A DNA stretch of 64,000 nucleotides from the NCBI GenBank assembly GCA_002163975.1, contig CP019636.1, positions 7,567,501 to 7,631,500 of the forward strand, given 5' to 3'. Positions 1 through 64,000 of this stretch are shown here, piece after piece (the first letter of the stretch is position 1; every line of letters begins with the position of its first letter). Below the pieces are notes generated by a model. That model was given only the letters and a program-made list of their open reading frames with translations, was not told the DNA's origin and did not search any database. Made by a program: the position numbers and the translations under genes. Source of the stretch: Nostocales cyanobacterium HT-58-2 (GTDB taxonomy: Bacteria; Cyanobacteriota; Cyanobacteriia; Cyanobacteriales; Nostocaceae).

Positions 1-764
1 GTTACGGTGTACTTCTGACGCAAATCCAGCCGATTTTTCAAATCTGCTTTTAGCAGCTTTTTGGGTAATTTTGAGGCTGCGTCCTGTACAGATTCAGGAA
101 AAGTCCGGGAAAGGTCGTGTTTACAGGTGACTAAATCGATGTCCGCCGCCGCTTCAGCATCGCTTCCCAAAATTTGCACCACCCTACCGACTGGAGGGTA
201 TTGTGCTAACGGGTAACGCAGAACTTCCACATGAGCGAGGTGGTCAACAGCTTGTTCCAAGTTTATGTTTTTTGCTTGCACTTTGAGTTCAAACAGGAGT
301 CTGTCGTCCAAGGGAACAGCACGATATCCACTTTCTACCTGTTTAATCCGTGCTAGTAAAGTGTGATTGGAGCGTTCTAAGATTAACTTGACTTCTCCTT
401 CTGGGGACCGACGACGACTACCTTCTTTGAGAACCCTAACCAAAACGCGATCGCCATTCCAAGCATTACTCAGATGGCTTTCCCGAATGTAAATGTCTTC
501 AGCTCCTTCTACATCTTGGATTGCAAAGCAAAAGCCTTTACTGGAACAACGGAGTTTTGCTTCAATCAGCCCTTCTTCTGTGACTCGACGATACTTGCCA
601 CGTTCTTTCACTAAAACCCCGATTTTTTCCAGAACTTCCAGGGCGATATGAAGTTTTTGTAAACTGACTTCATCTTCGCAACCAAGTTTCTTTTCCAACA
701 GTTTACGAGCCACCAATTTATCATCAGTGAAATTGGCGAGAAGTGTAGCGATTGAAAATTCCAT
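1..764 (-). CDS. RNase R/RNase II family exoribonuclease, N-terminal part (truncated by window edge)
   Basis: Reading the minus strand from an ATG at 764 gives about 254 uninterrupted residues that run off the left edge. The first ~75 residues form a winged-helix-like region (FSIATLLANFTDDKLVARKL, then a predicted strand with KERGKYRRV). They are followed by cold-shock-type OB-fold sequence (GFCFAIQDVEGAEDIYIRE, then NGDRVLVRV). That order is the N-terminal arrangement of VacB/RNase R proteins, which degrade structured RNA 3' to 5'. The RNB catalytic domain would lie outside the window, so activity cannot be judged. In many cyanobacteria rpmG-rpsR precede such a gene; neither is seen here in the 780 bp upstream. 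No strong Shine-Dalgarno sequence precedes the start. Confidence 0.8.
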   Translation of the reverse strand, partial: MEFSIATLLANFTDDKLVARKLLEKKLGCEDEVSLQKLHIALEVLEKIGVLVKERGKYRRVTEEGLIEAKLRCSSKGFCFAIQDVEGAEDIYIRESHLSNAWNGDRVLVRVLKEGSRRRSPEGEVKLILERSNHTLLARIKQVESGYRAVPLDDRLLFELKVQAKNINLEQAVDHLAHVEVLRYPLAQYPPVGRVVQILGSDAEAAADIDLVTCKHDLSRTFPESVQDAASKLPKKLLKADLKNRLDLRQKYTV

Positions 765-1563
765 GCAGTGAACCGGCCTTTGGTCAAAACATCATTTTTG
801 TTGAATCTGGTTCTTTGTTGTGTACCCTCACTACTGACACTAGCTGGAAACGAATTGCCCAACAATAGAGGGCACTGCACGAACATCTCAGAGTATATGT
901 ACGTTTCAGCTCCTTCTGCAAGACAATCTTTCAAAGTACGCCCGTTTTAGATATTGCCCCCTCGGTAATGACGTAACGAGTTTTTGATTGACGTACGTTG
1001 GAGAACTCTCCACGCTGCCCAAAAGCGTTCTTTAGGGAGACAGCAGGTGTTGAATTGTCTGGTTTGAAGGTGCTTTTACGCCATTTGACTCTGATTTTGA
1101 ACTAGGAGAAACTGCCGACAAATCTAATTGACCCATATGTAGGATCGGAAACAATTAGGTCAGCAGCTAACTAAGCTGTGAGGATGAACCATTACTTCAT
1201 TATTGTAGATATAGAGCGTACTTACAGGAAATAGTTCTAGATCACCAATTAGGTAATTAGTATAGCAAGGGCAATCAAAGTTGCCTTGCTTAACAAGCAG
1301 TAGCCAAACATTTGCTCAAAAACCTCATGCTACAATCAGGGCACGGGATAAAAGTACGAACAGTACTTTGGTGATTGAGGGTGCTCTTCAAATCAACTCT
1401 TAAAACTGTCGAGCAGCTTTAGAAACACCGAATTAAGCATTGGATTTGGCAAAATCAAGTTAGAGTATGTTGTCCATAATGGAACAACGTGTCTAAGCTT
1501 GGACACACAAGGTAGCAGCAAACCCTTTATTCAACAGATTTTAGATTGGTGGCAGTAAGTATT
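765..1563. other. Intergenic region, no supported gene
   Basis: About 800 bp separate two divergent genes. I see no RNA gene, no long inverted repeat and no open frame with a plausible start and ribosome site. The region must hold the promoters of both neighbours, but no box stands out. Confidence 0.5.
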
Positions 1564-2466
1564 ATGTTGGCTCAATTTCAGAGCAAATATCCCCAGGGCA
1601 GTCTGATTTCCGAATTGGTGCAAATTTATCACGGCAAATATATTGTCCGCTCAAGTGTCATAATCGATGGTGTGACCCGCGCCACTGGTATGGCTGCAGC
1701 AGAAACACCAGAGGAAGCAGAGGATCGAGCGCGCCATAGAGCGCTGGTCGTTTTGGGAATTAGCAGTTTGTCACAGGAGTCGGTTGTGGTTTCTCCAGAA
1801 CCTGTACAACAGGTTCAATCAACTCCTTCTTTAACAATAACAAACGAAGTGCATGAGTCTGATTATTCCCCTGCTCGAAAAACTTTTGCTCAAACTGAAG
1901 TGACTCCACCTCGCTTCAGTGTCCCACCTGTCACAGATAAAAACGATATTAAAAACCAGGACATTATTGAACACTTTCCCGAGAACCCTGCAGTTGTTTC
2001 ATCTGTCATCACTAAAAACGATAATAATAGCCAAGAAATCCAAGAAATCACTGAACACTTTCCTACTTATGACCAGCAGGAAACTCAATTTGAGACCTCG
2101 TTGGAAGATTTAGGAATAATGTCTAGCAATAAAGTAAAAGACATTGAGCCGATACCGGAGATTTCTCCAAGTAATGTCACACCCTTTCCGTCACGCAGTT
2201 ACAGCAAACCTCAAGAGGATATAGTCACCCAAACAACCACAGGGAAGAAAAGAAAGAAGAGCGAACCCGTAGATCAGTCTGATGATATCGCGAGAATTGG
2301 CGTTGAAATGCAGCGATTGGGTTGGACAACAGAACAGGGACGGGATTATCTTATTAAAACTTACGGCAAGCGATCGCGTCATCTGCTCAGCGACGAAGAA
2401 TTGCGTGATTTTCTGAAATACTTAGAATCTCAACCTACGCCCCCAGATCCATTGGCAGGGTTTTAA
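1564..2466 (+). CDS. Conserved cyanobacterial protein with Rad52/dsRBD-like N-terminus and helical C-terminus
   Basis: About 300 residues from the ATG at 1564; TTG (1546) and GTG (1549) in the same frame are alternative starts, and none has a clear ribosome site. Residues 1-60 form a compact beta-rich and helical unit (QFQSKYPQGSLISELVQIY, then GMAAAETPEEAEDRARHRAL). The closing helix resembles that of single-strand-annealing (Rad52/ERF) or dsRNA-binding folds. A long, Ser/Pro/Thr-rich, probably disordered middle follows (residues ~75-240). It ends in a conserved helical tail (MQRLGWTTEQGRDYLIKTYG, then SRHLLSDEELRDFLKYLES) that I associate with cyanobacterial Rad52-like and related proteins. 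A nucleic-acid role is inference only. It stands alone. Confidence 0.7.
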   Translation: MLAQFQSKYPQGSLISELVQIYHGKYIVRSSVIIDGVTRATGMAAAETPEEAEDRARHRALVVLGISSLSQESVVVSPEPVQQVQSTPSLTITNEVHESDYSPARKTFAQTEVTPPRFSVPPVTDKNDIKNQDIIEHFPENPAVVSSVITKNDNNSQEIQEITEHFPTYDQQETQFETSLEDLGIMSSNKVKDIEPIPEISPSNVTPFPSRSYSKPQEDIVTQTTTGKKRKKSEPVDQSDDIARIGVEMQRLGWTTEQGRDYLIKTYGKRSRHLLSDEELRDFLKYLESQPTPPDPLAGF

Positions 2467-2582
2467 AAGGTTAAAGGTCAAGAGTCAAGAGTCAAAAGGC
2501 ATTTATACTCATTTTTCGTCTCCTCTCCTAAACTTGGGAGAGGGACGCGTGAGATTGTCTGCTGTTGTCTCACTTTTGGGAG

Positions 2583-2660
2583 AACTTTGACGCTCCCAGG
2601 GCTACCACATTTCGCTTCGCTCCAATGTGGTATAAAGCCGTGGGATTCTTGGTTCATCGA
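2583..2660 (-). repeat. Nested palindrome resembling an IS200/IS605 right end
   Basis: An outer imperfect stem (TCCCAGGGCT at 2594-2603 with AGCCGTGGGA at 2636-2645) encloses a second palindrome (ACCACATT at 2604-2611 with AATGTGGT at 2624-2631). On the minus strand it reads GAATCCCACGGCT...AGCCCTGGGAGCGTCAAA. That is close to the hairpin ends that follow tnpB genes in cyanobacterial IS605-type elements. No readable tnpB lies upstream (2.66-3.06 kb, minus strand), so this would be a relic. Confidence 0.4.
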
Positions 2661-3068
2661 CGTACCTTCAAACTATCTATCTCTTGCGAGCAGTCCTCAA
2701 ACCAAAAACCCGTTCTATTGAACCAAGTTTTGAGCTTGATTTAGATAGCCCCAGAGGGCTTCATCATCCCCAAGCGTTAGGTACTTGTAGACAGTGCCTT
2801 CAAAGCTGGTTCTGTCATTTCCCTGGTTTTCGTGCGCCCCACGATACCTTGATTTGTTAAATGAATTTGCTTTTCTGGATTTGGTTTGTGTTAGAAACTC
2901 TGGCTATGTTTTAACTCGACTTCGCCACCGAGCAGCAAGTATTGTGATTCGACCACGGAGTGGGGTACTGTCTGCCAAAAGGCTCAACCCTATTTGCCGG
3001 ACACCCTGTCTTGGACTTTCACCTGTCGCTACAATTAGTATAACACCAAGAACTAAAGAGTCGCGAAC

Positions 3069-3281
3069 ATGGGCAAGAAAAGATTGAAGAACGTACCTAT
3101 TTTGTATGAAGGAATTAAGAAGAAGCGAGCCATTGGATTAACGGACACAGCCTATCAAAACCTTCAAGAAGCGGCGGCGGCTGAGAAACTCTGTTTGTCC
3201 GAATTCGTTGAAACATGGGCACGGCAGCTAAAGCTGCAACGCATTCATGAGTCAGCACTGAAGGAGAGTTTCCCTTCGTAG
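3069..3281 (+). CDS. Small basic protein, ribbon-helix-helix-like
   Basis: 70 residues with a strongly basic start (MGKKRLKNVPILYEGIKKKR). A strand-helix-helix pattern follows (AIGLTDTAYQNLQEAAAAEK, then LSEFVETWARQL), as in CopG/Arc-type ribbon-helix-helix proteins. A DNA-binding or antitoxin-like role is inference. A strong stem-loop with a T-rich tail lies directly after the stop, which supports a real transcription unit. The DNA before it looks degenerate and carries an IS605-like end, so the gene may have been carried by a lost mobile element. No partner toxin is adjacent. Confidence 0.6.
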   Translation: MGKKRLKNVPILYEGIKKKRAIGLTDTAYQNLQEAAAAEKLCLSEFVETWARQLKLQRIHESALKESFPS

Positions 3282-3293
3282 GTGTCTGGCGTC

Positions 3294-3325
3294 CCCACAC
3301 CTTCAAGGTGTGGGCTTTCTGCTTT
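3294..3325 (+). terminator. Rho-independent terminator
   Basis: Perfect 8-bp stem CCCACACC (3294-3301) / GGTGTGGG (3307-3314) with loop TTCAA, followed by CTTTCTGCTTT. It begins 12 bp after the stop of the small basic protein gene and faces the convergent clpP. Confidence 0.65.
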
Positions 3326-3400
3326 CATTGCTGTAAAAGGGAACGGGGAACAGATTCTTCAGTTCCCTGTTCCCTGTTGCCCTCTTGTGGGGTCTAATGA

Positions 3401-4006
3401 TTAGACAACAGCCATTGGACGACTACCAGCAGAGTGACGGTCTATGACTTGGTCGATTAAACCATAATCCCTTGCTTCTTCCGGCGACATAAAGAAGTCT
3501 CTTTCTGTATCCTCAGCAATTTTGTCATATGGCTGACCAGTGTGTTCAGCTAAATATTCGTTGAGCTGCCGTTTATGGTAGAGGATTTCGCGCGCCTGAA
3601 TTTCAATATCAGTCGCTTGTCCCTGAGCGCCACCTAAAGGTTGGTGAATCATAATCCGAGAATGGGGCAAACTCATCCGCTTACCTTTAGTACCAGCACT
3701 CAGCAGGAAAGCACCCATACTTGCCGCCAATCCTGTACATATTGTACAGATGTTTGGGCGGATGTGCTTCATAGTATCGAATATCCCCATACCTGCCGTT
3801 ACTGAACCACCAGGAGAGTTTATGTACATATAGATGTCTTTCTCCGGGTCTTCTGCATCCAAGAACAGCAGCTGGGCAACAATCAAGTTAGCTACGTTGT
3901 TATCAATCGGCTGTCCTAAAAAAAGGATGCGCTCACGTAACAGCCGTGAGTAAATATCAAAGGCGCGTTCGCCACGACCTGACTGTTCAATAACGATAGG
4001 AATCAT
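3401..4006 (-). CDS. clpP: ATP-dependent Clp protease proteolytic subunit ClpP
   Basis: 201 residues, full length for ClpP, the serine peptidase that forms a double heptameric ring and degrades proteins fed by ClpX, ClpC or ClpA-type unfoldases in the cytosol. The complete triad is visible: Ser96 in [11 protein letters not shown], His121 in [11 protein letters not shown] and Asp170 in ERDFFM. The oxyanion-loop motif SPGGSV is also present, so this is an active ClpP and not the inactive ClpR paralogue. It stands alone, with no clpX or clpR next to it. Cyanobacteria carry several clpP paralogues; which one this is cannot be told from the sequence alone. Confidence 0.96.
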
Positions 4007-4264
4007 GAACGGTTTGTAACTAATTTACGTACATTTTATCGATTGCAACGGCTAATCGTTTTCCGGAACTCCGAACCTCATTTAAAAAAAGCCTAATTTG
4101 TTGAGAAAGTGTCATTTTGTAACTTTCTCTATCATTGTCAGCTATTTTACTTGGCTTTTTCCGGAATATAACCACGCCGTTGGGTAGATCAATAATACAG
4201 GGGGTCAGTAAGACTAACGAATTCTACTTAAATAGTCATCCATCAAAAGTCAGAGGAAGTAGCC

Positions 4265-4417
4265 ATGTTGGAAAAATTAGTGCAAGCCGCCATCATCACT
4301 TTCTTGCTCCACTTGGTAGCAGGTCTTAGCCCAACGACAATAAAGACAGAAGCAGTCCCACCCTCAAATACAATGTCAGTTCCAATAGCAAGAGCACTAC
4401 CTAGCTCTATTGATTAG
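4265..4417 (+). CDS. Putative small exported or membrane peptide (50 aa)
   Basis: ATG at 4265 is preceded by AGAGGAAG at good spacing and opens 50 codons ending in TAG. Residues ~5-21 (LVQAAIITFLLHLVAGL) are hydrophobic and could be a signal peptide or a single membrane helix. The rest is polar and Pro/Ser/Thr-rich. I do not recognise the family. It lies in the 560-bp gap between clpP (divergent) and the DUF255 gene. The ribosome site and hydrophobic start are the only support. Confidence 0.45.
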   Translation: MLEKLVQAAIITFLLHLVAGLSPTTIKTEAVPPSNTMSVPIARALPSSID

Positions 4418-4566
4418 TATCATTTCAGCAAAACAATAAAATACTGATATTTTTAACTTCCCACTGATGGGGTACAGATATTTACGGTGTTATTAGAGGC
4501 AGTGAAGTAAATATCTCAAAGAACAAGCTAGACTGGGCAGAGAAGGCTGTCCACGCGCATCTCATC

Positions 4567-6654
4567 ATGACTAATCGTCTGGCTCAAACTCAAAGCCTCT
4601 ACCTCCGCAAACACGCCGAAAACCCCATTGATTGGTGGCCCTGGTGTGACGAAGCACTCGCAACGGCAAAGGCACAGAATAAACCGATATTTCTTTCTAT
4701 TGGGTACTCCAGTTGTCACTGGTGTACTGTCATGGAAGGCGAAGCTTTTTCCGATCCAGCGATCGCCGAATATATGAATACTAACTTTCTTCCTATAAAA
4801 GTAGATAGAGAAGAAAGACCAGATCTTGACAGCATCTATATGCAAGCGTTGCAGATGATGAGTGGTCAAGGGGGTTGGCCTTTGAACGTTTTTCTCACCC
4901 CAGATGATTTGATCCCCTTCTATGCAGGGACTTACTTCCCCGTTGAACCACGCTACGGGCGTCCGGGTTTTTTGCAAGTCTTGGAAGCAATTCGCCGCTA
5001 CTACGATACAGAAAAAGAAGATTTAACTGAACGCAAAGCAGTGATTCTTGAGTCACTCCTCACCTCGGCAGGGTTGCAACAAGATGGAGTCACAGAATCT
5101 CAAGATAAAGAGTTATTGCACAAAGGTTGGGAAACTGCCACTGGCATCATTACACCAAATCAATTCGGCAACAGCTTCCCAATGATTCCTTATGCAGAAC
5201 TCGCACTGCGGGGAAGCAGATTTGATTTTGAATCTCGCTATGATGGCAAGCAAGTTTCTACCCAGCGCGGACTAGACCTTGCATTGGGTGGCATTTACGA
5301 TCATGTGGGTGGTGGGTTTCACCGCTACACTGTTGACCCGACTTGGACAGTACCCCACTTTGAAAAGATGCTCTACGACAATGGTCAAATTGTCGAGTAT
5401 TTGGCGAATTTGTGGAGTGCAGGAGTCCAAGAGCCAGCTTTTGAGCGGGCGATCGCCCTAACTGTCCAATGGTTGCAGCGAGAAATGACTGCACCATCTG
5501 GATACTTCTATGCAGCTCAAGATGCAGATAGTTTCACCACTCCCACAGAAGCAGAACCAGAGGAAGGCGCGTTTTACGTCTGGAGTTACAGCGAATTGCA
5601 GCAACTGCTGACTCCTGAAGAACTCACAGATTTACAACAACACTTCACCGTCACGCCAAACGGTAACTTTGAGGGTAAAAATGTGTTGCAAAGGCGTAAT
5701 GCAGGGAAGCTGAGTGCAACAGTCGAAAGCATACTCGCAAAGTTGTTTGCAGCTCGCTACGGTGCAACACCAGACTCAGTAAAGACTTTCCCCCCCGCAC
5801 GCAACAATCAGGAAGCAAAAACCAAAAACTGGAAAGGACGCATTCCGGCGGTGACAGATACCAAGATGATTGTCGCCTGGAATAGCTTGATGATTTCTGG
5901 TTTAGCAAGAGCGTATGCTGTCTTCCAAAAACCAGAGTACTTGGAACTTGCAGCAAACGCAGCCAACTTTATTTTAGAGAATCAGTTTGTGGATGGGCGG
6001 TTCCATAGATTGAATTATGTAGACGCGCAAAGCGCGGCTTCTCAGAGAGTGGGACAAGCAACTGTCCTGGCTCAGTCTGAAGATTACGCGTTTTTTATCA
6101 AAGCACTGCTGGATTTATATACTGCCAATCCTGAGCAAAAAAACTGGTTGGAAAGAGCGATCGCCATCCAAGAAGAATTCCACGAATATCTATGGAGTGT
6201 GGAACTTGGCGGATACTACAACACATCCAGCGATGCAAGTCAAGATTTGATTGTGCGAGAGCGCAGCTATGCAGATAACGCCACACCATCCGCCAATGGA
6301 GTTGCGATCGCCAACCTTGTCCGTATCGCCCTTTTAACCGACAATCTTGATTACTTGGATTTAGCCGAGCAAGGGTTGAAAGCATTTAGAAGTGTGATGA
6401 GCCGTGCTCCCCAAGCTAGTCCCAGTTTGTTTACAGCCTTAGATTGGTATCGTAACGCTACCTTAATCCGCACCAGTGTAGAGCAGATAAAGTCTCTCAT
6501 CTCTGAATATTTACCGAGTGCTGCCTTTGTTGCAGTCTCTAAATTACCAGAGGGAAGTATCGGGTTAGTTTGCCAAGGTTTGAAGTGTCTTGCACCAGCA
6601 GAAAATTTAGATAAGTTGATGCAGCAAGTGCAGCTAAGCCAGGTAAGAGGATGA
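4567..6654 (+). CDS. DUF255 thioredoxin-like / six-hairpin protein (YyaL/SPATA20 family)
   Basis: 695 residues, the usual length. Residues ~1-165 are a thioredoxin-fold (DsbH-like) domain with a CxxC motif at Cys50-Cys53 (SSCHWC) and the family signature [14 protein letters not shown]. The remainder is an alpha/alpha-barrel resembling N-acyl-glucosamine epimerases ([44 protein letters not shown]). The family is widespread from bacteria to mammals, but its substrate is not established. A redox or carbohydrate-linked role is inference. HIP1 sites (GCGATCGC) occur within the gene, as expected of a resident cyanobacterial gene. It appears monocistronic and is followed by a dispersed inverted repeat. 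Confidence 0.9.
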
Positions 6655-6656
6655 TT

Positions 6657-6723
6657 GTAGGATGTGTTACGGCTGTGTAAGAATTGGAAACTTTGAGAAA
6701 CTGAGAACTTGCCGTAACGCATC
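6657..6723 (+). repeat. Dispersed inverted repeat (GTAGGATGTGTTAC family)
   Basis: GATGTGTTACGGC (6661-6673) pairs imperfectly with GCCGTAACGCATC (6711-6723). The internal sequence matches, in reverse orientation, the element at 14701-14767. It is probably a MITE-like intergenic repeat that could also act as a bidirectional terminator between the convergent genes. Confidence 0.6.
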
Positions 6724-6748
6724 ACTATTGATTAGTGTCAGACTAAAC

Positions 6749-7186
6749 TCATTTATCCTGCCGCGACCAATCCTCAATCTTTAACCCTGATACTTGAGAA
6801 AAATCTCGATAGTTTCGCGTCACTACAACCGCATCATTCACCAAGGCAATTGCAGCAATTCGCATATCCTTCTGCAATCGCTGTTTCGATAACCTTGGAT
6901 TTTCTTTTAGCGATCGCTCAAATGTTTCTCCTGCTTTCTCATCAAAATCCAACACCCTCACTCGTCCGAATAGAGCAACTGTCCAGCTTAACTTTCCATA
7001 CAACCGCACAACATCTTCAACTTCCCGGGCACTATTGATTCGCACTACCCAACCATTAAACAATTCTTGAACTGTTACGATGGAAATCGCAACCTCCGCT
7101 CCCAGAACTGCCACCCGACGGCTCACCTGTGGATGCCGCTCCAATAGCAGCGACACATGATCTGTATCTAATAACCAAAGGCTCAT
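6749..7186 (-). CDS. PIN-domain toxin, VapC family
   Basis: 145 residues. The PIN signature is present: LWLLDTDHVSLLL with the first acidic residue Asp7, an acidic residue in VTVQELFNG, and the C-terminal acidic set in KDMRIAAIAL and VVTRNYRDF. VapC toxins are Mg2+-dependent ribonucleases that cut tRNA or rRNA when not bound by antitoxin. Its ATG overlaps the stop of the upstream gene by 4 bp (ATGA), the translational coupling typical of toxin-antitoxin operons. No VapB-type AbrB/RHH antitoxin is present; the partner is HicB-like instead. Confidence 0.85.
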   Translation of the reverse strand: MSLWLLDTDHVSLLLERHPQVSRRVAVLGAEVAISIVTVQELFNGWVVRINSAREVEDVVRLYGKLSWTVALFGRVRVLDFDEKAGETFERSLKENPRLSKQRLQKDMRIAAIALVNDAVVVTRNYRDFSQVSGLKIEDWSRQDK

Positions 7187-7530
7187 GCTGTGCCGTTTAC
7201 ATCCAAATCGCGCTCTGCCCGTAGTTCCGCAGCAAGCTCTGCAAACTCTTTATCCCCTTCAAACATCCCAATGAATTCTGTCCAGGGATTATTTGTCACT
7301 TCTAGCGTCAAAACCTCGATATTCAAAAGCCTCACTCTCACCTTCTCCTGTAGAGCAGCGATCGCTGCCTCACGGGTTTCAGCCAACACCACACAATCAG
7401 CCAACTCTGGCACTGATGCCATAAAATATCCTGACTCAACCCGTTCAACCAGAACATGAAGAGACATTTTGTTCAAACTTGCAATGGTTTGAAAATTCAT
7501 AGACGGCGATACCAGCTTATCTTTCACCAT
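7183..7530 (-). CDS. HicB-like antitoxin partner of the PIN toxin
   Basis: I chose the ATG at 7530 because GGAAG lies 7 bp before it; a GTG 30 bp upstream and ATGs at 7500 and 7467 are alternatives. This gives 115 residues. The core (LHVLVERVESGYFMASVPEL, then VVLAETREAAIAALQEKV) has the partial RNase-H-like fold of HicB antitoxins. An acidic C-terminal tail (FEGDKEFAELAAELRAERD) could wrap the toxin. Neutralising the downstream PIN toxin is inferred from overlap and order. The pairing of a HicB-like protein with a PIN toxin recurs in cyanobacteria. A 21-bp repeat array begins just upstream of the start. Confidence 0.75.
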   Translation of the reverse strand: MVKDKLVSPSMNFQTIASLNKMSLHVLVERVESGYFMASVPELADCVVLAETREAAIAALQEKVRVRLLNIEVLTLEVTNNPWTEFIGMFEGDKEFAELAAELRAERDLDVNGTA

Positions 7531-7557
7531 AATAATGCTTCCGCCACCCTGATTATA

Positions 7558-7803
7558 CACTCAACGACGAGTTCCAAACACTCGCTCACCAGGTTCTGAT
7601 ACTCAAGAACGAGCTTTTGAAACTCAGCAACAAGGTTCTAACACTCGACGCCGAAATTCTAACACTCAACGCCGAGTCCCAAACACTCGCCAACGAGGTT
7701 CTGAGACTCGCCAACGAGATGTCAACACTCAACGCCGAGTCTCAAACACTCGTCCACGAATATCAAACACTCAACGCCGAGTTGTAAATTCTCACCCACG
7801 AGC
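7558..7803 (+). repeat. 21-bp tandem repeat array 1 (heptad-coding)
   Basis: About 11-12 imperfect copies of a 21-bp unit of the type ACACTCAACGCCGAGTCTCA. In one plus-strand frame it is open and reads heptads such as TLNAESQ, TLANEVL and RLANEMS, Leu-rich and coiled-coil-like. No ATG or credible start opens the frame, and it ends in TAA before the NACHT gene. It is probably a relic or a non-coding array. The same unit in opposite orientation occurs at 52815-53080. Constant 21-bp periodicity without variable spacers rules out a CRISPR. Confidence 0.75.
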
Positions 7804-7877
7804 AAATTACCGAGATTAAGATAGAGAAAAGTCTCTCACTGCTAAAATAACACCTCTTTTACCTCAATTCGCTCAAT

Positions 7878-10800
7878 ATGGTCGATTGGAGTGGCTATCT
7901 CAACTCAGTTTGCCAAGCTTACGCCCAATGGTGGCAAGTCTACACCTTCACAGATGTCCTTGGACGCAAGAAAGCAGAACCCCAGTTGCACATTCCCCTG
8001 TTGGATTTGGGTTTGATGGTACAAACAGTTGAGCGCAACAATGCGCAAGGGGAGAAGCAGGAGAAAATTGAGCGTTTCAGTGTTTTGGAAGGTTTGCGGC
8101 AATATGCACCAGAGCATGTGCTATTGGTAGGAAGACCAGGATCAGGAAAATCGACAGCGTTAGCGCGGTTGTTGTTAGAAGAAGCAAATGTAGAGACACG
8201 CCATAGTAATACTAAGAAGTTGCATTCAAAAACCTCACCCCGCCCTCCGGGCACCCCTCTCCTTGCTAAGGAGAGGGGCGGGGGTGAGGTGACACCTATG
8301 AACGCAACTCGGTATAAGTTGCTTGTTCCCGTACTAGTAGAGTTGAGGTATTACCAGAAATCAGTACTAGAGTTGATCCAGAATTTTTTCAAACGGCATA
8401 AGTTGTTCTTAGACATTACCGAAATTGAAAACTTGCTGTTTGATGGGCAATTGTTGCTGTTAGTCGATGGTGTCAACGAATTACCATCAGAAGACGCAAG
8501 GCGAGAGTTAAAAGCATTCCGCCAGAACCACCCCCAAACACCAATGATATTCACTACACGAGATTTGGGTGTAGGTGGTGACTTGGACATTGCCAAGAAA
8601 CTGGAAATGCAACCCCTGACAGAAGAACAGATGCAGCAGTTTGTCCGCGCCTATCTGCTAGAACAGGGTAAGGAGATGCTGAGACAGTTGGGCGATCGCT
8701 TGAAGGAGTTTGGGCAAACGCCACTGCTGTTGTGGATGCTGTGTTCTGTTTTTGTGCAAAACCAGAACAAAGTCCCGTCAAATCTGGGTTCCGTGTTTCG
8801 TCTATTTACCGAGACGTATGACAAAAAACTCAAACAAGATATCCCAACTTCTAAAGAGTTTCGCCTTTGGTGTCACAAGCTGTTGCAACATTTGGCTTGG
8901 GTGATGACTCAAGGGGAAGCGTTGACGGATTTGCAAGTCGCCATTCCCAGACAGCAAGCTGAAGCTGTGCTAGCGGAATTTTTACAAGGTAAAGTGCCTC
9001 ATCCAGAGAATTGTGCTTTAAAGTGGCTGCAAGATTTACTCAACCATCACCTCATTCAACTAAGCGCAGACAATAAAATTGAATTTCGCCACCAACTTAT
9101 TCAAGAATATTACACCGCAGAATGTCTGCTAACGCGGTTAAGCAACCTAAGTGATGACAGCCTAAAACGAGAGTATCTCAATTATCTCAAATGGACAGAA
9201 CCCCTCGCACTGATGGTGGAGTTGCTGGATAATGAAGCGCAGGCGGTGCGAGTGGTGAAGTTAGCTTTAGAAGTGGATTGGCAACTAGGGGCAAGGTTGG
9301 CGGGTGCAGTAAAACAAGAATGGCAGGAAAAAACAGTTCATTTAATTGCTGATTTAAAACTTCCTCAATTATCTAAAGTTAAACTTTTTGAAATCAGCAA
9401 AAGTGAAAAAGCAATTCCTTTTCTTCAAAAAGCGACAGAACATGAAGATTCTGATGTGCGTTATAGTGCGGCATCTGCCCTAGGACAAATCAAATCAGAA
9501 ACGGCAGTTACACAGTTAATTAAACTCCTAGAAGATGAAGATTATTATGTGCGTTCTAGTGCGGCATCTGCCCTAGGACAAATCAAATCAGAAATGGCAG
9601 TTACACAGTTAATTAAACTCCTAGAAGATGAATTTTCTTCTGTGCGTTCTAGAGCGGCATCTGCCCTAGGACAAATCAAATCAGAAACGGCAGTTCCACA
9701 GTTAATTAAACTCCTAGAAGATGAAGATTCTTCTGTGCGTTCTAGAGCGGCATCTGCCCTAGGACAAATCAAATCAGAAACGGCAGTTCCACAGTTAATT
9801 AAACTCCTAGAAGATGAAGATTCTGATGTGCGTTCTAGTGCGGCATCTGCCCTAGGAGAAATCAAATCAGAAACGGCAGTTCCACAGTTAATTAAACTCC
9901 TAGAACATGAAGATTCTGATGTGCGTTCTAGAGCGGCATCTGCCCTAGGACAAATCAAATCAGAAACGGCAGTTCTACAGTTAATTAAACTCCTAGAACA
10001 TGAATTTTCTTATGTGCGTTCTATTGCGGCATCTGCCCTAGGAGAAATCAAATCAGAAACGGCAGTTCCACAGTTAATTAAACTCCTAGAACATGAAGAT
10101 TCTGATGTGCGTTCTAGAGCGGCATCTGCCCTAGGACAAATCAAATCAGAAACGGCAGTTACACAGTTAATTAAACTCCTAGAAGATGAAGATTCTGATG
10201 TGCGTTCTAGAGCGGCATCTGCCCTAGGACAAATCAAATCAGAAACGGCAGTTCCACAGTTAATTAAACTCCTAGAAGATGAATTTTCTTATGTGCGTTC
10301 TAGAGCGGCATCTGCCCTAGGACAAATCAAATCAGAAACGGCAGTTCCACAGTTAATTAAACTCCTAGAAGATGAATTTTCTTATGTGCGTTCTATTGCG
10401 GCATCTGCCCTAGGACAAATCAAATCAGAAACGGCAGTTCCACAGTTAATTAAACTCCTAGAAGATGAAGATTCTTATGTGCGTTCTATTGCGGCATCTG
10501 CCCTAGGACAAATCAAATCAGAAACGGCAGTTCCACAGTTAATTAAACTCCTAGAACATGAAGATTCTGATGTGCGTTATAGAGCGGCATCTGCCCTAGG
10601 AGAAATCAAATCAGAAACGGCAGTTCCACAGTTAATTAAACTCCTAGAAGATGAAGATTCTGATGTGCGTTCTATTGCGGCATCTGCCCTAGGAGAAATC
10701 AAATCAGAAACGGCAGTTCCACAGTTAATTAAACTCCTAGAAGATGAATTTTCTTATGTGCGTTCTAGTGCGACAGGTATATTAGGTAAAATTGGAGAGC

Positions 10801-11516
10801 CTTCAATCCTGCCGGAAGTCAAGCAATTTCTATTAAAAGTGAAAGATTTAAATTTATTAAATACTATCTCTTCAATTCAAGAACGCGCTCGATACTACGA
10901 CCCAACCTTAATACAATCAGAAGCAACAATAAACGCTCCCGAAAATAAGAATAATTCAATGGAACAAAAACGTATTTTACGAGTTGTTGTGGCATCACCT
11001 AATGATGTGAAGCCTGAAAGAGATATTCTACCCAATATAATAGATGAATTAAATCGTGGTATTGCCGCAGACAAGCGTTTAATCCTAGAACTCTCGCGGT
11101 GGGAGACAGATACTTACCCAGGATTTCATCCAGAGGGACCACAAGGTTTGATTGACCCTATATTAGATATTGAAAATTGCGACATCCTGATAGGAATTTT
11201 TTGGAAGCGATTTGGGACACCAGTCACAGATGCTCAATCTGGCACAGAACATGAATTTCAATGCGCTTATGAATCTTGGAAAAAGAATGGTAATCCTCAG
11301 ATTATGTTCTACTTTTGTAAGAAAGCTTATACACCTCAATCTGTGGAAGAAACACAGCAGTGGGGCAAGGTTCTTGAATTCAAGAAGAAATTTCCTCAAG
11401 AAGGCTTATCTTGGAACTACAAAAATAAGGGTGAGTTTGAAAAGCTAGTTCGTAACCATTTAACACAACTGATTCGACAAAATTGGGGCGATGCAATTAA
11501 AAACACGCCACCATGA
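7878..11516 (+). CDS. NLR-like NACHT NTPase with HEAT repeats and C-terminal DUF4062 domain
   Basis: 1212 residues. A short N-terminal helical part (1-75) leads into a NACHT/STAND ATPase: Walker A GRPGSGKST (85-93), Walker B LLLLVDGVNEL (192-202), an arginine-containing sensor (IFTTRD) and the winged-helix end (FRHQLIQEYYTAE). Residues ~512-976 are about 15 PBS-lyase-type HEAT repeats of 31 residues, nearly identical in DNA. From ~1028 a DUF4062 domain follows (RILRVVVASPNDVKPERDIL ... NCDILIGIFWKRFGTP), a TIR/SLOG-like fold found in predicted conflict proteins. An oligomerising sensor with a C-terminal effector is inference from architecture. A dispersed palindromic element sits in frame at residues ~111-146, between Walker A and Walker B. 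Whether the ATPase still works is unknown. Confidence 0.88.
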   Translation: MVDWSGYLNSVCQAYAQWWQVYTFTDVLGRKKAEPQLHIPLLDLGLMVQTVERNNAQGEKQEKIERFSVLEGLRQYAPEHVLLVGRPGSGKSTALARLLLEEANVETRHSNTKKLHSKTSPRPPGTPLLAKERGGGEVTPMNATRYKLLVPVLVELRYYQKSVLELIQNFFKRHKLFLDITEIENLLFDGQLLLLVDGVNELPSEDARRELKAFRQNHPQTPMIFTTRDLGVGGDLDIAKKLEMQPLTEEQMQQFVRAYLLEQGKEMLRQLGDRLKEFGQTPLLLWMLCSVFVQNQNKVPSNLGSVFRLFTETYDKKLKQDIPTSKEFRLWCHKLLQHLAWVMTQGEALTDLQVAIPRQQAEAVLAEFLQGKVPHPENCALKWLQDLLNHHLIQLSADNKIEFRHQLIQEYYTAECLLTRLSNLSDDSLKREYLNYLKWTEPLALMVELLDNEAQAVRVVKLALEVDWQLGARLAGAVKQEWQEKTVHLIADLKLPQLSKVKLFEISKSEKAIPFLQKATEHEDSDVRYSAASALGQIKSETAVTQLIKLLEDEDYYVRSSAASALGQIKSEMAVTQLIKLLEDEFSSVRSRAASALGQIKSETAVPQLIKLLEDEDSSVRSRAASALGQIKSETAVPQLIKLLEDEDSDVRSSAASALGEIKSETAVPQLIKLLEHEDSDVRSRAASALGQIKSETAVLQLIKLLEHEFSYVRSIAASALGEIKSETAVPQLIKLLEHEDSDVRSRAASALGQIKSETAVTQLIKLLEDEDSDVRSRAASALGQIKSETAVPQLIKLLEDEFSYVRSRAASALGQIKSETAVPQLIKLLEDEFSYVRSIAASALGQIKSETAVPQLIKLLEDEDSYVRSIAASALGQIKSETAVPQLIKLLEHEDSDVRYRAASALGEIKSETAVPQLIKLLEDEDSDVRSIAASALGEIKSETAVPQLIKLLEDEFSYVRSSATGILGKIGEPSILPEVKQFLLKVKDLNLLNTISSIQERARYYDPTLIQSEATINAPENKNNSMEQKRILRVVVASPNDVKPERDILPNIIDELNRGIAADKRLILELSRWETDTYPGFHPEGPQGLIDPILDIENCDILIGIFWKRFGTPVTDAQSGTEHEFQCAYESWKKNGNPQIMFYFCKKAYTPQSVEETQQWGKVLEFKKKFPQEGLSWNYKNKGEFEKLVRNHLTQLIRQNWGDAIKNTPP
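8209..8315 (+). repeat. MITE-like palindromic element, copy A, in frame inside the NACHT gene
   Basis: 107 bp bounded by ATACTAAG...AGTTGCATTCA on the left and TGAACGCAACTCGGTAT on the right, imperfect inverted repeats of about 17 bp. The centre is a hairpin (CCCCTCTCCTTGC / TAAGGAGAGGGG). It is translated as LHSKTSPRPPGTPLLAKERG plus a tail inside the NACHT domain. Near-identical copies occur at 49397-49495 and, inverted, at 61428-61531. Confidence 0.85.
9411..10805 (+). repeat. 93-bp tandem repeats encoding HEAT units
   Basis: About fifteen 93-bp units. Most are identical apart from a few codons: CAT/GAT and GAT/TTT in the LLE-x-E-x-S stretch, GAT/TAT/TCT before VRS, AGT/AGA/ATT before AASALG, and CAA/GAA after it. 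Variation at few codons within otherwise homogenised DNA points to recent unit duplication or gene conversion. Confidence 0.9.
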
Positions 11517-11559
11517 CAGCGTTAAAATAAATCCATAAATACCTGATACCATAGAAGCC

Positions 11560-12261
11560 ATGTCCTTCGCCAAAGACATAGACTTTCCTCAAGACATCCC
11601 AGAAGATGTTATCCTTCCTCCAAGTGATTTATATAGTGACGAACCTCCCTTAGAAACAGAGCTACATTTACGGCAAATAATGCTCTTACTCAAATGTCTA
11701 AAATGGTTGTGGCGAGACAGGACTGATTTTTACGCTGCTGGCAATCTTACTATTTATTACAGTCTCAACAAACGCAAGTCAGAAGACTTCCGAGGACCAG
11801 ATTTTTTCGTCGTTCTAGACACAGAACGCAAAACCCGTAAAAGTTGGATGGTTTGGGAAGAAGAAGGTAAATATCCTAATTTTATTCTAGAAATTCTTTC
11901 GGAATCAACTGCTAATACCGATAAAGAACTTAAGAAAAAACTTTATCAAAATACCTTCCGCACCCCTGATTACTTTTGGTTCGATCCATATACATTAGAA
12001 TTTGCTGGGTTTCATTTAGTAGATGGCAAGTATGAACCTTTAGAAGCAAATCATCAAGGGCATTTGTGGAGTCAGCAACTAGATTTATATCTAGGAATTC
12101 ATGAAGGTTGGTTGCGATTTTTCACTCCATCAGGACAATTAGTTCCAACGCCAGAAGAAGAGGCTGAATCTGAACGTCAGCAAAAAGAATTAGCACTTAG
12201 TAAAGCTGAAAGATTAGCTGCTAAATTGCGAGAATTAAACATTGACCCTGATACAATTTAG
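11560..12261 (+). CDS. Uma2 family endonuclease-like protein (DUF820)
   Basis: 233 residues. The restriction-endonuclease fold core is visible: RGPDFFVVLD, then NFILEILSEST (the E-x-x-x-S step typical of Uma2), then YFWFDPYTLEFAGFHL. A charged coiled-coil tail closes the protein (EEEAESERQQKELALSKAER). Uma2/DUF820 genes are massively expanded in cyanobacteria. A nuclease role is presumed from the fold and has not been shown for most members. It starts 43 bp after the NACHT gene on the same strand and could be co-transcribed with it, but these genes also occur singly. Confidence 0.9.
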   Translation: MSFAKDIDFPQDIPEDVILPPSDLYSDEPPLETELHLRQIMLLLKCLKWLWRDRTDFYAAGNLTIYYSLNKRKSEDFRGPDFFVVLDTERKTRKSWMVWEEEGKYPNFILEILSESTANTDKELKKKLYQNTFRTPDYFWFDPYTLEFAGFHLVDGKYEPLEANHQGHLWSQQLDLYLGIHEGWLRFFTPSGQLVPTPEEEAESERQQKELALSKAERLAAKLRELNIDPDTI

Positions 12262-12304
12262 AGCATTTTCAGTTAATAGTTATTAATTACTATAGGGATA
12301 ATAC

Positions 12305-12372
12305 GTAAGGTGAGCACTGCCACTAAAACCCGAATCTAATAGGCAGGATGTGACTGGCAGTGCCCACCCTAC
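12305..12372 (+). repeat. Dispersed inverted repeat
   Basis: GTAAGGTGAGCACTGCCA (12305-12322) pairs with TGGCAGTGCCCACCCTAC (12355-12372), 16 of 18 matching, around a 32-bp centre. This is the MITE-like layout common in Nostocales intergenic DNA. Confidence 0.6.
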
Positions 12373-12404
12373 ACTACTCAAAATTTTTCTGTGCTAAAAT
12401 CTTT

Positions 12405-12456
12405 CCCTCTCCTTAGTAAGGAGAGGGATGCCCGACAGGGCAGGGTGAGGTTTCAT
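12405..12456 (+). repeat. Degenerate relative of the in-frame palindromic element
   Basis: CCCTCTCCTTAGTAAGGAGAGGG (12405-12427) followed by GGGCAGGGTGAGGTTT resembles the inverted core of the element at 8209-8315 without its terminal repeats. It lies just upstream of mobA and could also fold as a hairpin in the leader. Confidence 0.5.
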
Positions 12457-12470
12457 TAAACTTATGACTC

Positions 12471-13094
12471 ATGACTAATCACTTAACTGCCATAGTCTTA
12501 GCAGGTGGAAAGAGTTCTCGCATGGGAAGGGATAAAGCATTGATTCCCATTCAAGGCGTACCGCTGTTGCAGTTGGTTTGTCAAATTGCGCAAAGTTGTG
12601 CTGATACAGTTTACGTTGTCACTCCCTGGCAAGAACGCTATCAACACTTGTTACCACCCACAGTTCAGTTTATCCGCGAAGTGCCTTTGTCTGGTGAAAC
12701 GGGGAGTGAACAATTACCACACGGACCACTCATTGGCTTTGCTCAAGCACTGGCGTATGTGCAAACAGATTGGGTGTTGCTGCTGGCTTGCGATTTACCT
12801 AAGTTACGCGTGGAGGTGTTGCAAGAATGGGCAGCTGCATTAGACAGTGTGGAAGATGAGGCGATCGCTGCTTTAGTTCACCATACTAAAGGATGGGAAC
12901 CACTATGCGGTTTTTATCGCCGTCGCTGTTTACCAAGTTTGATGGAGTACATTAACCAAGGCGGGCGATCGTTTCAGGAGTGGCTCAAGCATCATCCCGT
13001 ACACACTTTGCCCTTGCCAGATCCAGAAATGCTTTTTAACTGTAATACCCAAGACGACTTATTTCGATTCAGTTCACCAGATCAGCTACAATAA
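12471..13094 (+). CDS. mobA: Molybdenum cofactor guanylyltransferase
   Basis: 207 residues. The nucleotidyltransferase signature LAGGKSSRMGRDKA is at ~10-23, followed by GPLIGFAQAL and the metal-binding segment LLACDLPKL. MobA transfers GMP from GTP to molybdopterin, completing the Mo-bis-MGD cofactor used by cyanobacterial nitrate reductase. No other moa or moe genes are in the window. The start at 12471 has no strong ribosome site. Related nucleotidyltransferases (CoaB- or MocA-like) are possible but fit less well. Confidence 0.88.
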   Translation: MTNHLTAIVLAGGKSSRMGRDKALIPIQGVPLLQLVCQIAQSCADTVYVVTPWQERYQHLLPPTVQFIREVPLSGETGSEQLPHGPLIGFAQALAYVQTDWVLLLACDLPKLRVEVLQEWAAALDSVEDEAIAALVHHTKGWEPLCGFYRRRCLPSLMEYINQGGRSFQEWLKHHPVHTLPLPDPEMLFNCNTQDDLFRFSSPDQLQ

Positions 13095-13205
13095 AGGACT
13101 ACGATTGCAATCTTGTGTACTAGTATGTGTAGCTATGTGTAGCACAGCTACATACTAATATCTTTATTATTCCAAACATACTCCCTCTAGCCTCTGTTGG
13201 CGAAG

Positions 13206-13727
13206 ATGAAACACACCTTATCAGTACTTGTAGAAGATGAAGCGGGAGTTCTTTCCCGTATTTCTGGCTTATTTGCCCGTCGCGGCTTCAATATCGAAAG
13301 CCTTGCCGTTGGTCCTGCAGAACAATCAGGAATTTCTCGAATTACAATGGTAGTCCCCGGTGATGACCGCGTTATTGAACAACTCACCAAACAACTATAC
13401 AAGCTCATCAACGTTTTGAAGGTGCAGGACATTACCGAAGTTCCTTGTGTAGAGCGAGAATTGATGTTGCTTAAGGTGAATGCTAACAGTAGTACTCGTT
13501 CAGAAATTGTCGAAATTGCTCAGATTTTCCGGGCGAGAGTCGTAGACGTGGCAGAAGATTCTGTGACTCTGGAAGTTGTGGGAGATCCAGGTAAGCTGGT
13601 GGCGATCGTCCAAGTTCTGCAAAAATTTGGTTTGAGAGAAATCGCTCGCACTGGCAAAATTTCTTTAACTCGTGAGTCTGGCGTCAATACTGAGTTGCTG
13701 AAGTCTTTGGAAGCAAAGGTTTCCTAG
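13206..13727 (+). CDS. ilvN: Acetolactate synthase small (regulatory) subunit
   Basis: The ATG at 13206 gives the canonical N-terminus [20 protein letters not shown]; a TTG 9 bp upstream is in frame. 173 residues. An N-terminal ACT domain (to ~75) with [17 protein letters not shown] binds valine, and a C-terminal ALS_ss domain follows ([20 protein letters not shown] ... [15 protein letters not shown]). It activates the catalytic subunit IlvB/IlvG and confers branched-chain amino acid feedback. The large subunit is not adjacent, as is usual in cyanobacteria. A 34-bp near-perfect palindrome lies 32 bp after the stop. Confidence 0.96.
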
Positions 13728-13759
13728 GAAGCGATTGGGCAAAACTCAGCACTCCAAAG

Positions 13760-13793
13760 GGCGATGTCACAGGGCGCGCCTTGCGACATCGCC
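13760..13793. repeat. 34-bp palindrome after ilvN
   Basis: GGCGATGTC at each end encloses a GC-rich, nearly self-complementary centre with GGCGCGCC. It has no T tract, so it is more likely a dispersed palindromic repeat than a classic terminator, although it may stop transcription. Confidence 0.5.
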
Positions 13794-14930
13794 AGATCAT
13801 GTTGTTCAGGTACTGACTCATGAACTCAAGTTCACCACGGTACATAAAAATCCCTGTCGGTGTCACCCTCCGGGTACTCTTTCTTGAACCCCAACTCAAC
13901 CGCCCAGACGCGATCGCGTAGGTTGCTTCCCGGTAGGGGTACAGCGAACGCAGTCGCCGAGAGAATGGGAAATCCTGCAAAGAGCGCTGTTTCACAGCAT
14001 CTATTTTCATATGAGGTCTGGTGAAAACCTTGCTCTTAGGCTTTTACTTCATAAACTTCTTACAAAGAATTATCGCTGTTACAGGTGATTTCATAAAAAA
14101 ATGCATGATTTTCAGAAAAAAATGACTTAATTTTTTCAAAAATGCCAATATTATCGAATTTATTTTTTTATTAAAGTTTTCTCGGTCAGAATTGGAATTT
14201 TTCTCACTTTAGTCTAAAGTGATGTTTGTGAAAGAATTCAAAACTAGAGTTATAAGTCATAGACTATCAAATAACTCTTTTTGATAAGTAGCTTAAATGC
14301 ATCAGGAGTGTAATAAATTATGCAAGTTGCATTGCTACTAAGAAATCCTAGAATTGCCCTGTTTAAGTATTCTCATGTTCCCCTTCTTTCTGTGAATAAG
14401 AAATCCTTTTTTCTGTGACTATAAGGGAATGTGATGGATAGCAAGAACACAGTGACACAGTGTAGCTTGCGTTTGCGACAGGCGTTAGAGCAAAGTATAA
14501 GGTTGGTGTCTTCTTAGTGTTCTATACTTTTGAAAGTTACTGACTTTCAAAGATTTACGTAACTGATGCGAGCATTTAACTCTATAGCAACTATGACTTT
14601 CATAGATAGAGTTTCTATCCTCACATCTACAGAACTAATTTATAAAGTAAATCTTAAATTGTAGGTGCGTTACGCATTGCTATAACGCACCTACAAATGC
14701 GATGCGTTACAGCAGGCTCTCACTCTCTCAAACTTTCAAATCCTTACATAGCCGTAACACATCCTACTTATTTGCTTTATAAATGACCTCTCATTCATCC
14801 CTAAACTCCAGTTTAGGATGTACTCTTTCATCTATTCAATAAACAACCAAGTTAAAAGTTATAAATAATCACTTTTTTCGCCAGTTTCAACAGGCTTTAG
14901 ACATTTGCCTGTAGAAGTACAAAAGGCGGT
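13794..14930. other. Long AT-rich intergenic region upstream of the polysaccharide cluster
   Basis: About 1.1 kb without a convincing gene. It holds a GC-rich dispersed repeat at about 13900-13970 and repeats at 14661-14767. A 32-codon frame starts at ATG 14320, with AGGAG 11 bp upstream, and ends at 14418. It is weakly supported and has no recognisable product. Confidence 0.4.
14661..14767. repeat. Two adjacent dispersed palindromic repeats
   Basis: 14661-14694 is a palindrome (GTAGGTGCGTTACGCA with TATAACGCACCTAC). 14701-14767 is a reverse-orientation copy of the element at 6657-6723, with the same GATGCGTTAC and GTAACACATCCTAC ends and related interior. Confidence 0.6.
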
Positions 14931-14959
14931 CTGCCTAAAGTAAATTTACTTTAGGGCAG
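14931..14959. promoter_or_regulatory. Palindrome upstream of the polysaccharide cluster
   Basis: A perfect 18-bp inverted repeat TAAAGTAAATTTACTTTA (14935-14952) is extended by CTGCC/GGCAG arms. It lies about 65 bp before the first gene of the cluster and could be an operator or a leader hairpin. No T tract follows directly, so a simple terminator is less likely. Confidence 0.4.
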
Positions 14960-15021
14960 GGTGTAAATATGTAAAAAATAAGGTGCTTTCATCTCCTTAA
15001 AATGACTACAGAGGGTTATTC

Positions 15022-17052
15022 ATGACTTCTCACAGTCTCGAACAAAAATCGAAGAACAGTTTATTGAATACACTGCTAAAACTGAGAAACCGCGATTTAT
15101 TCATTGTTGATATCATTGTTTTTTCCTTGACACCATTCTTAGCTCTAATATTGTGTTTAGATGGCAATCTTGACATTGCCTCCTATTCATCAAGACTGGC
15201 TTCGACAACAATACTGTTTTTATTTGTCAAGCTAGCAGTATTTTGGAGTTTTGGTTTGTATAGGCGTTACTGGCGCTATGCCAGTATTGAAGAACTCATA
15301 TATGTTGTCATGCTAATGGCGACTGCAATACTCATACAAACCCTATTATTTAATTGTCTGGGTTACATACAGCAAGTCGTCAATAAAGTGCCGCAATTTC
15401 TGCCACTCATTGATGGAATACTTTCGTTTATTTTCATTGTGCCATTGCGTTTCAGTATTAGGCTTGTGGAAAGAGTTAGCCAGTGGCATACAGCATTTTA
15501 CCCAGAGGAACGCGTGCTTATAGTTGGTGCTGGCAATGCAGGGATCTCCTTGGTGCAAGAAATGCAAAGCAAACCCCAACTGGGTTTCCATCCTGTTGCT
15601 TTTATTGACGACAATCCTAAAAAATTACATGCCTACATTCGGGGTATTCCTGTAGTGGGCGATCGCCACCTCATTCCTGAGATTGTGACATCTCTTGAGA
15701 TCCAAAAAGTGATCATTGCAATGCCTTCGGTTGCTGGACAAGTCATTCGGGAAATCGTCGATATCTGCAAAGCGACTGGAATTCAAACTTGCACTTTACC
15801 TGGAATACATGAAATCCTCAATGGTCGTGTACGAGTAGAGAGCATTCGGGATGTCAGAATTGAAGATTTGCTTAGACGTGAACCAGTACAAACGGATATT
15901 GAACGAGTTTATCAATTTCTCAAAGGCAAAAAAGTACTCATTACAGGGGCAGGTGGGTCAATAGGAAGCGAACTTTGCCGTCAAATTTTTCAAAGTAGTC
16001 CTGCGCAAATGATTCTTGTAGGACATGGGGAAAATTCTGTCTTTAATATTCAACAAGAACTAGAACAAGTTGCTCAAAGACTTAAAAACGATAGCAAAGT
16101 ACAAAAACAAATCCCATATCTGTTTGCCTTCATTGCTGATATTCGCTTTCGAGAGAGACTAAAACAAGCTTTTGAGCAATTTCAACCTGATGTCATTTTC
16201 CACGCTGCAGCTCATAAGCATGTCCCTCTTATGGAATTAAATCCACCAGAAGCAATTACAAATAATGTGCTTGGGACAAAAAATTTACTAGACTTGGCGC
16301 TGCAATACAACGTTAAACATTTCGTAATGATTTCCACAGACAAAGCTGTGAATCCTACCAATGTTATGGGGGCTAGTAAAAGAGTCGCCGAAATGTTGGT
16401 GCTACAAGCTGCAAGACGAAGTGGCAATCCTTATGTTACTGTGCGTTTTGGCAATGTTTTGGGCAGTCGTGGTAGCGTTGTGCCTACCTTCAAAAAACAA
16501 ATTGCTGCAGGCGGACCAGTGACTGTTACACATCCTGATATCTGTCGTTATTTCATGACCATTCCAGAGGCAGTTCAACTTGTTTTACAAGCTGCAGTAC
16601 TGAGTCTTGGTGGTGAAGTGTTAATGCTGAATATGGGCGAACCAGTCAAAATTGTGGATTTAGCGAAAGAACTTATTCGCCTTTCGGGATATGAAGTCAA
16701 CAAAGACATTGACATTGTGTTTACAGGATTGCGACCTGGAGAAAAGTTATTTGAGGAGCTGTTTATTGAAGGAGAGGAGTACGAACCTACGCAACATGAA
16801 AAATTAGTTGTTGTGAAAAATGCCAGTAATATTATTCCAGAGAATTTAGCTAGTTCTGTAGATTGTTTGTGTAAAGCAGCACAGAATAATGACCCCAATT
16901 CTATTCTGCTTTTGCTTGAGCAACTGGTACCTGGTTATAAACCAAAATACCTACAAAATAATCTGCAAGTGGATCGTTCAAAAAATAGTGCTGTTCTAGT
17001 CATGCCAACTAGAGTGAATTTGGTAGCAAAAGTAGAAGCACAAGGTGCGTAA
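15022..17052 (+). CDS. Membrane-bound sugar-nucleotide 4,6-dehydratase (WbpM/PglF/CapD-like)
   Basis: 676 residues; ATG preceded by GAGGG. Four membrane helices (to ~residue 150) are followed by a first Rossmann-like domain (RVLIVGAGNAGISLVQEM) and an extended SDR domain with GAGGSIGSELCRQI at ~310. The active-site region MISTDKAV...NVMGASKRV has Met in place of the usual Tyr before xxxK. That matches the altered triad reported for WbpM-type enzymes. These enzymes convert UDP-GlcNAc to the 4-keto-6-deoxy sugar, the first step to 4-amino sugars such as bacillosamine or QuiNAc. The DegT aminotransferase at 29782 would act next. First gene of the cluster. Confidence 0.93.
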   Translation: MTSHSLEQKSKNSLLNTLLKLRNRDLFIVDIIVFSLTPFLALILCLDGNLDIASYSSRLASTTILFLFVKLAVFWSFGLYRRYWRYASIEELIYVVMLMATAILIQTLLFNCLGYIQQVVNKVPQFLPLIDGILSFIFIVPLRFSIRLVERVSQWHTAFYPEERVLIVGAGNAGISLVQEMQSKPQLGFHPVAFIDDNPKKLHAYIRGIPVVGDRHLIPEIVTSLEIQKVIIAMPSVAGQVIREIVDICKATGIQTCTLPGIHEILNGRVRVESIRDVRIEDLLRREPVQTDIERVYQFLKGKKVLITGAGGSIGSELCRQIFQSSPAQMILVGHGENSVFNIQQELEQVAQRLKNDSKVQKQIPYLFAFIADIRFRERLKQAFEQFQPDVIFHAAAHKHVPLMELNPPEAITNNVLGTKNLLDLALQYNVKHFVMISTDKAVNPTNVMGASKRVAEMLVLQAARRSGNPYVTVRFGNVLGSRGSVVPTFKKQIAAGGPVTVTHPDICRYFMTIPEAVQLVLQAAVLSLGGEVLMLNMGEPVKIVDLAKELIRLSGYEVNKDIDIVFTGLRPGEKLFEELFIEGEEYEPTQHEKLVVVKNASNIIPENLASSVDCLCKAAQNNDPNSILLLLEQLVPGYKPKYLQNNLQVDRSKNSAVLVMPTRVNLVAKVEAQGA

Positions 17053-17200
17053 ATATGTCATAAAAATCATACCGAAACACGAAAATGTGTTAAAAGTTTA
17101 CCTAAAATGAGGAGACTCACTAGATGTCATAGACCTCTTCCGAAACTAAAATTTTACAACGTTTTCATCAGCGTTAAATACTCATAATTGGAGATATTTA

Positions 17201-18631
17201 ATGAGAAGGATTAAATACATAAATTTATCGTTTATCTTGGTCCTTGTGGCACTCATATGTCAAAGCAATATGCTTGCCCATCCTTCCAGCGTTACCACAG
17301 TGTATGAACGCAGTGATGAAAATTTTCCTAATCCCGAAAGAGGCTTTTATGTTCGATTTCACCCTATTGGCAATCAGCCAGTTCGTCCCTTAGAACTTTC
17401 TAAACTGCAAAAAGTTAGAAGCCAGAATATGACTTTAATTCGCAGAATTTACTTAATTGCTGAATTCAAAGATAAACCACTTTCTCAGTCTTTTCTTGAT
17501 ATGGTATCAAACGACTGCGAAACAGCCCGAAAAGCTGGAGTGAAGATGATTATTCGGTTTTCATATAATTGGCTGGGAGGTGGTTCAGATGCTCCACTAG
17601 TTAGAATACATTCTCATCTTGAGCAGTTAGAGCCTGTATTTAAAGCTCATTATGATGTCATTGCCTTCTTGGAAGCAGGTTTTATTGGCTACTGGGGTGA
17701 GTGGAATAGATCTTCAAACGCCTTACGCGAAAACCCTAAGGCGAGGAAAGCAGTATTGTTTAAGGCACTTTCTGTATTGCCGCCTGAGCGAATGGTTGCT
17801 ATCAGATACCCATATTATAAAAGAGATGCATTTAATAATGAAAATCCTCTCAGATCGGAAGAAGCTTTCAACGGAAGTTACCGAGCGAGAACCGGTGCTC
17901 ATAATGATTGTTTCTTAGCCGATGTTGATGATTGGGGTACATATAATAGTCTGGACTCGAATGAGATAGATAGACAAAAGACGTTTTTAAACCTTGACAA
18001 TCGGTATGTAGTACAGGGTGGTGAACTCTGTAATGCCAGTCAATATGATGATTGTCCAAATGCTTTAAAAGAATTAGCACGAATGCGTTGGAGTACATTA
18101 AATTTTAACCCTTCTGATGGGGCAGAAATTATAGAAGATTGGGAAAAGCAAGGCTGCTTGGAAGAAATCAAACGTCGTTTAGGCTACCGCTTCCATTTAT
18201 TAAAGTCTGTTACCCCATTAAGGATAAAATCCGGTGGAAGATTTTCTATGAATTTTGAAATTATCAATAATGGATGGGCTAGCCCCTACAACCCACGCAA
18301 ATTAGAAATCATTCTACGTAATCGTGAAACGTTGAAAGAGTACTTTTTGCCAGTAGACAACAACCCACAAATGTGGATGCCTAGTACTAAAAATGTCGTA
18401 AATATTACAGGTGGTATTCCGGCAGATATGCCTCCCGGAGAATATCAAGTGTTCTTAAATCTACCAGATCCAACTCCCAGATTATATAATCGTCCGGAAT
18501 ATTCAATTAGACTTGCTAATAAAAATGTTTGGGAACCGTCTACAGGTTATAACTCTTTATTAAAAAGCGTGATTGTTGATTCAAGTACAGGAGAAGACTA
18601 TTTAGGGAAAAAATTTTTTATATCTCGTTAA
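17201..18631 (+). CDS. Secreted DUF4874/DUF4832 protein
   Basis: 476 residues. A signal peptide is clear (basic MRRIKY, hydrophobic LSFILVLVALICQ, then LAHPSS). The mature protein begins with the DUF4874 hallmark NPERGFYVRFHP and has TIM-barrel-like segments (MTLIRRIYLIAEF, KMIIRFSYNW, DVIAFLEAGFIGYWGEWN). A C-terminal beta-rich DUF4832 part follows (FSMNFEIINNGWASPYNPRK). The Glu/Trp-rich barrel suggests a glycoside hydrolase-like exported enzyme, but no activity is known. Its position inside the exopolysaccharide cluster supports polymer trimming or release as an inference. Confidence 0.85.
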   Translation: MRRIKYINLSFILVLVALICQSNMLAHPSSVTTVYERSDENFPNPERGFYVRFHPIGNQPVRPLELSKLQKVRSQNMTLIRRIYLIAEFKDKPLSQSFLDMVSNDCETARKAGVKMIIRFSYNWLGGGSDAPLVRIHSHLEQLEPVFKAHYDVIAFLEAGFIGYWGEWNRSSNALRENPKARKAVLFKALSVLPPERMVAIRYPYYKRDAFNNENPLRSEEAFNGSYRARTGAHNDCFLADVDDWGTYNSLDSNEIDRQKTFLNLDNRYVVQGGELCNASQYDDCPNALKELARMRWSTLNFNPSDGAEIIEDWEKQGCLEEIKRRLGYRFHLLKSVTPLRIKSGGRFSMNFEIINNGWASPYNPRKLEIILRNRETLKEYFLPVDNNPQMWMPSTKNVVNITGGIPADMPPGEYQVFLNLPDPTPRLYNRPEYSIRLANKNVWEPSTGYNSLLKSVIVDSSTGEDYLGKKFFISR

Positions 18632-18770
18632 GTGCTTGCCAAGATAATTCTGTTGTGATTAAAACACGATGACAACAGCATAGAAAGTTGCACAGCACCA
18701 GAATTGGCTGTGGTAACGAAATGGTGAACCAACTAAGGAAGCAAAACCTTAAAATTTGGAGCTATTCCTA

Positions 18771-20159
18771 ATGAAAATTTGGCAAGTGCAGAAGTTACTC
18801 ACTTTTTGGACAAATCTAACAAGCGGCTCTACTAGTCGCAAAATATTTGGCGCAGCTGTCACAGTTGGTTTATTAACAGCATTGGTCAAAGTGGTGGCTT
18901 TTGTTAAAGAATTGGTAGTCGCTTGGAAGTTTGGTACTGGAGATACTGTAGATGCGTTTTTAATTGCCTTAGTGGTTCCTTCTTTTATCTTCAATGTGAT
19001 AGCTGATCCTTTTAGTGCTGCTCTCATACCTAACTATATTCGGGTACTAGAGCAGCAAGGAAAAAAAGCGGCTCAAAACCTATTTTCTGGAGTAACGGCT
19101 TGGGCCTTAGGGCTATTAGCAATCACAACGATACTGATTATTGCTGCTGCACCAGTTTATTTGCCTAGGATTGCCACAGGGTTTGACCAGCAAAAGTTAG
19201 ACTTAACGATGCATCTACTCTACGTGATTGCGCCTGTTAATTTGATATGCGTAATTATTGTCATTTTGGGTGCTGTTTTGAATGCAGGAGAGCGTTTTGC
19301 TCTCGCAGCTCTATCCCCGATTCTGACTCCAGCTATTACTATCCTATTGCTTTTAAAATTTAAGTCTTGGGGAGTGTTTGCCTTAGCCGGGGGGCTAGTC
19401 GGCGGTGCTGTATTGGAAATGCTTATTTTAGGAGTAGCACTAAATCGTCAAGGAGTTTTCTTGCTGCCAAAATTATATAAATTTGACGCTCATTTGCGTC
19501 AGGTTACTGGTCAGTATCTACCGACAATTGCTGGAGCTTTTTTAATATGTAGCTCCAGTATAGTTGATCAGTCGATGGCAGCAATGTTATCGCCTGGGAG
19601 TGTGGCATCACTGAACTACGGTTACAGGGTGATTGCATCCCCGATTAGTTTAATCAGTACGGCATTAACTGCTGCTGTGATTCCCTATTTTTCAAAGATG
19701 GTTGCTTGTCAGGATTGGACAGGATTACGTCGTACTCTTGAAAGTTATATACGGCTGATATTTTTGGCTTCTGTGCCATTCATGGGACTCATGCTTGTGT
19801 TTTCTGAGCGTATAGTTCAGCTAGTTTTCCAAAGAGGTTCGTTTACATCTGAAGATACTCATTTAGTGGCTCAAATTCAATCTTGTTTTGCCTTACAAAT
19901 ACCTTTTTATCTAGGAAACGTTTTGTTATTAAAGTTAATTATTAGTATGGGCAAAAATAAAATACTAATATGGGTTAATGGATTCAATTTACTCATAGAT
20001 ATTATTTTGAATTATTTATTTATGCAATGGATAGGAATTAAAGGTATTGCTTTATCTACAAGTAGTGTGTATGTATTTTCTTTTTTGATTTTGCTATTTT
20101 TCGCTAATAAACAACTGAATTTTTACAAGAGAAACGCAAAGATAAATCATGGAATTTAG
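18771..20159 (+). CDS. MurJ/MviN-type lipid-linked oligosaccharide flippase
   Basis: The ATG at 18771 has GGAG 9 bp upstream; 462 residues with about 12-14 membrane helices. Family features include the N-terminal AFVKELVVAWKFGTGDTVDA and the downstream DPFSAALIPNYIRVLEQQGK, as in MOP-superfamily MurJ proteins. In this location it most likely exports the undecaprenyl-linked polysaccharide repeat unit (Wzx role) rather than lipid II, but the sequence alone cannot decide. It is 12 bp from the next gene, which suggests an operon. Confidence 0.88.
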   Translation: MKIWQVQKLLTFWTNLTSGSTSRKIFGAAVTVGLLTALVKVVAFVKELVVAWKFGTGDTVDAFLIALVVPSFIFNVIADPFSAALIPNYIRVLEQQGKKAAQNLFSGVTAWALGLLAITTILIIAAAPVYLPRIATGFDQQKLDLTMHLLYVIAPVNLICVIIVILGAVLNAGERFALAALSPILTPAITILLLLKFKSWGVFALAGGLVGGAVLEMLILGVALNRQGVFLLPKLYKFDAHLRQVTGQYLPTIAGAFLICSSSIVDQSMAAMLSPGSVASLNYGYRVIASPISLISTALTAAVIPYFSKMVACQDWTGLRRTLESYIRLIFLASVPFMGLMLVFSERIVQLVFQRGSFTSEDTHLVAQIQSCFALQIPFYLGNVLLLKLIISMGKNKILIWVNGFNLLIDIILNYLFMQWIGIKGIALSTSSVYVFSFLILLFFANKQLNFYKRNAKINHGI

Positions 20160-20171
20160 AAGAGATTGTTT

Positions 20172-21263
20172 ATGAAACGTATTGCTTTTTTTCTTCCTAC
20201 TTTACATGGTGGTGGCGCAGAACGGGTAACAGTTAATCTCTTGAAAGGAATGTTAGGACGGGATGTATCTTTAGACCTAGTTATAGCTGATGCCGAGGGA
20301 CCATTTTTGAATGAAATACCCAAGGAAGTGCGTGTAGTGGATTTGGAAGCAAGACGGGTAATAAAGGCTACGTTACCTTTGTCACGTTATTTACAACAAC
20401 ACAGACCATCTGCGCTAATGTCACATATGAGCCACGCAAACGTGGTGGCAGTGTTAGCCAAAAAGCTTGCTCGTACTGAAACAAAATTAGTTTTGGTAGA
20501 ACATAACACTTTATCAGTCGATAAGTCAAAGTTAATGCGGAGTAAATTTGTACCACCGTTTATGAAATGGCTTTATCCTTGCGCAGATACTATTGTGGGA
20601 GTTTCTAAAGGTGTAGCGCAAGACTTGGAGGTGCAACTCGGTTTTCCAGAAGGAAAGATCAATGTCATCTACAATCCTGTTGTCGATAATGAGTTGCTTA
20701 CTAAAGCAAAAGCTTCCCTAGGCCATCCCTGGTTTCAAAAAGGAGCTCCCCCTGTATTTTTGGCTGTGGGACGGTTAACAAAGCAGAAAGATTTCCCAAC
20801 TCTCATTAAAGCTTTTGGATTGCTAAGAAAACAAAGATTGGCTCGGCTACTCATTTTAGGTGAAGGGGAGTGTCGAACAGAACTAGAGGCAACAATTAAT
20901 ATGCAAGGAATCGCTGAGGATGTTGCCCTGCCTGGGTTTGTCAAAAATCCTTATGCATATATGCACCACGCCAGTGCATTTATACTTTCCTCTCGTTGGG
21001 AGGGATTGGGAAATGTGTTGATTGAAGCTATGGCTTGCGGTTGTCCTGTAGTTGCCACAGATTGTCTACATGGTCCGAAAGAAATTTTAGAAGCCGGAAA
21101 ATATGGAGTTTTGGTGCCAATTGGAGATGCTGTAGCACTATCTATAGCCATGTTGCAAGTGCTAGATACTCCTGTGAACCAGGATGCATTGGTGCAGAGA
21201 GCAATGTACTTTTCTACTGAACGAGCAGTCTCTGAATATTTAGCACTGTTGGACTGCGCTTGA
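20172..21263 (+). CDS. Glycosyltransferase family 4
   Basis: 363 residues from the ATG at 20172 (an in-frame TTG lies 6 bp upstream). The GT-B hallmarks are an N-terminal LPTLHGGGAERVTVNLLKG, the linker AVGRLTKQKDFPTLIKAF and the retaining GT4 motif SSRWEGLGNVLIEAMACG, with the E-x7-E pair that binds the nucleotide sugar. It adds one sugar to the lipid-linked repeat unit at the cytoplasmic face. Donor and acceptor cannot be predicted. Confidence 0.92.
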   Translation: MKRIAFFLPTLHGGGAERVTVNLLKGMLGRDVSLDLVIADAEGPFLNEIPKEVRVVDLEARRVIKATLPLSRYLQQHRPSALMSHMSHANVVAVLAKKLARTETKLVLVEHNTLSVDKSKLMRSKFVPPFMKWLYPCADTIVGVSKGVAQDLEVQLGFPEGKINVIYNPVVDNELLTKAKASLGHPWFQKGAPPVFLAVGRLTKQKDFPTLIKAFGLLRKQRLARLLILGEGECRTELEATINMQGIAEDVALPGFVKNPYAYMHHASAFILSSRWEGLGNVLIEAMACGCPVVATDCLHGPKEILEAGKYGVLVPIGDAVALSIAMLQVLDTPVNQDALVQRAMYFSTERAVSEYLALLDCA

Positions 21264-21365
21264 ACTTTACTTGAACTTTAAGGGATATCCAATACACATT
21301 TGAGGCTACTTTTGTAATGAAGAATTTACAGCTGTATTAAAACCAAGTTGCTAAGAGGAGATTCT

Positions 21366-22718
21366 ATGCTATCCCTAGCTTACCTAGGACTAATGGTTTT
21401 TATAGCATTTTTAGAAATTACCCGACATAAAGCAAAAAAAATTGATTTTCTCACTTTATTTAATATTACTTATTGCTTGATGTATCCCTTGCCTGCCTTT
21501 TTTTTAGATGCAGCTTGGGGAAATTCATCAGAAATTTGGTTTAACGATACGTTTTATATCAGTAACTTACAAACTGCTTTAGCAATCTTTGCAGGGTATT
21601 TTTTAGTTATTATCGGATTTTCTTCAAAATCTGCTGAAAAGTTGGGCAAAAATATTGTTATTAAAAATCGTAGTAAAAAGACCGTTATTATATATGCTAT
21701 TTTCTTGCTCTTATTTGCTTGCCTTTCAATTTATTTGTATAGTTTGCAGTACGGTGGCTTTCTCGTTGCCTTATCAAAAACAAACTTAATCCGAGCAGGA
21801 GCAGAAGAACATACTGGGGGGCTGTTATTTTTTAAAAGATTTTTATACTGTTCATTTTTTGCTTCTTATTTATTAGGTTCTTATGTTATTTTTAACAAAA
21901 TAAAAAAAAGAAGATCATTTTTGATTACTATATTTTTGATATCATTAATTGTTTCATTGATAGCATTTCTTTTATCAGGTGCTCGTGCACCCTTAATCAA
22001 CTTTATTCTTGTATTTTATTTAGGGTATGTACTGAAAACAGAAAAATTTTCTTGGGTATTTGTCATTCTTGTTATATGTGTATCAGCAGGATTTGTTTTT
22101 TATGGAAAAATAATTTTCTTTAGCCTAACAGCACTACCAGACGGTCTTAGTGCCGTAGTAAATAAGTTTGTAGAAACGAAGAATAATCAACCAGATAGCG
22201 GTGGGTTTAGTTTTTACGGATTGATCAAGAATTTTGTTTATCCAGTTTATTCGCTAGATACAGCTTTTACTCAAGTTTATCAACCGCGATTTTTTTGGGA
22301 TTGGTTCTATGGTTTTGCTTCTTTAATACCGGAAAAATTAACTGGCATACAGATACCAGAAACGATTTCTTATGACAATACTTACTATATTGTAAAAACA
22401 AATGAATATAGTATACAACCAGGCTTTCTTGCATTTGGAGTCTACTGTATGTCATGGCCAGGACTCATTGTTACTTGTATAACTTTTGGATGGATAGGTA
22501 GATACTTGCAAAGCATTTTAACTAATCACCTGAATAAGATATTTTATATACCTTTTCTTTATATTTTTACGGCACAAATGTGGTTAGATTTTCAGATACT
22601 TGGAAGTCCACAAGATTTTTTTCAAGCAAATTTCTGGGCTTTCTTATCAATAAAATTTTTACTTTTTTTTGTAGACAAAATATCTATTATGTCTTATTTG
22701 AATCATAAAATGAATTGA
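21366..22718 (+). CDS. Wzy-like oligosaccharide repeat-unit polymerase
   Basis: The ATG at 21366 has AAGAGGAG upstream; 450 residues, strongly hydrophobic, with about 10-12 predicted membrane helices. Basic loops include SGARAPLINFILVF, a Ser-Gly-Arg step often seen in Wzy/O-antigen polymerases. Polymerase sequences are poorly conserved, so the call rests on topology and position between glycosyltransferase genes. It would polymerise flipped repeat units in the periplasm. The gene is AT-richer than its neighbours, as often seen in polysaccharide loci that are exchanged between strains. Confidence 0.78.
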   Translation: MLSLAYLGLMVFIAFLEITRHKAKKIDFLTLFNITYCLMYPLPAFFLDAAWGNSSEIWFNDTFYISNLQTALAIFAGYFLVIIGFSSKSAEKLGKNIVIKNRSKKTVIIYAIFLLLFACLSIYLYSLQYGGFLVALSKTNLIRAGAEEHTGGLLFFKRFLYCSFFASYLLGSYVIFNKIKKRRSFLITIFLISLIVSLIAFLLSGARAPLINFILVFYLGYVLKTEKFSWVFVILVICVSAGFVFYGKIIFFSLTALPDGLSAVVNKFVETKNNQPDSGGFSFYGLIKNFVYPVYSLDTAFTQVYQPRFFWDWFYGFASLIPEKLTGIQIPETISYDNTYYIVKTNEYSIQPGFLAFGVYCMSWPGLIVTCITFGWIGRYLQSILTNHLNKIFYIPFLYIFTAQMWLDFQILGSPQDFFQANFWAFLSIKFLLFFVDKISIMSYLNHKMN

Positions 22719-22728
22719 GGTAAAAGCT

Positions 22729-23925
22729 GTGTACGTTAATCTTAATTCGCGCAAAGGTTTGGTAACACTACATATTATTACTGGACTTTCAGTGGGTGGA
22801 GCAGAGAGGATGCTCTACAATTTATTGTCAAAGATAGACCGACTGTGTTTTGAGCCAATTGTCGTTTCTTTAATGGATCGTGGCACATTGGGCGATCGCA
22901 TCGAAGCCTTAGGCATACCTGTTTATACTATTGGCATGAAACCAGGAATGCCTACACCTGCCGTCATTTGGCGTTTGCTCCATACAGTGCATCACCTTAA
23001 ACCCGCTCTCATTCAGGGATGGATGTATCATGGAAATTTAGCGGCACATTTGGCTAGTTTTTTTTCGTTCAATAAAATACCTGTTTTATGGAGTATTCAT
23101 CATTCAATTACTTCATTAAAATCTGAAAAAAGAATGACTGCAGAAATCATTAAACTTTCTGCAATAATTTCTAAATTTACAGATCAGATTATTTATGTGT
23201 CTTATAATAGTAAAAGACAGCATGAAGCAATAAATTATTGCCGTGATCAGAGTTGCGTCATTCCTAATGGCTTTGATACATCTCTATTTCAACCATCGTT
23301 TGAAGCTAGATTAAGCCTGCGTTCAGAATTAGGTTTACCAAATGAATCTTTTCTGATTGGGTTGATAGGTCGCTATCATCCAATGAAGGACCATGCTAAT
23401 TTTCTCAGAGCATCTGCATTACTATTAAAAAATTTTCCCAACATACACTTTGTTCTGGCTGGTTCAAAAGTTGAGCAACAAAATCCCATCTTGTATCAGT
23501 TAATTCAGGATTTAGGAATTTTTAATCAAGTTCATTTACTTGGAGAGCGCAGCGATATGCCTTGCCTGATTGCGGCGCTAGATATTGTGACTTCGGCTTC
23601 TGCTTATGGTGAAGCATTTCCTTTAGTTATAGGAGAGGCAATGTCCTGCGGTGTACCCTGTGTAGTGACAGATGTCGGTGATTCAGCCCAGCTTGTCGGC
23701 AACACAGGATCAGTCGTACCTCCACAAAACTCTGAGGCGTTAGCTAATGCTTGGCAAGAGTTGATACTTTTGGGTGTAGAAGGCAAGGAAGCCTTAGGAA
23801 AAGCAGCACGAACCAGAATTATTGAATCCTTTTCTCTAGAAACTGTTGTTGCTCAATATGAAAAATTATATGAAAGAGTGCTGGCTAAAAAATTTAACTC
23901 AACTTTAGAAAGGAGTAAATTATGA
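22729..23925 (+). CDS. Glycosyltransferase family 4
   Basis: 398 residues from a GTG start with GAGG 9 bp upstream. Motifs: LHIITGLSVGGAERMLYNLL at the N-terminus, LIGRYHPMKDHANFLRA, and the C-terminal SAYGEAFPLVIGEAMSCG with the E-x7-E pair. It is a cytoplasmic retaining sugar transferase for the repeat unit. Its stop overlaps the ATG of the following fragment (ATGA). Confidence 0.92.
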   Translation: MYVNLNSRKGLVTLHIITGLSVGGAERMLYNLLSKIDRLCFEPIVVSLMDRGTLGDRIEALGIPVYTIGMKPGMPTPAVIWRLLHTVHHLKPALIQGWMYHGNLAAHLASFFSFNKIPVLWSIHHSITSLKSEKRMTAEIIKLSAIISKFTDQIIYVSYNSKRQHEAINYCRDQSCVIPNGFDTSLFQPSFEARLSLRSELGLPNESFLIGLIGRYHPMKDHANFLRASALLLKNFPNIHFVLAGSKVEQQNPILYQLIQDLGIFNQVHLLGERSDMPCLIAALDIVTSASAYGEAFPLVIGEAMSCGVPCVVTDVGDSAQLVGNTGSVVPPQNSEALANAWQELILLGVEGKEALGKAARTRIIESFSLETVVAQYEKLYERVLAKKFNSTLERSKL

Positions 23926-24218
23926 AAATCAAAAAGACAGACTTAGTTCTTGCACCAGGAGTTTGCGATCCTTTTCCGACTTTTTTGATGGAAGCAATGA
24001 ATTATGGCGTTCCTTGTGTTGTATCAGCTAATGATGGGATGTCAGAAATTGTTGAACATGGTAAAACAGAGCTTGTCATTCCACAACCAAATCCTGATTT
24101 GCTGGCTAGTAAAATCACGTATTTACTCAAAGATTCTTCTGCATTGATAGCAATGCCTCAGAATGTAAGGCACAAGATAAAAACGCAGTTGAACTGGGAA
24201 ATGTCGCTCGAAAGATAA
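23922..24218 (+). pseudogene. C-terminal fragment of a GT4 glycosyltransferase
   Basis: 98 residues that correspond only to the last quarter of a GT4 enzyme: VLAPGVCDPFPTFLMEAMNY carries the end of the donor-binding motif and is followed by the usual C-terminal helices. The acceptor domain and most of the donor domain are missing, so it cannot be a working transferase. The ATGA overlap means it may still be translated. It looks like the remnant of a fourth transferase lost by deletion. Confidence 0.8.
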
Positions 24219-24323
24219 CACAGGCATTACTGAAATAACTGGTTATCAAAACTGCTAAAAGCTAACTGATTTTACAGTAATCAATCAATAAAAATTCTGA
24301 AAAATCAGCAAAATCCTAAATTT

Positions 24324-25274
24324 ATGGTTAAAAGTATCATCACCGGAGCTGCTGGGTTTATTGGCTCTCACCTAGTAGAAGCATTGTTGAAACAAGGTGA
24401 AGAAGTCATTGGTATAGACGAATTCAATGATTACTACAACCCAGCTTTAAAGCGCCAGAATATTGCACACTTGCAGAACCATCCAAGTTTTAAATTGATT
24501 GAGGGAGATATTCAGTTTTTAGACTTGCAGACACTGCTTGAAGATGTTGACGTAGTGTATCATCAGGCGGCACAGGCAGGAGTGCGTGCCAGTTGGGGTC
24601 CAAGTTTCCGCGCTTACACAGAACGCAATATCAACGCTACGCAAGTTTTGCTAGAAGCGGCAAAGAATGCCAAAAACTTAAAAAGATTAGTGTTTGCTTC
24701 TACCTCTAGCGTGTATGGTAATGCCGAAACTCTTCCCACACAAGAGGAGATATGCCCTCAGCCTGTTTCTCCATATGGTATTACTAAGCTTGCAGCAGAG
24801 CGCTTGTGTAGACTATATTACAAAAATTTTGGCGTGCCTTTTGTAGCGCTGCGCTATTTCACAGTTTATGGTCCTAGACAGCGCCCAGATATGGCATTTC
24901 ATAAGTTTTTCAAAGCAGTTTTGCAAAACCAGACAATTCCGATTTACGGCGATGGCGAGCAAACGCGAGATTATACATTTGTCAGCGATGCTATAGCCGC
25001 CAATTTAGCCGCCGCCACTGTACCCAAAGCAGTGGGGGAAATATTCAACATTGGTGGTGGTAGCCGGGTTGTATTAACACAAGTCCTGGACACGATGGAA
25101 GAAGTTGTTGGCAAACACATCAAGAGAAACCACATTGAAAAAGCAATGGGAGATGCCCGTCACACTGCTGCAGATATATCTAAGGCGCGAGAGATTTTGG
25201 GTTATCAACCACAAGTTTCCCTTAAGGAGGGTTTAACTCAAGAATGGTACTGGGTTAAGTCACTGCATACATAA
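24324..25274 (+). CDS. NAD-dependent sugar-nucleotide epimerase/dehydratase
   Basis: 316 residues, extended SDR fold: NAD-binding GAAGFIGSHL at ~8-17, catalytic Ser-Thr in FASTSSVYG and the Tyr-x3-Lys pair in SPYGITKLAAE. The segment GVRASWGPSF after HQAAQA resembles UDP-glucuronate/UDP-glucose 4-epimerases. It supplies an epimerised NDP-sugar for the repeat unit. The exact substrate cannot be fixed. Confidence 0.9.
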   Translation: MVKSIITGAAGFIGSHLVEALLKQGEEVIGIDEFNDYYNPALKRQNIAHLQNHPSFKLIEGDIQFLDLQTLLEDVDVVYHQAAQAGVRASWGPSFRAYTERNINATQVLLEAAKNAKNLKRLVFASTSSVYGNAETLPTQEEICPQPVSPYGITKLAAERLCRLYYKNFGVPFVALRYFTVYGPRQRPDMAFHKFFKAVLQNQTIPIYGDGEQTRDYTFVSDAIAANLAAATVPKAVGEIFNIGGGSRVVLTQVLDTMEEVVGKHIKRNHIEKAMGDARHTAADISKAREILGYQPQVSLKEGLTQEWYWVKSLHT

Positions 25275-25316
25275 TCACAGGAAATATTAAGTAGGAATTT
25301 ATTAAAGAAAAATAAA

Positions 25317-26477
25317 ATGAAAATTTTGCATATTTGTGCCATTGCACCTACTGCCAAAATCCTTTTACAACCTCAGCTTAAATACTTCTTGTCCCGCAAA
25401 CTAACAGTAGGAATAGCTTGTTCTCCGGGACTAGAATTGAAAGAGCTACAAGAAAATGGATTCAAAGTACATCCAGTTCAAATTGATAGGAGTATTTCTT
25501 TATTTTCTAATTTGAGAAGTGTCTATCAACTGACGAAAATTATTCGACATAATCAATATGATCTTGTTCATGTCCATACTCCAATTGCAGCTGTTTTAGG
25601 ACGTATTGCAGCCAGACTAGCTGGAGTCAAACGGATTGTTTACACTTCTCACGGTTTTCCGTTCCACGAATTATCCCCTGCTAGTCAATATCGTTTCTAC
25701 TTTACTGTTGAGAAACTCGCTGCTTTGATAACTGATCTGATCCTTAGCCAAAATCATGAAGATATCGCCACAGCTAAAAAATCAGGTCTTTGTCCACCTG
25801 AAAAACTGGGTTATCTCGGCAACGGTGTAGATATTGACCGTTTTAAGCGTGAGCGCATTGATTTCACTCATCAAACTGAATTACGTAAATCCTTAGGTAT
25901 CCCTGAAACTGCTAACTCAATAATTGGCACAATTGGGCGTTTAACCCGTAAGAAAGGAAGTGGATACCTGATTGAAGCTGCAGCAAAGCTCTTACCTGAG
26001 TTTCCTAATTTGCACGTTCTGATCATTGGCGGTCAACTCAACACTGACCCTGAACCGTTTCAAACAGAACTGATGGAAAAAATTCACACTTTGGGCATTG
26101 AGAAACACGTTACCCTGACAGGCGATCGCCAAGATATACCAGAGCTTTTAGGTCTTTTAGACATCTTTACGCTGCCTACCTTCACTCATGAAGGATTACC
26201 GCGCTCTATCTTAGAAGCAATGTCAATGGGTTTACCAGTTGTCGCTACAGATATTCGAGGCTGTCGGGAAGCAGTAGTAAATGGCAAGACAGGCTTTATT
26301 GTGCCACCTCAAAATAGTGAAAAGTTAGCTGAGGCTTTGAGAACACTACTGTCTAACTCTGAATTGCGACAAGCCTATGGGAAGGCTGGTCGTCAACGTA
26401 TTGAGGCTGAGTACGATGAGCGGCTCGTTTTCCGGCGACTTGAGGAATTTTATCGAGAATTAGGGGTCAAAATATAA
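25317..26477 (+). CDS. Glycosyltransferase family 4
   Basis: 386 residues. The N-terminal domain is of the CapM/PglA type (LVHVHTPIAAVLGRIAARL, VYTSHGFPFH). The donor domain has IIGTIGRLTRKKGSGYLIEA and FTHEGLPRSILEAMSMG with the E-x7-E pair. This subtype often adds the second sugar to an undecaprenyl-diphospho-linked acetamido sugar. Together with the phosphoglycosyl transferase gene 41 bp downstream, it fits the first two membrane steps of assembly. Confidence 0.92.
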   Translation: MKILHICAIAPTAKILLQPQLKYFLSRKLTVGIACSPGLELKELQENGFKVHPVQIDRSISLFSNLRSVYQLTKIIRHNQYDLVHVHTPIAAVLGRIAARLAGVKRIVYTSHGFPFHELSPASQYRFYFTVEKLAALITDLILSQNHEDIATAKKSGLCPPEKLGYLGNGVDIDRFKRERIDFTHQTELRKSLGIPETANSIIGTIGRLTRKKGSGYLIEAAAKLLPEFPNLHVLIIGGQLNTDPEPFQTELMEKIHTLGIEKHVTLTGDRQDIPELLGLLDIFTLPTFTHEGLPRSILEAMSMGLPVVATDIRGCREAVVNGKTGFIVPPQNSEKLAEALRTLLSNSELRQAYGKAGRQRIEAEYDERLVFRRLEEFYRELGVKI

Positions 26478-26517
26478 GCTTTCTTTTTCACAACTACTGA
26501 AAAATATGGAGGTATTT

Positions 26518-27168
26518 ATGTTTGCTCAAGAATTTATCGGTGTTCTTTTAACGAAATTTTCCAGACTTATCAAGTCTCTATTAGATAAGACTATAGCAGC
26601 GATCGCGCTTTTGATTCTTTCGCCGGTGATGCTAATAGTTGCGATAGGTGTCTATTTTCGCATGGGTCGTCCAGTTGTTTTCACCCAACCCCGTCCTGGC
26701 AAAAACGCTCGTGTTTTCACCCTCTACAAGTTCCGCACCATGACGGATGAACGCGACTCCAAAGGCAATCTTCTCCCCGATGAACTGCGTCTGACAGGCT
26801 TCGGACAATTTCTTCGTCAAACAAGTTTGGATGAACTCCCTCAACTATGGAACATTCTTAAAGGTGACATGAGCTTCGTTGGTCCCCGTCCTTTATTGGT
26901 CAGGTATCTTGACCGCTACACTCCTTTTCAAGCACGCCGCCACGAAGTTAAGCCAGGTGTCACAGGTTTGGCACAAATTAGCGGTCGTAACGCTATTAGT
27001 TGGGAAGAAAAATTCAAATTAGATGTTTGGTATGTCGATAATTGGAGTTTACTGCTGGACTTGAAAATTATTTTATTAACAGTATTTAAAGTCTTGCAGC
27101 AGGAGGGAATCGACCAAGAAGGAAATATTTCATCAGAAGAATTCATAGGACAACTTAAACAACAATAA
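26518..27168 (+). CDS. Monotopic phosphoglycosyl transferase (initiating sugar transferase)
   Basis: I chose ATG 26518 because GGAGG lies 5 bp before it; the in-frame ATG at 26506 would include that site. 216 residues. One N-terminal hydrophobic re-entrant helix (AAIALLILSPVMLIVAIGVY) is followed by the family motifs VFTQPRPGKN, LYKFRTMTDERD, LDELPQLWNILKGDMSFVGP and PGVTGLAQISGRN. It transfers a sugar-1-phosphate from UDP-sugar to undecaprenyl phosphate. The short PglC-like form lacks the extra helices of WbaP. With the 4,6-dehydratase and aminotransferase of the cluster, a bacillosamine-type or related first sugar is plausible. Confidence 0.94.
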   Translation: MFAQEFIGVLLTKFSRLIKSLLDKTIAAIALLILSPVMLIVAIGVYFRMGRPVVFTQPRPGKNARVFTLYKFRTMTDERDSKGNLLPDELRLTGFGQFLRQTSLDELPQLWNILKGDMSFVGPRPLLVRYLDRYTPFQARRHEVKPGVTGLAQISGRNAISWEEKFKLDVWYVDNWSLLLDLKIILLTVFKVLQQEGIDQEGNISSEEFIGQLKQQ

Positions 27169-27329
27169 AATTATTTAAATCAATGGGGTTTGCTAAGTGT
27201 TGACTTAAAACCCCCACTTGATTTCATAAACATAAATTTGCAGAAGAACTGTATATAACAACTTTTGTGTTTAGCAGAAAATAGGTAGCAAATAGTCCGA
27301 TTCTGAAATAGCGACACGAGGGAAATAAT

Positions 27330-28403
27330 ATGAATATACAAGTCATTGAATTAGAAAACGATTTGTGGTTACAAACGCTGCAAGAAATACGTCATGATTT
27401 TTACCATTTGCCTGAGTATGTCTATTTAGAGTCTAAAAGAACTAATACTATTCCCGAGGCTATTTTGATAACTGAAGGTGAAAAAAAATTTTTTGTGCCT
27501 TATTTACTGAGGAAATGTAATGACATACTGCCTGAAGAAGTAAAATCTGCAGATATTTTTGATGTTATTTCCCCCTATGGCTATCCAGGAATTTTACTGA
27601 ACCAAGCAGCTATAAATACACCAGGATTTCCAGATGCTGCTCTAGATGCAATGAAGCAGGAATTTCACTCTAGGGGGATATGCTCTGCTTTCTTTCGTTT
27701 GCATCCGATTCTTAATGAAAGTTTTACCAAAATTTTTAAAGCGGGAACTTTTACAGTAAACGGAGAAACGGTCTCAATTGATTTAAGGATTGCTAACTTG
27801 TGGAGCCAAACCAGAAAAGGTCATCGCAGCACAATTAATAAGTGTAAGCGTCTCGGAATGATTGCAAAGATAGTTCCATTTCAAGAGTATTTGGATGAGT
27901 TTGTTGCAATCTATGAAGAAACGATGACACGTGTCAATGCAACCACAGGATACTACTCCTTTAGTTCTGAATATTTCAATCGGATGAATGATTTGTTAGG
28001 AGGAACTCTTCATCTGTGTATTGTCGAATACGAAGAGCAAGTGGCTTGTGTTGGTTTGTATACAGAATGTTGTGGAATTGTGCAGAGTACATTAGGTGGA
28101 ACAAGAAACCATTTTGTTCACCTATCACCAGGTAGTTTAGAGACGGACTATGCACGGTATTGGGCACAGGAACGTGGCAATGAATTTTTGCACTTGGGAG
28201 GTGGAGTTGGTGGTTCCACAGAGGATAGTTTATATACTTTTAAGTCAGGTTTTTCTCAACTATCTCACAAGTTTTTGACATTGCGCCTGATAATTAATGA
28301 AGAGAAATATCATCACTTAGTACATTTAAGAGCTAAACTTCTGGAGGTAACACCCTCAGATTTGTTGCAGTCAGGCTTCTTTCCCGCTTACCGTTCACGC
28401 TAA
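27330..28403 (+). CDS. FemAB-like GNAT-fold acyl/aminoacyltransferase
   Basis: 357 residues. Two GNAT-like halves are visible. The second has LWSQTRKGHRSTINKCKRLG, typical of the GNAT_6/FemAB-like group, then HLCIVEYEEQVACVGLYTEC and FLHLGGGVGGSTEDSLYTFK. FemAB relatives move amino acids from aminoacyl-tRNA to peptidoglycan or to other acceptors, and the GNAT_6 branch is common in exopolysaccharide loci. A role in decorating the amino sugar or exporting polymer is inference. The 160 bp before it contain no other feature. Confidence 0.85.
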   Translation: MNIQVIELENDLWLQTLQEIRHDFYHLPEYVYLESKRTNTIPEAILITEGEKKFFVPYLLRKCNDILPEEVKSADIFDVISPYGYPGILLNQAAINTPGFPDAALDAMKQEFHSRGICSAFFRLHPILNESFTKIFKAGTFTVNGETVSIDLRIANLWSQTRKGHRSTINKCKRLGMIAKIVPFQEYLDEFVAIYEETMTRVNATTGYYSFSSEYFNRMNDLLGGTLHLCIVEYEEQVACVGLYTECCGIVQSTLGGTRNHFVHLSPGSLETDYARYWAQERGNEFLHLGGGVGGSTEDSLYTFKSGFSQLSHKFLTLRLIINEEKYHHLVHLRAKLLEVTPSDLLQSGFFPAYRSR

Positions 28404-28528
28404 TACCCATGACATAACAAATTCAGCTTTTTACTTTTCATATTGAGGAAGGATTGTATCATGGGTCGAAGAATTAAGTTTGACAACTTTTATGGTGTAA
28501 ATCTTTGAAATCTACGGAGATATAGCAC

Positions 28529-29668
28529 ATGAAAATGGAACAAGGCTCTGTTTTAATTCCCGATCCGTGCAACGACACTCTTGCTTACTATGGCATACGG
28601 TGTTTGAAAAAAGCTAGCAGTGAATTTAATATAAACGTCCTTGTTTCATCAGATCAAGTGACAAATGACAATTCTTGGCTAGATTTTTACAAGTGTTCGG
28701 CATATATTGATAATTTATTTTTTTCAAAATATATTATGGATTCGATAGAGTATTTAGACGAAGTAATTCAAATAATAGAAAATCGAAAAATAGATATTGT
28801 TTTTCCTGCTTCGGAATTTGGTTTCAAGTTTGTTTCCAAGTATAGAGAAAAATTATCAAAATTATGTAAATTAGTAGCATTGCCAAGTGAAGATACTTTG
28901 CATACAGCTTTTGATAAGTGGAAGTTACACCTTTTTCTGAAACAGCATAATATTTCAACACCCGAAACAGTTTTACTTAGAGAATTTGAGAATGTTAGCG
29001 AATTTAATTATCCTGTACTACTCAAACCAATTGATGGAAGTGGTGGAAACAACATACAGAAAATTGATACTTTAGGGAAAGAAAGTTTACAGCTTATCCT
29101 TAACCATAGTAGTGATGGCTATATTGTTCAAGAGTATATAGATGGCTACGATATGGGTTGTAGTGTTCTTTGTTGGGAGGGGCAAATTCTTGCTTACACA
29201 ATACAGCAGCAATTAGGAGTAACGAAAGGATTTGCTCCCAAAATTGACAAATTGAAGTTTGTTCATGACTCTGCTGTTCTTGATATAGTCACAAGAACTG
29301 TGAATGCACTCAAATGGACTGGAATTGCGAATCTAGACCTGAGATATAATTCTAAAAATGGAAAAATTCATATTATCGAAATAAATCCGAGATATTGGCA
29401 ATCTATGATGGGTTCTCTTTCAGCTGGTGTAAATTTTCCCTATCTTCTATACTTATTATCAAGTGGGATTGATTTTGATCTAGTATCCTATCAAGAGAAG
29501 TATTATGCTAAGTTTTCAAGGTTTATCAAAGATGCTTTAACTGGCTCTTTGCAGTATAGTTTGTCGGATACTAATATTAAATATTATTTATCTGATCCAA
29601 ATAGCTTAATACAGATTTTGTTCAATCAAATTTTCAGGAAGAAATTACCTCAAAAATTCAAAATTTAA
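28529..29668 (+). CDS. ATP-grasp ligase
   Basis: 379 residues. A pre-ATP-grasp domain (to ~110) precedes the ATP-binding part: FPVLLKPIDGSGGN-like glycine loop (YPVLLKPIDGSGGNNIQKI), the hinge IVQEYIDGYDMG and the metal-binding end IIEINPRYWQSMMGS. ATP-grasp enzymes join a carboxylate to an amine or thiol through an acyl phosphate. Within this cluster it could couple an amino acid to a 4-amino sugar, which is inference. The gene is AT-rich. A 15-codon frame with a good ribosome site (GAGGAAGG, ATG 28461) lies in its leader, of unknown meaning. Confidence 0.88.
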   Translation: MKMEQGSVLIPDPCNDTLAYYGIRCLKKASSEFNINVLVSSDQVTNDNSWLDFYKCSAYIDNLFFSKYIMDSIEYLDEVIQIIENRKIDIVFPASEFGFKFVSKYREKLSKLCKLVALPSEDTLHTAFDKWKLHLFLKQHNISTPETVLLREFENVSEFNYPVLLKPIDGSGGNNIQKIDTLGKESLQLILNHSSDGYIVQEYIDGYDMGCSVLCWEGQILAYTIQQQLGVTKGFAPKIDKLKFVHDSAVLDIVTRTVNALKWTGIANLDLRYNSKNGKIHIIEINPRYWQSMMGSLSAGVNFPYLLYLLSSGIDFDLVSYQEKYYAKFSRFIKDALTGSLQYSLSDTNIKYYLSDPNSLIQILFNQIFRKKLPQKFKI

Positions 29669-29781
29669 ATGATAAGCAAGTACTTTTATAAAGACCAAAG
29701 CTAGGATTTTTTCGTCTTTGATCATAAAAGTATTTGAATTGTTGCAGCATTCTCTGACAATCAGAATTACTAAAAATAACC

Positions 29782-30945
29782 ATGACTAAACCAATCCTCC
29801 TCTCAACACCACATATAGGCGATCGCGAACTGGAGTTCATCAAAGAAGCATTTGACACGAACTGGATCGCCCCCGTTGGTCCCCATATAGATGCTTTCGA
29901 GCAAGAATTTTGTGAAATTACAGGAGCTGGTCATGCTGCTGCTGTCAGTTCTGGTACAGCGGCTATTCATTTGTCTTTGCAATTAATTGGTGTGAAACCT
30001 GGGGATGAAGTGTTTTGTTCTACCCTGACGTTTGTTGCAACCGCCAATCCAATTATTTATTTGGGAGCAAAACCAGTCTTTATTGATAGCGATCGCACTT
30101 CTTGGAACATGAATCCCGACTTGTTAAGGGAAGCGCTAGAACACCGCGCACGTATCGGCAAATTGCCCAAAGCAGTTGTCGTTGTCCATTTGTACGGTCA
30201 AAGTGCCGATATCAATCCTATTCTGGAAGCTTGCAATCAGTATGAGGTTCCATTAATTGAAGATGCTGCCGAAGCTTTAGGAGCCACTTACAAAGGTCGC
30301 TCACCTGGTACTTTCGGGCGCATTGGCATTTACTCCTTCAACGGCAATAAAATCATCACCACCTCTGGCGGCGGGATGTTGGTTTCTGATGAACCAGAAC
30401 TGGTGGCAAAAGCTCGTTTTTTAGCTACCCAAGCACGTGATCCAGCTCCCCATTACCAACACTCGGAAATAGGCTACAACTATCGCCTTAGCAACGTTTT
30501 GGCTGGCATTGGTCGTGGTCAGTTGCGTGTTTTGAATGAGCGAGTTGCCGTTAGGCGACGCAATTATGAGATTTACGCCTCTGCTTTGGGAAATCTTCCA
30601 GGAATAAAATTCATGCCAGAAGCCACCTTTGGACGTGCAACTCGTTGGCTTACCTGTCTTATCGTAGATCCTAAGGCGTTTGGAACAAATAGAGAACAAG
30701 TCCGCTTAGCACTTGCCAAACAGCAAATAGAAACGCGTCCTGTGTGGAAGCCGTTGCACTTACAGCCTGTCTTTGCTGAATGTGAATGTATCGGAGGTGA
30801 AGTAGCTGAAGATTTATTTGAACGGGGTCTTTGCTTGCCTTCTGGATCTAATCTCACAACACAAGACTTAGACCGAGTCATTCAGGCAATCACAGCAGTA
30901 TCTACTGACGCTCAAAAAACTTACACTTATTTGTCTCAATCATAG
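29782..30945 (+). CDS. DegT/DnrJ/EryC1/StrS-family PLP aminotransferase
   Basis: 387 residues, full length. PLP-binding features are SSGTAAIHLSL (~56-66), Asp161 in LIEDAAEALG and the Schiff-base Lys190 in YSFNGNKIITTSGGG. The family aminates 4-keto or 3-keto sugar nucleotides. The closest pattern is the PglE/LegC type acting after a 4,6-dehydratase, which matches the WbpM/PglF-like gene at the start of the cluster. No PglD-type acetyltransferase is present. Confidence 0.94.
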   Translation: MTKPILLSTPHIGDRELEFIKEAFDTNWIAPVGPHIDAFEQEFCEITGAGHAAAVSSGTAAIHLSLQLIGVKPGDEVFCSTLTFVATANPIIYLGAKPVFIDSDRTSWNMNPDLLREALEHRARIGKLPKAVVVVHLYGQSADINPILEACNQYEVPLIEDAAEALGATYKGRSPGTFGRIGIYSFNGNKIITTSGGGMLVSDEPELVAKARFLATQARDPAPHYQHSEIGYNYRLSNVLAGIGRGQLRVLNERVAVRRRNYEIYASALGNLPGIKFMPEATFGRATRWLTCLIVDPKAFGTNREQVRLALAKQQIETRPVWKPLHLQPVFAECECIGGEVAEDLFERGLCLPSGSNLTTQDLDRVIQAITAVSTDAQKTYTYLSQS

Positions 30946-31043
30946 TATGTAATAATACGTTTAATTTGATTTGAATTTCGATTTAAATGATGCAATCTTA
31001 ATTGCATATATATATATCAAAAATAAACAAATAAAAAATATTT

Positions 31044-33236
31044 ATGGAATCACAGCAATCTCCTCTAACATTTGACAAATATTTGCTAATTCTCCAGCGC
31101 CGTTGGGTACCTGCTTTCGGAATTTTTTTTACTGCTTCTTTAATTTGTTTGGTGGTTTCATTTTTGAAAAAGCCTTCTTATGTAGCGGAAGGAAAGCTGT
31201 TGTTTCAAAGGATAAATACGACCTCTTCCCTAACGGGAGTAGGAACAGAAATAGGCAAGTTAGAACCATTAGTGCAGGATAAAAGTAATCCTTTGAATAC
31301 AGAGGCAGAAGTTTTACTTTCTGTACCCGTGATAGAAAATACTATAGACAAACTCAACCTCAAAGACAACAAAGGGTTAACTCTAAAATTGAAGGAATTT
31401 ATTCAACAGTTGACTGTAAATGATATACAGAAAACTGATGTTCTCAAAGTTTCTTACAAGGATACGAACCCTCAAAGAGCCGCTTCGGTTGTTAATACAT
31501 TAATGACTGTTTATTTAGAGCACAACGTATCTTACAACAGAGCCCAAGCGGTGGCTGCTCGCAAGTTTATAGAAAAACAGGTGCCACACGCTGAACTAAT
31601 TGTTCGCCAGGCAGAAGCTGAACTAGCGCGATTCAAAGAAAAGAACAAAGTTGTTGCCCTACAAGAAGAAGCAAATCAAGCCATTGAAGTGATTACAGAT
31701 TTGCAAAAGCAAATTATCGCAACTCAATCTAGAATTGCTGATATTGACTCCCAAGCAGCAACGACGCGTAAGCAATTGGGCATGAACTCTCAACAAGCAA
31801 TTGCTACAACTTCCCTTAGTCAGTCTTCTGGAATACAAGATACTATCAAAGAAGTCCAGCAGCTAGAGTCTCAACTTGCAACTAGACGTACAGTTCTTCA
31901 AGATAACCATCCTGAAATCATTAATTTAAAATACAAATTAGCAGCCTTAAAAGAAATACTACAAAAGCGAATAGAACAGGTTTCAAGAACGACTCAACCA
32001 GAACAGAATGATAACCTTCAGGTTGGACAGCTAAAGCAACAACTTTCTGCAGAGCTTGCCAAATTAGAATCAACCCGTCAGGGTTTAGCTAGTGAAGTCA
32101 CTACTTTATCTAAATTACAGGGTACTTACAAGCAACGGCTTAACAATCTGCCTAAATTGGAGCAACAACAGCGCCAGTTAGAACGTAAAGTACAAGCAGC
32201 CCAATCGACCTATTCACTTCTGTTACAGAAGCTGCAAGAGAGCCGAATAGCGGAAAATCAGAACGTAGGTAACGCTAGCATAATATCTAAAGCCCAAGTT
32301 CCTGAAGAGCCTATTTCTTCTCCTATAGTTTCGTTCCTGAGTGCAGGTCTACTGGGTTTTTTAGCTTCTTTAACAAGCATATATCTTTTGGAAGCAAGAG
32401 ATAAATCGATCAAGACTGTTAATGAGGCAAGAGAGTTACTTGGATTGACTTTATTAGGGGTTATTCCTTCCTTGTACAAATCTAAAATATCTACTCGCGG
32501 CAATCAAGACTCAGAATTAACACCTCGGCTCGTTGTTAGGGATAATCCTCGTTCCCCAATTAGTGAATCTTTCCGGATGCTGCGGGCGAATTTGAAGTTT
32601 ACAAGTGCTGATAAAGAGTTAAAAGTTATCGTTGTCACCAGTTCCATCCCCAAAGAAGGTAAATCCACAGTAGCTGCTAATTTAGCTATAGCAATGGCTC
32701 AAATGGAAAGTAAAGTTTTACTGGTAGACGCAGATTTGCACCGTCCAGTTCAACATCAAATCTGGGAACTGCCAAATACTCAAGGTCTGAGCAATGTCAT
32801 TGTCGCTCAGGCTGAAGTTAACACAGCTATCAAAGAAGTCATGGACAATTTGTATGTCCTCACTTCTGGAGTCGTCCCTCCTAGTCCAGCCTCTCTCCTC
32901 GACTCAAAACGCATGGCTAGTTTGATTGAAAGTTTTGCTGCAAGCTACGACTTCGTCATCATAGACGCTCCCTCATTAACGGTTGCGGCTGATGCTGCTA
33001 CTCTAGGTCAAATGGCTGATGGTGTGTTATTTGTTGTTCGACCAGGAGTCGTTGATTCTGTGAATGCCGTTTTTGCAAAAGAACTTTTGGAAAAATCGGG
33101 TCAGAATGTCTTAGGACAGGTGGTGAATGGAGTGATTCCGAAAAATGAAGGTCACAGTTACTACTATTTTTCCGAGGAATATTATCCTCACAAAAGTGAT
33201 ATTACCGTAGATAAATCAATGCAAATTTTTCAATAA
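31044..33236 (+). CDS. Wzz/Wzc-type polysaccharide co-polymerase with tyrosine autokinase domain
   Basis: 730 residues. The N-terminal Wzz domain has a first membrane helix (~20-45). A long periplasmic coiled coil (~150-430) and a second helix (SPIVSFLSAGLLGFLASLTS) follow. The cytoplasmic BY-kinase has Walker A SSIPKEGKSTVA (~533-544), Walker A' LLVDADLHRP (~560-569) and Walker B FVIIDAPS (~635). The tail holds a tyrosine cluster (YYYFSEEYY) for autophosphorylation. It sets chain length and export of the polymer. It is the last gene of the cluster. Only 27 bp separate it from the convergent next gene, with a weak AAGAC/GTCTT hairpin. Confidence 0.95.
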   Translation: MESQQSPLTFDKYLLILQRRWVPAFGIFFTASLICLVVSFLKKPSYVAEGKLLFQRINTTSSLTGVGTEIGKLEPLVQDKSNPLNTEAEVLLSVPVIENTIDKLNLKDNKGLTLKLKEFIQQLTVNDIQKTDVLKVSYKDTNPQRAASVVNTLMTVYLEHNVSYNRAQAVAARKFIEKQVPHAELIVRQAEAELARFKEKNKVVALQEEANQAIEVITDLQKQIIATQSRIADIDSQAATTRKQLGMNSQQAIATTSLSQSSGIQDTIKEVQQLESQLATRRTVLQDNHPEIINLKYKLAALKEILQKRIEQVSRTTQPEQNDNLQVGQLKQQLSAELAKLESTRQGLASEVTTLSKLQGTYKQRLNNLPKLEQQQRQLERKVQAAQSTYSLLLQKLQESRIAENQNVGNASIISKAQVPEEPISSPIVSFLSAGLLGFLASLTSIYLLEARDKSIKTVNEARELLGLTLLGVIPSLYKSKISTRGNQDSELTPRLVVRDNPRSPISESFRMLRANLKFTSADKELKVIVVTSSIPKEGKSTVAANLAIAMAQMESKVLLVDADLHRPVQHQIWELPNTQGLSNVIVAQAEVNTAIKEVMDNLYVLTSGVVPPSPASLLDSKRMASLIESFAASYDFVIIDAPSLTVAADAATLGQMADGVLFVVRPGVVDSVNAVFAKELLEKSGQNVLGQVVNGVIPKNEGHSYYYFSEEYYPHKSDITVDKSMQIFQ

Positions 33237-33263
33237 ACTGCAATAAAGACACTTTAGCGAGTC

Positions 33264-35705
33264 TTATTTTAGATAGATCAGCAAGTTCAATCCGGGAATT
33301 GTGCGAGAGAGAGTCCATAACAGTAGAGTGATGTAAAGTATACCCAAAGTCCACTGGTACCATGCTAATGTTGTGATGATACCAGGAAGGTGTTCGTCTC
33401 GTAAGCGAATGTCATTAAATCCTAATCTCAGTAAGTTGTTGAGGCTAAAGTCATAGTAATTGAGCCAGTTCCAGCGACGGTTTAACAACAGAGGCAAATA
33501 TCGCTCACGAAACATTGGATACCCAGGTATCACTGGCAAACGTCCAATAAGTAATCGTAACTGGCGCAAAGTCCCATCTTCTGTAAAGTAGGAAACATCC
33601 ATCAAGTTGTGATAACGCCCTTTTTGGTAAAGTCGGCACAATAATGCCACTGGTAAGGGGAAGATGATTATGAAAACACATCCCAGTGTCAGCCAAGGTT
33701 GTTCCCCTGTCCGACAGATAGCTAAAATGCCAAATAGTAACAGAAGACCATAGCTAATCAGCATCCAAGTCGTTTCGTAAGTTGTAGGAATAATTGGTAC
33801 TGGAAGCAAGCGGCGGAAACAATCAACAAACCAAAACAGCAAGCCAAAGTGGGCGATCGCAATCAAGCCTACACCAATCACTAAAAAAAAATTCGTACCA
33901 TACCCAGAAAGCAGCAGCAGTAAACTCAACGTTAGCCAACTCCATGCTTGCAGTAACCACCCAAATGGTGAGAGAGGTTCCCCAACCATCAACTGCGAAC
34001 TGACTTGCATATATGTGTCATAATCTATATCTGCCAATGTCAGTAACTCACTTTTGTTGCGAAATGGTTGTGTGAGACGACGGAGAGTGATCGCTTCTGC
34101 CTGAATTGCCGAAAAACCCAACTTTATTAAGCTTTCTTGAGAAGCACTGTTAATATTTGTACCAAGCAAACGGCGGCTTAAATCCTGCAGTCGTAAACGC
34201 TGCTTTGTATACTCCAACTGATTTGCATCGCCAATTTGCTGTAACTGCCGAAAATTTTGCCCTAAATTGCGCAAGACACTTTGATTGCCTTGTAAGCTAG
34301 ACACTACCAGCATTTTACCAATTTCACCAGGATTGCCTAAAATCTTTGCTTGGTTAGAGTTAAACATTAAACCAGAGACATTCAAATAAGCATCCTTTGC
34401 AAATCCAGCATCACTAAAATCTGCTTGGTTGACAATGCTAGCACCTCTGAGATTCACGGGTTGATTAAACTGTGCTTCTCGAAAGATGACAGCTTGTTCA
34501 AATGTCGCTTCAGCAAGTAGGAGAAACTGATTGAAAATAGCTTGAGTAAACTGTGCTTGTTGGGAAAAACGTACATCAGAGAAATCAGCGTTTCCTTGCC
34601 ACTGTACGCGAGTGAATTTAGCCGACTGCTTAAAATTTGCTTGGGTGAAATGAGCTGTTTCTTCAAAGGTACTGTCTTGAAAATTGGTGCTTTCCTGAAA
34701 TTGTGTTTGTTTAAAGTTAGCTTTATCAAAAAATATACTACCTTGGAACAAGCTTTCTTTCCTAAAAATCGCACTGACAAAGCTGGCTACACGGCTAAAT
34801 CTTGTTTCAGTCCAATTTGCCTGTTGAGTAAAAATAGCACCTTGGGCATCCACAGGCTGAAGAAAAAATGTATTGGAAAACTGCACATTCCCATTGAAGC
34901 GAGTTTCTACCAATGTCAGCGAACCACGGAAAACACTAATTTCACTAGATGCAGGTAACTGAGTTGCTAACAGCGACTTACAATCTTTGGAACTAGGTAA
35001 TGCAAAAGCGAGTGACTGCAAACAAACTCCACGTAGACGTTCCAATTGTTCTTGTTCAGTTGCAGTGAAAATAGGGGCGATCGCCCGTATGTGCCCAGAG
35101 GGGTTTCCTTCAAGAAACCCCTCTCCCGAAATCTCCGATGTGGGGCAACCAAGCGAAGCTTGGTTGGGGCATAGGGTCGGCGTAGCCATCGCTTGAGCAT
35201 ACAAAGGCGTTCTCAAGCCGAAATCACTACCAAAAAAATCTCCCTGAATAAGAGAACGACTCAAGTCCAAACCCAAAGGTTTTGAGCCTGCTTTTTGCAA
35301 TTCCTTACGCAAAATTTGATAAAAACTATCCCGAAAGCTCGCATTTTCAGGTCGTAAATCTATCACCATCTCCCGTAAATCTACGACAACATTGCCTTCA
35401 CGAAGGATGGGCGTATGTAGTCGCTCTTGCAATAATTCTAAAGTTAAGGGAGTGCGTTCTATCTGCGTAGGTGCGCCCCATACAGGTAAGGATAGTGAAA
35501 AAAATAACAATGCAAACAAAAAGAGGGAACAGGCAAGAGGGAACAGGCAACAGACTGTTTTATGTAGGGATTTAAACCCTACCTCAAAACTGCAACTTGT
35601 AGAAGTTGGGATCTGTGACTCCCCTGCGGGAATAGAGAACAAGAAACTGTTCCCTGTTAAGAGTTCCCTATTCCCTTCTTTGATAAAACGCAATAATTTA
35701 CACAA
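33264..35705 (-). CDS. Membrane protein with pentapeptide repeats
   Basis: Up to 813 residues. A hydrophobic segment near residue 55-75 (LFPLACSLFLFALLFFSLSL, then VWGAPTQ) looks like a signal peptide, but everything before it reads like intergenic repeat DNA, so the start is doubtful. Residues ~255-450 are A(N/D)F-type pentapeptide repeats (ANFKQ, TQFQE, ADFSD) forming a right-handed beta helix. A helical region follows (ANQLEYTKQRLRLQDLSRRL), then about five membrane helices (from ~590). The function is unknown; such proteins are common in cyanobacteria. A palindromic repeat encoding ~40 residues interrupts the ectodomain at 35076-35192. Confidence 0.85.
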   Translation of the reverse strand: MCKLLRFIKEGNRELLTGNSFLFSIPAGESQIPTSTSCSFEVGFKSLHKTVCCLFPLACSLFLFALLFFSLSLPVWGAPTQIERTPLTLELLQERLHTPILREGNVVVDLREMVIDLRPENASFRDSFYQILRKELQKAGSKPLGLDLSRSLIQGDFFGSDFGLRTPLYAQAMATPTLCPNQASLGCPTSEISGEGFLEGNPSGHIRAIAPIFTATEQEQLERLRGVCLQSLAFALPSSKDCKSLLATQLPASSEISVFRGSLTLVETRFNGNVQFSNTFFLQPVDAQGAIFTQQANWTETRFSRVASFVSAIFRKESLFQGSIFFDKANFKQTQFQESTNFQDSTFEETAHFTQANFKQSAKFTRVQWQGNADFSDVRFSQQAQFTQAIFNQFLLLAEATFEQAVIFREAQFNQPVNLRGASIVNQADFSDAGFAKDAYLNVSGLMFNSNQAKILGNPGEIGKMLVVSSLQGNQSVLRNLGQNFRQLQQIGDANQLEYTKQRLRLQDLSRRLLGTNINSASQESLIKLGFSAIQAEAITLRRLTQPFRNKSELLTLADIDYDTYMQVSSQLMVGEPLSPFGWLLQAWSWLTLSLLLLLSGYGTNFFLVIGVGLIAIAHFGLLFWFVDCFRRLLPVPIIPTTYETTWMLISYGLLLLFGILAICRTGEQPWLTLGCVFIIIFPLPVALLCRLYQKGRYHNLMDVSYFTEDGTLRQLRLLIGRLPVIPGYPMFRERYLPLLLNRRWNWLNYYDFSLNNLLRLGFNDIRLRDEHLPGIITTLAWYQWTLGILYITLLLWTLSRTIPGLNLLIYLK
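35076..35192 (-). repeat. Dispersed palindromic repeat, in frame inside the pentapeptide gene
   Basis: Two hairpins lie side by side: AGGGGTTTC (35099-35107) with GAAACCCCT (35114-35122), and CAACCAAGC (35146-35154) with GCTTGGTTG (35158-35166). A GGGGCGATCGCCC (HIP1) edge lies at one end and GGCGTAGCCATCGC at the other. It is translated as AMATPTLCPNQASLGCPTSE and following residues, low in similarity to the surrounding domain. The frame is kept through the insertion. Confidence 0.65.
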
Positions 35706-35717
35706 ATTGATTCGCTA

Positions 35718-36725
35718 TCATTTATCTCCTATTAGCAGAACAATTTTACCTGTCATAGATCCAGTTTCAAGCAAATGATGAGCTGATACCGCTTCTTGTA
35801 GTGGGAATGTGTTGCTGACTTGGATTTTTAACTTGCCTGCATCAATCCACTTAGCACACTGTTCTAAAATTTCTGCATGGTGCTGCAGTGCTTCCACAAT
35901 TCCTTGCGACATGGGTGTTAGCATTAATTCCAAACCAATGCGTAGATTACGTAGCCTAGCAGTTTTCCAAACAGTGTTAGCATTTGGTTCTAAAATCGTG
36001 ACTATATCGCCATAAACCCTGACTGCTGGGAAAGTTTTCTGGAAAGTCTCTCCGCCTACAGTATCAAAAGCTAAGTCTACACCTTCGCCATTTGTCCAAT
36101 CTAGTGCTGCTTGCACAAAGTCTGTTTCTTTGTAATGGATGACATGATCTGCGCCCAATGTTTGGACGAACTCCGCTTTTTCCTGACTACTGACTGTTGT
36201 GCAAACATGAGCACCTTTGAGCTTCGCAAGTTGAATTGCTACATGACCTACGCCACCTGCACCCGCATGAATCAGGACTTGTTCCCCAGGTTCGAGGCGT
36301 CCCCGTTCGTATAAAGCTTCCCAGGCAGTAATTAACACCAACGGCGCTGCTGCTGCTTCTGTAAAGGATATAGAAGCGGGTTTATGAGCAACAAACCTCT
36401 CGTCGACAGTTGTATATTCAGCATAATTGCCTTGATGTGCGCCCAAGCCACCATAACAAAAATAGACTTCATCACCAACGCCAAATTTCTGAACACCAGC
36501 ACCCACCGCCTCGACAACACCTGCACCATCACATCCCAAAATGGCAGGCATTTTGTCGGGGTAGAAAGTGCCACGTTGACGAAGCTTGGTATCGATGGGG
36601 TTTACACCAGCTGCCCGTAAGCGAACCAAAAGTTCAGTTTCTCCTAGAGGAACAGCAGGGTTTGGCACATCCTGCACTTGCAGAACTTCGGGACCGCCAG
36701 CTGCTGTCATTAAGACTGCTTTCAT
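35718..36725 (-). CDS. Zinc-independent quinone oxidoreductase (MDR superfamily)
   Basis: Start at ATG 36725, with GGAGG 5-6 bp upstream; this gives 335 residues (MKAVLMTAAGGPEVL). Medium-chain dehydrogenase fold: N-terminal GroES-like domain with LGCDGAGVVEAVGAGV, then the NADPH-binding AGAGGVGHVAIQLAKLKGA. The catalytic zinc ligands of alcohol dehydrogenases are absent, which points to the QOR (NADPH:quinone reductase) group. It probably reduces quinones or enones during oxidative stress. It appears monocistronic. Confidence 0.92.
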   Translation of the reverse strand: MKAVLMTAAGGPEVLQVQDVPNPAVPLGETELLVRLRAAGVNPIDTKLRQRGTFYPDKMPAILGCDGAGVVEAVGAGVQKFGVGDEVYFCYGGLGAHQGNYAEYTTVDERFVAHKPASISFTEAAAAPLVLITAWEALYERGRLEPGEQVLIHAGAGGVGHVAIQLAKLKGAHVCTTVSSQEKAEFVQTLGADHVIHYKETDFVQAALDWTNGEGVDLAFDTVGGETFQKTFPAVRVYGDIVTILEPNANTVWKTARLRNLRIGLELMLTPMSQGIVEALQHHAEILEQCAKWIDAGKLKIQVSNTFPLQEAVSAHHLLETGSMTGKIVLLIGDK

Positions 36726-36780
36726 CACTTCCTCCTGATTGCTTGGTACTTGCATTTGCCACTGTACCGTAAACAAGAGG

Positions 36781-36815
36781 GCGATAAGCCAAAGGCTTTA
36801 AGCTTTGCTTATCGC
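36781..36815. repeat. Palindromic repeat upstream of the oxidoreductase
   Basis: GCGATAAGC (36781-36789) pairs with GCTTATCGC (36807-36815), with a further AAAGGC/GCTTT pairing inside. It lies 55 bp before the oxidoreductase start. The rest of the gap to 37075 shows nothing further. Confidence 0.45.
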
Positions 36816-37075
36816 CTATGGCGGGCACTTGGTGCCATCGCTTTTACCAATTTTTACCAAAAATAAATTTTGCTAAAAAGAAAATGCTGTACAGTGACTA
36901 CTATTTGTCGTCGGTGACACATGAGTGTCGTCGAAAAATCCTTGTTTAAAAACCTTCTATCATCTGCCTTCTGACTTGAAAGAGGGTGTAAGGGTGTAAG
37001 GAAAAAGACCTCTTTCATCTTTGGCGATGAAACTTGTTTCATTGGGACTCTGCCTTCTACCATAAAAAGCGTCCC

Positions 37076-37819
37076 CTATTTAAGACACTCAATACCAACT
37101 ATAGGCACACAGTTAAGGAAATCCTGCCAAAACTCTTGACCAAATTCTTCCACTCCCTGAGGAGAGACTATTGGTTTTTGCCAGCGAACCTCTTTGAAAC
37201 CGGCATTCCCGAATGCCCATTCATAAGTGGCTGTGCTGAGGTAATAGTTATAGAAGGTGAATTTCTGGTTACTAGCAGGGATTGCGTGTGTGTATTTTAT
37301 AGGAGTGCCTTCCATGAGTGGTGAGTCTATGCTTTTGATAAATCCGTACTTTTCAGTATTGAGATAGGACTCAGGAGGTTGGGAGTCATTATTATTGATC
37401 GTGATGAAACGACCCCCCGGTTTTAGGTTGGCAAATATGCTCTGACACATTTTTAATAGTTGTTCTCTGGTTTGGGCGTAATTGAGTAGATAGGATGCTA
37501 CTACTAGATCAAAGCTGCCAATGTTACCAAGTTCAAAGACATCACCGAGGATATATTCAATATCTTGGGGTTCTCTGGTTTCTTCCTGTCTTGCCAGTTC
37601 AATCATTTTTTCAGAAATGTCGACCCCTATCACCCGTGCTGCACCTTGAAGTTTGAATTGTCTGGTGTAAAATCCTTCTCCACAAGCCAGATCGAGGATT
37701 GATTTTCCGACCAGATTACCGAGCAGATGAAAGTATGTATATGCCTCAATATGTAGGCGAAACGGCAACTGTTTGGATTTTTTATACTGCTGGGCTATGG
37801 AGTCATAGTCAGCTGTCAT
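37076..37819 (-). CDS. Class I SAM-dependent methyltransferase
   Basis: 247 residues. Motif I ILDLACGEGFYTR (~40-52), the acidic ribose ligand in VIGVDISEKMIELA, motif II FDLVVASYLLNYA and motif III NLKPGGRFITINN make the Rossmann-type methyltransferase call secure. The acceptor is unknown; the overall pattern resembles ubiquinone-type and ToxA/SAM small-molecule methyltransferases. It stands alone on the minus strand. Confidence 0.9.
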   Translation of the reverse strand: MTADYDSIAQQYKKSKQLPFRLHIEAYTYFHLLGNLVGKSILDLACGEGFYTRQFKLQGAARVIGVDISEKMIELARQEETREPQDIEYILGDVFELGNIGSFDLVVASYLLNYAQTREQLLKMCQSIFANLKPGGRFITINNNDSQPPESYLNTEKYGFIKSIDSPLMEGTPIKYTHAIPASNQKFTFYNYYLSTATYEWAFGNAGFKEVRWQKPIVSPQGVEEFGQEFWQDFLNCVPIVGIECLK

Positions 37820-38157
37820 TTTTTTACCCCACTAATAAGCATAAGACTGCTTTTTGAAGTAAATTAGCAGAAACTTCATTCACAACTTGCGTACTGATAG
37901 TACTAATAATTATCACTCTTTTATGACCTCAGGAGATAAAAATACTGCTGCTTCTCCAAACTTCTCAAAGTTGGTTACTAAATGACCCTCAATCAAAGGG
38001 AAACCCGATCCAATTCTTTCTTTGCAAGCTGAGTGCGGTTGAAAGCTAGGGGGGATGTGCCTTGCTCCTGTTTCTCATGCGTCTCAAACGATATTAATGA
38101 GTTACGACGACACTAATGTGCTATCGATAATCGATAATGGGTCACTGTACAAATGCT
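37820..38157. other. Intergenic region, no supported feature
   Basis: About 340 bp between the methyltransferase start and the sRNA below. I see no gene. The only pattern is a small direct repeat (ATCGATAATCGATAAT) near 38123-38138. Confidence 0.4.
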
Positions 38158-38216
38158 AAAAATAAAAGCCGTGAAAACAAATGTTCACGGCTATTGGTGT
38201 GGTGTGAGGAGCTTAA
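38158..38216 (-). ncRNA. yfr1: Yfr1-like small RNA, copy 1
   Basis: The minus strand has the core CTCCTCACACC (38201-38211). This is 10 of 11 bases of the unpaired ACUCCUCACAC motif known to be near-invariant in cyanobacterial Yfr1. A perfect 9-bp terminator stem follows (AGCCGTGAA / TTCACGGCT, 38167-38192) with a U-rich tail. Upstream, TATGAT is a likely -10 box. Yfr1 is a ~55-70-nt sRNA that pairs with target mRNAs through this motif. The transcript start is estimated. A second copy lies 240 bp upstream. Confidence 0.72.
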
Positions 38217-38395
38217 CTATATATCATCATAATGGTAACAAACCAGTAGAAACATGCTGGTAACAATTTTGGTAACAAAACTTTTTTTGACCTTTTTTTT
38301 GACCTATTTACGCACTTTCTTGCCGATAGTGAACTAATGCTTTTGCGTATCATCCTCAAATTGGGTGAGTTTCTATTTAGATTCTATGACAAAGT

Positions 38396-38457
38396 AAAAA
38401 CCGCGGAATCAACTTAGTTTCCACGGCTCTAGATGTGGTGTGAGGAGACTTAACTCT
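38396..38457 (-). ncRNA. yfr1: Yfr1-like small RNA, copy 2
   Basis: Same layout as copy 1: CTCCTCACACC (38434-38444), then the terminator stem AGCCGTGGAAAC / TTCCGCGGTTTTTAC (one bulge) with a U tract. The upstream DNA matches copy 1 at the same spacing: GTTACCAAAACTGTTACCAGC, 30 bp, and TATGAT, which suggests a shared promoter architecture. The loop and spacer have diverged, so the duplication is not recent. Confidence 0.68.
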
Positions 38458-38577
38458 AATTCATCATAAACCCACACGAGTATTAGTAAAGCGCTGGTAA
38501 CAGTTTTGGTAACGACAATATTCAACAAGCAATATAAATAGGTTGCTGAGTGCATCTGGCGACAATCATATAAAAAT

Positions 38578-39564
38578 CTACATCAAAGCACCACCACAGC
38601 TAGAGCCACTCCCTGCTGTACAACCATAACAATATGCTGCTGTTTGTACCTCGCCTATCAAGTCTAAACGCCCAGCTTCCAATAATTTAGCAACTGTAAG
38701 GTTTTCTCCGTTGCGAGTTTTTGCTGGTAAATTCATCATTTGGTTGAAGTCACAATCATACACATTACCCAGATAATCAATCGAAAGCTCATCCAAACAC
38801 ATCAAATGTGTAACCGTACCAGCATTGAAGTGAGATTCTAAAAACTGCAAGTAAGGAGCGTACAATTTCTTTCGTTCTAAATACAGCTTTGTTCTTCCAA
38901 CTGGTATGTTTGTGATAGTAAATAAGTTATTGAAAAGGATATTATAAGTTTCTTTTAAAGATTGTTTGTAATCGCTTTCCAGCTTTGTTTGGTCTGGAGT
39001 CAGGGAAAATCTTTCACTTGTGGGAAGTTGTGGATTGTAGACTAAATCCAAGATTAAATCTGGCTCTTTTCCATAACCAAGCTGATTCAGCCACTGTAGC
39101 GCTTTAATGGAATCATTATATACACCATTACCACGCATTTTATCGACATTGTCTATTAAATAGCAAGGCAGAGAAGCAACAACGCGAATTTTATGTTTAG
39201 CGAAATATTCTGGTAAGTCACCAAATCCATCTTCAAAATAAATAGTCAAATTAGACCGGACAATCACCTGTTTCTTATTTGCTCTTGCTACCTCTATCAA
39301 TGGCTTAAAACCATAATTCATTTCTGGTGCACCACCAGTCAAATCTAGAATCTGAATTTGAGGAAATCTTTGAATGAATTCAATTAATTGTTGGCAAATT
39401 TCAGGAGAAAGTTCTTCTGTGCGTTTTGGTCCTGCTTCTACATGACAGTGGTTACAGGCGAGGTTGCAGCGCTTACCCAAATTAATTTGTAGAACAGTAA
39501 TTTCTTTTTTTGTCAAAGGAGAGTTGAGTTTTTGTTTAAAAGGTGTTACTGCTGTTGGAATCAT
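38578..39564 (-). CDS. arsS: Arsenosugar biosynthesis radical SAM protein
   Basis: 328 residues. Radical SAM cluster cysteines Cys33, Cys37 and Cys40 are in GKRCNLACNHCHVEAGP. The C-terminal half is the DUF3641 region with further cysteines (LCDELS-like MCLDELSIDYLGNVYDCDF and AAYCYGCTAGSGSSCGG), probably a second Fe-S site. ArsS is proposed to attach the 5'-deoxyadenosyl group to dimethylarsenite en route to arsenosugars. arsM lies 47 bp upstream on the same strand, the standard arsM-arsS order. Confidence 0.94.
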   Translation of the reverse strand: MIPTAVTPFKQKLNSPLTKKEITVLQINLGKRCNLACNHCHVEAGPKRTEELSPEICQQLIEFIQRFPQIQILDLTGGAPEMNYGFKPLIEVARANKKQVIVRSNLTIYFEDGFGDLPEYFAKHKIRVVASLPCYLIDNVDKMRGNGVYNDSIKALQWLNQLGYGKEPDLILDLVYNPQLPTSERFSLTPDQTKLESDYKQSLKETYNILFNNLFTITNIPVGRTKLYLERKKLYAPYLQFLESHFNAGTVTHLMCLDELSIDYLGNVYDCDFNQMMNLPAKTRNGENLTVAKLLEAGRLDLIGEVQTAAYCYGCTAGSGSSCGGALM

Positions 39565-39579
39565 AATTTATCCCCTGTA

Positions 39580-39606
39580 TAGAGACGTTGCAACGCAACG
39601 TCTCTA
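39580..39606. repeat. Palindrome between arsM and arsS
   Basis: TAGAGACGTTGC and GCAACGTCTCTA arms meet around a single base pair, making a 27-bp perfect hairpin. This is the widely dispersed cyanobacterial GAGACGTTGC palindrome. Sitting inside an operon, it may partly attenuate arsS. Confidence 0.6.
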
Positions 39607-39611
39607 CAATG

Positions 39612-40580
39612 TTAACAACAACCACCGCCGTTATAATGCCAGGTTGAATCAGTAATAGTTATTTTATCTGGCATTAACGCGCCAAGTTTAGCTGCCGTTT
39701 TGTCACACACTGATGCTGGAATTCCACGCTGAAGAATATGACCTGCATTATCATCAAAAAATGGCTCAGAGCCAGCGTAGATAGCTGTTTTTCCCGTAAA
39801 TACACAAGCACCATCTTCAGGAATGATAACTTTGAAAGCCACAGAATCCAGACTTTCTAAAAGTAAATTCTCTTCTAAGTTGTAAGTCTGGGAATCTAGT
39901 AAACGGTAAGGACGGCGATCGCGAATTTCTACTTGCCCAAAACCTGCACCTATAATACGTTGAATGTACTCTTCATAGGTCAGTGCACCTGACAAACACA
40001 TTGCTCGTAACTGCTCATCTTTTTGCAGATGTGGTGGAATGGGACGAGTCGCAATCGGATCACTCATCTGTAATCTTCCGCCTGGTTTTAACACTCGATA
40101 AGCTTCTTGCAAAGCACGGCTTAAATCCTCTGGTTCAAAGATATTGAAAAGGCAATTTTGCGCCACAATATCAACAGAATCATCAGCAACTGGTAAGTTA
40201 AAGGCATCGCCTTCGTGGATTTCTACAAAACTGGTGTCAAACCAAGGATTTTCTTGAGCAGCAATTTCCAGGTTATCTGCTGCAGCTTGACGCATTTGAG
40301 CCACTGGATCAACAGCAATAACAGCACCAGGGCGGCGCGAAAAGTAGGCAAATTGCAAAGCTTCTAAACCACCGCCAACTCCAACGTAGAGCACAGTCGG
40401 TTGGTTTCCAAGTTCGTTGGGATGAACAGTTGTACCGCAACCATAGTTCATTTCCTGCATTTGGGAAGGAATTTTCAACCCTGGGAGTTGCAGGGGTGTG
40501 CTTTGCACACAACAAAGTCCCACTTGCGGTGTTTGGGCGACTTCACTGTAAAACTGCGCCGCTGTTTCAAGATAACTCAT
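39612..40580 (-). CDS. arsM: Arsenite S-adenosylmethionine methyltransferase (arsenosugar type)
   Basis: Start at ATG 40580, preceded by GGAG; 322 residues. SAM-binding VLYVGVGGGLEALQFAYFS, acidic AVDPVAQM and motif GDAFNLPVADDSVDIVAQNC are clear. Candidate arsenic-binding cysteines are in GLCCVQ (N-terminal), EMNYGCGTT, QNCLF and the terminal GGGCC. The C-terminal half (GACVFTGKTAIYAGSEPFFD, GIPASVCDKTAAKL) is the extension typical of the arsM genes paired with arsS. It methylates As(III) to dimethylarsenite. No arsR operator is obvious. Confidence 0.93.
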   Translation of the reverse strand: MSYLETAAQFYSEVAQTPQVGLCCVQSTPLQLPGLKIPSQMQEMNYGCGTTVHPNELGNQPTVLYVGVGGGLEALQFAYFSRRPGAVIAVDPVAQMRQAAADNLEIAAQENPWFDTSFVEIHEGDAFNLPVADDSVDIVAQNCLFNIFEPEDLSRALQEAYRVLKPGGRLQMSDPIATRPIPPHLQKDEQLRAMCLSGALTYEEYIQRIIGAGFGQVEIRDRRPYRLLDSQTYNLEENLLLESLDSVAFKVIIPEDGACVFTGKTAIYAGSEPFFDDNAGHILQRGIPASVCDKTAAKLGALMPDKITITDSTWHYNGGGCC

Positions 40581-40642
40581 TGTACTGCTCCACAAAACCT
40601 ATCCACAATTGTCTATGACAACCGCTTGATTTGTTTCCCGCT

Positions 40643-40825
40643 TTACTTTAAAAGTTGAACCATCTGTTCAGCAACACCAGTCGCTGAAGCGGGATTTTGT
40701 CCAGTGACTAAGCGATCGCTAACGACAACATGAGCCTGAAAATTTGGGGCTTCGGTATGTTTGGCTCCACGTTCCATGAGTTTTGACAAACTATCTGCCT
40801 GACTTGGTATGGCGTTTGTGTTCAA
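40643..40825 (-). pseudogene. C-terminal remnant of a DJ-1/PfpI family protein
   Basis: Only ~60 codons are open. VVVSDRLVTGQNPASATGVA followed by EQMVQLLK is the characteristic end of type 1 glutamine amidotransferase-like DJ-1/PfpI proteins (~230 residues when whole). The catalytic nucleophile elbow and His are missing. The sequence upstream on the minus strand (to 41.1 kb) shows no continuation, so most of the gene has been deleted. Confidence 0.75.
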
Positions 40826-41226
40826 TAATTTTCAAGAAATTGCATTTGATCCAGCAATCAACGCGGCTAAGAGATAAGGCGACAAATATAATTTAAAAAT
40901 TATTAATAACTCTTGTGCGAAACGTGTCCGAAGCAATTTTAAAAAGAGAGAATGTTAAGGTGCAGATTGAGAACAATACCAATCTCAACGATGTCTGCAT
41001 TGATATTCACAATAACGTTAAACCAATTTTCCTAGAAATTTTACCTAACCTAACCCAGCTTCTACTCTACAAAATTTTTTAGAACTGGGTTAGGGCTTGC
41101 GATTGTGAAAGGCATTGTGGAAGTTAATGTTGGAGAGCTTTTGATGAAATCAAATCTTGCACAAGGTACTAAAATCAGTATGCAATGACCTATAGCTACC
41201 TTATGATATCACTATCACAATTACTA
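40826..41226. other. Intergenic region with one stem-loop
   Basis: About 400 bp without a gene. CTAACCCAG (41050-41058) pairs with CTGGGTTAG (41085-41093), with TTTTTT in the loop. No other signal is seen. Confidence 0.4.
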
Positions 41227-41514
41227 TTAACAATAGACTGCTACGTCTTCACCACATTCATCAGCAAGATAACATAACGCTCTGAAACGTAAACTCACCA
41301 CTTCCTCGTATAGAGGGTTTAATTTACACATAGGTGGAATGTGAAATAGCTTGCGACCAAATAGTGTAATGTCACGCTCAAAAGGACATTGAGCAGGGAT
41401 TATTTTGCATAAGAAATGAGCTAATTTAGCATTTTGGATTTCTAAAGAATCAAACCATTGACGAATAGGTTGTAGAAGGTCATTTTGTACTGGAATGTGA
41501 CTAAAGCTAGTCAT
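41227..41514 (-). CDS. Mo-dependent nitrogenase family small protein
   Basis: 95 residues; ATG with GAGGT 9 bp upstream. The conserved run FLCKIIPAQCPFERDITLFG, then KLFHIPPMCKLNPLYEEVVS and FRALCYLADECGED identify the cyanobacterial family annotated as Mo-dependent nitrogenase C-terminal. Despite the name, members are small stand-alone proteins present in many cyanobacteria, and no direct nitrogenase role is shown. Four cysteines could bind metal. No nif gene is nearby. Confidence 0.88.
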   Translation of the reverse strand: MTSFSHIPVQNDLLQPIRQWFDSLEIQNAKLAHFLCKIIPAQCPFERDITLFGRKLFHIPPMCKLNPLYEEVVSLRFRALCYLADECGEDVAVYC

Positions 41515-42022
41515 AATTACTTACCTCATAGTTAAAAATTTGAAAGTTAGTTTTGTTCGTTGGGTCTGAACCATGTCCTATACATTTATTAGGTCCAGTC
41601 TGACTTACTTATGCAGTTGTTTCTGTTTTTGCTCTTTTTTGGAACACTCATAACTACAAATCCTAGTCCCTGTGTTCCGGAATCTTTTCCCCATCTTTTG
41701 GGTGGATATGAATTTTCTATACTGAAGAGGTGTAAACAGCCCTTAAGACTTGCATTACAGATTTAAGGGGCGATTACACAAAAACGCCCCTGCCTTAGTC
41801 TCCTTGAGAATAAGTTTCAGCTAGCACTATAAGTTTGAACCCGCACCAAATCCACGAGTATGTCTGCCCTTAGTCCGACACTTCTGCCACACACTGGTTG
41901 GAGCTCAGTCATAGAAGGCAGAGGATACAAGTAAATGCTTTAAATACATTATATTAAATTTAATCACGATGCCTTTTTCTCATATCTTATTAAAAAATGA
42001 GTCAATAGCTGATAATTCCCTG
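41515..42022. other. Intergenic region with possible structured RNA
   Basis: Roughly 500 bp with no gene. Several hairpins occur close together on the plus strand: GGGGCG (41767-41772) with CGCCCC (41785-41790), and TCTGCC with GGCAGA around 41880-41920. They could belong to an untranslated RNA, but I recognise no family and see no terminator U tract. Confidence 0.3.
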
Positions 42023-43171
42023 TTACCCAGTGATTTTGGCGAATAAAGAGTCATACTGAGCAGCGACTAGTGGAGATAAGGGAAGTAAAAATTCGCTTTT
42101 GTCAAAAACTTCAGGATTCTCGAGTAACAGACTGCGTAATGGTTTTTGAACATCAGACGCAGCAATTTTTGTCGGAATTGGTGAATTCGCTTTGGTTATC
42201 AAAGAAATTTCTTTAGCAATGCTAGGGCTTAAACAAAAATCCATCCATTGATATAACAAAGGTTGCTTATCTTGACCTTGGGGATTTACCCATACATCTG
42301 CCCAAAGTGCTGTTCCTGACTGGGGAATCGCTATGGCAAGTTGTGGGTAACGTCCAATCACAGATGCGACATCACTTGACCAACCAACAGCTAACCAAGT
42401 ATCTCCAATAATGAGAGGTTCCAAGTACCTGGTAGAGTCGTAGAATTTTACCTGTTGGTTTAATAACCGTAGTTCCTTTTCCAGGTTTGGAACTGTATCT
42501 AAGTTCTCTGTGTTATAAGATTTTCCCAACTTCTTTAAAACCAAACCAATCACTTCCCGTGGCTGATTTAAAAGAGAAATGCGTCCTTGCAGTTCATTTC
42601 GCCATAAATCGCTCCAATCTTTTGGTGTCCAACCCAATTCTTGGAATTTATCCCGGCGATAAATTATGACTGTACTACCCCATCGGTAAGGAACAGCCCA
42701 AACATTGCCTTTAGGATCAACTTGACCTTTGTCATTACGCGTCACTAATTCTTGCCATCGTTTGGGCAAAGCAGACCACTGTTTTATCGTTGCGACTTCC
42801 AGTGGTTGGATGAGTTTCTTTTCAATTGCAGAGCTTATCCAGTAATCTCCCAGCGTTACGAGATCAGCTTTGGTCACTCTTTGAGATTGAGCAAATGGTA
42901 AGGCACGACGCCATGCTTCCTGATCTGTGGTATTCGGTTTCTTCTGCCAAGTTTGTAATTTTTGAAATAAATCCTGCAACCGTTCTGCAGGGGCAAACTT
43001 TAACTGCACCTTTTGCTGCAAACTCTTGCTGAATTGATTCACCACTTGAGCAGGGATAGAACCTTTTAATAGTTGCACGTTTAGTGTCAACTGTTTGTTG
43101 TCAGCACACCCAACAAGCATTTGTGAGAGTGCTAGGGAACCTGTACCCAGCAAAAAAGACCGTCGCTCCAT
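42023..43171 (-). CDS. Extracellular solute-binding lipoprotein (PotD-like)
   Basis: 382 residues. The N-terminus MERRSFLLGTGSLALSQMLV-GC combines a twin-arginine motif (RRSFL) with a lipobox ending at Cys22, so it is probably a Tat-exported lipoprotein. The mature part has the type 2 periplasmic binding fold of polyamine/Fe-type proteins (NVWAVPYRWGSTVIIYRRDK, LGWTPKDWSDLW, LAVGWSSDVASVIGRYP). It likely binds a polyamine or related cation. No permease or ATPase gene is adjacent, so it is an orphan here. Confidence 0.88.
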   Translation of the reverse strand: MERRSFLLGTGSLALSQMLVGCADNKQLTLNVQLLKGSIPAQVVNQFSKSLQQKVQLKFAPAERLQDLFQKLQTWQKKPNTTDQEAWRRALPFAQSQRVTKADLVTLGDYWISSAIEKKLIQPLEVATIKQWSALPKRWQELVTRNDKGQVDPKGNVWAVPYRWGSTVIIYRRDKFQELGWTPKDWSDLWRNELQGRISLLNQPREVIGLVLKKLGKSYNTENLDTVPNLEKELRLLNQQVKFYDSTRYLEPLIIGDTWLAVGWSSDVASVIGRYPQLAIAIPQSGTALWADVWVNPQGQDKQPLLYQWMDFCLSPSIAKEISLITKANSPIPTKIAASDVQKPLRSLLLENPEVFDKSEFLLPLSPLVAAQYDSLFAKITG

Positions 43172-43396
43172 TGATTTTGACTCTTAGCCTGGAAAAGCGT
43201 AGTAGTATCTCTGAAATCCAAGTGTAGCAAGAATGAAGCCAGATGTTCTGACTGCACTCTTAATAGAGAAGCAGGGAGCCCGCTGAGACCTGCGGGCACG
43301 CTACGCGAACGCTTGAGAGTAGGGAGCAAAGAGTTAATGGACGTTAACTCCATCTCCCCCGCTCCCTGCTCCTCTGCTTCTTCTAATGCATTCAGT

Positions 43397-44686
43397 CTAT
43401 GGATAAAGACCGCGATCGCCAAGCGCTTGAGCAACACGACCGACACCCAAGGTGTAAGCTGCTAACCTTAAGGGAATTTGCCGTATCTTAGATTGTTGGA
43501 TCACTTGACGGTAGGCTTGCACCATTAACGATTCCAATTCCTTATTGACACGCTCCTCATCCCAAAAGACATAGGAAAGTCCTTGCACCCACTCCAGATA
43601 ACTCACAACCACACCACCAGCGTTTGCCAAGATATCGGGAAGCACCGTTACACCCCTGGCTTCTAACGCCTGGTTAGCTGCGAGAGTGACGGGACCATTA
43701 GCCGCCTCTGCAACTATTCTTGCTTGCACTTGATTCACATTGTCTTCAGTGATTTGGTTCTCTAAAGCTGCGGGAATCAAAACATCGCATGGTAAACTAA
43801 GCAACTCTGCATTGCTAATTGGTATTGCTTGCCCAAACCCGACAACACTCCTGCGGTTGTTAGCAGCATAAACTTTCAATGCTGGGATATCTAAACCAGC
43901 TTCTGAAAAAACTCCCCCAGAACCAGTAGAGACAGCTATCACTTTCGCGCCTGCTTCGTGGAGCAATAAAGCTGCTGCACTTCCCACATTCCCGAAACCT
44001 TGGATGGCTACTCTAGCTCCTACCAGTGACTCACCTTTGTCTGCTAGAGCTTCGCGGACAATAAACATAGTACCGCGTCCGGTTGCCATTTCTCGTCCTC
44101 GCGAACCGCCTACGGAGATGGGCTTACCAGTCACAACCCCAGGCACAGCATGACCAACGTTGACAGAGTAGGTGTCCATCATCCATGCCATCTCACGCGC
44201 AGAAGTGCCCATATCGGGTGCTGGGATGTCTATGGAAGGACCAATATCTTTAATCAACTCACTCGTGTAACGACGGGTGATGCGTTCCAGTTCACCAACA
44301 CTGTAGAATTTAGGGTCTAAAGCAATACCTCCTTTAGCTCCACCGTAAGGAATACCCACAAGAGCACATTTCCAAGTCATAAGCATTGCCAAAGCTGAGA
44401 CTTCCCGTAATGTGACAGCCGGATGGTAACGAATACCACCTTTATATGGACCTAAAACATCGCAGTGTTGCACTCGATGTCCAGCCAGAACCTGCACTTC
44501 TCCATTATCCCGTTTCACAGGAATGGAAACCGTGACAACCTTACGCGGATGACTGAGTACTTCCACAAACCCTTGGTTTAGCTTTAATTCTTTTGCCGCT
44601 TCTTCCAGATAGCTACAGGCTTGATCATATGGACAAATATACGCAGGAGAAGGAGCCTCCAGTCGAGGAAGAGACGATGAAACCAT
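43397..44686 (-). CDS. gdhA: Glu/Leu/Phe/Val dehydrogenase (glutamate dehydrogenase)
   Basis: 429 residues; ATG with GAGGAG upstream. Substrate and catalytic regions are GPYKGGIRYHPAVTL, the Lys in PYGGAKGGIALDP and the Asp in DIPAPDMGTSAREMAWM. The coenzyme fold has IQGFGNVGSAAALLL. It interconverts 2-oxoglutarate plus ammonium and glutamate with NAD(P)H. In cyanobacteria it is secondary to GS-GOGAT. A GTAN8TAC motif lies in the intergenic region shared with the divergent P450. Confidence 0.93.
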   Translation of the reverse strand: MVSSSLPRLEAPSPAYICPYDQACSYLEEAAKELKLNQGFVEVLSHPRKVVTVSIPVKRDNGEVQVLAGHRVQHCDVLGPYKGGIRYHPAVTLREVSALAMLMTWKCALVGIPYGGAKGGIALDPKFYSVGELERITRRYTSELIKDIGPSIDIPAPDMGTSAREMAWMMDTYSVNVGHAVPGVVTGKPISVGGSRGREMATGRGTMFIVREALADKGESLVGARVAIQGFGNVGSAAALLLHEAGAKVIAVSTGSGGVFSEAGLDIPALKVYAANNRRSVVGFGQAIPISNAELLSLPCDVLIPAALENQITEDNVNQVQARIVAEAANGPVTLAANQALEARGVTVLPDILANAGGVVVSYLEWVQGLSYVFWDEERVNKELESLMVQAYRQVIQQSKIRQIPLRLAAYTLGVGRVAQALGDRGLYP

Positions 44687-44814
44687 AAAATTTTCTCCTC
44701 TTCGCGCAGATACGCGAAGCTTATGAAAGCATAGAGTTTTCTATTCGCAGTATCTTCGCGAACTAGACTTATATGCCTAGCGTAGCCTTTTTTTTCTAAA
44801 AAAATTGATATTTT

Positions 44815-44828
44815 GTAAATTTCGTTAC
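44815..44828 (+). promoter_or_regulatory. Candidate NtcA-type box (GTA-N8-TAC)
   Basis: GTAAATTTCGTTAC matches the NtcA half-sites. On the plus strand TAGTGT (44853-44858) fits a TAN3T -10 box at 24-bp spacing, which would drive the P450 gene. About 16 such matches are expected by chance in 64 kb, so only its position next to a nitrogen-metabolism gene makes it notable. Confidence 0.3.
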
Positions 44829-44936
44829 AGTTTTATTTTTGCTTTGCTTTATTAGTGTCTGGCAAATGCAAAGTTGAGAACATCATGGCAAGCTAAGAAC
44901 ATCAGCAATTTTTAAGTTCTGTAAAATATAACTAAA

Positions 44937-46298
44937 ATGACAACAGCTTCTAATGAGCAATTAAAAACACAGCCCCCTGAAGGGCGATCGCTCCCTTTAC
45001 CTCCAGGTAAGTTTGGTTTGCCCTTTATTGGTGAAACAATCAGCTTTTTGGGCGATCCAGACTTTGCTAAGAAGAGACAGCAGCGGTATGGACCAATTTT
45101 CAAAACGCATCTATTTGGGCGTCCTACGGTAGTCATGATTGGAGCAGAAGCCAACCGCTTTTTGTTCAGCAATGAAAACCAGTATTTTTCTATGAGCTGG
45201 CCTGATAGCACTAAGATATTGCTTGGAGCATCTTCCCTGACGGTACAGACAGGTGACGAACACAAAAACCGACGCAAACTGCTATCGCAAGCCTTCCAAC
45301 CCAGAGCGCTCACAGGGTATCTCTCCACAATGCAGAACATTACCCAAAGTTATCTGCACAAATGGGAGCGCATGGGTACACTGACTTGGTATCCTGAACT
45401 GAAAAAATATACATTTGATGTTGCCTGCAAGTTCCTTGTAGGAACAGATGGAGCCTCAGATAGCCGTTTTGGGGAATTGTTTGAAGACTATAGTAATGGT
45501 CTGTTCAGTATCCCCTTGCGCTTACCTTGGACTAGATTTGGTCGAGCACTGCGTTGTCGCGAACAGTTACTAGAAAAAATAGAAGAGATTGTGCGTCAGC
45601 GTCAACAGCAGCCCAATTCCAATGAGGATGCCTTGGGAATAATGATGCAAGCACAGGACGAAGATGGCAATAGCTTGAGTTTGCAGGAACTCAAAGAACA
45701 AGTGCTACTGTTGCTGTTCGCCGGTCATGAGACTTTGACATCAGCGATCGCTTCTTTTTGTCTACTATTAGCGCAGCATCCAGAAGTTTTGGCAACTGCT
45801 CGTGCAGAACAACAGCAACTAGGGTTGGAAGAACCGCTGACATCAGAACATCTCAAGCAGATGACGTATCTTGAACAAGTCCTTAAGGAAGTTCTGCGAA
45901 TGGTTCCCCCAGCTGGCGGTGGCTTTCGAGAAACAATCAAGCCGTGTGAGTTTAATGGTTACTATATTCCCCAAGGTTGGGCTGCTCTGTACCAAATCCT
46001 GAAAACTCATGAAGATAGCAGTGTGTATACTCAACCTGAGCGCTTTGATCCACAGCGCTTTGCCCCAGAACGGGCTGAAGATAAATCAAAACCATTTAGT
46101 CACATACCCTTTGGTGGAGGAGTGCGAGAATGTATTGGCAAAGAGTTTGCCAAGCTAGAAATGAAGTTATTTGCAGCTCTACTGCTCCGCGAGTATGAAT
46201 GGGAACTCCTACCCGAACAAAACCTGGATATAGTTCCGACGCCCCTAGCTCATCCTCGTGATGGTTTGCAGGTAAAGTTGCGTCGTTTGGTGGGTTAA
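44937..46298 (+). CDS. Cytochrome P450 (CYP120-like)
   Basis: 453 residues with all landmarks: proline-rich LPLPPGKFGLPFIG at the N-terminus, I-helix oxygen-activation motif LLFAGHETLTSAI, the K-helix E-x-x-R in LKEVLRM and the heme loop FGGGVRECIGKEFAKLEMK with the axial Cys. There is no membrane anchor, as usual for bacterial P450s. The overall pattern is closest to cyanobacterial CYP120, whose Synechocystis member oxidises retinoids; the substrate here is unknown. The redox partner would be a ferredoxin encoded elsewhere. A hairpin terminator follows. Confidence 0.93.
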   Translation: MTTASNEQLKTQPPEGRSLPLPPGKFGLPFIGETISFLGDPDFAKKRQQRYGPIFKTHLFGRPTVVMIGAEANRFLFSNENQYFSMSWPDSTKILLGASSLTVQTGDEHKNRRKLLSQAFQPRALTGYLSTMQNITQSYLHKWERMGTLTWYPELKKYTFDVACKFLVGTDGASDSRFGELFEDYSNGLFSIPLRLPWTRFGRALRCREQLLEKIEEIVRQRQQQPNSNEDALGIMMQAQDEDGNSLSLQELKEQVLLLLFAGHETLTSAIASFCLLLAQHPEVLATARAEQQQLGLEEPLTSEHLKQMTYLEQVLKEVLRMVPPAGGGFRETIKPCEFNGYYIPQGWAALYQILKTHEDSSVYTQPERFDPQRFAPERAEDKSKPFSHIPFGGGVRECIGKEFAKLEMKLFAALLLREYEWELLPEQNLDIVPTPLAHPRDGLQVKLRRLVG

Positions 46299-46318
46299 GT
46301 TTTTGACACTCCCACGGT

Positions 46319-46345
46319 TAAAAGCCTCTGGGCTTTCTGTTTTAA
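46319..46345 (+). terminator. Hairpin terminator after the P450 gene
   Basis: AAAGCC (46321-46326) and GGCTTT (46331-46336) with loop TCTG, then CTGTTTTAATCT. The preceding TTTTTGACACTCCCACGG also resembles IS605-type ends, so it may derive from an old element. Confidence 0.5.
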
Positions 46346-46490
46346 TCTCTAGTTAATAAATCATTTTTCTTCAGAATTTAGTGTAATGACACAAAGCCCC
46401 AGGCTTACAGGCAGCTTGACTCGCTAAGAGTGATCATGCTGCCATTTCGTTGATATTTCTAGATATTGATTTATATATTTACGTATAAAT

Positions 46491-46599
46491 GTAGGATGGG
46501 TTAGCGAAGCGTAACCCATGCTGTCCTTTGGGATGAATGCGTAACACCTTTCTCAAATCCTTTGGGATTGATGCCGTACTCTGGGCTAACGTATCCTAC
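46491..46599 (+). repeat. Dispersed GTAGGATGGG-TAAC repeat
   Basis: It starts GTAGGATGGGTTAGCGAAGC and ends GGGCTAACGTATCCTAC, giving an imperfect terminal inversion. Closely related copies are at 56412-56488 (same ends, shorter centre) and, inverted, at 53133-53229 and 53405-53500. It is a MITE-like family without coding capacity. Confidence 0.65.
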
Positions 46600-46636
46600 A
46601 AAAATTCTATATGGCAAGTACGACTAAGGAGCGAAG

Positions 46637-47260
46637 ATGTCATCTCAAGATTCAAATCGTACAACCTCCAAACAAACTCTAGAAAAACTCATTGAAACAC
46701 TGGAACTGTCTGATTTACAAAAACAGTTTTTGCGATCGCGCTGGCTAGAACAAGTATCGTGGATGGGGGGACGGGCTAGGTTTGCTCGAAACTGGTATTA
46801 CAGACTACGACTCACAGCAATCATCGGTGGCATTATTGTTCCCATATTAGTGGGTTTCAATATTAGCGACAAAAACGTTGCTTTATCTGTGCGCTGGCTC
46901 ACGATAGGTTTAAGTGGAGTAGTTGCGATAAGTTCTGCTGTGGAAGAGTTTTTTCACTATGGCGATCGCTGGCGGCATTATCGACACACAACAGAATCTT
47001 TAAAAACTCAGGGCTGGCAATTTTCCCAACTGAGTGGGCTCTACAGTGGTTACAAGAGCCATCAAGAAGCTTTTCCTAATTTTGCAACCCAGATTGAATA
47101 TATCCTACAACGTGATGTCGAGGTATATGTTACCGAAGTTATCCAGAAAAAAGAAAAGCAAAAACAAGAGAGTGAACAGGGCTTCATCAAAGAAATGAGT
47201 CCTCAATCACCAACAGATAACAAAGCTTCAGACAAAGATATTTCACCGGAAAAATTTTGA
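46637..47260 (+). CDS. DUF4231 (SLATT-like) membrane protein
   Basis: 207 residues; AAGGAG precedes the ATG. Two closely spaced membrane helices (LRLTAIIGGIIVPILVGF and WLTIGLSGVVAISSAVEEFF) are flanked by helical regions with conserved aromatics (HYGDRWRHYRHTTESLKTQG). The tail is charged and probably disordered. DUF4231 belongs with SLATT-type two-helix proteins, which comparative work predicts to be membrane-perturbing effectors of bacterial conflict systems. It lies 139 bp upstream of the TIR gene on the same strand. A role as the membrane effector of that system is inference. Confidence 0.82.
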   Translation: MSSQDSNRTTSKQTLEKLIETLELSDLQKQFLRSRWLEQVSWMGGRARFARNWYYRLRLTAIIGGIIVPILVGFNISDKNVALSVRWLTIGLSGVVAISSAVEEFFHYGDRWRHYRHTTESLKTQGWQFSQLSGLYSGYKSHQEAFPNFATQIEYILQRDVEVYVTEVIQKKEKQKQESEQGFIKEMSPQSPTDNKASDKDISPEKF

Positions 47261-47399
47261 TATTCTATTATCATTCGTGAGAAACACTCGATATTTTGTT
47301 TTTCTCCCCTCTGTGTTTTCTGGTTCTGGTGCGGTTCATCAAAAAATTTTTATTTAGATAATCTTGCCCGCCTACATCAGGTTAGAGGTAGAGAAAGTG

Positions 47400-48860
47400 A
47401 TGGGTTTTGAAGAAGACATTTTTATCAGCTACGCCCACATTGATAACCAACCGTTCACTGAAGGGCAGGAAGGATGGATTACTGATTTTCATCGCGCCTT
47501 GCAAATCCGTTTAGCACAACTACGTGGAGAAACACCCAAAATTTGGCGAGATTTAAAATTGCAAGGCAATGATTACTTTAGCGATACGATTGTAGAACGA
47601 TTCCCCAAAGTGGCGTTGCTGGTTTCTGTCATCTCACCCCGCTATGTGAAATCAGAGTGGTGTGTCAAAGAATTGCAGGAATTTTATAAAGCTGCTGCAA
47701 CCACAGGTGGTGTCCGTGTTGCTGATAAATCGCGGATTTTTAAAGTTATCAAAACTCCAATTCCTCGAAATGAGCATCCTCTAGAAGTGCAAGAACTTCT
47801 AGGTTATGAGTTTTATCAGTTCGACCAATCTGGCAAACCAATTGAATTTAGTAAGATATTTGGTCCAGAAGCAGAACGCCATTATTGGACGAAAGTCAAC
47901 GATTTGGCTTATGACATTAAACAGATGCTAGACAAGTTTTCTAGTCATAGCAACGGTGCGGTTGAACATACTCCCATTGCATCCACTGAAACGACTATTT
48001 ATCTGGCAGAAACAACTTTCGACCTTGTAGAAGAACGCGACAAAATCAAGCGAGAGTTGCAGCAGCGGGGTTATATTGTAGTTCCAGAACAATCACTACC
48101 ACCTTACTATCCTGATTTTGAAAAGGTCGTGTGTGAGAACCTAGAGCGCTGCAAACTTTCCATCCATTTGATTGGTGCTAGGTATGGTATTGTGCCAGAA
48201 GGCGCAGAGCGATCGCTCGTTGTTTTACAAAATGAACTCGCAATTCAACACGGTCAACAGTCTCCTGAATTTTTGCGCTTAGTTTGGATGCCACCAGGAT
48301 TACAGCCACAAGAACCGCGTCAGGAAGAATTTATCACATCTTTACAAAGTGATGTTAATCTTCTGCAAACAAGCTTAGAAGAACTCAAGACTATTATTAA
48401 GGATAAACTCAATCCTACGCCGCAGCCGACGAAAGATATTATTGCAGAAGACGGACCATTGCGAGTTTACTTGATTTGTGACCAACGCGACTTGGAGGCG
48501 ATCGCCCCTTTGGATGACTATCTCTACAGCCAAGGATTTGAAGTGATATTGCCCTTGTTTGAGGGAGATGAAGCTCAAGTGCGTCAAGATCATCAAGAGC
48601 AACTACAGATCTGTGATGTGGTAATTATTTACTGCGGTGATGTTCAAGAACCTTGGCTGCGGACAAAATTGGGAGACTTACGAAAAGTTTATGGTTATGG
48701 TCGCTCAAAACCCATGCTGGCAAAGGGTATCTTCATGGGTGAACCGCATACAGAACAAAAGCGGCGGTGGTGTCGCACTCACGAAGCACAGTTAATCAAA
48801 AATTTCAAGGAATTGGAATTATTTGCCCAACACATCCGGGAGGGCAACGGTAATGGTTAG
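47400..48860 (+). CDS. TIR-domain protein with DUF4062-like and second TIR-like domains
   Basis: ATG at 47400; 486 residues. Domain 1 (to ~165) is TIR: EEDIFISYAHIDNQPF, then SVISPRYVKSEWCVKELQEF with the Glu that is catalytic in NAD-cleaving TIRs. Domain 2 (~200-300) resembles DUF4062 (IYLAETTFDLVEERDKIKRE, CKLSIHLIGARYGIVPEG). Domain 3 (~355-470) is another TIR/SLOG-like fold (LRVYLICDQRDLEAIAPLDD, QICDVVIIYCGDV). Three signalling or effector domains in one chain suggest NADase and scaffold functions. Its stop overlaps the start of the STAND gene by 8 bp, so the two are translationally coupled and probably form a sensor-effector pair. Confidence 0.88.
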   Translation: MGFEEDIFISYAHIDNQPFTEGQEGWITDFHRALQIRLAQLRGETPKIWRDLKLQGNDYFSDTIVERFPKVALLVSVISPRYVKSEWCVKELQEFYKAAATTGGVRVADKSRIFKVIKTPIPRNEHPLEVQELLGYEFYQFDQSGKPIEFSKIFGPEAERHYWTKVNDLAYDIKQMLDKFSSHSNGAVEHTPIASTETTIYLAETTFDLVEERDKIKRELQQRGYIVVPEQSLPPYYPDFEKVVCENLERCKLSIHLIGARYGIVPEGAERSLVVLQNELAIQHGQQSPEFLRLVWMPPGLQPQEPRQEEFITSLQSDVNLLQTSLEELKTIIKDKLNPTPQPTKDIIAEDGPLRVYLICDQRDLEAIAPLDDYLYSQGFEVILPLFEGDEAQVRQDHQEQLQICDVVIIYCGDVQEPWLRTKLGDLRKVYGYGRSKPMLAKGIFMGEPHTEQKRRWCRTHEAQLIKNFKELELFAQHIREGNGNG

Positions 48861-51800
48861 CACCCAAACTCGCCTGAATCCTTTTCCGGGGTTGCGACCT
48901 TTTGAAGCGCATGAAAATGATGTGTTTTTTGGGCGGGAAGGGCAAACAGATGAGTTATTGCGCAGGCTGCGCCGTCATCGATTTCTCGCAGTTGTCGGCA
49001 CATCAGGAAGTGGCAAATCTTCGCTGGTTCGCGCGGGGCTACTCCCTGCGCTGTTTAGTGGATTCATGACAAAAGCTGGCTCAAGTTGGCGAGTAGCAAT
49101 CATGCGTCCGGGTAATGACCCCATTGCGAATTTGGCGCAGGCGTTGAATCATACAGATGTGTTTGGTTTAGATACAAAGGATGCTCTGATTCAAACAATT
49201 ATTACCGAAACAGTTCTGCGACGCGGTGCTTTGGGACTGGTCGAAGTTGTGCAGCAGGCGAGAAGACCAAGTTACGAAAACTTGCTGATTGTGGTTGACC
49301 AGTTTGAGGAGTTGTTTCGCTTCAAGCAAAACTCTCCCAGGAAGGATTCTGGAGATGAAGCTGCAGCATTTGTCAAGCTGCTCTTGGAAGCAACTCATAC
49401 TAAGTTGCATTCAAAAACCTCACCCCGCCCTCCGGGCACCCCTCTCCTTGCTAAGGAGAGGGGCAGGGGTGAGGTAATACCTGTGAACGCAACTCAGCAG
49501 CAGGAGTTGCCCATTTATGTGGTGCTGACAATGCGCTCCGACTTTCTGGGGGATTGTGCCCAATTCCGGGATTTGCCGGAAGCGATGAATGACAGTCAGT
49601 ACTTAATTCCCCGCTTAACCCGCGACCAACTACAAGCAGCAATTACAGGTCCCGTCGGTGTTGGCAATGCCCAAATGACACCACGCTTAGTAAATCGGCT
49701 ACTCAATGATGTGGGCGATAACCCAGACCAATTGCCAATTTTACAACACGCGCTGATGCGTACCTGGAACTTCCACAAAATTGGAGAACCAATTGACCTA
49801 CAGCATTATGAGGCGATTGGTGGGATGGATAAGGCGCTATCACAACACGCGGATGAAATTTACAACCAATTACCAGATGAACACTGCCAAAAAATTGCCG
49901 AAAAACTGTTTAAATGTCTCACAGAGAAAGGTGCTGATGGTCGCGGGATTCGCCGCCCCACAAAACTGAGTGAAGTTTGTGCCGTTGCAGAGGCAACAGA
50001 AGCAGCAGTTATCGATATTGTAGAGAAGTTCCGGGATCGCGGTGCGTCATTTCTCATGCCGCCTGTAGGTGTGAAGTTGGATGAAAATTCGGTACTGGAT
50101 ATTTCCCATGAAAGTTTAATGCGCGTTTGGCAGAAGTTAAACGACTGGGTAGAAGAAGAAGCTCAATCAGTTCGGATTTATCGCCGTTTAGCAGAAACCT
50201 CAGCACTGTACCAAGAAAAGCAAGCCGGACTTGGGCGCGATCCAGAACTCACAATTGCTTTAAAGTGGCGGGAACGAAATAAACCGAATAGAGCTTGGGC
50301 TGGGCGTTACAACCCGCAATTTGAACAGGCGATGCAGTTTTTAGATGAGAGTGCTACAGCGCGTGATGCTGAGGAAGTTGAGAAAGAGCGACACCAACAA
50401 GAGGATCTGAGGCGAAAAGAAGAGGAAATTGCACGTCACAAAAGAGCACGTAGGAATATTACGTATGCTTTGGTTGTGGCGCTGGCTGGTTTTCTTGCTG
50501 CTAGTGGGCTGGGGGTTGCGGCTTTTTTTCTGTACCGCCAAGCTCAAGAAAATCAAATTAAAGCCCAACAAAATGAAATTAAAGCCCAACAAAATGAAAT
50601 CAAAGCCTTCAGAACATCCTCAGAGGCTTTGTTTTCTTCCAACCAACAGTTAGAAGCTTTGCTGGAAGGTCTCAGAGCAGGGACAAAACTGCAAAAAGCA
50701 ACTTGGGTAACAGACAAACCCCAAATTCAGGCTGAGGTTGTGCCAACACTATGGCAAGCAGTCTACGAGATAAAAGAGCGCAACCGTTTAGAAGGTCATA
50801 GCGATGCGGTCTGGGGCGTGGCTTTCAGTCCCGACGGCAAGACAATTGCTTCGGCAAGTCAAGACAAGACGGTACGGTTGTGGAATGTGCAAGGGCAATT
50901 GCTCAAAACTCTCAATGGTCATAGCGATGCGGTCTATGGCGTGGCTTTCAGTCCCGACGGCAAGACAATTGCTTCGGCAAGTCAAGACAAGACGGTACGG
51001 TTGTGGAATGTGCAAGGGCAATTGCTCAAAACTCTTAATGGTCATAGCTCGGAGGTCATAGGCGTCGCTTTCAGTCCCGACGGCAAGACAATTGCTTCGG
51101 CAAGTTGGGATAAGACGGTACGGTTGTGGAATGTGCAAGGGCAATTGCTCAAAACTCTCAATGGTCATAGCTCTGGGGTCTATGGCGTCGCTTTCAGTCC
51201 CGACGGCAAGACAATTGCTTCGGCAAGTAGGGACAAGACGGTACGGTTGTGGAATGTGCAAGGGCAATTGCTCAAAACTCTTAATGGTCATAGCTCGGAG
51301 GTCATAGGCGTCGCTTTCAGTCCCGACGGCAAGACAATTGCTTCGGCAAGTTGGGATAAGACGGTACGGTTGTGGAATGTGCAAGGGCAATTGCTCAAAA
51401 CTCTCAATGGTCATAGCTCTGGGGTCTATGGCGTCGCTTTCAGTCCCGACGGCAAGACAATTGCTTCGGCAAGTTGGGATAAGACGGTACGGTTGTGGAA
51501 TCAGCAAGGGCAATTGCTCAAAACTCTCAATGGTCATAGCTCGGAGGTCAATGGCGTCGCTTTCAGTCCCGACGGCAAGACAATTGCTTCGGCAAGTAGG
51601 GACAAGACGGTACGGTTGTGGAATCAGCAAGGGCAATTGCTCAAAACTCTCAATGGTCATAGCTCTGGGGTCTATGGCGTCGCTTTCAGCCCCGACGGCA
51701 AGACAATTGCTTCGGCAAGTTGGGATAAGACGGTACGGTTGTGGAATAACCAAGGGCAATTGCTCAAAACTCTCAATGGTCATAGCTCTGGGGTCTATGG

Positions 51801-52815
51801 CGTCGCTTTCAGTCCCGACGGCAAGACAATTGCTTCGGCAAGTTCGGACAAGACGGTACGGTTGTGGAATGTGCAAGGACAATTGCTCAAAACTCTCAAT
51901 GGTCATAGCTCTGGGGTCTATGGCGTCGCTTTCAGTCCCGACGGCAAGACAATTGCTTCGGCAAGTTCGGACAAGACGGTACGGTTGTGGAATGTGCAAG
52001 GGCAATTGCTCAAAACCTTGAATGGTCATGGCTCTGCGGTCAATGGCGTGGCTTTCAGTCCCGACGGCAAGACTATTGCTTCGGCAAGTGGCAACATATT
52101 TTCCAGTAATGACAACACGGTACGGTTGTGGAATGTGCAAGGGCAATTGCTCAAAACCTTGAATGGTCATGGCTCTGCGGTCAATGGCGTGGCTTTCAGT
52201 CCCGACGGCAAGACTATTGCTTCGGCAAGTGGCAACATATTTTCCAGTAATGACAACACGGTACGGTTGTGGAATGTGCAAGGGCAATTGCTCAAAACCT
52301 TGAATGGTCATGGCTCTGCGGTCAATGGCGTGGCTTTCAGTCCCGACGGCAAGACTATTGCTTCGGCAAGTGGCAACATATTTTCCAGTGATGACAACAC
52401 GGTACGGTTGTGGAATGTGCAAGGGCAATTGCTCAAAACTCTCAATGGTCATAGCTCGGCGGTCAATGGCGTGGCTTTCAGTCCCGACGGCAAGACTATT
52501 GCTTCGGCAAGTGGCAACATATTTTCCAGTGATGACAACACGGTACGGTTGTGGAATGTGCAAGGGCAATTGCTCAAAACTCTCAATGGTCATAGCTCGG
52601 AGGTCATAGGCGTCGCTTTCAGTCCCGACGGCAAGACAATTGCTTCTGCTAGTGGCGACATATTTTCTTCCACCAGTTCGAACAACACGGTGATTTTGTG
52701 GAATTTAAATCTCGACGATTTACTAGTACGCGGCTGCAATTGGGCGCGTGATTATTTGCAGACGAACCCAAATGTGAGTGAGAGCGATCGCCATCTCTGT
52801 GATGGGATTAAATGA
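48853..52815 (+). CDS. nSTAND1 NTPase with transmembrane segment and 15 WD40 repeats
   Basis: ATG at 48853 is preceded by GGGAGGGC. 1320 residues. The nSTAND1 hallmark NPFPGLRPFEAHENDVFFGR (9-28) leads to Walker A GTSGSGKSS (~50-58) and Walker B LLIVVDQFEELFRF (~144-157). The sensor region VVLTMRSDFLGDC follows. A winged-helix region ends in SHESLMRVWQKL. One membrane helix (~536-562) precedes 15 WD40 repeats (~645-1290), nearly identical in DNA. A palindromic repeat element is inserted in frame at ~183-217, between Walker B and the sensor strand. ATP-driven oligomerisation on ligand binding, passing a signal to the TIR partner, is the expected but untested model. Confidence 0.9.
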   Translation: MVSTQTRLNPFPGLRPFEAHENDVFFGREGQTDELLRRLRRHRFLAVVGTSGSGKSSLVRAGLLPALFSGFMTKAGSSWRVAIMRPGNDPIANLAQALNHTDVFGLDTKDALIQTIITETVLRRGALGLVEVVQQARRPSYENLLIVVDQFEELFRFKQNSPRKDSGDEAAAFVKLLLEATHTKLHSKTSPRPPGTPLLAKERGRGEVIPVNATQQQELPIYVVLTMRSDFLGDCAQFRDLPEAMNDSQYLIPRLTRDQLQAAITGPVGVGNAQMTPRLVNRLLNDVGDNPDQLPILQHALMRTWNFHKIGEPIDLQHYEAIGGMDKALSQHADEIYNQLPDEHCQKIAEKLFKCLTEKGADGRGIRRPTKLSEVCAVAEATEAAVIDIVEKFRDRGASFLMPPVGVKLDENSVLDISHESLMRVWQKLNDWVEEEAQSVRIYRRLAETSALYQEKQAGLGRDPELTIALKWRERNKPNRAWAGRYNPQFEQAMQFLDESATARDAEEVEKERHQQEDLRRKEEEIARHKRARRNITYALVVALAGFLAASGLGVAAFFLYRQAQENQIKAQQNEIKAQQNEIKAFRTSSEALFSSNQQLEALLEGLRAGTKLQKATWVTDKPQIQAEVVPTLWQAVYEIKERNRLEGHSDAVWGVAFSPDGKTIASASQDKTVRLWNVQGQLLKTLNGHSDAVYGVAFSPDGKTIASASQDKTVRLWNVQGQLLKTLNGHSSEVIGVAFSPDGKTIASASWDKTVRLWNVQGQLLKTLNGHSSGVYGVAFSPDGKTIASASRDKTVRLWNVQGQLLKTLNGHSSEVIGVAFSPDGKTIASASWDKTVRLWNVQGQLLKTLNGHSSGVYGVAFSPDGKTIASASWDKTVRLWNQQGQLLKTLNGHSSEVNGVAFSPDGKTIASASRDKTVRLWNQQGQLLKTLNGHSSGVYGVAFSPDGKTIASASWDKTVRLWNNQGQLLKTLNGHSSGVYGVAFSPDGKTIASASSDKTVRLWNVQGQLLKTLNGHSSGVYGVAFSPDGKTIASASSDKTVRLWNVQGQLLKTLNGHGSAVNGVAFSPDGKTIASASGNIFSSNDNTVRLWNVQGQLLKTLNGHGSAVNGVAFSPDGKTIASASGNIFSSNDNTVRLWNVQGQLLKTLNGHGSAVNGVAFSPDGKTIASASGNIFSSDDNTVRLWNVQGQLLKTLNGHSSAVNGVAFSPDGKTIASASGNIFSSDDNTVRLWNVQGQLLKTLNGHSSEVIGVAFSPDGKTIASASGDIFSSTSSNNTVILWNLNLDDLLVRGCNWARDYLQTNPNVSESDRHLCDGIK
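49397..49495 (+). repeat. MITE-like palindromic element, copy B, in frame inside the STAND gene
   Basis: It starts ATACTAAGTTGCATTCA like copy C and runs to GTGAACGCAACTC, where the right end stops short of the GGTAT found in copies A and C. It carries the same CCCCTCTCC hairpin core. It is read in the same frame as copy A, giving LHSKTSPRPPGTPLLAKERG. Flanking codons (EATH / QQQELP) join smoothly to the STAND domain. Confidence 0.85.
50785..52690 (+). repeat. Tandem WD40-coding repeats (123 and 141 bp)
   Basis: Fifteen units: ten of 123 bp, then units of 141 bp with an 18-bp insertion encoding part of GNIFSSNDN. Units are nearly identical except at set codons: after GHS (DAVW, SEVI, SGVY, SAVN), before DKTV (Q, W, R, S) and before QGQ (V, Q, N). 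This array also creates a long open frame on the opposite strand. Confidence 0.9.
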
Positions 52816-53080
52816 CTCGGCGTTGAGTGTTGGATACTCGTTGTTGAGTCTTAAAGACTCGTTGTTGAGTCTTAGAACCTCGGTGGCGAGTGTTAAAGAC
52901 TCGTGATTGAGTGTTAGAACCTCGTCATCGAGTCTTAGACACTCGTTGTCGAGTCTTAGAACTTCGTCATTGAGTGTCAGAACCTCGGCGGTGAGTGTTA
53001 AAAGTTCGTCGTCGAGTATCAGAAACTTGTTGTCGAGTATCAGAACCTCAGCGTTGAGTGTTAAAAACTCGTCGTTCAGC
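52815..53080 (-). repeat. 21-bp tandem repeat array 2 (heptad-coding)
   Basis: About 12-13 units of the type TTGAGTGTTAGAACCTCGTCG, beginning at the stop codon of the WD40 gene. On the minus strand they read LxL(N/D)xEx heptads (LTLNAEV, LRLDDEV, LRLNNES). That frame is open from an ATG at 53199 to 52723 (158 codons). Its start lies in dispersed repeat DNA and its end is antisense to the WD40 gene, so I do not call it a gene with confidence. It is the same unit as at 7558-7803. Confidence 0.75.
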
Positions 53081-53132
53081 GCACAGAATTTTAGGAGGAT
53101 GCGCTCTTCCTTGGCGTAACCCATCAATTGTA

Positions 53133-53229
53133 GGGCGATCGCGTGCCAAAATTTCCCTCGCCACCCTTGGGATAACGCATCAATTGCAAAGGACAGCATG
53201 GGTTACGCTTCGCGCTTCCCATCCTACAT
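53133..53229 (-). repeat. Dispersed repeat, copy next to array 2
   Basis: GGGCGATCGCGTGCCAAAAT ... GGGTTACGCTTCGCGCTTCC followed by CATCCTACAT. It is the inverted relative of the element at 46491-46599, with a near copy at 53405-53500. Confidence 0.6.
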
Positions 53230-53295
53230 TTTTACATTTCAAATCATTTCTCGGGCACAGCATTAGACTTCTTGCATGAATGCCATAAAAGATTT

Positions 53296-53500
53296 GTAGG
53301 ATGTGTTAGGACGAAGTCCGTAACGCATCTTCTGAGATTTGTTGCGCTGCTTTACTCTCTCATTCCCCGACACAAAATATTCGTGCAAGAGTTCTATTCC
53401 ATACGGGCGATCGCCTGCCAAAATTTTCCTCGCCAGCCTTGGGATAACGCATCAAATCAAAGAACAGCATGGGTTACGCTTCGCGCTTCCCATCCTACAT
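53296..53500 (-). repeat. Two dispersed repeats between array 2 and the toxin gene
   Basis: 53296-53329 is a short palindrome (GTAGGATGTGTTAGGAC with GTCCGTAACGCATC) of the family at 6657. 53405-53500 duplicates the element at 53133-53229. No gene is supported between 53081 and 53613. Confidence 0.55.
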
Positions 53501-53613
53501 TTCTGTTCCCTTCTCCAATGACTTTCCCTCAACACCAAAAATGGTAGAAGGGAGGGCATTGCCCTCCCTTCTGGATTGTGTTGGTTTGTAGTGGGGAAAA
53601 GTTTCTTGACCTA

Positions 53614-53919
53614 TCACTCTATATTGAGATTTTTTTGAGCCAAGAGTCTTTTCCCATGAATCACTGCCGCAATAGTTACAGTGTCTTCTTGAATTAGATA
53701 AATGATTCGATAAGTGTAAGCAAAGAGTTCTCTAATCGTATCCTCGTTAAATTCGGGGACGATGGAACCTGAACCGGGAAAATTACTTAACTTATCGGAG
53801 GAGTCAAGTATCTTCTGGACTACTGTGGCAGCAAAGGAAGCGGAGTCACGAAATATGTATGCCGCGATCGCGTCTACATCTTCGAGCGCTTTAGGAGACC
53901 AAACTACTCGATAAGCCAT
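53614..53919 (-). CDS. RelE/ParE family toxin
   Basis: 101 residues. The fold pattern YRVVWSPKALEDVDAIAAYI, FPGSGSIVPEF, REL-FAYTYRIIYLIQ and VTIAAVIHGKRL is typical of ParE/RelE toxins (type II), which act on gyrase or ribosome-bound mRNA. Its start overlaps the upstream antitoxin gene by 16 bp. The surrounding DNA is repeat-rich. Confidence 0.9.
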   Translation of the reverse strand: MAYRVVWSPKALEDVDAIAAYIFRDSASFAATVVQKILDSSDKLSNFPGSGSIVPEFNEDTIRELFAYTYRIIYLIQEDTVTIAAVIHGKRLLAQKNLNIE

Positions 53920-54095
53920 TTACTTAAAAGCGCCTCGGCTTCTTCTTGAGAGATGATAGTTTCTTGATTATCCGTCACTACCAACCCCTGACGAACTTTT
54001 TCAAGTACGTACAGATGATATTGAACATCTTCCACAGAACAATCGTCTGGTAGTTTGCTCAACAGAGATTGGACTTTTTCTTTTGTAGTACTCAT
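53904..54095 (-). CDS. Antitoxin of the RelE/ParE pair
   Basis: 63 residues, acidic, with two helices (STTKEKVQSLLSKLPDDCSV, VQYHLYVLEKVRQGL) and a C-terminal tail (ISQEEAEALLSKW) that probably wraps the toxin. Small cyanobacterial antitoxins of this type are recognised mainly by position before a ParE-like gene. A DNA-binding domain is not obvious. Autoregulation is expected for the family but no operator is seen. Confidence 0.8.
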   Translation of the reverse strand: MSTTKEKVQSLLSKLPDDCSVEDVQYHLYVLEKVRQGLVVTDNQETIISQEEAEALLSKWLIE

Positions 54096-54171
54096 AGCAT
54101 TTTTTTGAGAATATTTATATGAAGTAATTTTTAAGGGCGAGCAAATTGCTCACCCTTAACTCTATATTCTG

Positions 54172-56013
54172 TTAAAGGTTCTCGTAGTCAGCAATAGCGC
54201 TTGTCATCTTGTCTAGAAGTTCAGCGACAGGCACAGTTCCTAACTCTCCAGAGGCGCGGGTGCGAATACTTAGGCTGTTGGTTTCCACCTCCTTAGCTCC
54301 CACCACAGCCATCACAGGAATTTTTTCTTTTTCGGCATTACGAATAAGTTTGGCAAGGCGATCGCCACTCGTATCAACTTCAGCGCGGATACCCAGGCTT
54401 CTCATTTTCGCCGCCACGTCTTTAGCGTAATCCAGTTGTGCTTCACCCACTGGCAGCAGTCTTGCTTGCACTGGGGCTAACCACAAGGGGAAATCACCTG
54501 CGTATTCTTCAATCAAAATACCGATGAGTCGTTCCAAGGAACCGAATGGCGCACGGTGAATCATAATTGGGCGTTTGCGAGAACCATCCTCAGCGACGTA
54601 CTCCAAATCAAATCTTTCTGGCAGGTTGTAATCCACCTGCACAGTTCCCAGTTGCCATTCACGATCTAAGGCATCACGGACAATAAAATCGAGTTTCGGA
54701 CCATAGAACGCTGCTTCCCCAATGCCTTCAAAGTGTTCCATTCCCAAAGTTTCGACTGCGCGACGGATGGCGTTCTCTGCTTTGTCCCATGCTTCATCAG
54801 AACCGATGTACTTGTCACTTGCTGGATCGCGAAAACTCAGTCGCGCTTTAAAGTTCTGTAGTCGCAGAGTTTTAATAACTGACAAAATCAAATCCACCAC
54901 CTTGAGGAATTCGCTGTCAAGCTGCTCTGGGGTGACAAAGATGTGGGCATCATCTTGAGTGAAACCCCGTACCCGCGTTAAGCCACCCAACTCCCCTGAT
55001 TGCTCAAAGCGGTAGACAGTGCCAAATTCTGCCAATCGGATTGGCAATTCCCGGTAGGAACGCAATTCGCTTTTATAGATTTGGACGTGGAAGGGACAAT
55101 TCATGGCTTTGAGAACAAAGCCTTGTTCGTGTGCTGCGGCTTCCTCATCCTCTGCCATCATCGGGAACAAATCTTCTTTGTATTTCTGCCAGTGCCCGGA
55201 AGTTTTAAATAAATCTACTCTGGCAATATGGGGAGTGACGACTGGCAAATACCCGCGTTTGAGTTGTTCTTGCTTGAGAAAGTCTTCTAAAAGACTCCGC
55301 AACAAAGTGCCTTTGGGTGTCCACAATGGCAGCCCCGGTCCCACCAAGTCAGAAAATATAAATAATCCTAATTCCTTACCCAGTTTCCTGTGGTCCCTTC
55401 GCAGTGCTTCTTCTTTACGCCGCTTGTACTCAGTAAGTTGTTCTGGTGTTTCCCAAGCAGTCCCGTAGATGCGTTGCAGCTGTGCTTTGGTTTCATCTCC
55501 ACGCCAATAAGCGCCAGCAACACTTTCTAAATCAATTGCTTTCGGGTTGAGTTCAGCAGTATTTTCAAGATGAGGTCCAGCGCACAAATCCCACCATTGG
55601 TCTCCTAAGTGGTAAATCGTGATGGGTTCTTGTTTGATATCTGATAGGATTTCTAACTTATAAGGTTCATTAATTGTTTTAATACGTTGCTCAGCTTCTT
55701 CGCGACTCACTTCTTCTCGAATGACTGGCAATTTCCGATTGATAATCTTAACCATTTCCTTGTAAATGGCTTTTAAATCCTTGTCAGTAAATGGTTCGGG
55801 ATTATCAAAATCATAGTAGAAGCCGTTTTCAATCCAGGGACCGATGGTGACTTGTGCCTTGGGAAACAGCTTTTGTACTGCCATTGCCATCACATGAGAT
55901 GTGGTGTGGCGAATCTTTTTTAAAGTCTCCGATTCACTAGTACGAGGTAAATATATTTTTTCTGGTTGTTCTGACTGATGAGAAGATGATTCGGGGGACA
56001 TCTGCTGTACCAT
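54172..56013 (-). CDS. thrS: Threonyl-tRNA synthetase
   Basis: 613 residues. It starts directly at the editing domain (HTTSHVMAMAVQ with the H-x3-H pair at ~36-40, and DLCAGPHL with Cys and His). The N-terminal TGS domain of E. coli ThrRS is missing. The class II core follows: motif 2 region (LAEFGTVYRFEQSGELGGLTRVRGF), zinc ligands from MNCPFH onward, motif 3 (HRAPFGSLERLIGILIEEY) and the anticodon-binding domain (LAPVQARLLPVGEAQLDYA). It charges tRNA-Thr. A 47-bp segment that covers the start codon is duplicated 71 bp upstream. Confidence 0.97.
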   Translation of the reverse strand: MVQQMSPESSSHQSEQPEKIYLPRTSESETLKKIRHTTSHVMAMAVQKLFPKAQVTIGPWIENGFYYDFDNPEPFTDKDLKAIYKEMVKIINRKLPVIREEVSREEAEQRIKTINEPYKLEILSDIKQEPITIYHLGDQWWDLCAGPHLENTAELNPKAIDLESVAGAYWRGDETKAQLQRIYGTAWETPEQLTEYKRRKEEALRRDHRKLGKELGLFIFSDLVGPGLPLWTPKGTLLRSLLEDFLKQEQLKRGYLPVVTPHIARVDLFKTSGHWQKYKEDLFPMMAEDEEAAAHEQGFVLKAMNCPFHVQIYKSELRSYRELPIRLAEFGTVYRFEQSGELGGLTRVRGFTQDDAHIFVTPEQLDSEFLKVVDLILSVIKTLRLQNFKARLSFRDPASDKYIGSDEAWDKAENAIRRAVETLGMEHFEGIGEAAFYGPKLDFIVRDALDREWQLGTVQVDYNLPERFDLEYVAEDGSRKRPIMIHRAPFGSLERLIGILIEEYAGDFPLWLAPVQARLLPVGEAQLDYAKDVAAKMRSLGIRAEVDTSGDRLAKLIRNAEKEKIPVMAVVGAKEVETNSLSIRTRASGELGTVPVAELLDKMTSAIADYENL

Positions 56014-56108
56014 TGGCGACAGTGATTGTAACAGATATATTTATTCTGTGTTGTTACAAAATCGGGGGACATCTGCTGTACCATTGGCGACAGTGATTGT
56101 AACAGATA
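55991..56108 (-). repeat. Tandem duplication around the thrS start codon
   Basis: A 47-bp segment at 55991-56037, which includes the thrS ATG (56013), is repeated exactly at 56062-56108. The 71-bp offset puts the upstream ATG (56084) out of frame with thrS. It would open an overlapping upstream frame that runs past the thrS start. Confidence 0.85.
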
Positions 56109-57597
56109 ATTTATCAGTTGAAGTTATAAACAAAATCTACCCAAATATAACATGGGTCTACTTTATAAGTTTTGCCAAAGTTTCCTTTTTTAGAAATTTA
56201 TATCTCTAGCAGGATGAACTTGATCCCTGAAAGTATGTGTTTATTTTAATATTTTTCCTAATTTTGTCTATTCTTAATAAGTCATTATGTCATTAAGTAG
56301 CCTCGGAGAAAACAATAGTAACCTTTATGTAGGCAATGCTCGTGCCTCATTGCTAATAGTCATAAGATTATCGGTACTTAATAGGGAATAAGTAGCTCGA
56401 CGTGAACAAATGTAGGATGGGGAAGCGCGAAGCGTAACCCATACTATCCTTTGAAATCGATGCCGTACTCTGAGCTAATGCATCCTACTAAAATTCTGTC
56501 TGCCTAACTTGAAAAATCAGGGAGCAGGGGGACAAGGGGAAATTAAATAAATTTTTCATCCGTCCTGGTAAGGCAGTGCGGTGGTGAGGCAACATTGAAG
56601 TGCTTGTTGATCTCAGTGACTCAGATTTTAATATCTGAGCCTCCTTTTAAAGATAACTACTTTACTTTTCTAACTATTAAGTTAATAATTTTTAATCAAG
56701 AATGAAAGCGCACTTCTCAATGATGACTAAGAGTGGTTCTCATGTCTTCAGGACATTTTGTTTTTGATGAGAGCTAATCATGCAGCTGTCGTTATTTTAG
56801 ATTCTTAATTTTACCTAACATTCTATAATTTTAACTTTAAAGTATGAAATAATAACTCCTTAATATAACATTACATTACCATCAGTGCTTGTTTCTTTAC
56901 ACGACCCAACCTAGTCTTTACAGTCACTGAAGAAGACACGGTGAGACAGCGCTGCAGAAGGGCTTTTCCTTTCCTGACGGAGACGCTACGCGTTGGCGCA
57001 GCCTGTCCGCAGGACTTACCGCAGGCGACTGCGCTCTTCGCAGCGGTAGCGACGTCAGGAGCGTCACCCGGAGGGGAACGCACAGACGCGGGGCGGATTT
57101 GCTCAATATGTAACGCGGGACGTGAAACGACGTTTGTCGTGAGTGTCCAAGGGTATGAAGCTCCACTGAATCTACAATTCACTGGCTTTCAAGTCAGCCG
57201 AGCTTTCAATCCCCTCTCTGGGCATCTCTGTGTCCTTGAAAGAAACCGCTAGGTTGAATGCCTTTTGAGTCAAGTTTCCTGAGAAAACTTCAGGGTATTT
57301 CTCTAAAGAGATTGGCATATATTGACTCACAGAGCAAATCATATTCTCTTATCTTATGTACTTTAGAATACATGGAAGTGCGTAAATTCTCCTTGCTTTT
57401 GTCTTTAATATGAACGGCATTTTTGAAATCCCTCTGTGGGATGTGTACAACACCATGCAAAAGTTTCTATAATAAGTGGAATGTAAATAATGTTACAAAT
57501 ATTTCTCTTTTCTGACTTATGAGAGAGACAAAAGAAATATTAAGAATCTTAAATAGAGTTAATATTAGTAAGAAAGTTAAGAATATGCTTCTCATTT
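56109..57597. other. Long intergenic region with repeats, no supported gene
   Basis: About 1.5 kb, AT-rich except for a GC-rich repeat block at roughly 56960-57100 (GGAGACGCTACGCGTTGGCG and related palindromic pieces). Frames in that block on both strands are repeat-derived. A GTA-N8-TAC match (57483-57496) lies about 100 bp before the DUF2605 gene but has no good -10 box. Confidence 0.5.
56412..56488 (+). repeat. Dispersed GTAGGATGGG repeat
   Basis: It begins GTAGGATGGGGAAGCGCGAA and ends GAGCTAATGCATCCTAC. The second half (TGCCGTACTCTG and onward) matches the copy at 46491-46599, including about 15 bp beyond the terminal repeat. Confidence 0.6.
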
Positions 57598-57936
57598 ATG
57601 CGAGACTCAAATTTACCAGAAACTGAACTGCTGAAAACAGTTTTGCAACCACTGTTGGAAGATTTTCAGTACTGGTTTGCGCGATCGCGCGATTTTCTGG
57701 AAACGGAACGTCTGTTATTCATGAGTCAAGATGAACAATCGGACTTACTGATGCGAGTTAAGAAAGCGCAAGAGGAAGTGAACACAGCAAAGATGCTGTT
57801 TACTGTAATCGGTGGACAAGTTGGTCTTGATATGGCAACGTTAGCGCCTTGGCATCAATTGGTAACACAATGCTGGAATGTAGCGATGCGCTTTCGTTCG
57901 CAGCAGGAAAACGGGCAACAGCAAGACGATATATAA
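57598..57936 (+). CDS. DUF2605 family protein
   Basis: 112 residues. The conserved cyanobacterial run LLKTVLQPLLEDFQYWFARS and FLETERLLFMSQDEQSDLL, then GLDMATLAPWHQLVTQCW, identifies DUF2605: small, soluble and helical, of unknown function. It is usually found next to DUF2973, as here 240 bp downstream. Confidence 0.88.
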   Translation: MRDSNLPETELLKTVLQPLLEDFQYWFARSRDFLETERLLFMSQDEQSDLLMRVKKAQEEVNTAKMLFTVIGGQVGLDMATLAPWHQLVTQCWNVAMRFRSQQENGQQQDDI

Positions 57937-58176
57937 GTGAGATAGTAGTGAGATAGTAAAAAATTTTTTGACATCATCTGAGATAGCACGTGATGTATTT
58001 TATGCCACCGCACTCTCCCCTAGGTTAACAATCCTCTTTTTCATAATTTAGAGTATGAGCGCTTCAAAATTGCGTCAACCACTCAGCATCGCCGTAATTA
58101 ACAGCATCTGCCAAATCAGCTAAGCAAAACTTTACAACATATAAATTTAAAATTTGCTACCTCTGGAGGAAAAAAG

Positions 58177-58509
58177 ATGTTACACCTACTTTACATTCTT
58201 GCTTTTACCATCCTAGCTTTTATCGCTGTTGCTAACCTAATTCGTAACTTGATTTTCTTCAGTTTTGATAGAGAGCGGATTTATCCACCTAAGTCCGTAC
58301 CTTCAGCAAATCAGAACAGATATCCCCACAATGTATCAACCAGGCAGTTCACACCACATCCAGAGTTATTGGATGCTGCTGGCAATTTAATTAAAGAGCC
58401 ACTTTTGGTGATGCGTTCAATTAACGTCGAAGACGCCCGCCAAAAGTTAGATGCTCTTTACGAAGCTTCTCCAGGGCACAGAAGTGAAAATCAACAAGAG
58501 GAAGGCTAA
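58177..58509 (+). CDS. DUF2973 family protein
   Basis: 110 residues; GGAGG 9 bp before the ATG. One N-terminal membrane helix (LLYILAFTILAFIAVANLI) is followed by a cytosolic part with the conserved FFSFDRERIYPP and HPELLDAAGNLIKEPLLVMR. The function is unknown. The pairing with DUF2605 suggests a shared process, restricted to cyanobacteria as far as I know. Confidence 0.88.
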   Translation: MLHLLYILAFTILAFIAVANLIRNLIFFSFDRERIYPPKSVPSANQNRYPHNVSTRQFTPHPELLDAAGNLIKEPLLVMRSINVEDARQKLDALYEASPGHRSENQQEEG

Positions 58510-58589
58510 AGTAAGGGCTGGGGAGTCGAAATTGGCGATTAGGGCTGAAAGAAGGTCCCTAATCCCAAATTTTTAGTACCAGTTCCTTT

Positions 58590-60875
58590 TTACGCTTCGA
58601 TAACAACTCGGAGGTTACCGCGTTTTTTCGCAACACGACACGCAGTTGTGTTGCCAGAACGCTCAAATTCTAGATCGAGTACCGTCGTACCAACTCTCAA
58701 ATTATGCAGTGACAGACTGCTAATCGACTCAGGCAAAGTAGGATCGATAATTCGTAAGCAATTATTGGGAGCGTCAGGCACCAAATTGACTATCATTTGC
58801 AGCAATTGGAAAACACTGCCAGTAGCCCATGCTTGAGGTGTACAAGCAACAGGATACTGTACAGGAGCGTTATCACCATTGCGTTCGTAGCCGCAGAACA
58901 ACTCTGGAGGACGTTGATAGGGCTGCTGATTGGTCATGTCGAATAAACCCTCAAAAAGTTCCAGGGCTTGATCGATTAGACCGAGGGAACGCAATCCCAT
59001 GGCAATGAGCGAGTTGTCGTGAGGCCAAACCGACCCAATATGATAACCCATGGGATTATAAGCTGGTGACAAGCTACTAAGGGTGCGAATACCCCAACCA
59101 TTAAACATATCAGGTCCGCGCAGTCGCTCAGCAACACTGTAAGCTTTTTCAGGTGTGAAAATGCCCAAGTGTAAACAATGACCCGGATTAGACGTAATGC
59201 TGTCTACCTGCTTGCCATCTCCATCCAAGGCTAGAGCGCAGAAATCCTGGTCTTCCATCCAAAAGTCTCTGTTGAAACGAATCTTAAGATTTCTGGCTTC
59301 TTCTGTCCAACGGTCTGACAAGTCAATCCGCTTTTTGAGCCTAGCAATTTCTGCCAAGCGTAATTTGGCAGCATAGACATAAGCCTGCACTTCACAAAGG
59401 GCGATCGCTCCGTTGGCTAACTCTCCCTTTCGATTGACAATACAGTCACCAGAGTCTTTCCACCCTTGGTTAGCAAGACCTCGCTTGGATTTTCGGTAGT
59501 AGCTGAGATAACCTGTTTCTCTGAGATTACGATCAATCCAATCCATCGCAAAAACGGCCTTGGGCCAAAGTTGCTCCAAAGTTTCTACGTCATGAGTCCA
59601 AGCATAGTATTCAGCATATAGCATCAGCCACAAAGGAGTCGCATCGACTGTACCGTAGTAGGGCGTATGAGGAATTTCTTGACAGCGAGCTAATTCACCC
59701 AATCGCAACTCATGCAAAATCTTACCCGGTTCCTCTTCGCGCCAATCATCATCCGTTTTGCCTTGGTATGAGGCAAGAAGCAGGAGAGTTTCTTTGGCGA
59801 TTTGAGGGTTTAACATGAGTGTTTGAGAAGCAGCGATGAGCGAATCCCGCCCAAATAGTGCCGAAAACCATGGCACTCCTGCAGACACAGTCTTGTATTT
59901 CCCAAAGGACTGACGCAACAAGTACATATCTTGCTCAGCCCGCTCAATGATTCGATTGAACGTTCCTTTACCTGAGCGAATTCGTGTAATTTGTTGTACC
60001 CAGTTTTGCTCTTCGAGCATTTCAGAAGCTTTCGCCTGTACAAGAGTGAAAGCAGCGCTGACAGTAGAACTGGGATTGTTGTTTGTTAAAAGATTCAGTC
60101 GGTAACCCAACTTTTGGGTTTCGTGAGAAGCTAACTCCAATCGCCAAACTGCTGTGTAACCTTTAAAGTAGTCTGGTTGCCGATACTGGAATTGAATGCG
60201 AGATTCCATGACCAAGCCATCTAGACCTTGATAGGCAAGACTCAAAGATTGCTCTTTTTGTACGGGTTGCCCAGATTGTGCAGAAATACCGTCGCCAGTT
60301 GATGTTCCGTCTTCGGGTGTTGGTTCTACAGAGCGTAAAAGTCTACCTCGTTTGTCTCTGTCATAGCCCCGGACTTCAAATAAATCTGCAAAATCAGCAT
60401 CAAAGCTAAGACTGAGTTCAAAGACGATGGAACTTGTGCTATAGTTAGAGACCTCAAGCTCTTCAAACAGTGCCCCGTTGAGCACGAGTTCCCGACGAAT
60501 ACCCACTGTATCGGCTTTCAGACGGTCTTCAATTTTGGGATTGGTACACAAAATAGAAAGAGAAAACCCTTTTTCAGCAGTGCTGCTCAGTAGCACAGGC
60601 GAGTGTCCATCAATCTGCAACTCTAGACGACTCAGAAAGCGTGTGTCACAGCAGAAAAGCCCCAGACTGGGATTACTCTCATTGAGCGAACAGCCAGAAA
60701 TGTTGCCCAGCGTGTCTGTCACTAAAAACAAATCATCATCTTTAACCGTGAGCGTTGGTTGCGGTTTTTCACTTATTACGCAGGGCCATTCTGTGATGGG
60801 TAATTGATCAGCAGGAACAAAAGTTTTTCCGTCCAGAAAAATTTTCTCCGGGGTCATCAGTGTATCCGGTGTCAT
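58590..60875 (-). CDS. Amylo-alpha-1,6-glucosidase / glycogen debranching-type protein
   Basis: 761 residues. An N-terminal beta-sandwich domain (glycogen debranching N-terminal type: DDDLFLVTDTLGNISG, LGLFCCDTRFLSRLELQIDG) is followed from ~300 by an (alpha/alpha)6 barrel (SFGKYKTVSAGVPWFSALFG, PYYGTVDATPLWLMLYAEYY, PMGYHIGSVWPHDNSLIAMG). The family is assigned to removal of alpha-1,6-linked glucose from glycogen-like polymers or to related trehalose/sucrose-type side activities. The substrate is not proven for cyanobacterial members. It is monocistronic. Confidence 0.92.
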   Translation of the reverse strand: MTPDTLMTPEKIFLDGKTFVPADQLPITEWPCVISEKPQPTLTVKDDDLFLVTDTLGNISGCSLNESNPSLGLFCCDTRFLSRLELQIDGHSPVLLSSTAEKGFSLSILCTNPKIEDRLKADTVGIRRELVLNGALFEELEVSNYSTSSIVFELSLSFDADFADLFEVRGYDRDKRGRLLRSVEPTPEDGTSTGDGISAQSGQPVQKEQSLSLAYQGLDGLVMESRIQFQYRQPDYFKGYTAVWRLELASHETQKLGYRLNLLTNNNPSSTVSAAFTLVQAKASEMLEEQNWVQQITRIRSGKGTFNRIIERAEQDMYLLRQSFGKYKTVSAGVPWFSALFGRDSLIAASQTLMLNPQIAKETLLLLASYQGKTDDDWREEEPGKILHELRLGELARCQEIPHTPYYGTVDATPLWLMLYAEYYAWTHDVETLEQLWPKAVFAMDWIDRNLRETGYLSYYRKSKRGLANQGWKDSGDCIVNRKGELANGAIALCEVQAYVYAAKLRLAEIARLKKRIDLSDRWTEEARNLKIRFNRDFWMEDQDFCALALDGDGKQVDSITSNPGHCLHLGIFTPEKAYSVAERLRGPDMFNGWGIRTLSSLSPAYNPMGYHIGSVWPHDNSLIAMGLRSLGLIDQALELFEGLFDMTNQQPYQRPPELFCGYERNGDNAPVQYPVACTPQAWATGSVFQLLQMIVNLVPDAPNNCLRIIDPTLPESISSLSLHNLRVGTTVLDLEFERSGNTTACRVAKKRGNLRVVIEA

Positions 60876-61427
60876 CAGCCAAAATTCCGTGTACAGGTCT
60901 AGTTTTTCGTGAGAGTACCAGCGTCAGCAGGAAAAAAGACGCTGTGAGAAGCAGATTTAAGCTACTGAGCAAAAATCATAATCGCATACAGCTAGTAACA
61001 AAACATGGATAAAGTCTTTATCATAAAATCTTTATAAATGTGTCATTTATAAAAATTTTATGAAGAAGTTTAAAAGTAAGGATTTCTACTTGTCTTAACT
61101 AACCGCTTTGCTTGAAAATAGCAAGGCGTAGGTCCCCCTCAGCAGCAACATCGAAATCGCAGCTTTCCATAATAAATCAGTACAGTCTAGTATTTTTTAC
61201 CTAAACTGCTCTAAATACTTTCTATAAAAGTAAATTAAGGACAATGTAATTGTGTACAGTCTCTTCTCTTAAGAATTATATATTAATTTTTGTAAAAACT
61301 TTTAAAGAAATTTCTAATTTAAAAAAATTCTATTTTTTCATTATTGACTATATTTGAACTCAAAACCACAGATTGTCAAAACAAGAGACAGATATAGCAA
61401 TGCCGATTAGATTTTTTCAAAAATCTA
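60876..61427. other. Intergenic region, no supported feature
   Basis: About 550 bp of AT-rich DNA upstream of the glucosidase gene. I see no gene and no clear structure. Confidence 0.4.
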
Positions 61428-61531
61428 ATACCGAGTTGCGTTCATAGGTGTCACCTCACCCCCGCCCCTCTCCTTAGCAAGGAGAGGGGTGCCCGGAGGG
61501 CGGGGTGAGGTTTTTGAATGCAACTTAGTAT
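61428..61531 (-). repeat. MITE-like palindromic element, copy C, intergenic
   Basis: 104 bp, inverted relative to copies A and B. It has complete ends: on the minus strand ATACTAAGTTGCATTCA at the left and TGAACGCAACTCGGTAT at the right. Its interior is essentially that of copy A. Candidate TA target duplications flank it, as for copy A, but this is weak evidence. It shows that the element exists outside coding sequence. Confidence 0.85.
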
Positions 61532-61543
61532 AAGTATCTGTAG

Positions 61544-61820
61544 GGGAGCCAGTGCGTTGGTGAAGCAGCGCTCTTTGGAGGGTTTCCAACGCCAGATGCT
61601 TCACTTGGGGAAACACGCCAGGTGCTACAACGTGGGGAACCCTCCGAAGTTTGCCCGGAGGGAAACCCTCCTCGCAACTTCTCTCCGCAACGCACTGGCT
61701 CCCCAAGACCGCACTGGCTCCTCCGCAAGCGACTGGCGCTGCAAGAGCGTATCCGTAGGATTCACCCGTTCGCGTAGCGTCTCCGATAGGAGAAGGGCTT
61801 TGGGCAATGCCCATCGCAAC
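61544..61820. repeat. Block of GC-rich dispersed palindromic repeats
   Basis: Adjacent short hairpins, such as GGAGGGTTTCC with GGAAACCCTCC, TTGCCCGGAGGG and CGCGTAGCGTCTCCGATAGG, and repeated AGTGCGTTG-type pieces. Such blocks are common between genes of Nostocales. Open frames here on both strands are by-products. Confidence 0.55.
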
Positions 61821-61875
61821 CCATATATGGTAAGCATTACCCACCCTCGGTATATTTCTATATATATTTCAAAAA

Positions 61876-63873
61876 TCAAATAATAGTCGCCAGTGGATTA
61901 CGGAGGTTCTCGATTTCTGGGAAAATAACGTTGCGTAAAGTTTGCAATAAATCCTTTGTTGTATAGGGCTTAGGAAGAAATGTTGTGACTTGTGTAGCCC
62001 CCATCAGTTTATCGCTAGTCACCAGACCACTGACAGCAATAATTTTGACAAGTGAATTCATTTTTTGCAATGTACGAATGGTGACTGCACCGTTCATCAA
62101 CGGCATCATCATGTCTACCAACACCACGCTAATTTCATCTTTATACTGAGCATACACCGCGAGCGCCTCAATTCCATCAGAGGCTGTCAGCACCTTGTAG
62201 TTGTAACTTTCCAATAAGATTTTGGTGGTCTCCAGAATTTCGGCTTCGTCGTCCACAATGAGAACCAATTCTCCATTTCCTTTTGGCAATTCAAGGTTTT
62301 CTGCTAGCGACGTTGCCGTTGCCTCCACTGCTGGCAAAAACACTTTAAATTCAGTTCCTTTTCCAACCTTGCTGCACACATTCACAAAACCACCGTGGCT
62401 TTTGATAATACCCCTCACGGTTGAAAGACCCAGCCCTGTCCCTTTGCCAAGCTCTTTCGTGGTGAAAAACGGCTCGAATATTCTATCCACTATTTCTGGC
62501 GGCATACCGATTCCCGTATCGGTGACAGTCATCATAATGTAGGGACCAACACTTGCCTCAAGGTTCATGCGGGCATAGTGTTCATCTATGAACACATTTT
62601 CGGCAGAGATATTCAAAGTTCCGCCGTTGGGCATGGCATCACGAGCATTAACGACCAAGTTCATGAGCACCTGATGCAAGTGTGTCGCATCTCCAACGAT
62701 AGCCCAAAGGTCTGAGTGTATGTTTGTAGAAAATTCAATGGATTTGGGAAACGTCTCTTGGACAATCTGCTTGATTTCTGAGAACAAGTGGTTCACTTGC
62801 ACAATTGTGCGCTTGCCTTCAACTCCGCGTGCAAACTGTAGCACTTGCTTGACCAAAGACGCCCCACGTTTAGCGTTAGTTTCTATTGTGTTAAACATCT
62901 GCTGACTTCGCTCATCAACACAAGAGAGTTTTATCTGTAACAGTTGTGCGGCTGTCAGTATTGGAGTTAGTGTGTTGTTTAGATCATGTGCAATGCCGCT
63001 AGCAAGTGTGCCAATGCTCTCCAGTCGCTGCGCACGGAGAAACTGCGCTTCGAGTTGTTTCTTCTCTGTAATATCGGTGTTAACGGTAAGGATCGATTTA
63101 GGTTGTCCCTGTTCATCGCACACCAAACTCCAGCGGCTAGCAACAATGATTTCCTTACCTTCTTTGGTGACTTGATATAGCTCACCCTCCCAAGAACCGT
63201 TAAGAGCCAAAGCTTGCTGGACATTTTTGAGTTGAGATAAGGGTTGCTGCAGATACAGAAGCTCATTAGCTTTCTTGCCCATTGCTTCTTGTGCCTTCCA
63301 TCCGTACAAATATTCGGCCCCTTTGTTCCAAAGATAAATTTGGTTATCCAAATCTTGAACAAGAATGGCATCTGTTGTGATATCGAGCAACGCAGCTTGT
63401 TCACGGATTTTCTGTTCTGCTCGTGTGCGTTCAGAGATTTCTTGTTCTAGACGCAGATTTTGCTCTTGGAGTCTTTTCGTCAAGTTATGAAGCCTCAGAT
63501 GGAGTTCGACACGTGCTAAAACTTCTTCGTGCTGAAGCGGTTTGGTGATGTAATCCACTGCACCGAGATTCAAGCCTTTGACCTTATCCACTATTTCGGA
63601 AAGTGCGGTCATGAAAATGATGGGAATTTCTTTTGTTAACTCATTGGCTTTGAGACGACGGCACGTTTCAAAACCATCTATTCCCGGCATGAGTATATCC
63701 AACAAAATCAGATCGGGTGGGGCATATTCTGCTCTGGCGATCGCACTTTCGCCATCTTCAGCAACCAAGACTGTAAATCCTGAATTAGCTAACAAATCAA
63801 ACAATATCTCTAAATTGGTAGGAGTGTCATCGACAATTAGGATGACACCTTTTTTATGAAAATCAATACTCAT
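61876..63873 (-). CDS. Hybrid histidine kinase (REC-PAS-HisKA-HATPase-REC)
   Basis: 665 residues. A receiver domain (~9-125) has the phospho-acceptor Asp in PDLILLDILMPG and Lys in DYITKPLQ. A coiled-coil linker and a PAS domain (~165-270) follow. The kinase core has the H-box LASGIAHDLNNTLTPI, N-box LMNLVVNARDAM, G1 DTGIGMPPE and G2 GKGTGLGLS. A second receiver (~535-650) has Asp in VVLVDMMMPLMNG. It has no membrane helix, so it is a cytosolic phosphorelay component. It starts 8 bp after the stop of the upstream gene with AGAGG between, so the two are in an operon. The signal is unknown. Confidence 0.95.
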   Translation of the reverse strand: MSIDFHKKGVILIVDDTPTNLEILFDLLANSGFTVLVAEDGESAIARAEYAPPDLILLDILMPGIDGFETCRRLKANELTKEIPIIFMTALSEIVDKVKGLNLGAVDYITKPLQHEEVLARVELHLRLHNLTKRLQEQNLRLEQEISERTRAEQKIREQAALLDITTDAILVQDLDNQIYLWNKGAEYLYGWKAQEAMGKKANELLYLQQPLSQLKNVQQALALNGSWEGELYQVTKEGKEIIVASRWSLVCDEQGQPKSILTVNTDITEKKQLEAQFLRAQRLESIGTLASGIAHDLNNTLTPILTAAQLLQIKLSCVDERSQQMFNTIETNAKRGASLVKQVLQFARGVEGKRTIVQVNHLFSEIKQIVQETFPKSIEFSTNIHSDLWAIVGDATHLHQVLMNLVVNARDAMPNGGTLNISAENVFIDEHYARMNLEASVGPYIMMTVTDTGIGMPPEIVDRIFEPFFTTKELGKGTGLGLSTVRGIIKSHGGFVNVCSKVGKGTEFKVFLPAVEATATSLAENLELPKGNGELVLIVDDEAEILETTKILLESYNYKVLTASDGIEALAVYAQYKDEISVVLVDMMMPLMNGAVTIRTLQKMNSLVKIIAVSGLVTSDKLMGATQVTTFLPKPYTTKDLLQTLRNVIFPEIENLRNPLATII

Positions 63874-63881
63874 AAAACCTC

Positions 63882-64000
63882 TTAATATTTTTTGAGAAAC
63901 TCCAGGATTTGTTTCCCTTTAAAACCTTTGGCAAGTTGACGCAAATGGGTGGCAAACGGTACCCATTGTTCATTCAATTCCTGTAATTGTGCAGCTCGTT
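63882..64000 (-). CDS. C-terminal end of an upstream gene, possibly a signalling protein (truncated)
   Basis: The minus strand entering from the right edge is open for ~38 codons (QLQELNEQWVPFATHLRQLA, then KGFKGKQILEFLKKY) and stops at TAA (63882-63884). It is a short helical tail. I associate similar tails with multidomain cyanobacterial two-component proteins, but too little is present to be sure. Its 8-bp distance from the hybrid kinase gene suggests co-transcription. Confidence 0.55.
   Translation of the reverse strand, partial: RAAQLQELNEQWVPFATHLRQLAKGFKGKQILEFLKKY

Follow-up and report, generated by a model that had tools for sequence, protein, structure and literature searches.

Downstream of arsS in the genome of Nostocales cyanobacterium HT-58-2, two short units carry a motif resembling that of the cyanobacterial small RNA (sRNA) Yfr1. 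This raises the question of whether they are genes, whether they belong to Yfr1, and what they might add to a network that already has a canonical Yfr1. The original prediction described them as two tandem Yfr1-like sRNA genes with matching promoters. In our analysis of the window, by which we mean the whole stretch of 64,000 nucleotides studied here, the tandem sRNA-type genes and their matching promoters held up, but the assignment to Yfr1 did not, as neither copy is matched by the Rfam model RF01116. Copies A and B very likely exist as selected RNA genes; the pair is conserved and real, and it is apparently undescribed. We found no description of it in the titles and abstract openings of the papers listed on Yfr1 and Yfr1-like cyanobacterial RNAs, a survey that reached few subscription papers.

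Anatomy of the two units

Both units are encoded on the minus strand and follow a common plan across positions 38158-38520: a GTTACC repeat, a TATGAT box, the motif CTCCTCACACC (hereafter the seed), a hairpin, and a T-rich tail. Copy A, the unit farther from arsS, extends over 38159-38276, and copy B, the nearer one, over 38390-38513. In each, the direct repeat GTTACCAAAA(T/C)TGTTACC is followed after 27 bp by TATGAT, close to the spacing of about 30 bp given originally. A further 14 or 15 bp, including AGTTAAG or AGTTAAGT, lead to CTCCTCACACC, and a short linker precedes the hairpin. The original reading of motif, terminator hairpin, TATGAT, and upstream repeat was correct in letters and position for both copies.

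In copy A, the upstream direct repeat GTTACCAAAATTGTTACC occupies 38259-38276 and has a period of 12, and it is a candidate regulator site. The -10 box TATGAT lies at 38226-38231, the leader AGTTAAG at 38218-38212, and the seed at 38201-38211. The intrinsic terminator hairpin at 38167-38192 is followed by TTTATTTTTA, with the T-rich tail running to ~38159. The predicted sRNA (38160-38218, ~55 to 60 nt) would consist of an AGUUAAG-CUCCUCACACCACAC 5' leader and the terminator hairpin, and would begin AGTTAAGCTCCTCACAC. In copy B, the corresponding elements are the direct repeat GTTACCAAAACTGTTACC at 38496-38513; TATGAT at 38463-38468; the leader AGTTAAGT at 38455-38448; the seed at 38437-38447; and a hairpin at 38397-38430 with a T-rich tail to ~38390. 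Its predicted sRNA spans 38390-38455 (~60 to 66 nt). The position of the -10 box leads us to infer starts at AGTTAAG, near 38218 for A and 38455 for B, and hence putative lengths of ~55 to 66 nt. With such a start, the repeat of copy A would fall at about -58 to -41, a position like that of an activator site. Its 12-bp period is one that we take to be unlike the periods of HLR1 and the Pho box. The base 5' of CTCC is G in copy A and T in copy B, so the departure from consensus at the first base, pointed out originally, is present in both. A third GTTACC sits just 5' of the copy A -10 box (38234-38239, minus strand) and is shared with several close relatives (loci L014, L015, L016, L018, and L019).

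When folded from the window, each copy shows a single hairpin, the terminator, with the seed in an open 5' leader. The folding z-score was -4.8 for copy A, with 0 of 200 shuffles equally good, and -2.4 for copy B, with 4 of 200. The seed of copy A is predicted to be unpaired with a mean probability of 0.98. With a 5' end two bases longer, three seed bases of copy B are drawn into a weak 3-bp 5' stem; the unpaired probability of the first three seed bases is then 0.25 to 0.29, and the whole-seed mean is 0.74. A simple terminator scan of the window listed the copy A hairpin and lacked the copy B hairpin, the loop of which is probably too long for the rule. The promoter scan performed at chance level, with one promoter-like site (copy B, TTTACT-16-TATGAT) against 1.6 expected. 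Both scans are weak points in the case for A and B, whose real support is comparative.

Conservation in the family and its sister family

A blastn search with the 451-bp region returned matches in 157 of 192 genomes of the family, representing 51 of 56 genera. From these we assembled a genus set of one blast-picked stretch per genus, selected for its similarity to the window; the set covers 45 of the 51 matched genera, and six matched genera (g8, g21, g35, g42, g44, and g46) lie outside it. By the hairpin rule, with the seed detected at up to two mismatches, A or B was present in all 45 representatives (42 of 45 under an earlier, strict T-run rule). Copy A was found in 40, copy B in 27, and both in 22, the count for B being a lower bound because some stretches are short. 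The core CTCCTCACAC was exact in 34 of the 40 representatives with A and in 25 of the 27 with B. The base before the seed also has a copy-specific identity: G in 33 and A in 7 of 40 for copy A, but T in 23 of 27 for copy B. In 42 loci, copy B precedes copy A on the same strand, at a distance of 135 to 666 bp. A and/or B occur in records of at least Scytonema, Brasilonema, Tolypothrix, Nostoc, Calothrix, Fischerella, Chlorogloeopsis, Mastigocoleus, Westiellopsis, Anabaena, Dolichospermum, and Nodularia. The pattern scan yielded at least 113 stretches, among them some chance matches in other phyla, mostly terminator-less.

The hairpins show compensatory change. In 59 A sequences, double changes were seen at 7 of 7 pairs, and 99% of alignment cells were paired. 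Double-change cells numbered 40, against 9.8 in shuffles and 1 to 9 in slid controls, in which paired cells fell to 33 to 47%. Among 54 B sequences, double changes were seen at 4 of 9 consensus pairs. Because the A and B alignments were picked largely by a pattern that contains the seed, they are evidence for the hairpin and not for the seed. Seed invariance in alignments A1 and A2 was therefore rejected as a test of the seed, and the blast-picked genus set was used instead. A row from an odd uncultured cyanobacterium (L155), present in A1, was dropped before alignment A3 and the model.

The promoters are conserved as well. Among 80 pattern-selected A promoters, the GTTAC repeat (up to four mismatches) was present in 78, at 64 to 66 nt in 74, and TATGAT or TATCAT stood at the same distance from the seed in 70. 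Among 58 B promoters, the repeat was recognizable in 27. The corresponding figures for the genus set were 38 of 40 for A and 18 of 27 for B. In the 7.9-Mb genome, GTTACCAAAAYTGTTACC without mismatches occurs only at the promoters of A and B; at two mismatches there are 2 further sites, against 4 for the reversed-pattern control. The conservation of seed, preceding base, hairpin, and promoter across genera supports the earlier claim that both copies are under selection.

To look beyond the family, we used R1, a covariance model built from A and B together, which scores the window copies at 72.5 bits (A) and 66.4 bits (B). At E ≤ 0.001 it matched 51 of 388 genomes of the class. Among the matches listed, those of at least 45 bits came from the window's family and from one genome of another family of the same order; among the family genomes listed, 19 were matched and 5 were without a match. 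Hits also fell in genomes of three of the six matched genera outside the genus set (G020, G034, and G041). In the sister family, 15 of 20 genomes were matched at E ≤ 0.001, nine of them at 43 bits or more. Four of these nine best (G355, G556, G557, and G558) carry CTCCTCACAC exactly. The other five have a seed with two changes, CTCCTCATGC preceded by A in G563 and CTCCTTAGAC in G567-G570, and in all five loci (L282-L286) the repeat (GTTACCAAAA-TGTTAC), the leader (AGTTAA), and the hairpin are intact. The seed is thus not the sole conserved part. Going by the sister-family matches, the arrangement is probably older than the heterocystous family. In part of the sister family, the seed has moved behind a retained switch, possibly a case of seed re-tuning with the promoter unchanged. 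A further sister-family locus (L276, in G355) likewise keeps the GTTAC repeat and the AGTTAA leader with a changed seed; the changed seeds across L282-L286 and L276 are CTCCTTAGAC, ACTCCTCATGCC, and ATTCCTCATGC. R1 hits outside these two families scored at most 35.6 bits, with the motif at the match in one of eight sequences read, and were rejected as confirmed relatives. The one with the motif (L266, in G381, of a distant genus) has CTCCTCACACT followed by a long hairpin, and weak R1 hits occur in eight genomes of that genus.

Relation to Yfr1 and to other seed-bearing RNAs

The canonical Yfr1 of this genome lies at C1:6739610-6739673 (61 bits) and is the sole gene that RF01116 finds. It is flanked upstream by a Pfam IMPDH domain and downstream by a thioredoxin domain, the classical guaB/trxA position; yfr1 follows guaB in 25 and precedes trxA in 27 of 31 genomes (Voss 2007, PMC2190773). 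Across the family, Yfr1 was found in 189 of 192 genomes, with one match in 188 and two in one, under stricter filters that may lose weak matches. The description of Yfr1 as a single-copy gene thus holds for the canonical gene. The covariance search for Yfr1 that had been proposed as a check left copies A and B unmatched both at the gathering threshold (38 bits) and at E up to 10. A canonical Yfr1 elsewhere with no score here is one of two outcomes that the original prediction had named as counting against it. It refutes the assignment to Yfr1 and leaves the genes themselves standing.

Other features point the same way. The Yfr1 undecanucleotide ACUCCUCACAC is matched at 10 of 11 bases, as GCUCCUCACAC in A and UCUCCUCACAC in B. 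Yfr1 has two stem-loops flanking an unpaired section of 16 to 20 nt, but consensus folds of the 59 A and 54 B sequences gave the 3' hairpin only, with no 5' stem-loop. Instead of lying between guaB and trxA, A and B lie between arsS and a methyltransferase gene, in tandem and with a GTTAC-repeat promoter, and they lack the A before CTCC. What they share with Yfr1 is small size and the 11-nt seed (bar its first base), unpaired before a terminator hairpin, and their target class is likely the same. Membership in Yfr1 was rejected on the missing model match and the single stem; judged from sequence, A and B are a separate family that uses the Yfr1 seed, outside Yfr1 as defined. Rfam matches to rli41, SprX, and ceN22 were far below gathering and were rejected as chance.

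Exact CTCCTCACACC occurs at 7 sites in the genome, against 1 for the reversed pattern. Five of the seven pass a loose hairpin-plus-T rule: A, B, canonical Yfr1, C1:5192586, and L002. The last lies antisense to the ribosome-binding site of a porin and was rejected as an sRNA; discounting it leaves four sRNA-like seed genes: A, B, canonical Yfr1, and one that we call class D (G000:C1:5192583-5192600, minus strand; loci L004/L324). Class D has a 5' stem-loop (GCAAAC-loop-GTTTGC) leading into TCCTCACACCACAC and then a terminator, with no Rfam Yfr1 match. It shares seed, terminator, and genome with A and B, but its 5' stem-loop brings its shape closer to Yfr1 than theirs. Its 18-nt pattern TTTGCTCCTCACACCACA is present in 38 of 192 family genomes and 17 of 56 genera, with none for the reversed control.

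Several Yfr1-motif RNAs in one genome are already known, as the precedent of Yfr10, Yfr12, and Yfr18 in Prochlorococcus MED4 shows (PMC2518516); there too, the extra Yfr1-motif RNAs coexist with Yfr1. Yfr10 accumulates in the dark, its targets are in part its own, and Yfr2 binds it (PMC6778093); its level responds to light, unlike that of the constitutive Yfr1 (PMC6778093, PMC2518516). Like Yfr10, A and B have the Yfr1 motif, first base aside, within otherwise different sequence, structure, and synteny. However, the motif of Yfr10 lies in a loop atop a stem, an arrangement that A and B do not have, as their seed is unpaired near the 5' end. The genes of Yfr10, Yfr12, and Yfr18 stand beside Yfr2-family genes, whereas A and B often stand by arsS, across most examined genera of one family. 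The variant described here is marked by a seed near the 5' end without an upstream hairpin, the tandem pair, the shared regulatory repeat, and family-wide conservation.

Copy A may also have been detected before. The sRNA 4547237r of Nostoc PCC 7120 is 51 nt long and Northern-verified, has reported homologues only in heterocystous strains, and accumulates late in nitrogen starvation and when cultures are dense; NsiR8 (171 nt) sits 319 nt upstream of it (PMC4734099). It is possible that 4547237r is copy A, and the spacing of 319 nt fits the B-to-A distances in relatives. On the other hand, a 171-nt NsiR8 is unlike copy B, and the available part of the source paper draws no link to Yfr1. In the nearest genus, 10 of 13 genomes were matched, none at position 4547237, and among the Yfr1 matches listed for the family none lay near C1:56433. 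An equation of 4547237r and NsiR8 with A and B is too weak to adopt, given the length of NsiR8 and the lack, by eye, of an NsiR8-like unit upstream of A where A stands between nadC and a zinc-dehydrogenase gene.

Proposed function, candidate targets, and alternatives

Each copy appears to have its own promoter, a conserved seed, and a Rho-independent terminator, as expected of a bacterial sRNA gene. We propose that each copy is an autonomous gene for a trans-acting sRNA. Its product would be a short RNA with an open 5' end that carries the Yfr1 seed CUCCUCACACCACA and a 3' end formed by an intrinsic terminator. The seed would pair with GUGUGAGGAG-type ribosome-binding sites and block translation as Yfr1 does. 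Unlike the constitutive Yfr1, the copies would have promoters of their own, with a conserved -10 box and GTTAC-N7-GTTAC at or just upstream of the -35 place. With such separate promoters, seed RNA would be added only under some sensed condition, through a putative regulator, and would raise total Yfr1-type repression and titrate the anti-Yfr1 RNA Yfr2. We place the probability of this full model, in which promoter-regulated trans-acting sRNAs mask Yfr1-type ribosome-binding sites and titrate Yfr2, at roughly 0.7.

Among targets of Nostoc Yfr1, CopraRNA predicted porins, Omp85, murC, mraY, and others; E. coli reporters showed repression for 10 of the 11 targets examined, for the most part through the ribosome-binding region, and two Prochlorococcus porins had been shown earlier to be Yfr1 targets (PMC6974561). 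In the present genome, the anti-seed sequence GTGTGAGGAG with ATG 3 to 12 nt farther on occurs at 4 sites, against 0 in the reversed control. These precede an OprB porin with an SLH domain, a 163-aa protein that begins with a signal-peptide-like stretch and is unmatched in Pfam, and a 91-aa open reading frame (ORF), and the fourth is the antisense strand of Yfr1 itself. An anti-seed site was present in 59 of 60 family genomes, with many of the sites being antisense strands of sRNA genes, and in two of the 60, repeats raise the reversed control above the anti-seed count. Of 29 first-listed sites in other genomes, 26 were read: a protein of this porin type follows 6 of them (confirmed with Pfam for 2), and a relative of the 163-aa protein follows 3. 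We regard the OprB/SLH porin as the clearest candidate target of A and B.

Duplex energies were less favorable to this proposal. At the porin site, seed-only energies were -22.9 (A), -24.3 (B), and -24.7 kcal/mol (Yfr1), values that carry no shuffle control. With full-length RNAs, scored by a method that ignores internal structure, the number of 200 shuffles as good was 43 for A, 16 for B, and 0 for Yfr1 at the porin site; 29, 15, and 61 at the 91-aa ORF; and 7, 9, and 0 at the 163-aa protein. The full-length energies are not clearly better than those of shuffled sRNAs, which is a result against direct action. The target prediction suggested originally thus gave exact anti-seed sites, including that of the OprB porin, but weak full-length energies for A and B. 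Because these targets are predicted from a seed that Yfr1 also has, A and B might contribute nothing distinct.

The neighborhood of the pair is often that of arsS, an arsenosugar radical SAM gene (38578-39564, minus strand; TIGR04167, 417 bits) that lies just upstream of copy B and outside the sRNA unit. Where at least 1,400 nt of upstream sequence was available, 39 of 43 loci have the ArsS C-terminus no more than 1.4 kb upstream of B, and 45 of 68 have it that close upstream of A; in the remaining 23 it was not found within that distance of A. In one of the 23 (L163), an inserted pair of transposase-like ORFs splits arsS from B and A. In four stretches, copy A stands between nadC (quinolinate phosphoribosyltransferase) and a zinc-dehydrogenase gene (Pfam check on one), with leader, seed, hairpin, and promoter all intact. 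That A stays intact away from arsS argues that it is an autonomous unit and not merely an arsS terminator. Nothing found ties A or B to arsenic. In the window, arsM and arsS form a set of arsenosugar genes (38578-40595, minus strand; NCBIfam NF038099 and TIGR04167). Of six related stretches, four hold both genes, and in these four a phosphate-permease-like gene (Pfam PHO4 for one) lies between them.

A and B might alternatively act mainly as decoys or sponges, with the seed titrating Yfr2 or a seed-binding protein and so freeing Yfr1. The identity of their seed with that of Yfr1 speaks for this, as do the weak full-length pairing with candidate mRNAs, the binding of Yfr1 by Nostoc Yfr2 (PMC6974561), and the case of Prochlorococcus, where Yfr2 binds Yfr1 and Yfr10 and Yfr1-motif genes stand beside Yfr2-family genes (PMC6778093, PMC2518516). 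Yet mRNAs hold perfect anti-seed ribosome-binding sites, and a search with RF01702 located no Yfr2 in the genome, the controls being equally silent; we consider a sponge role improbable as the main function. A simpler proposal, that A and B are extra copies of Yfr1 providing redundant dosage, can point to a common seed that extends to CTCCTCACACCACA. It has to face the absence of an Rfam match and of a 5' stem-loop, the other promoter and neighbors, the paralogue-specific base kept before the seed across genera, and a canonical Yfr1 that is matched once in 188 of 192 genomes and twice in one. We hold it to be very unlikely.

No more credible is the idea that B and A are arsS terminators or 3' untranslated region relics without sRNA function. 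B does follow arsS in nearly all loci with enough flank (39 of 43), but a terminator requires neither promoter nor seed, and here conservation extends beyond the hairpin to the seed, leader, -10 box, and GTTAC repeat; for A, there is also the lack of an ArsS end within 1.4 kb in 23 of 68 loci. Nor do we expect the direct repeat and TATGAT to be a DNA-level switch with the RNA as a by-product, a very remote prospect in our estimation. In its favor, the repeat shows strong conservation, stands at no other place in the genome than the two promoters, and is kept in the five sister-family genomes with two seed changes; in the window's own family, however, conservation of the seed roughly equals that of the promoter, and the hairpin shows covariation.

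A broader picture can be drawn tentatively, and we think it possible but doubtful as a whole. Heterocyst-formers and the sister family would have inherited a tandem pair with 5' seeds as a regulated arm of the Yfr1 network. One regulator, acting via GTTAC-N7-GTTAC, would raise or re-aim Yfr1-type envelope control in late nitrogen starvation or stationary phase, and some sister lineages would re-tune the seed. Copy A would then be 4547237r, and the 5' hairpin demanded by the Yfr1 model would have kept it hidden. Yfr1 has been described as near-universal in cyanobacteria and constitutive, and its modulation has been posed as a question (Brenes-Alvarez et al. 2020, PMC6974561). If true, this picture would explain how the regulon of a constitutive sRNA is modulated. 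A conserved, separately promoted pair with the same seed offers a concrete answer that can be tested in genetically tractable Nostoc. Practical consequences would follow as well: an antisense knock-down against the Yfr1 seed could strike several RNAs and not one, and the Rfam Yfr1 model would miss the class to which A and B belong.

Two loci hold a further kind of unit, on the strand opposite to A and B (L083 at 4404, minus strand, and L120 at 3206, plus strand), in which another leader, GGTTGAAAGAAG, precedes (T)CTCCTCACAC. These units share stretches with A or B, and L083 has a possible terminator while L120 has none. The GGTTGAAAGAAG-led units are possibly another seed-bearing RNA.
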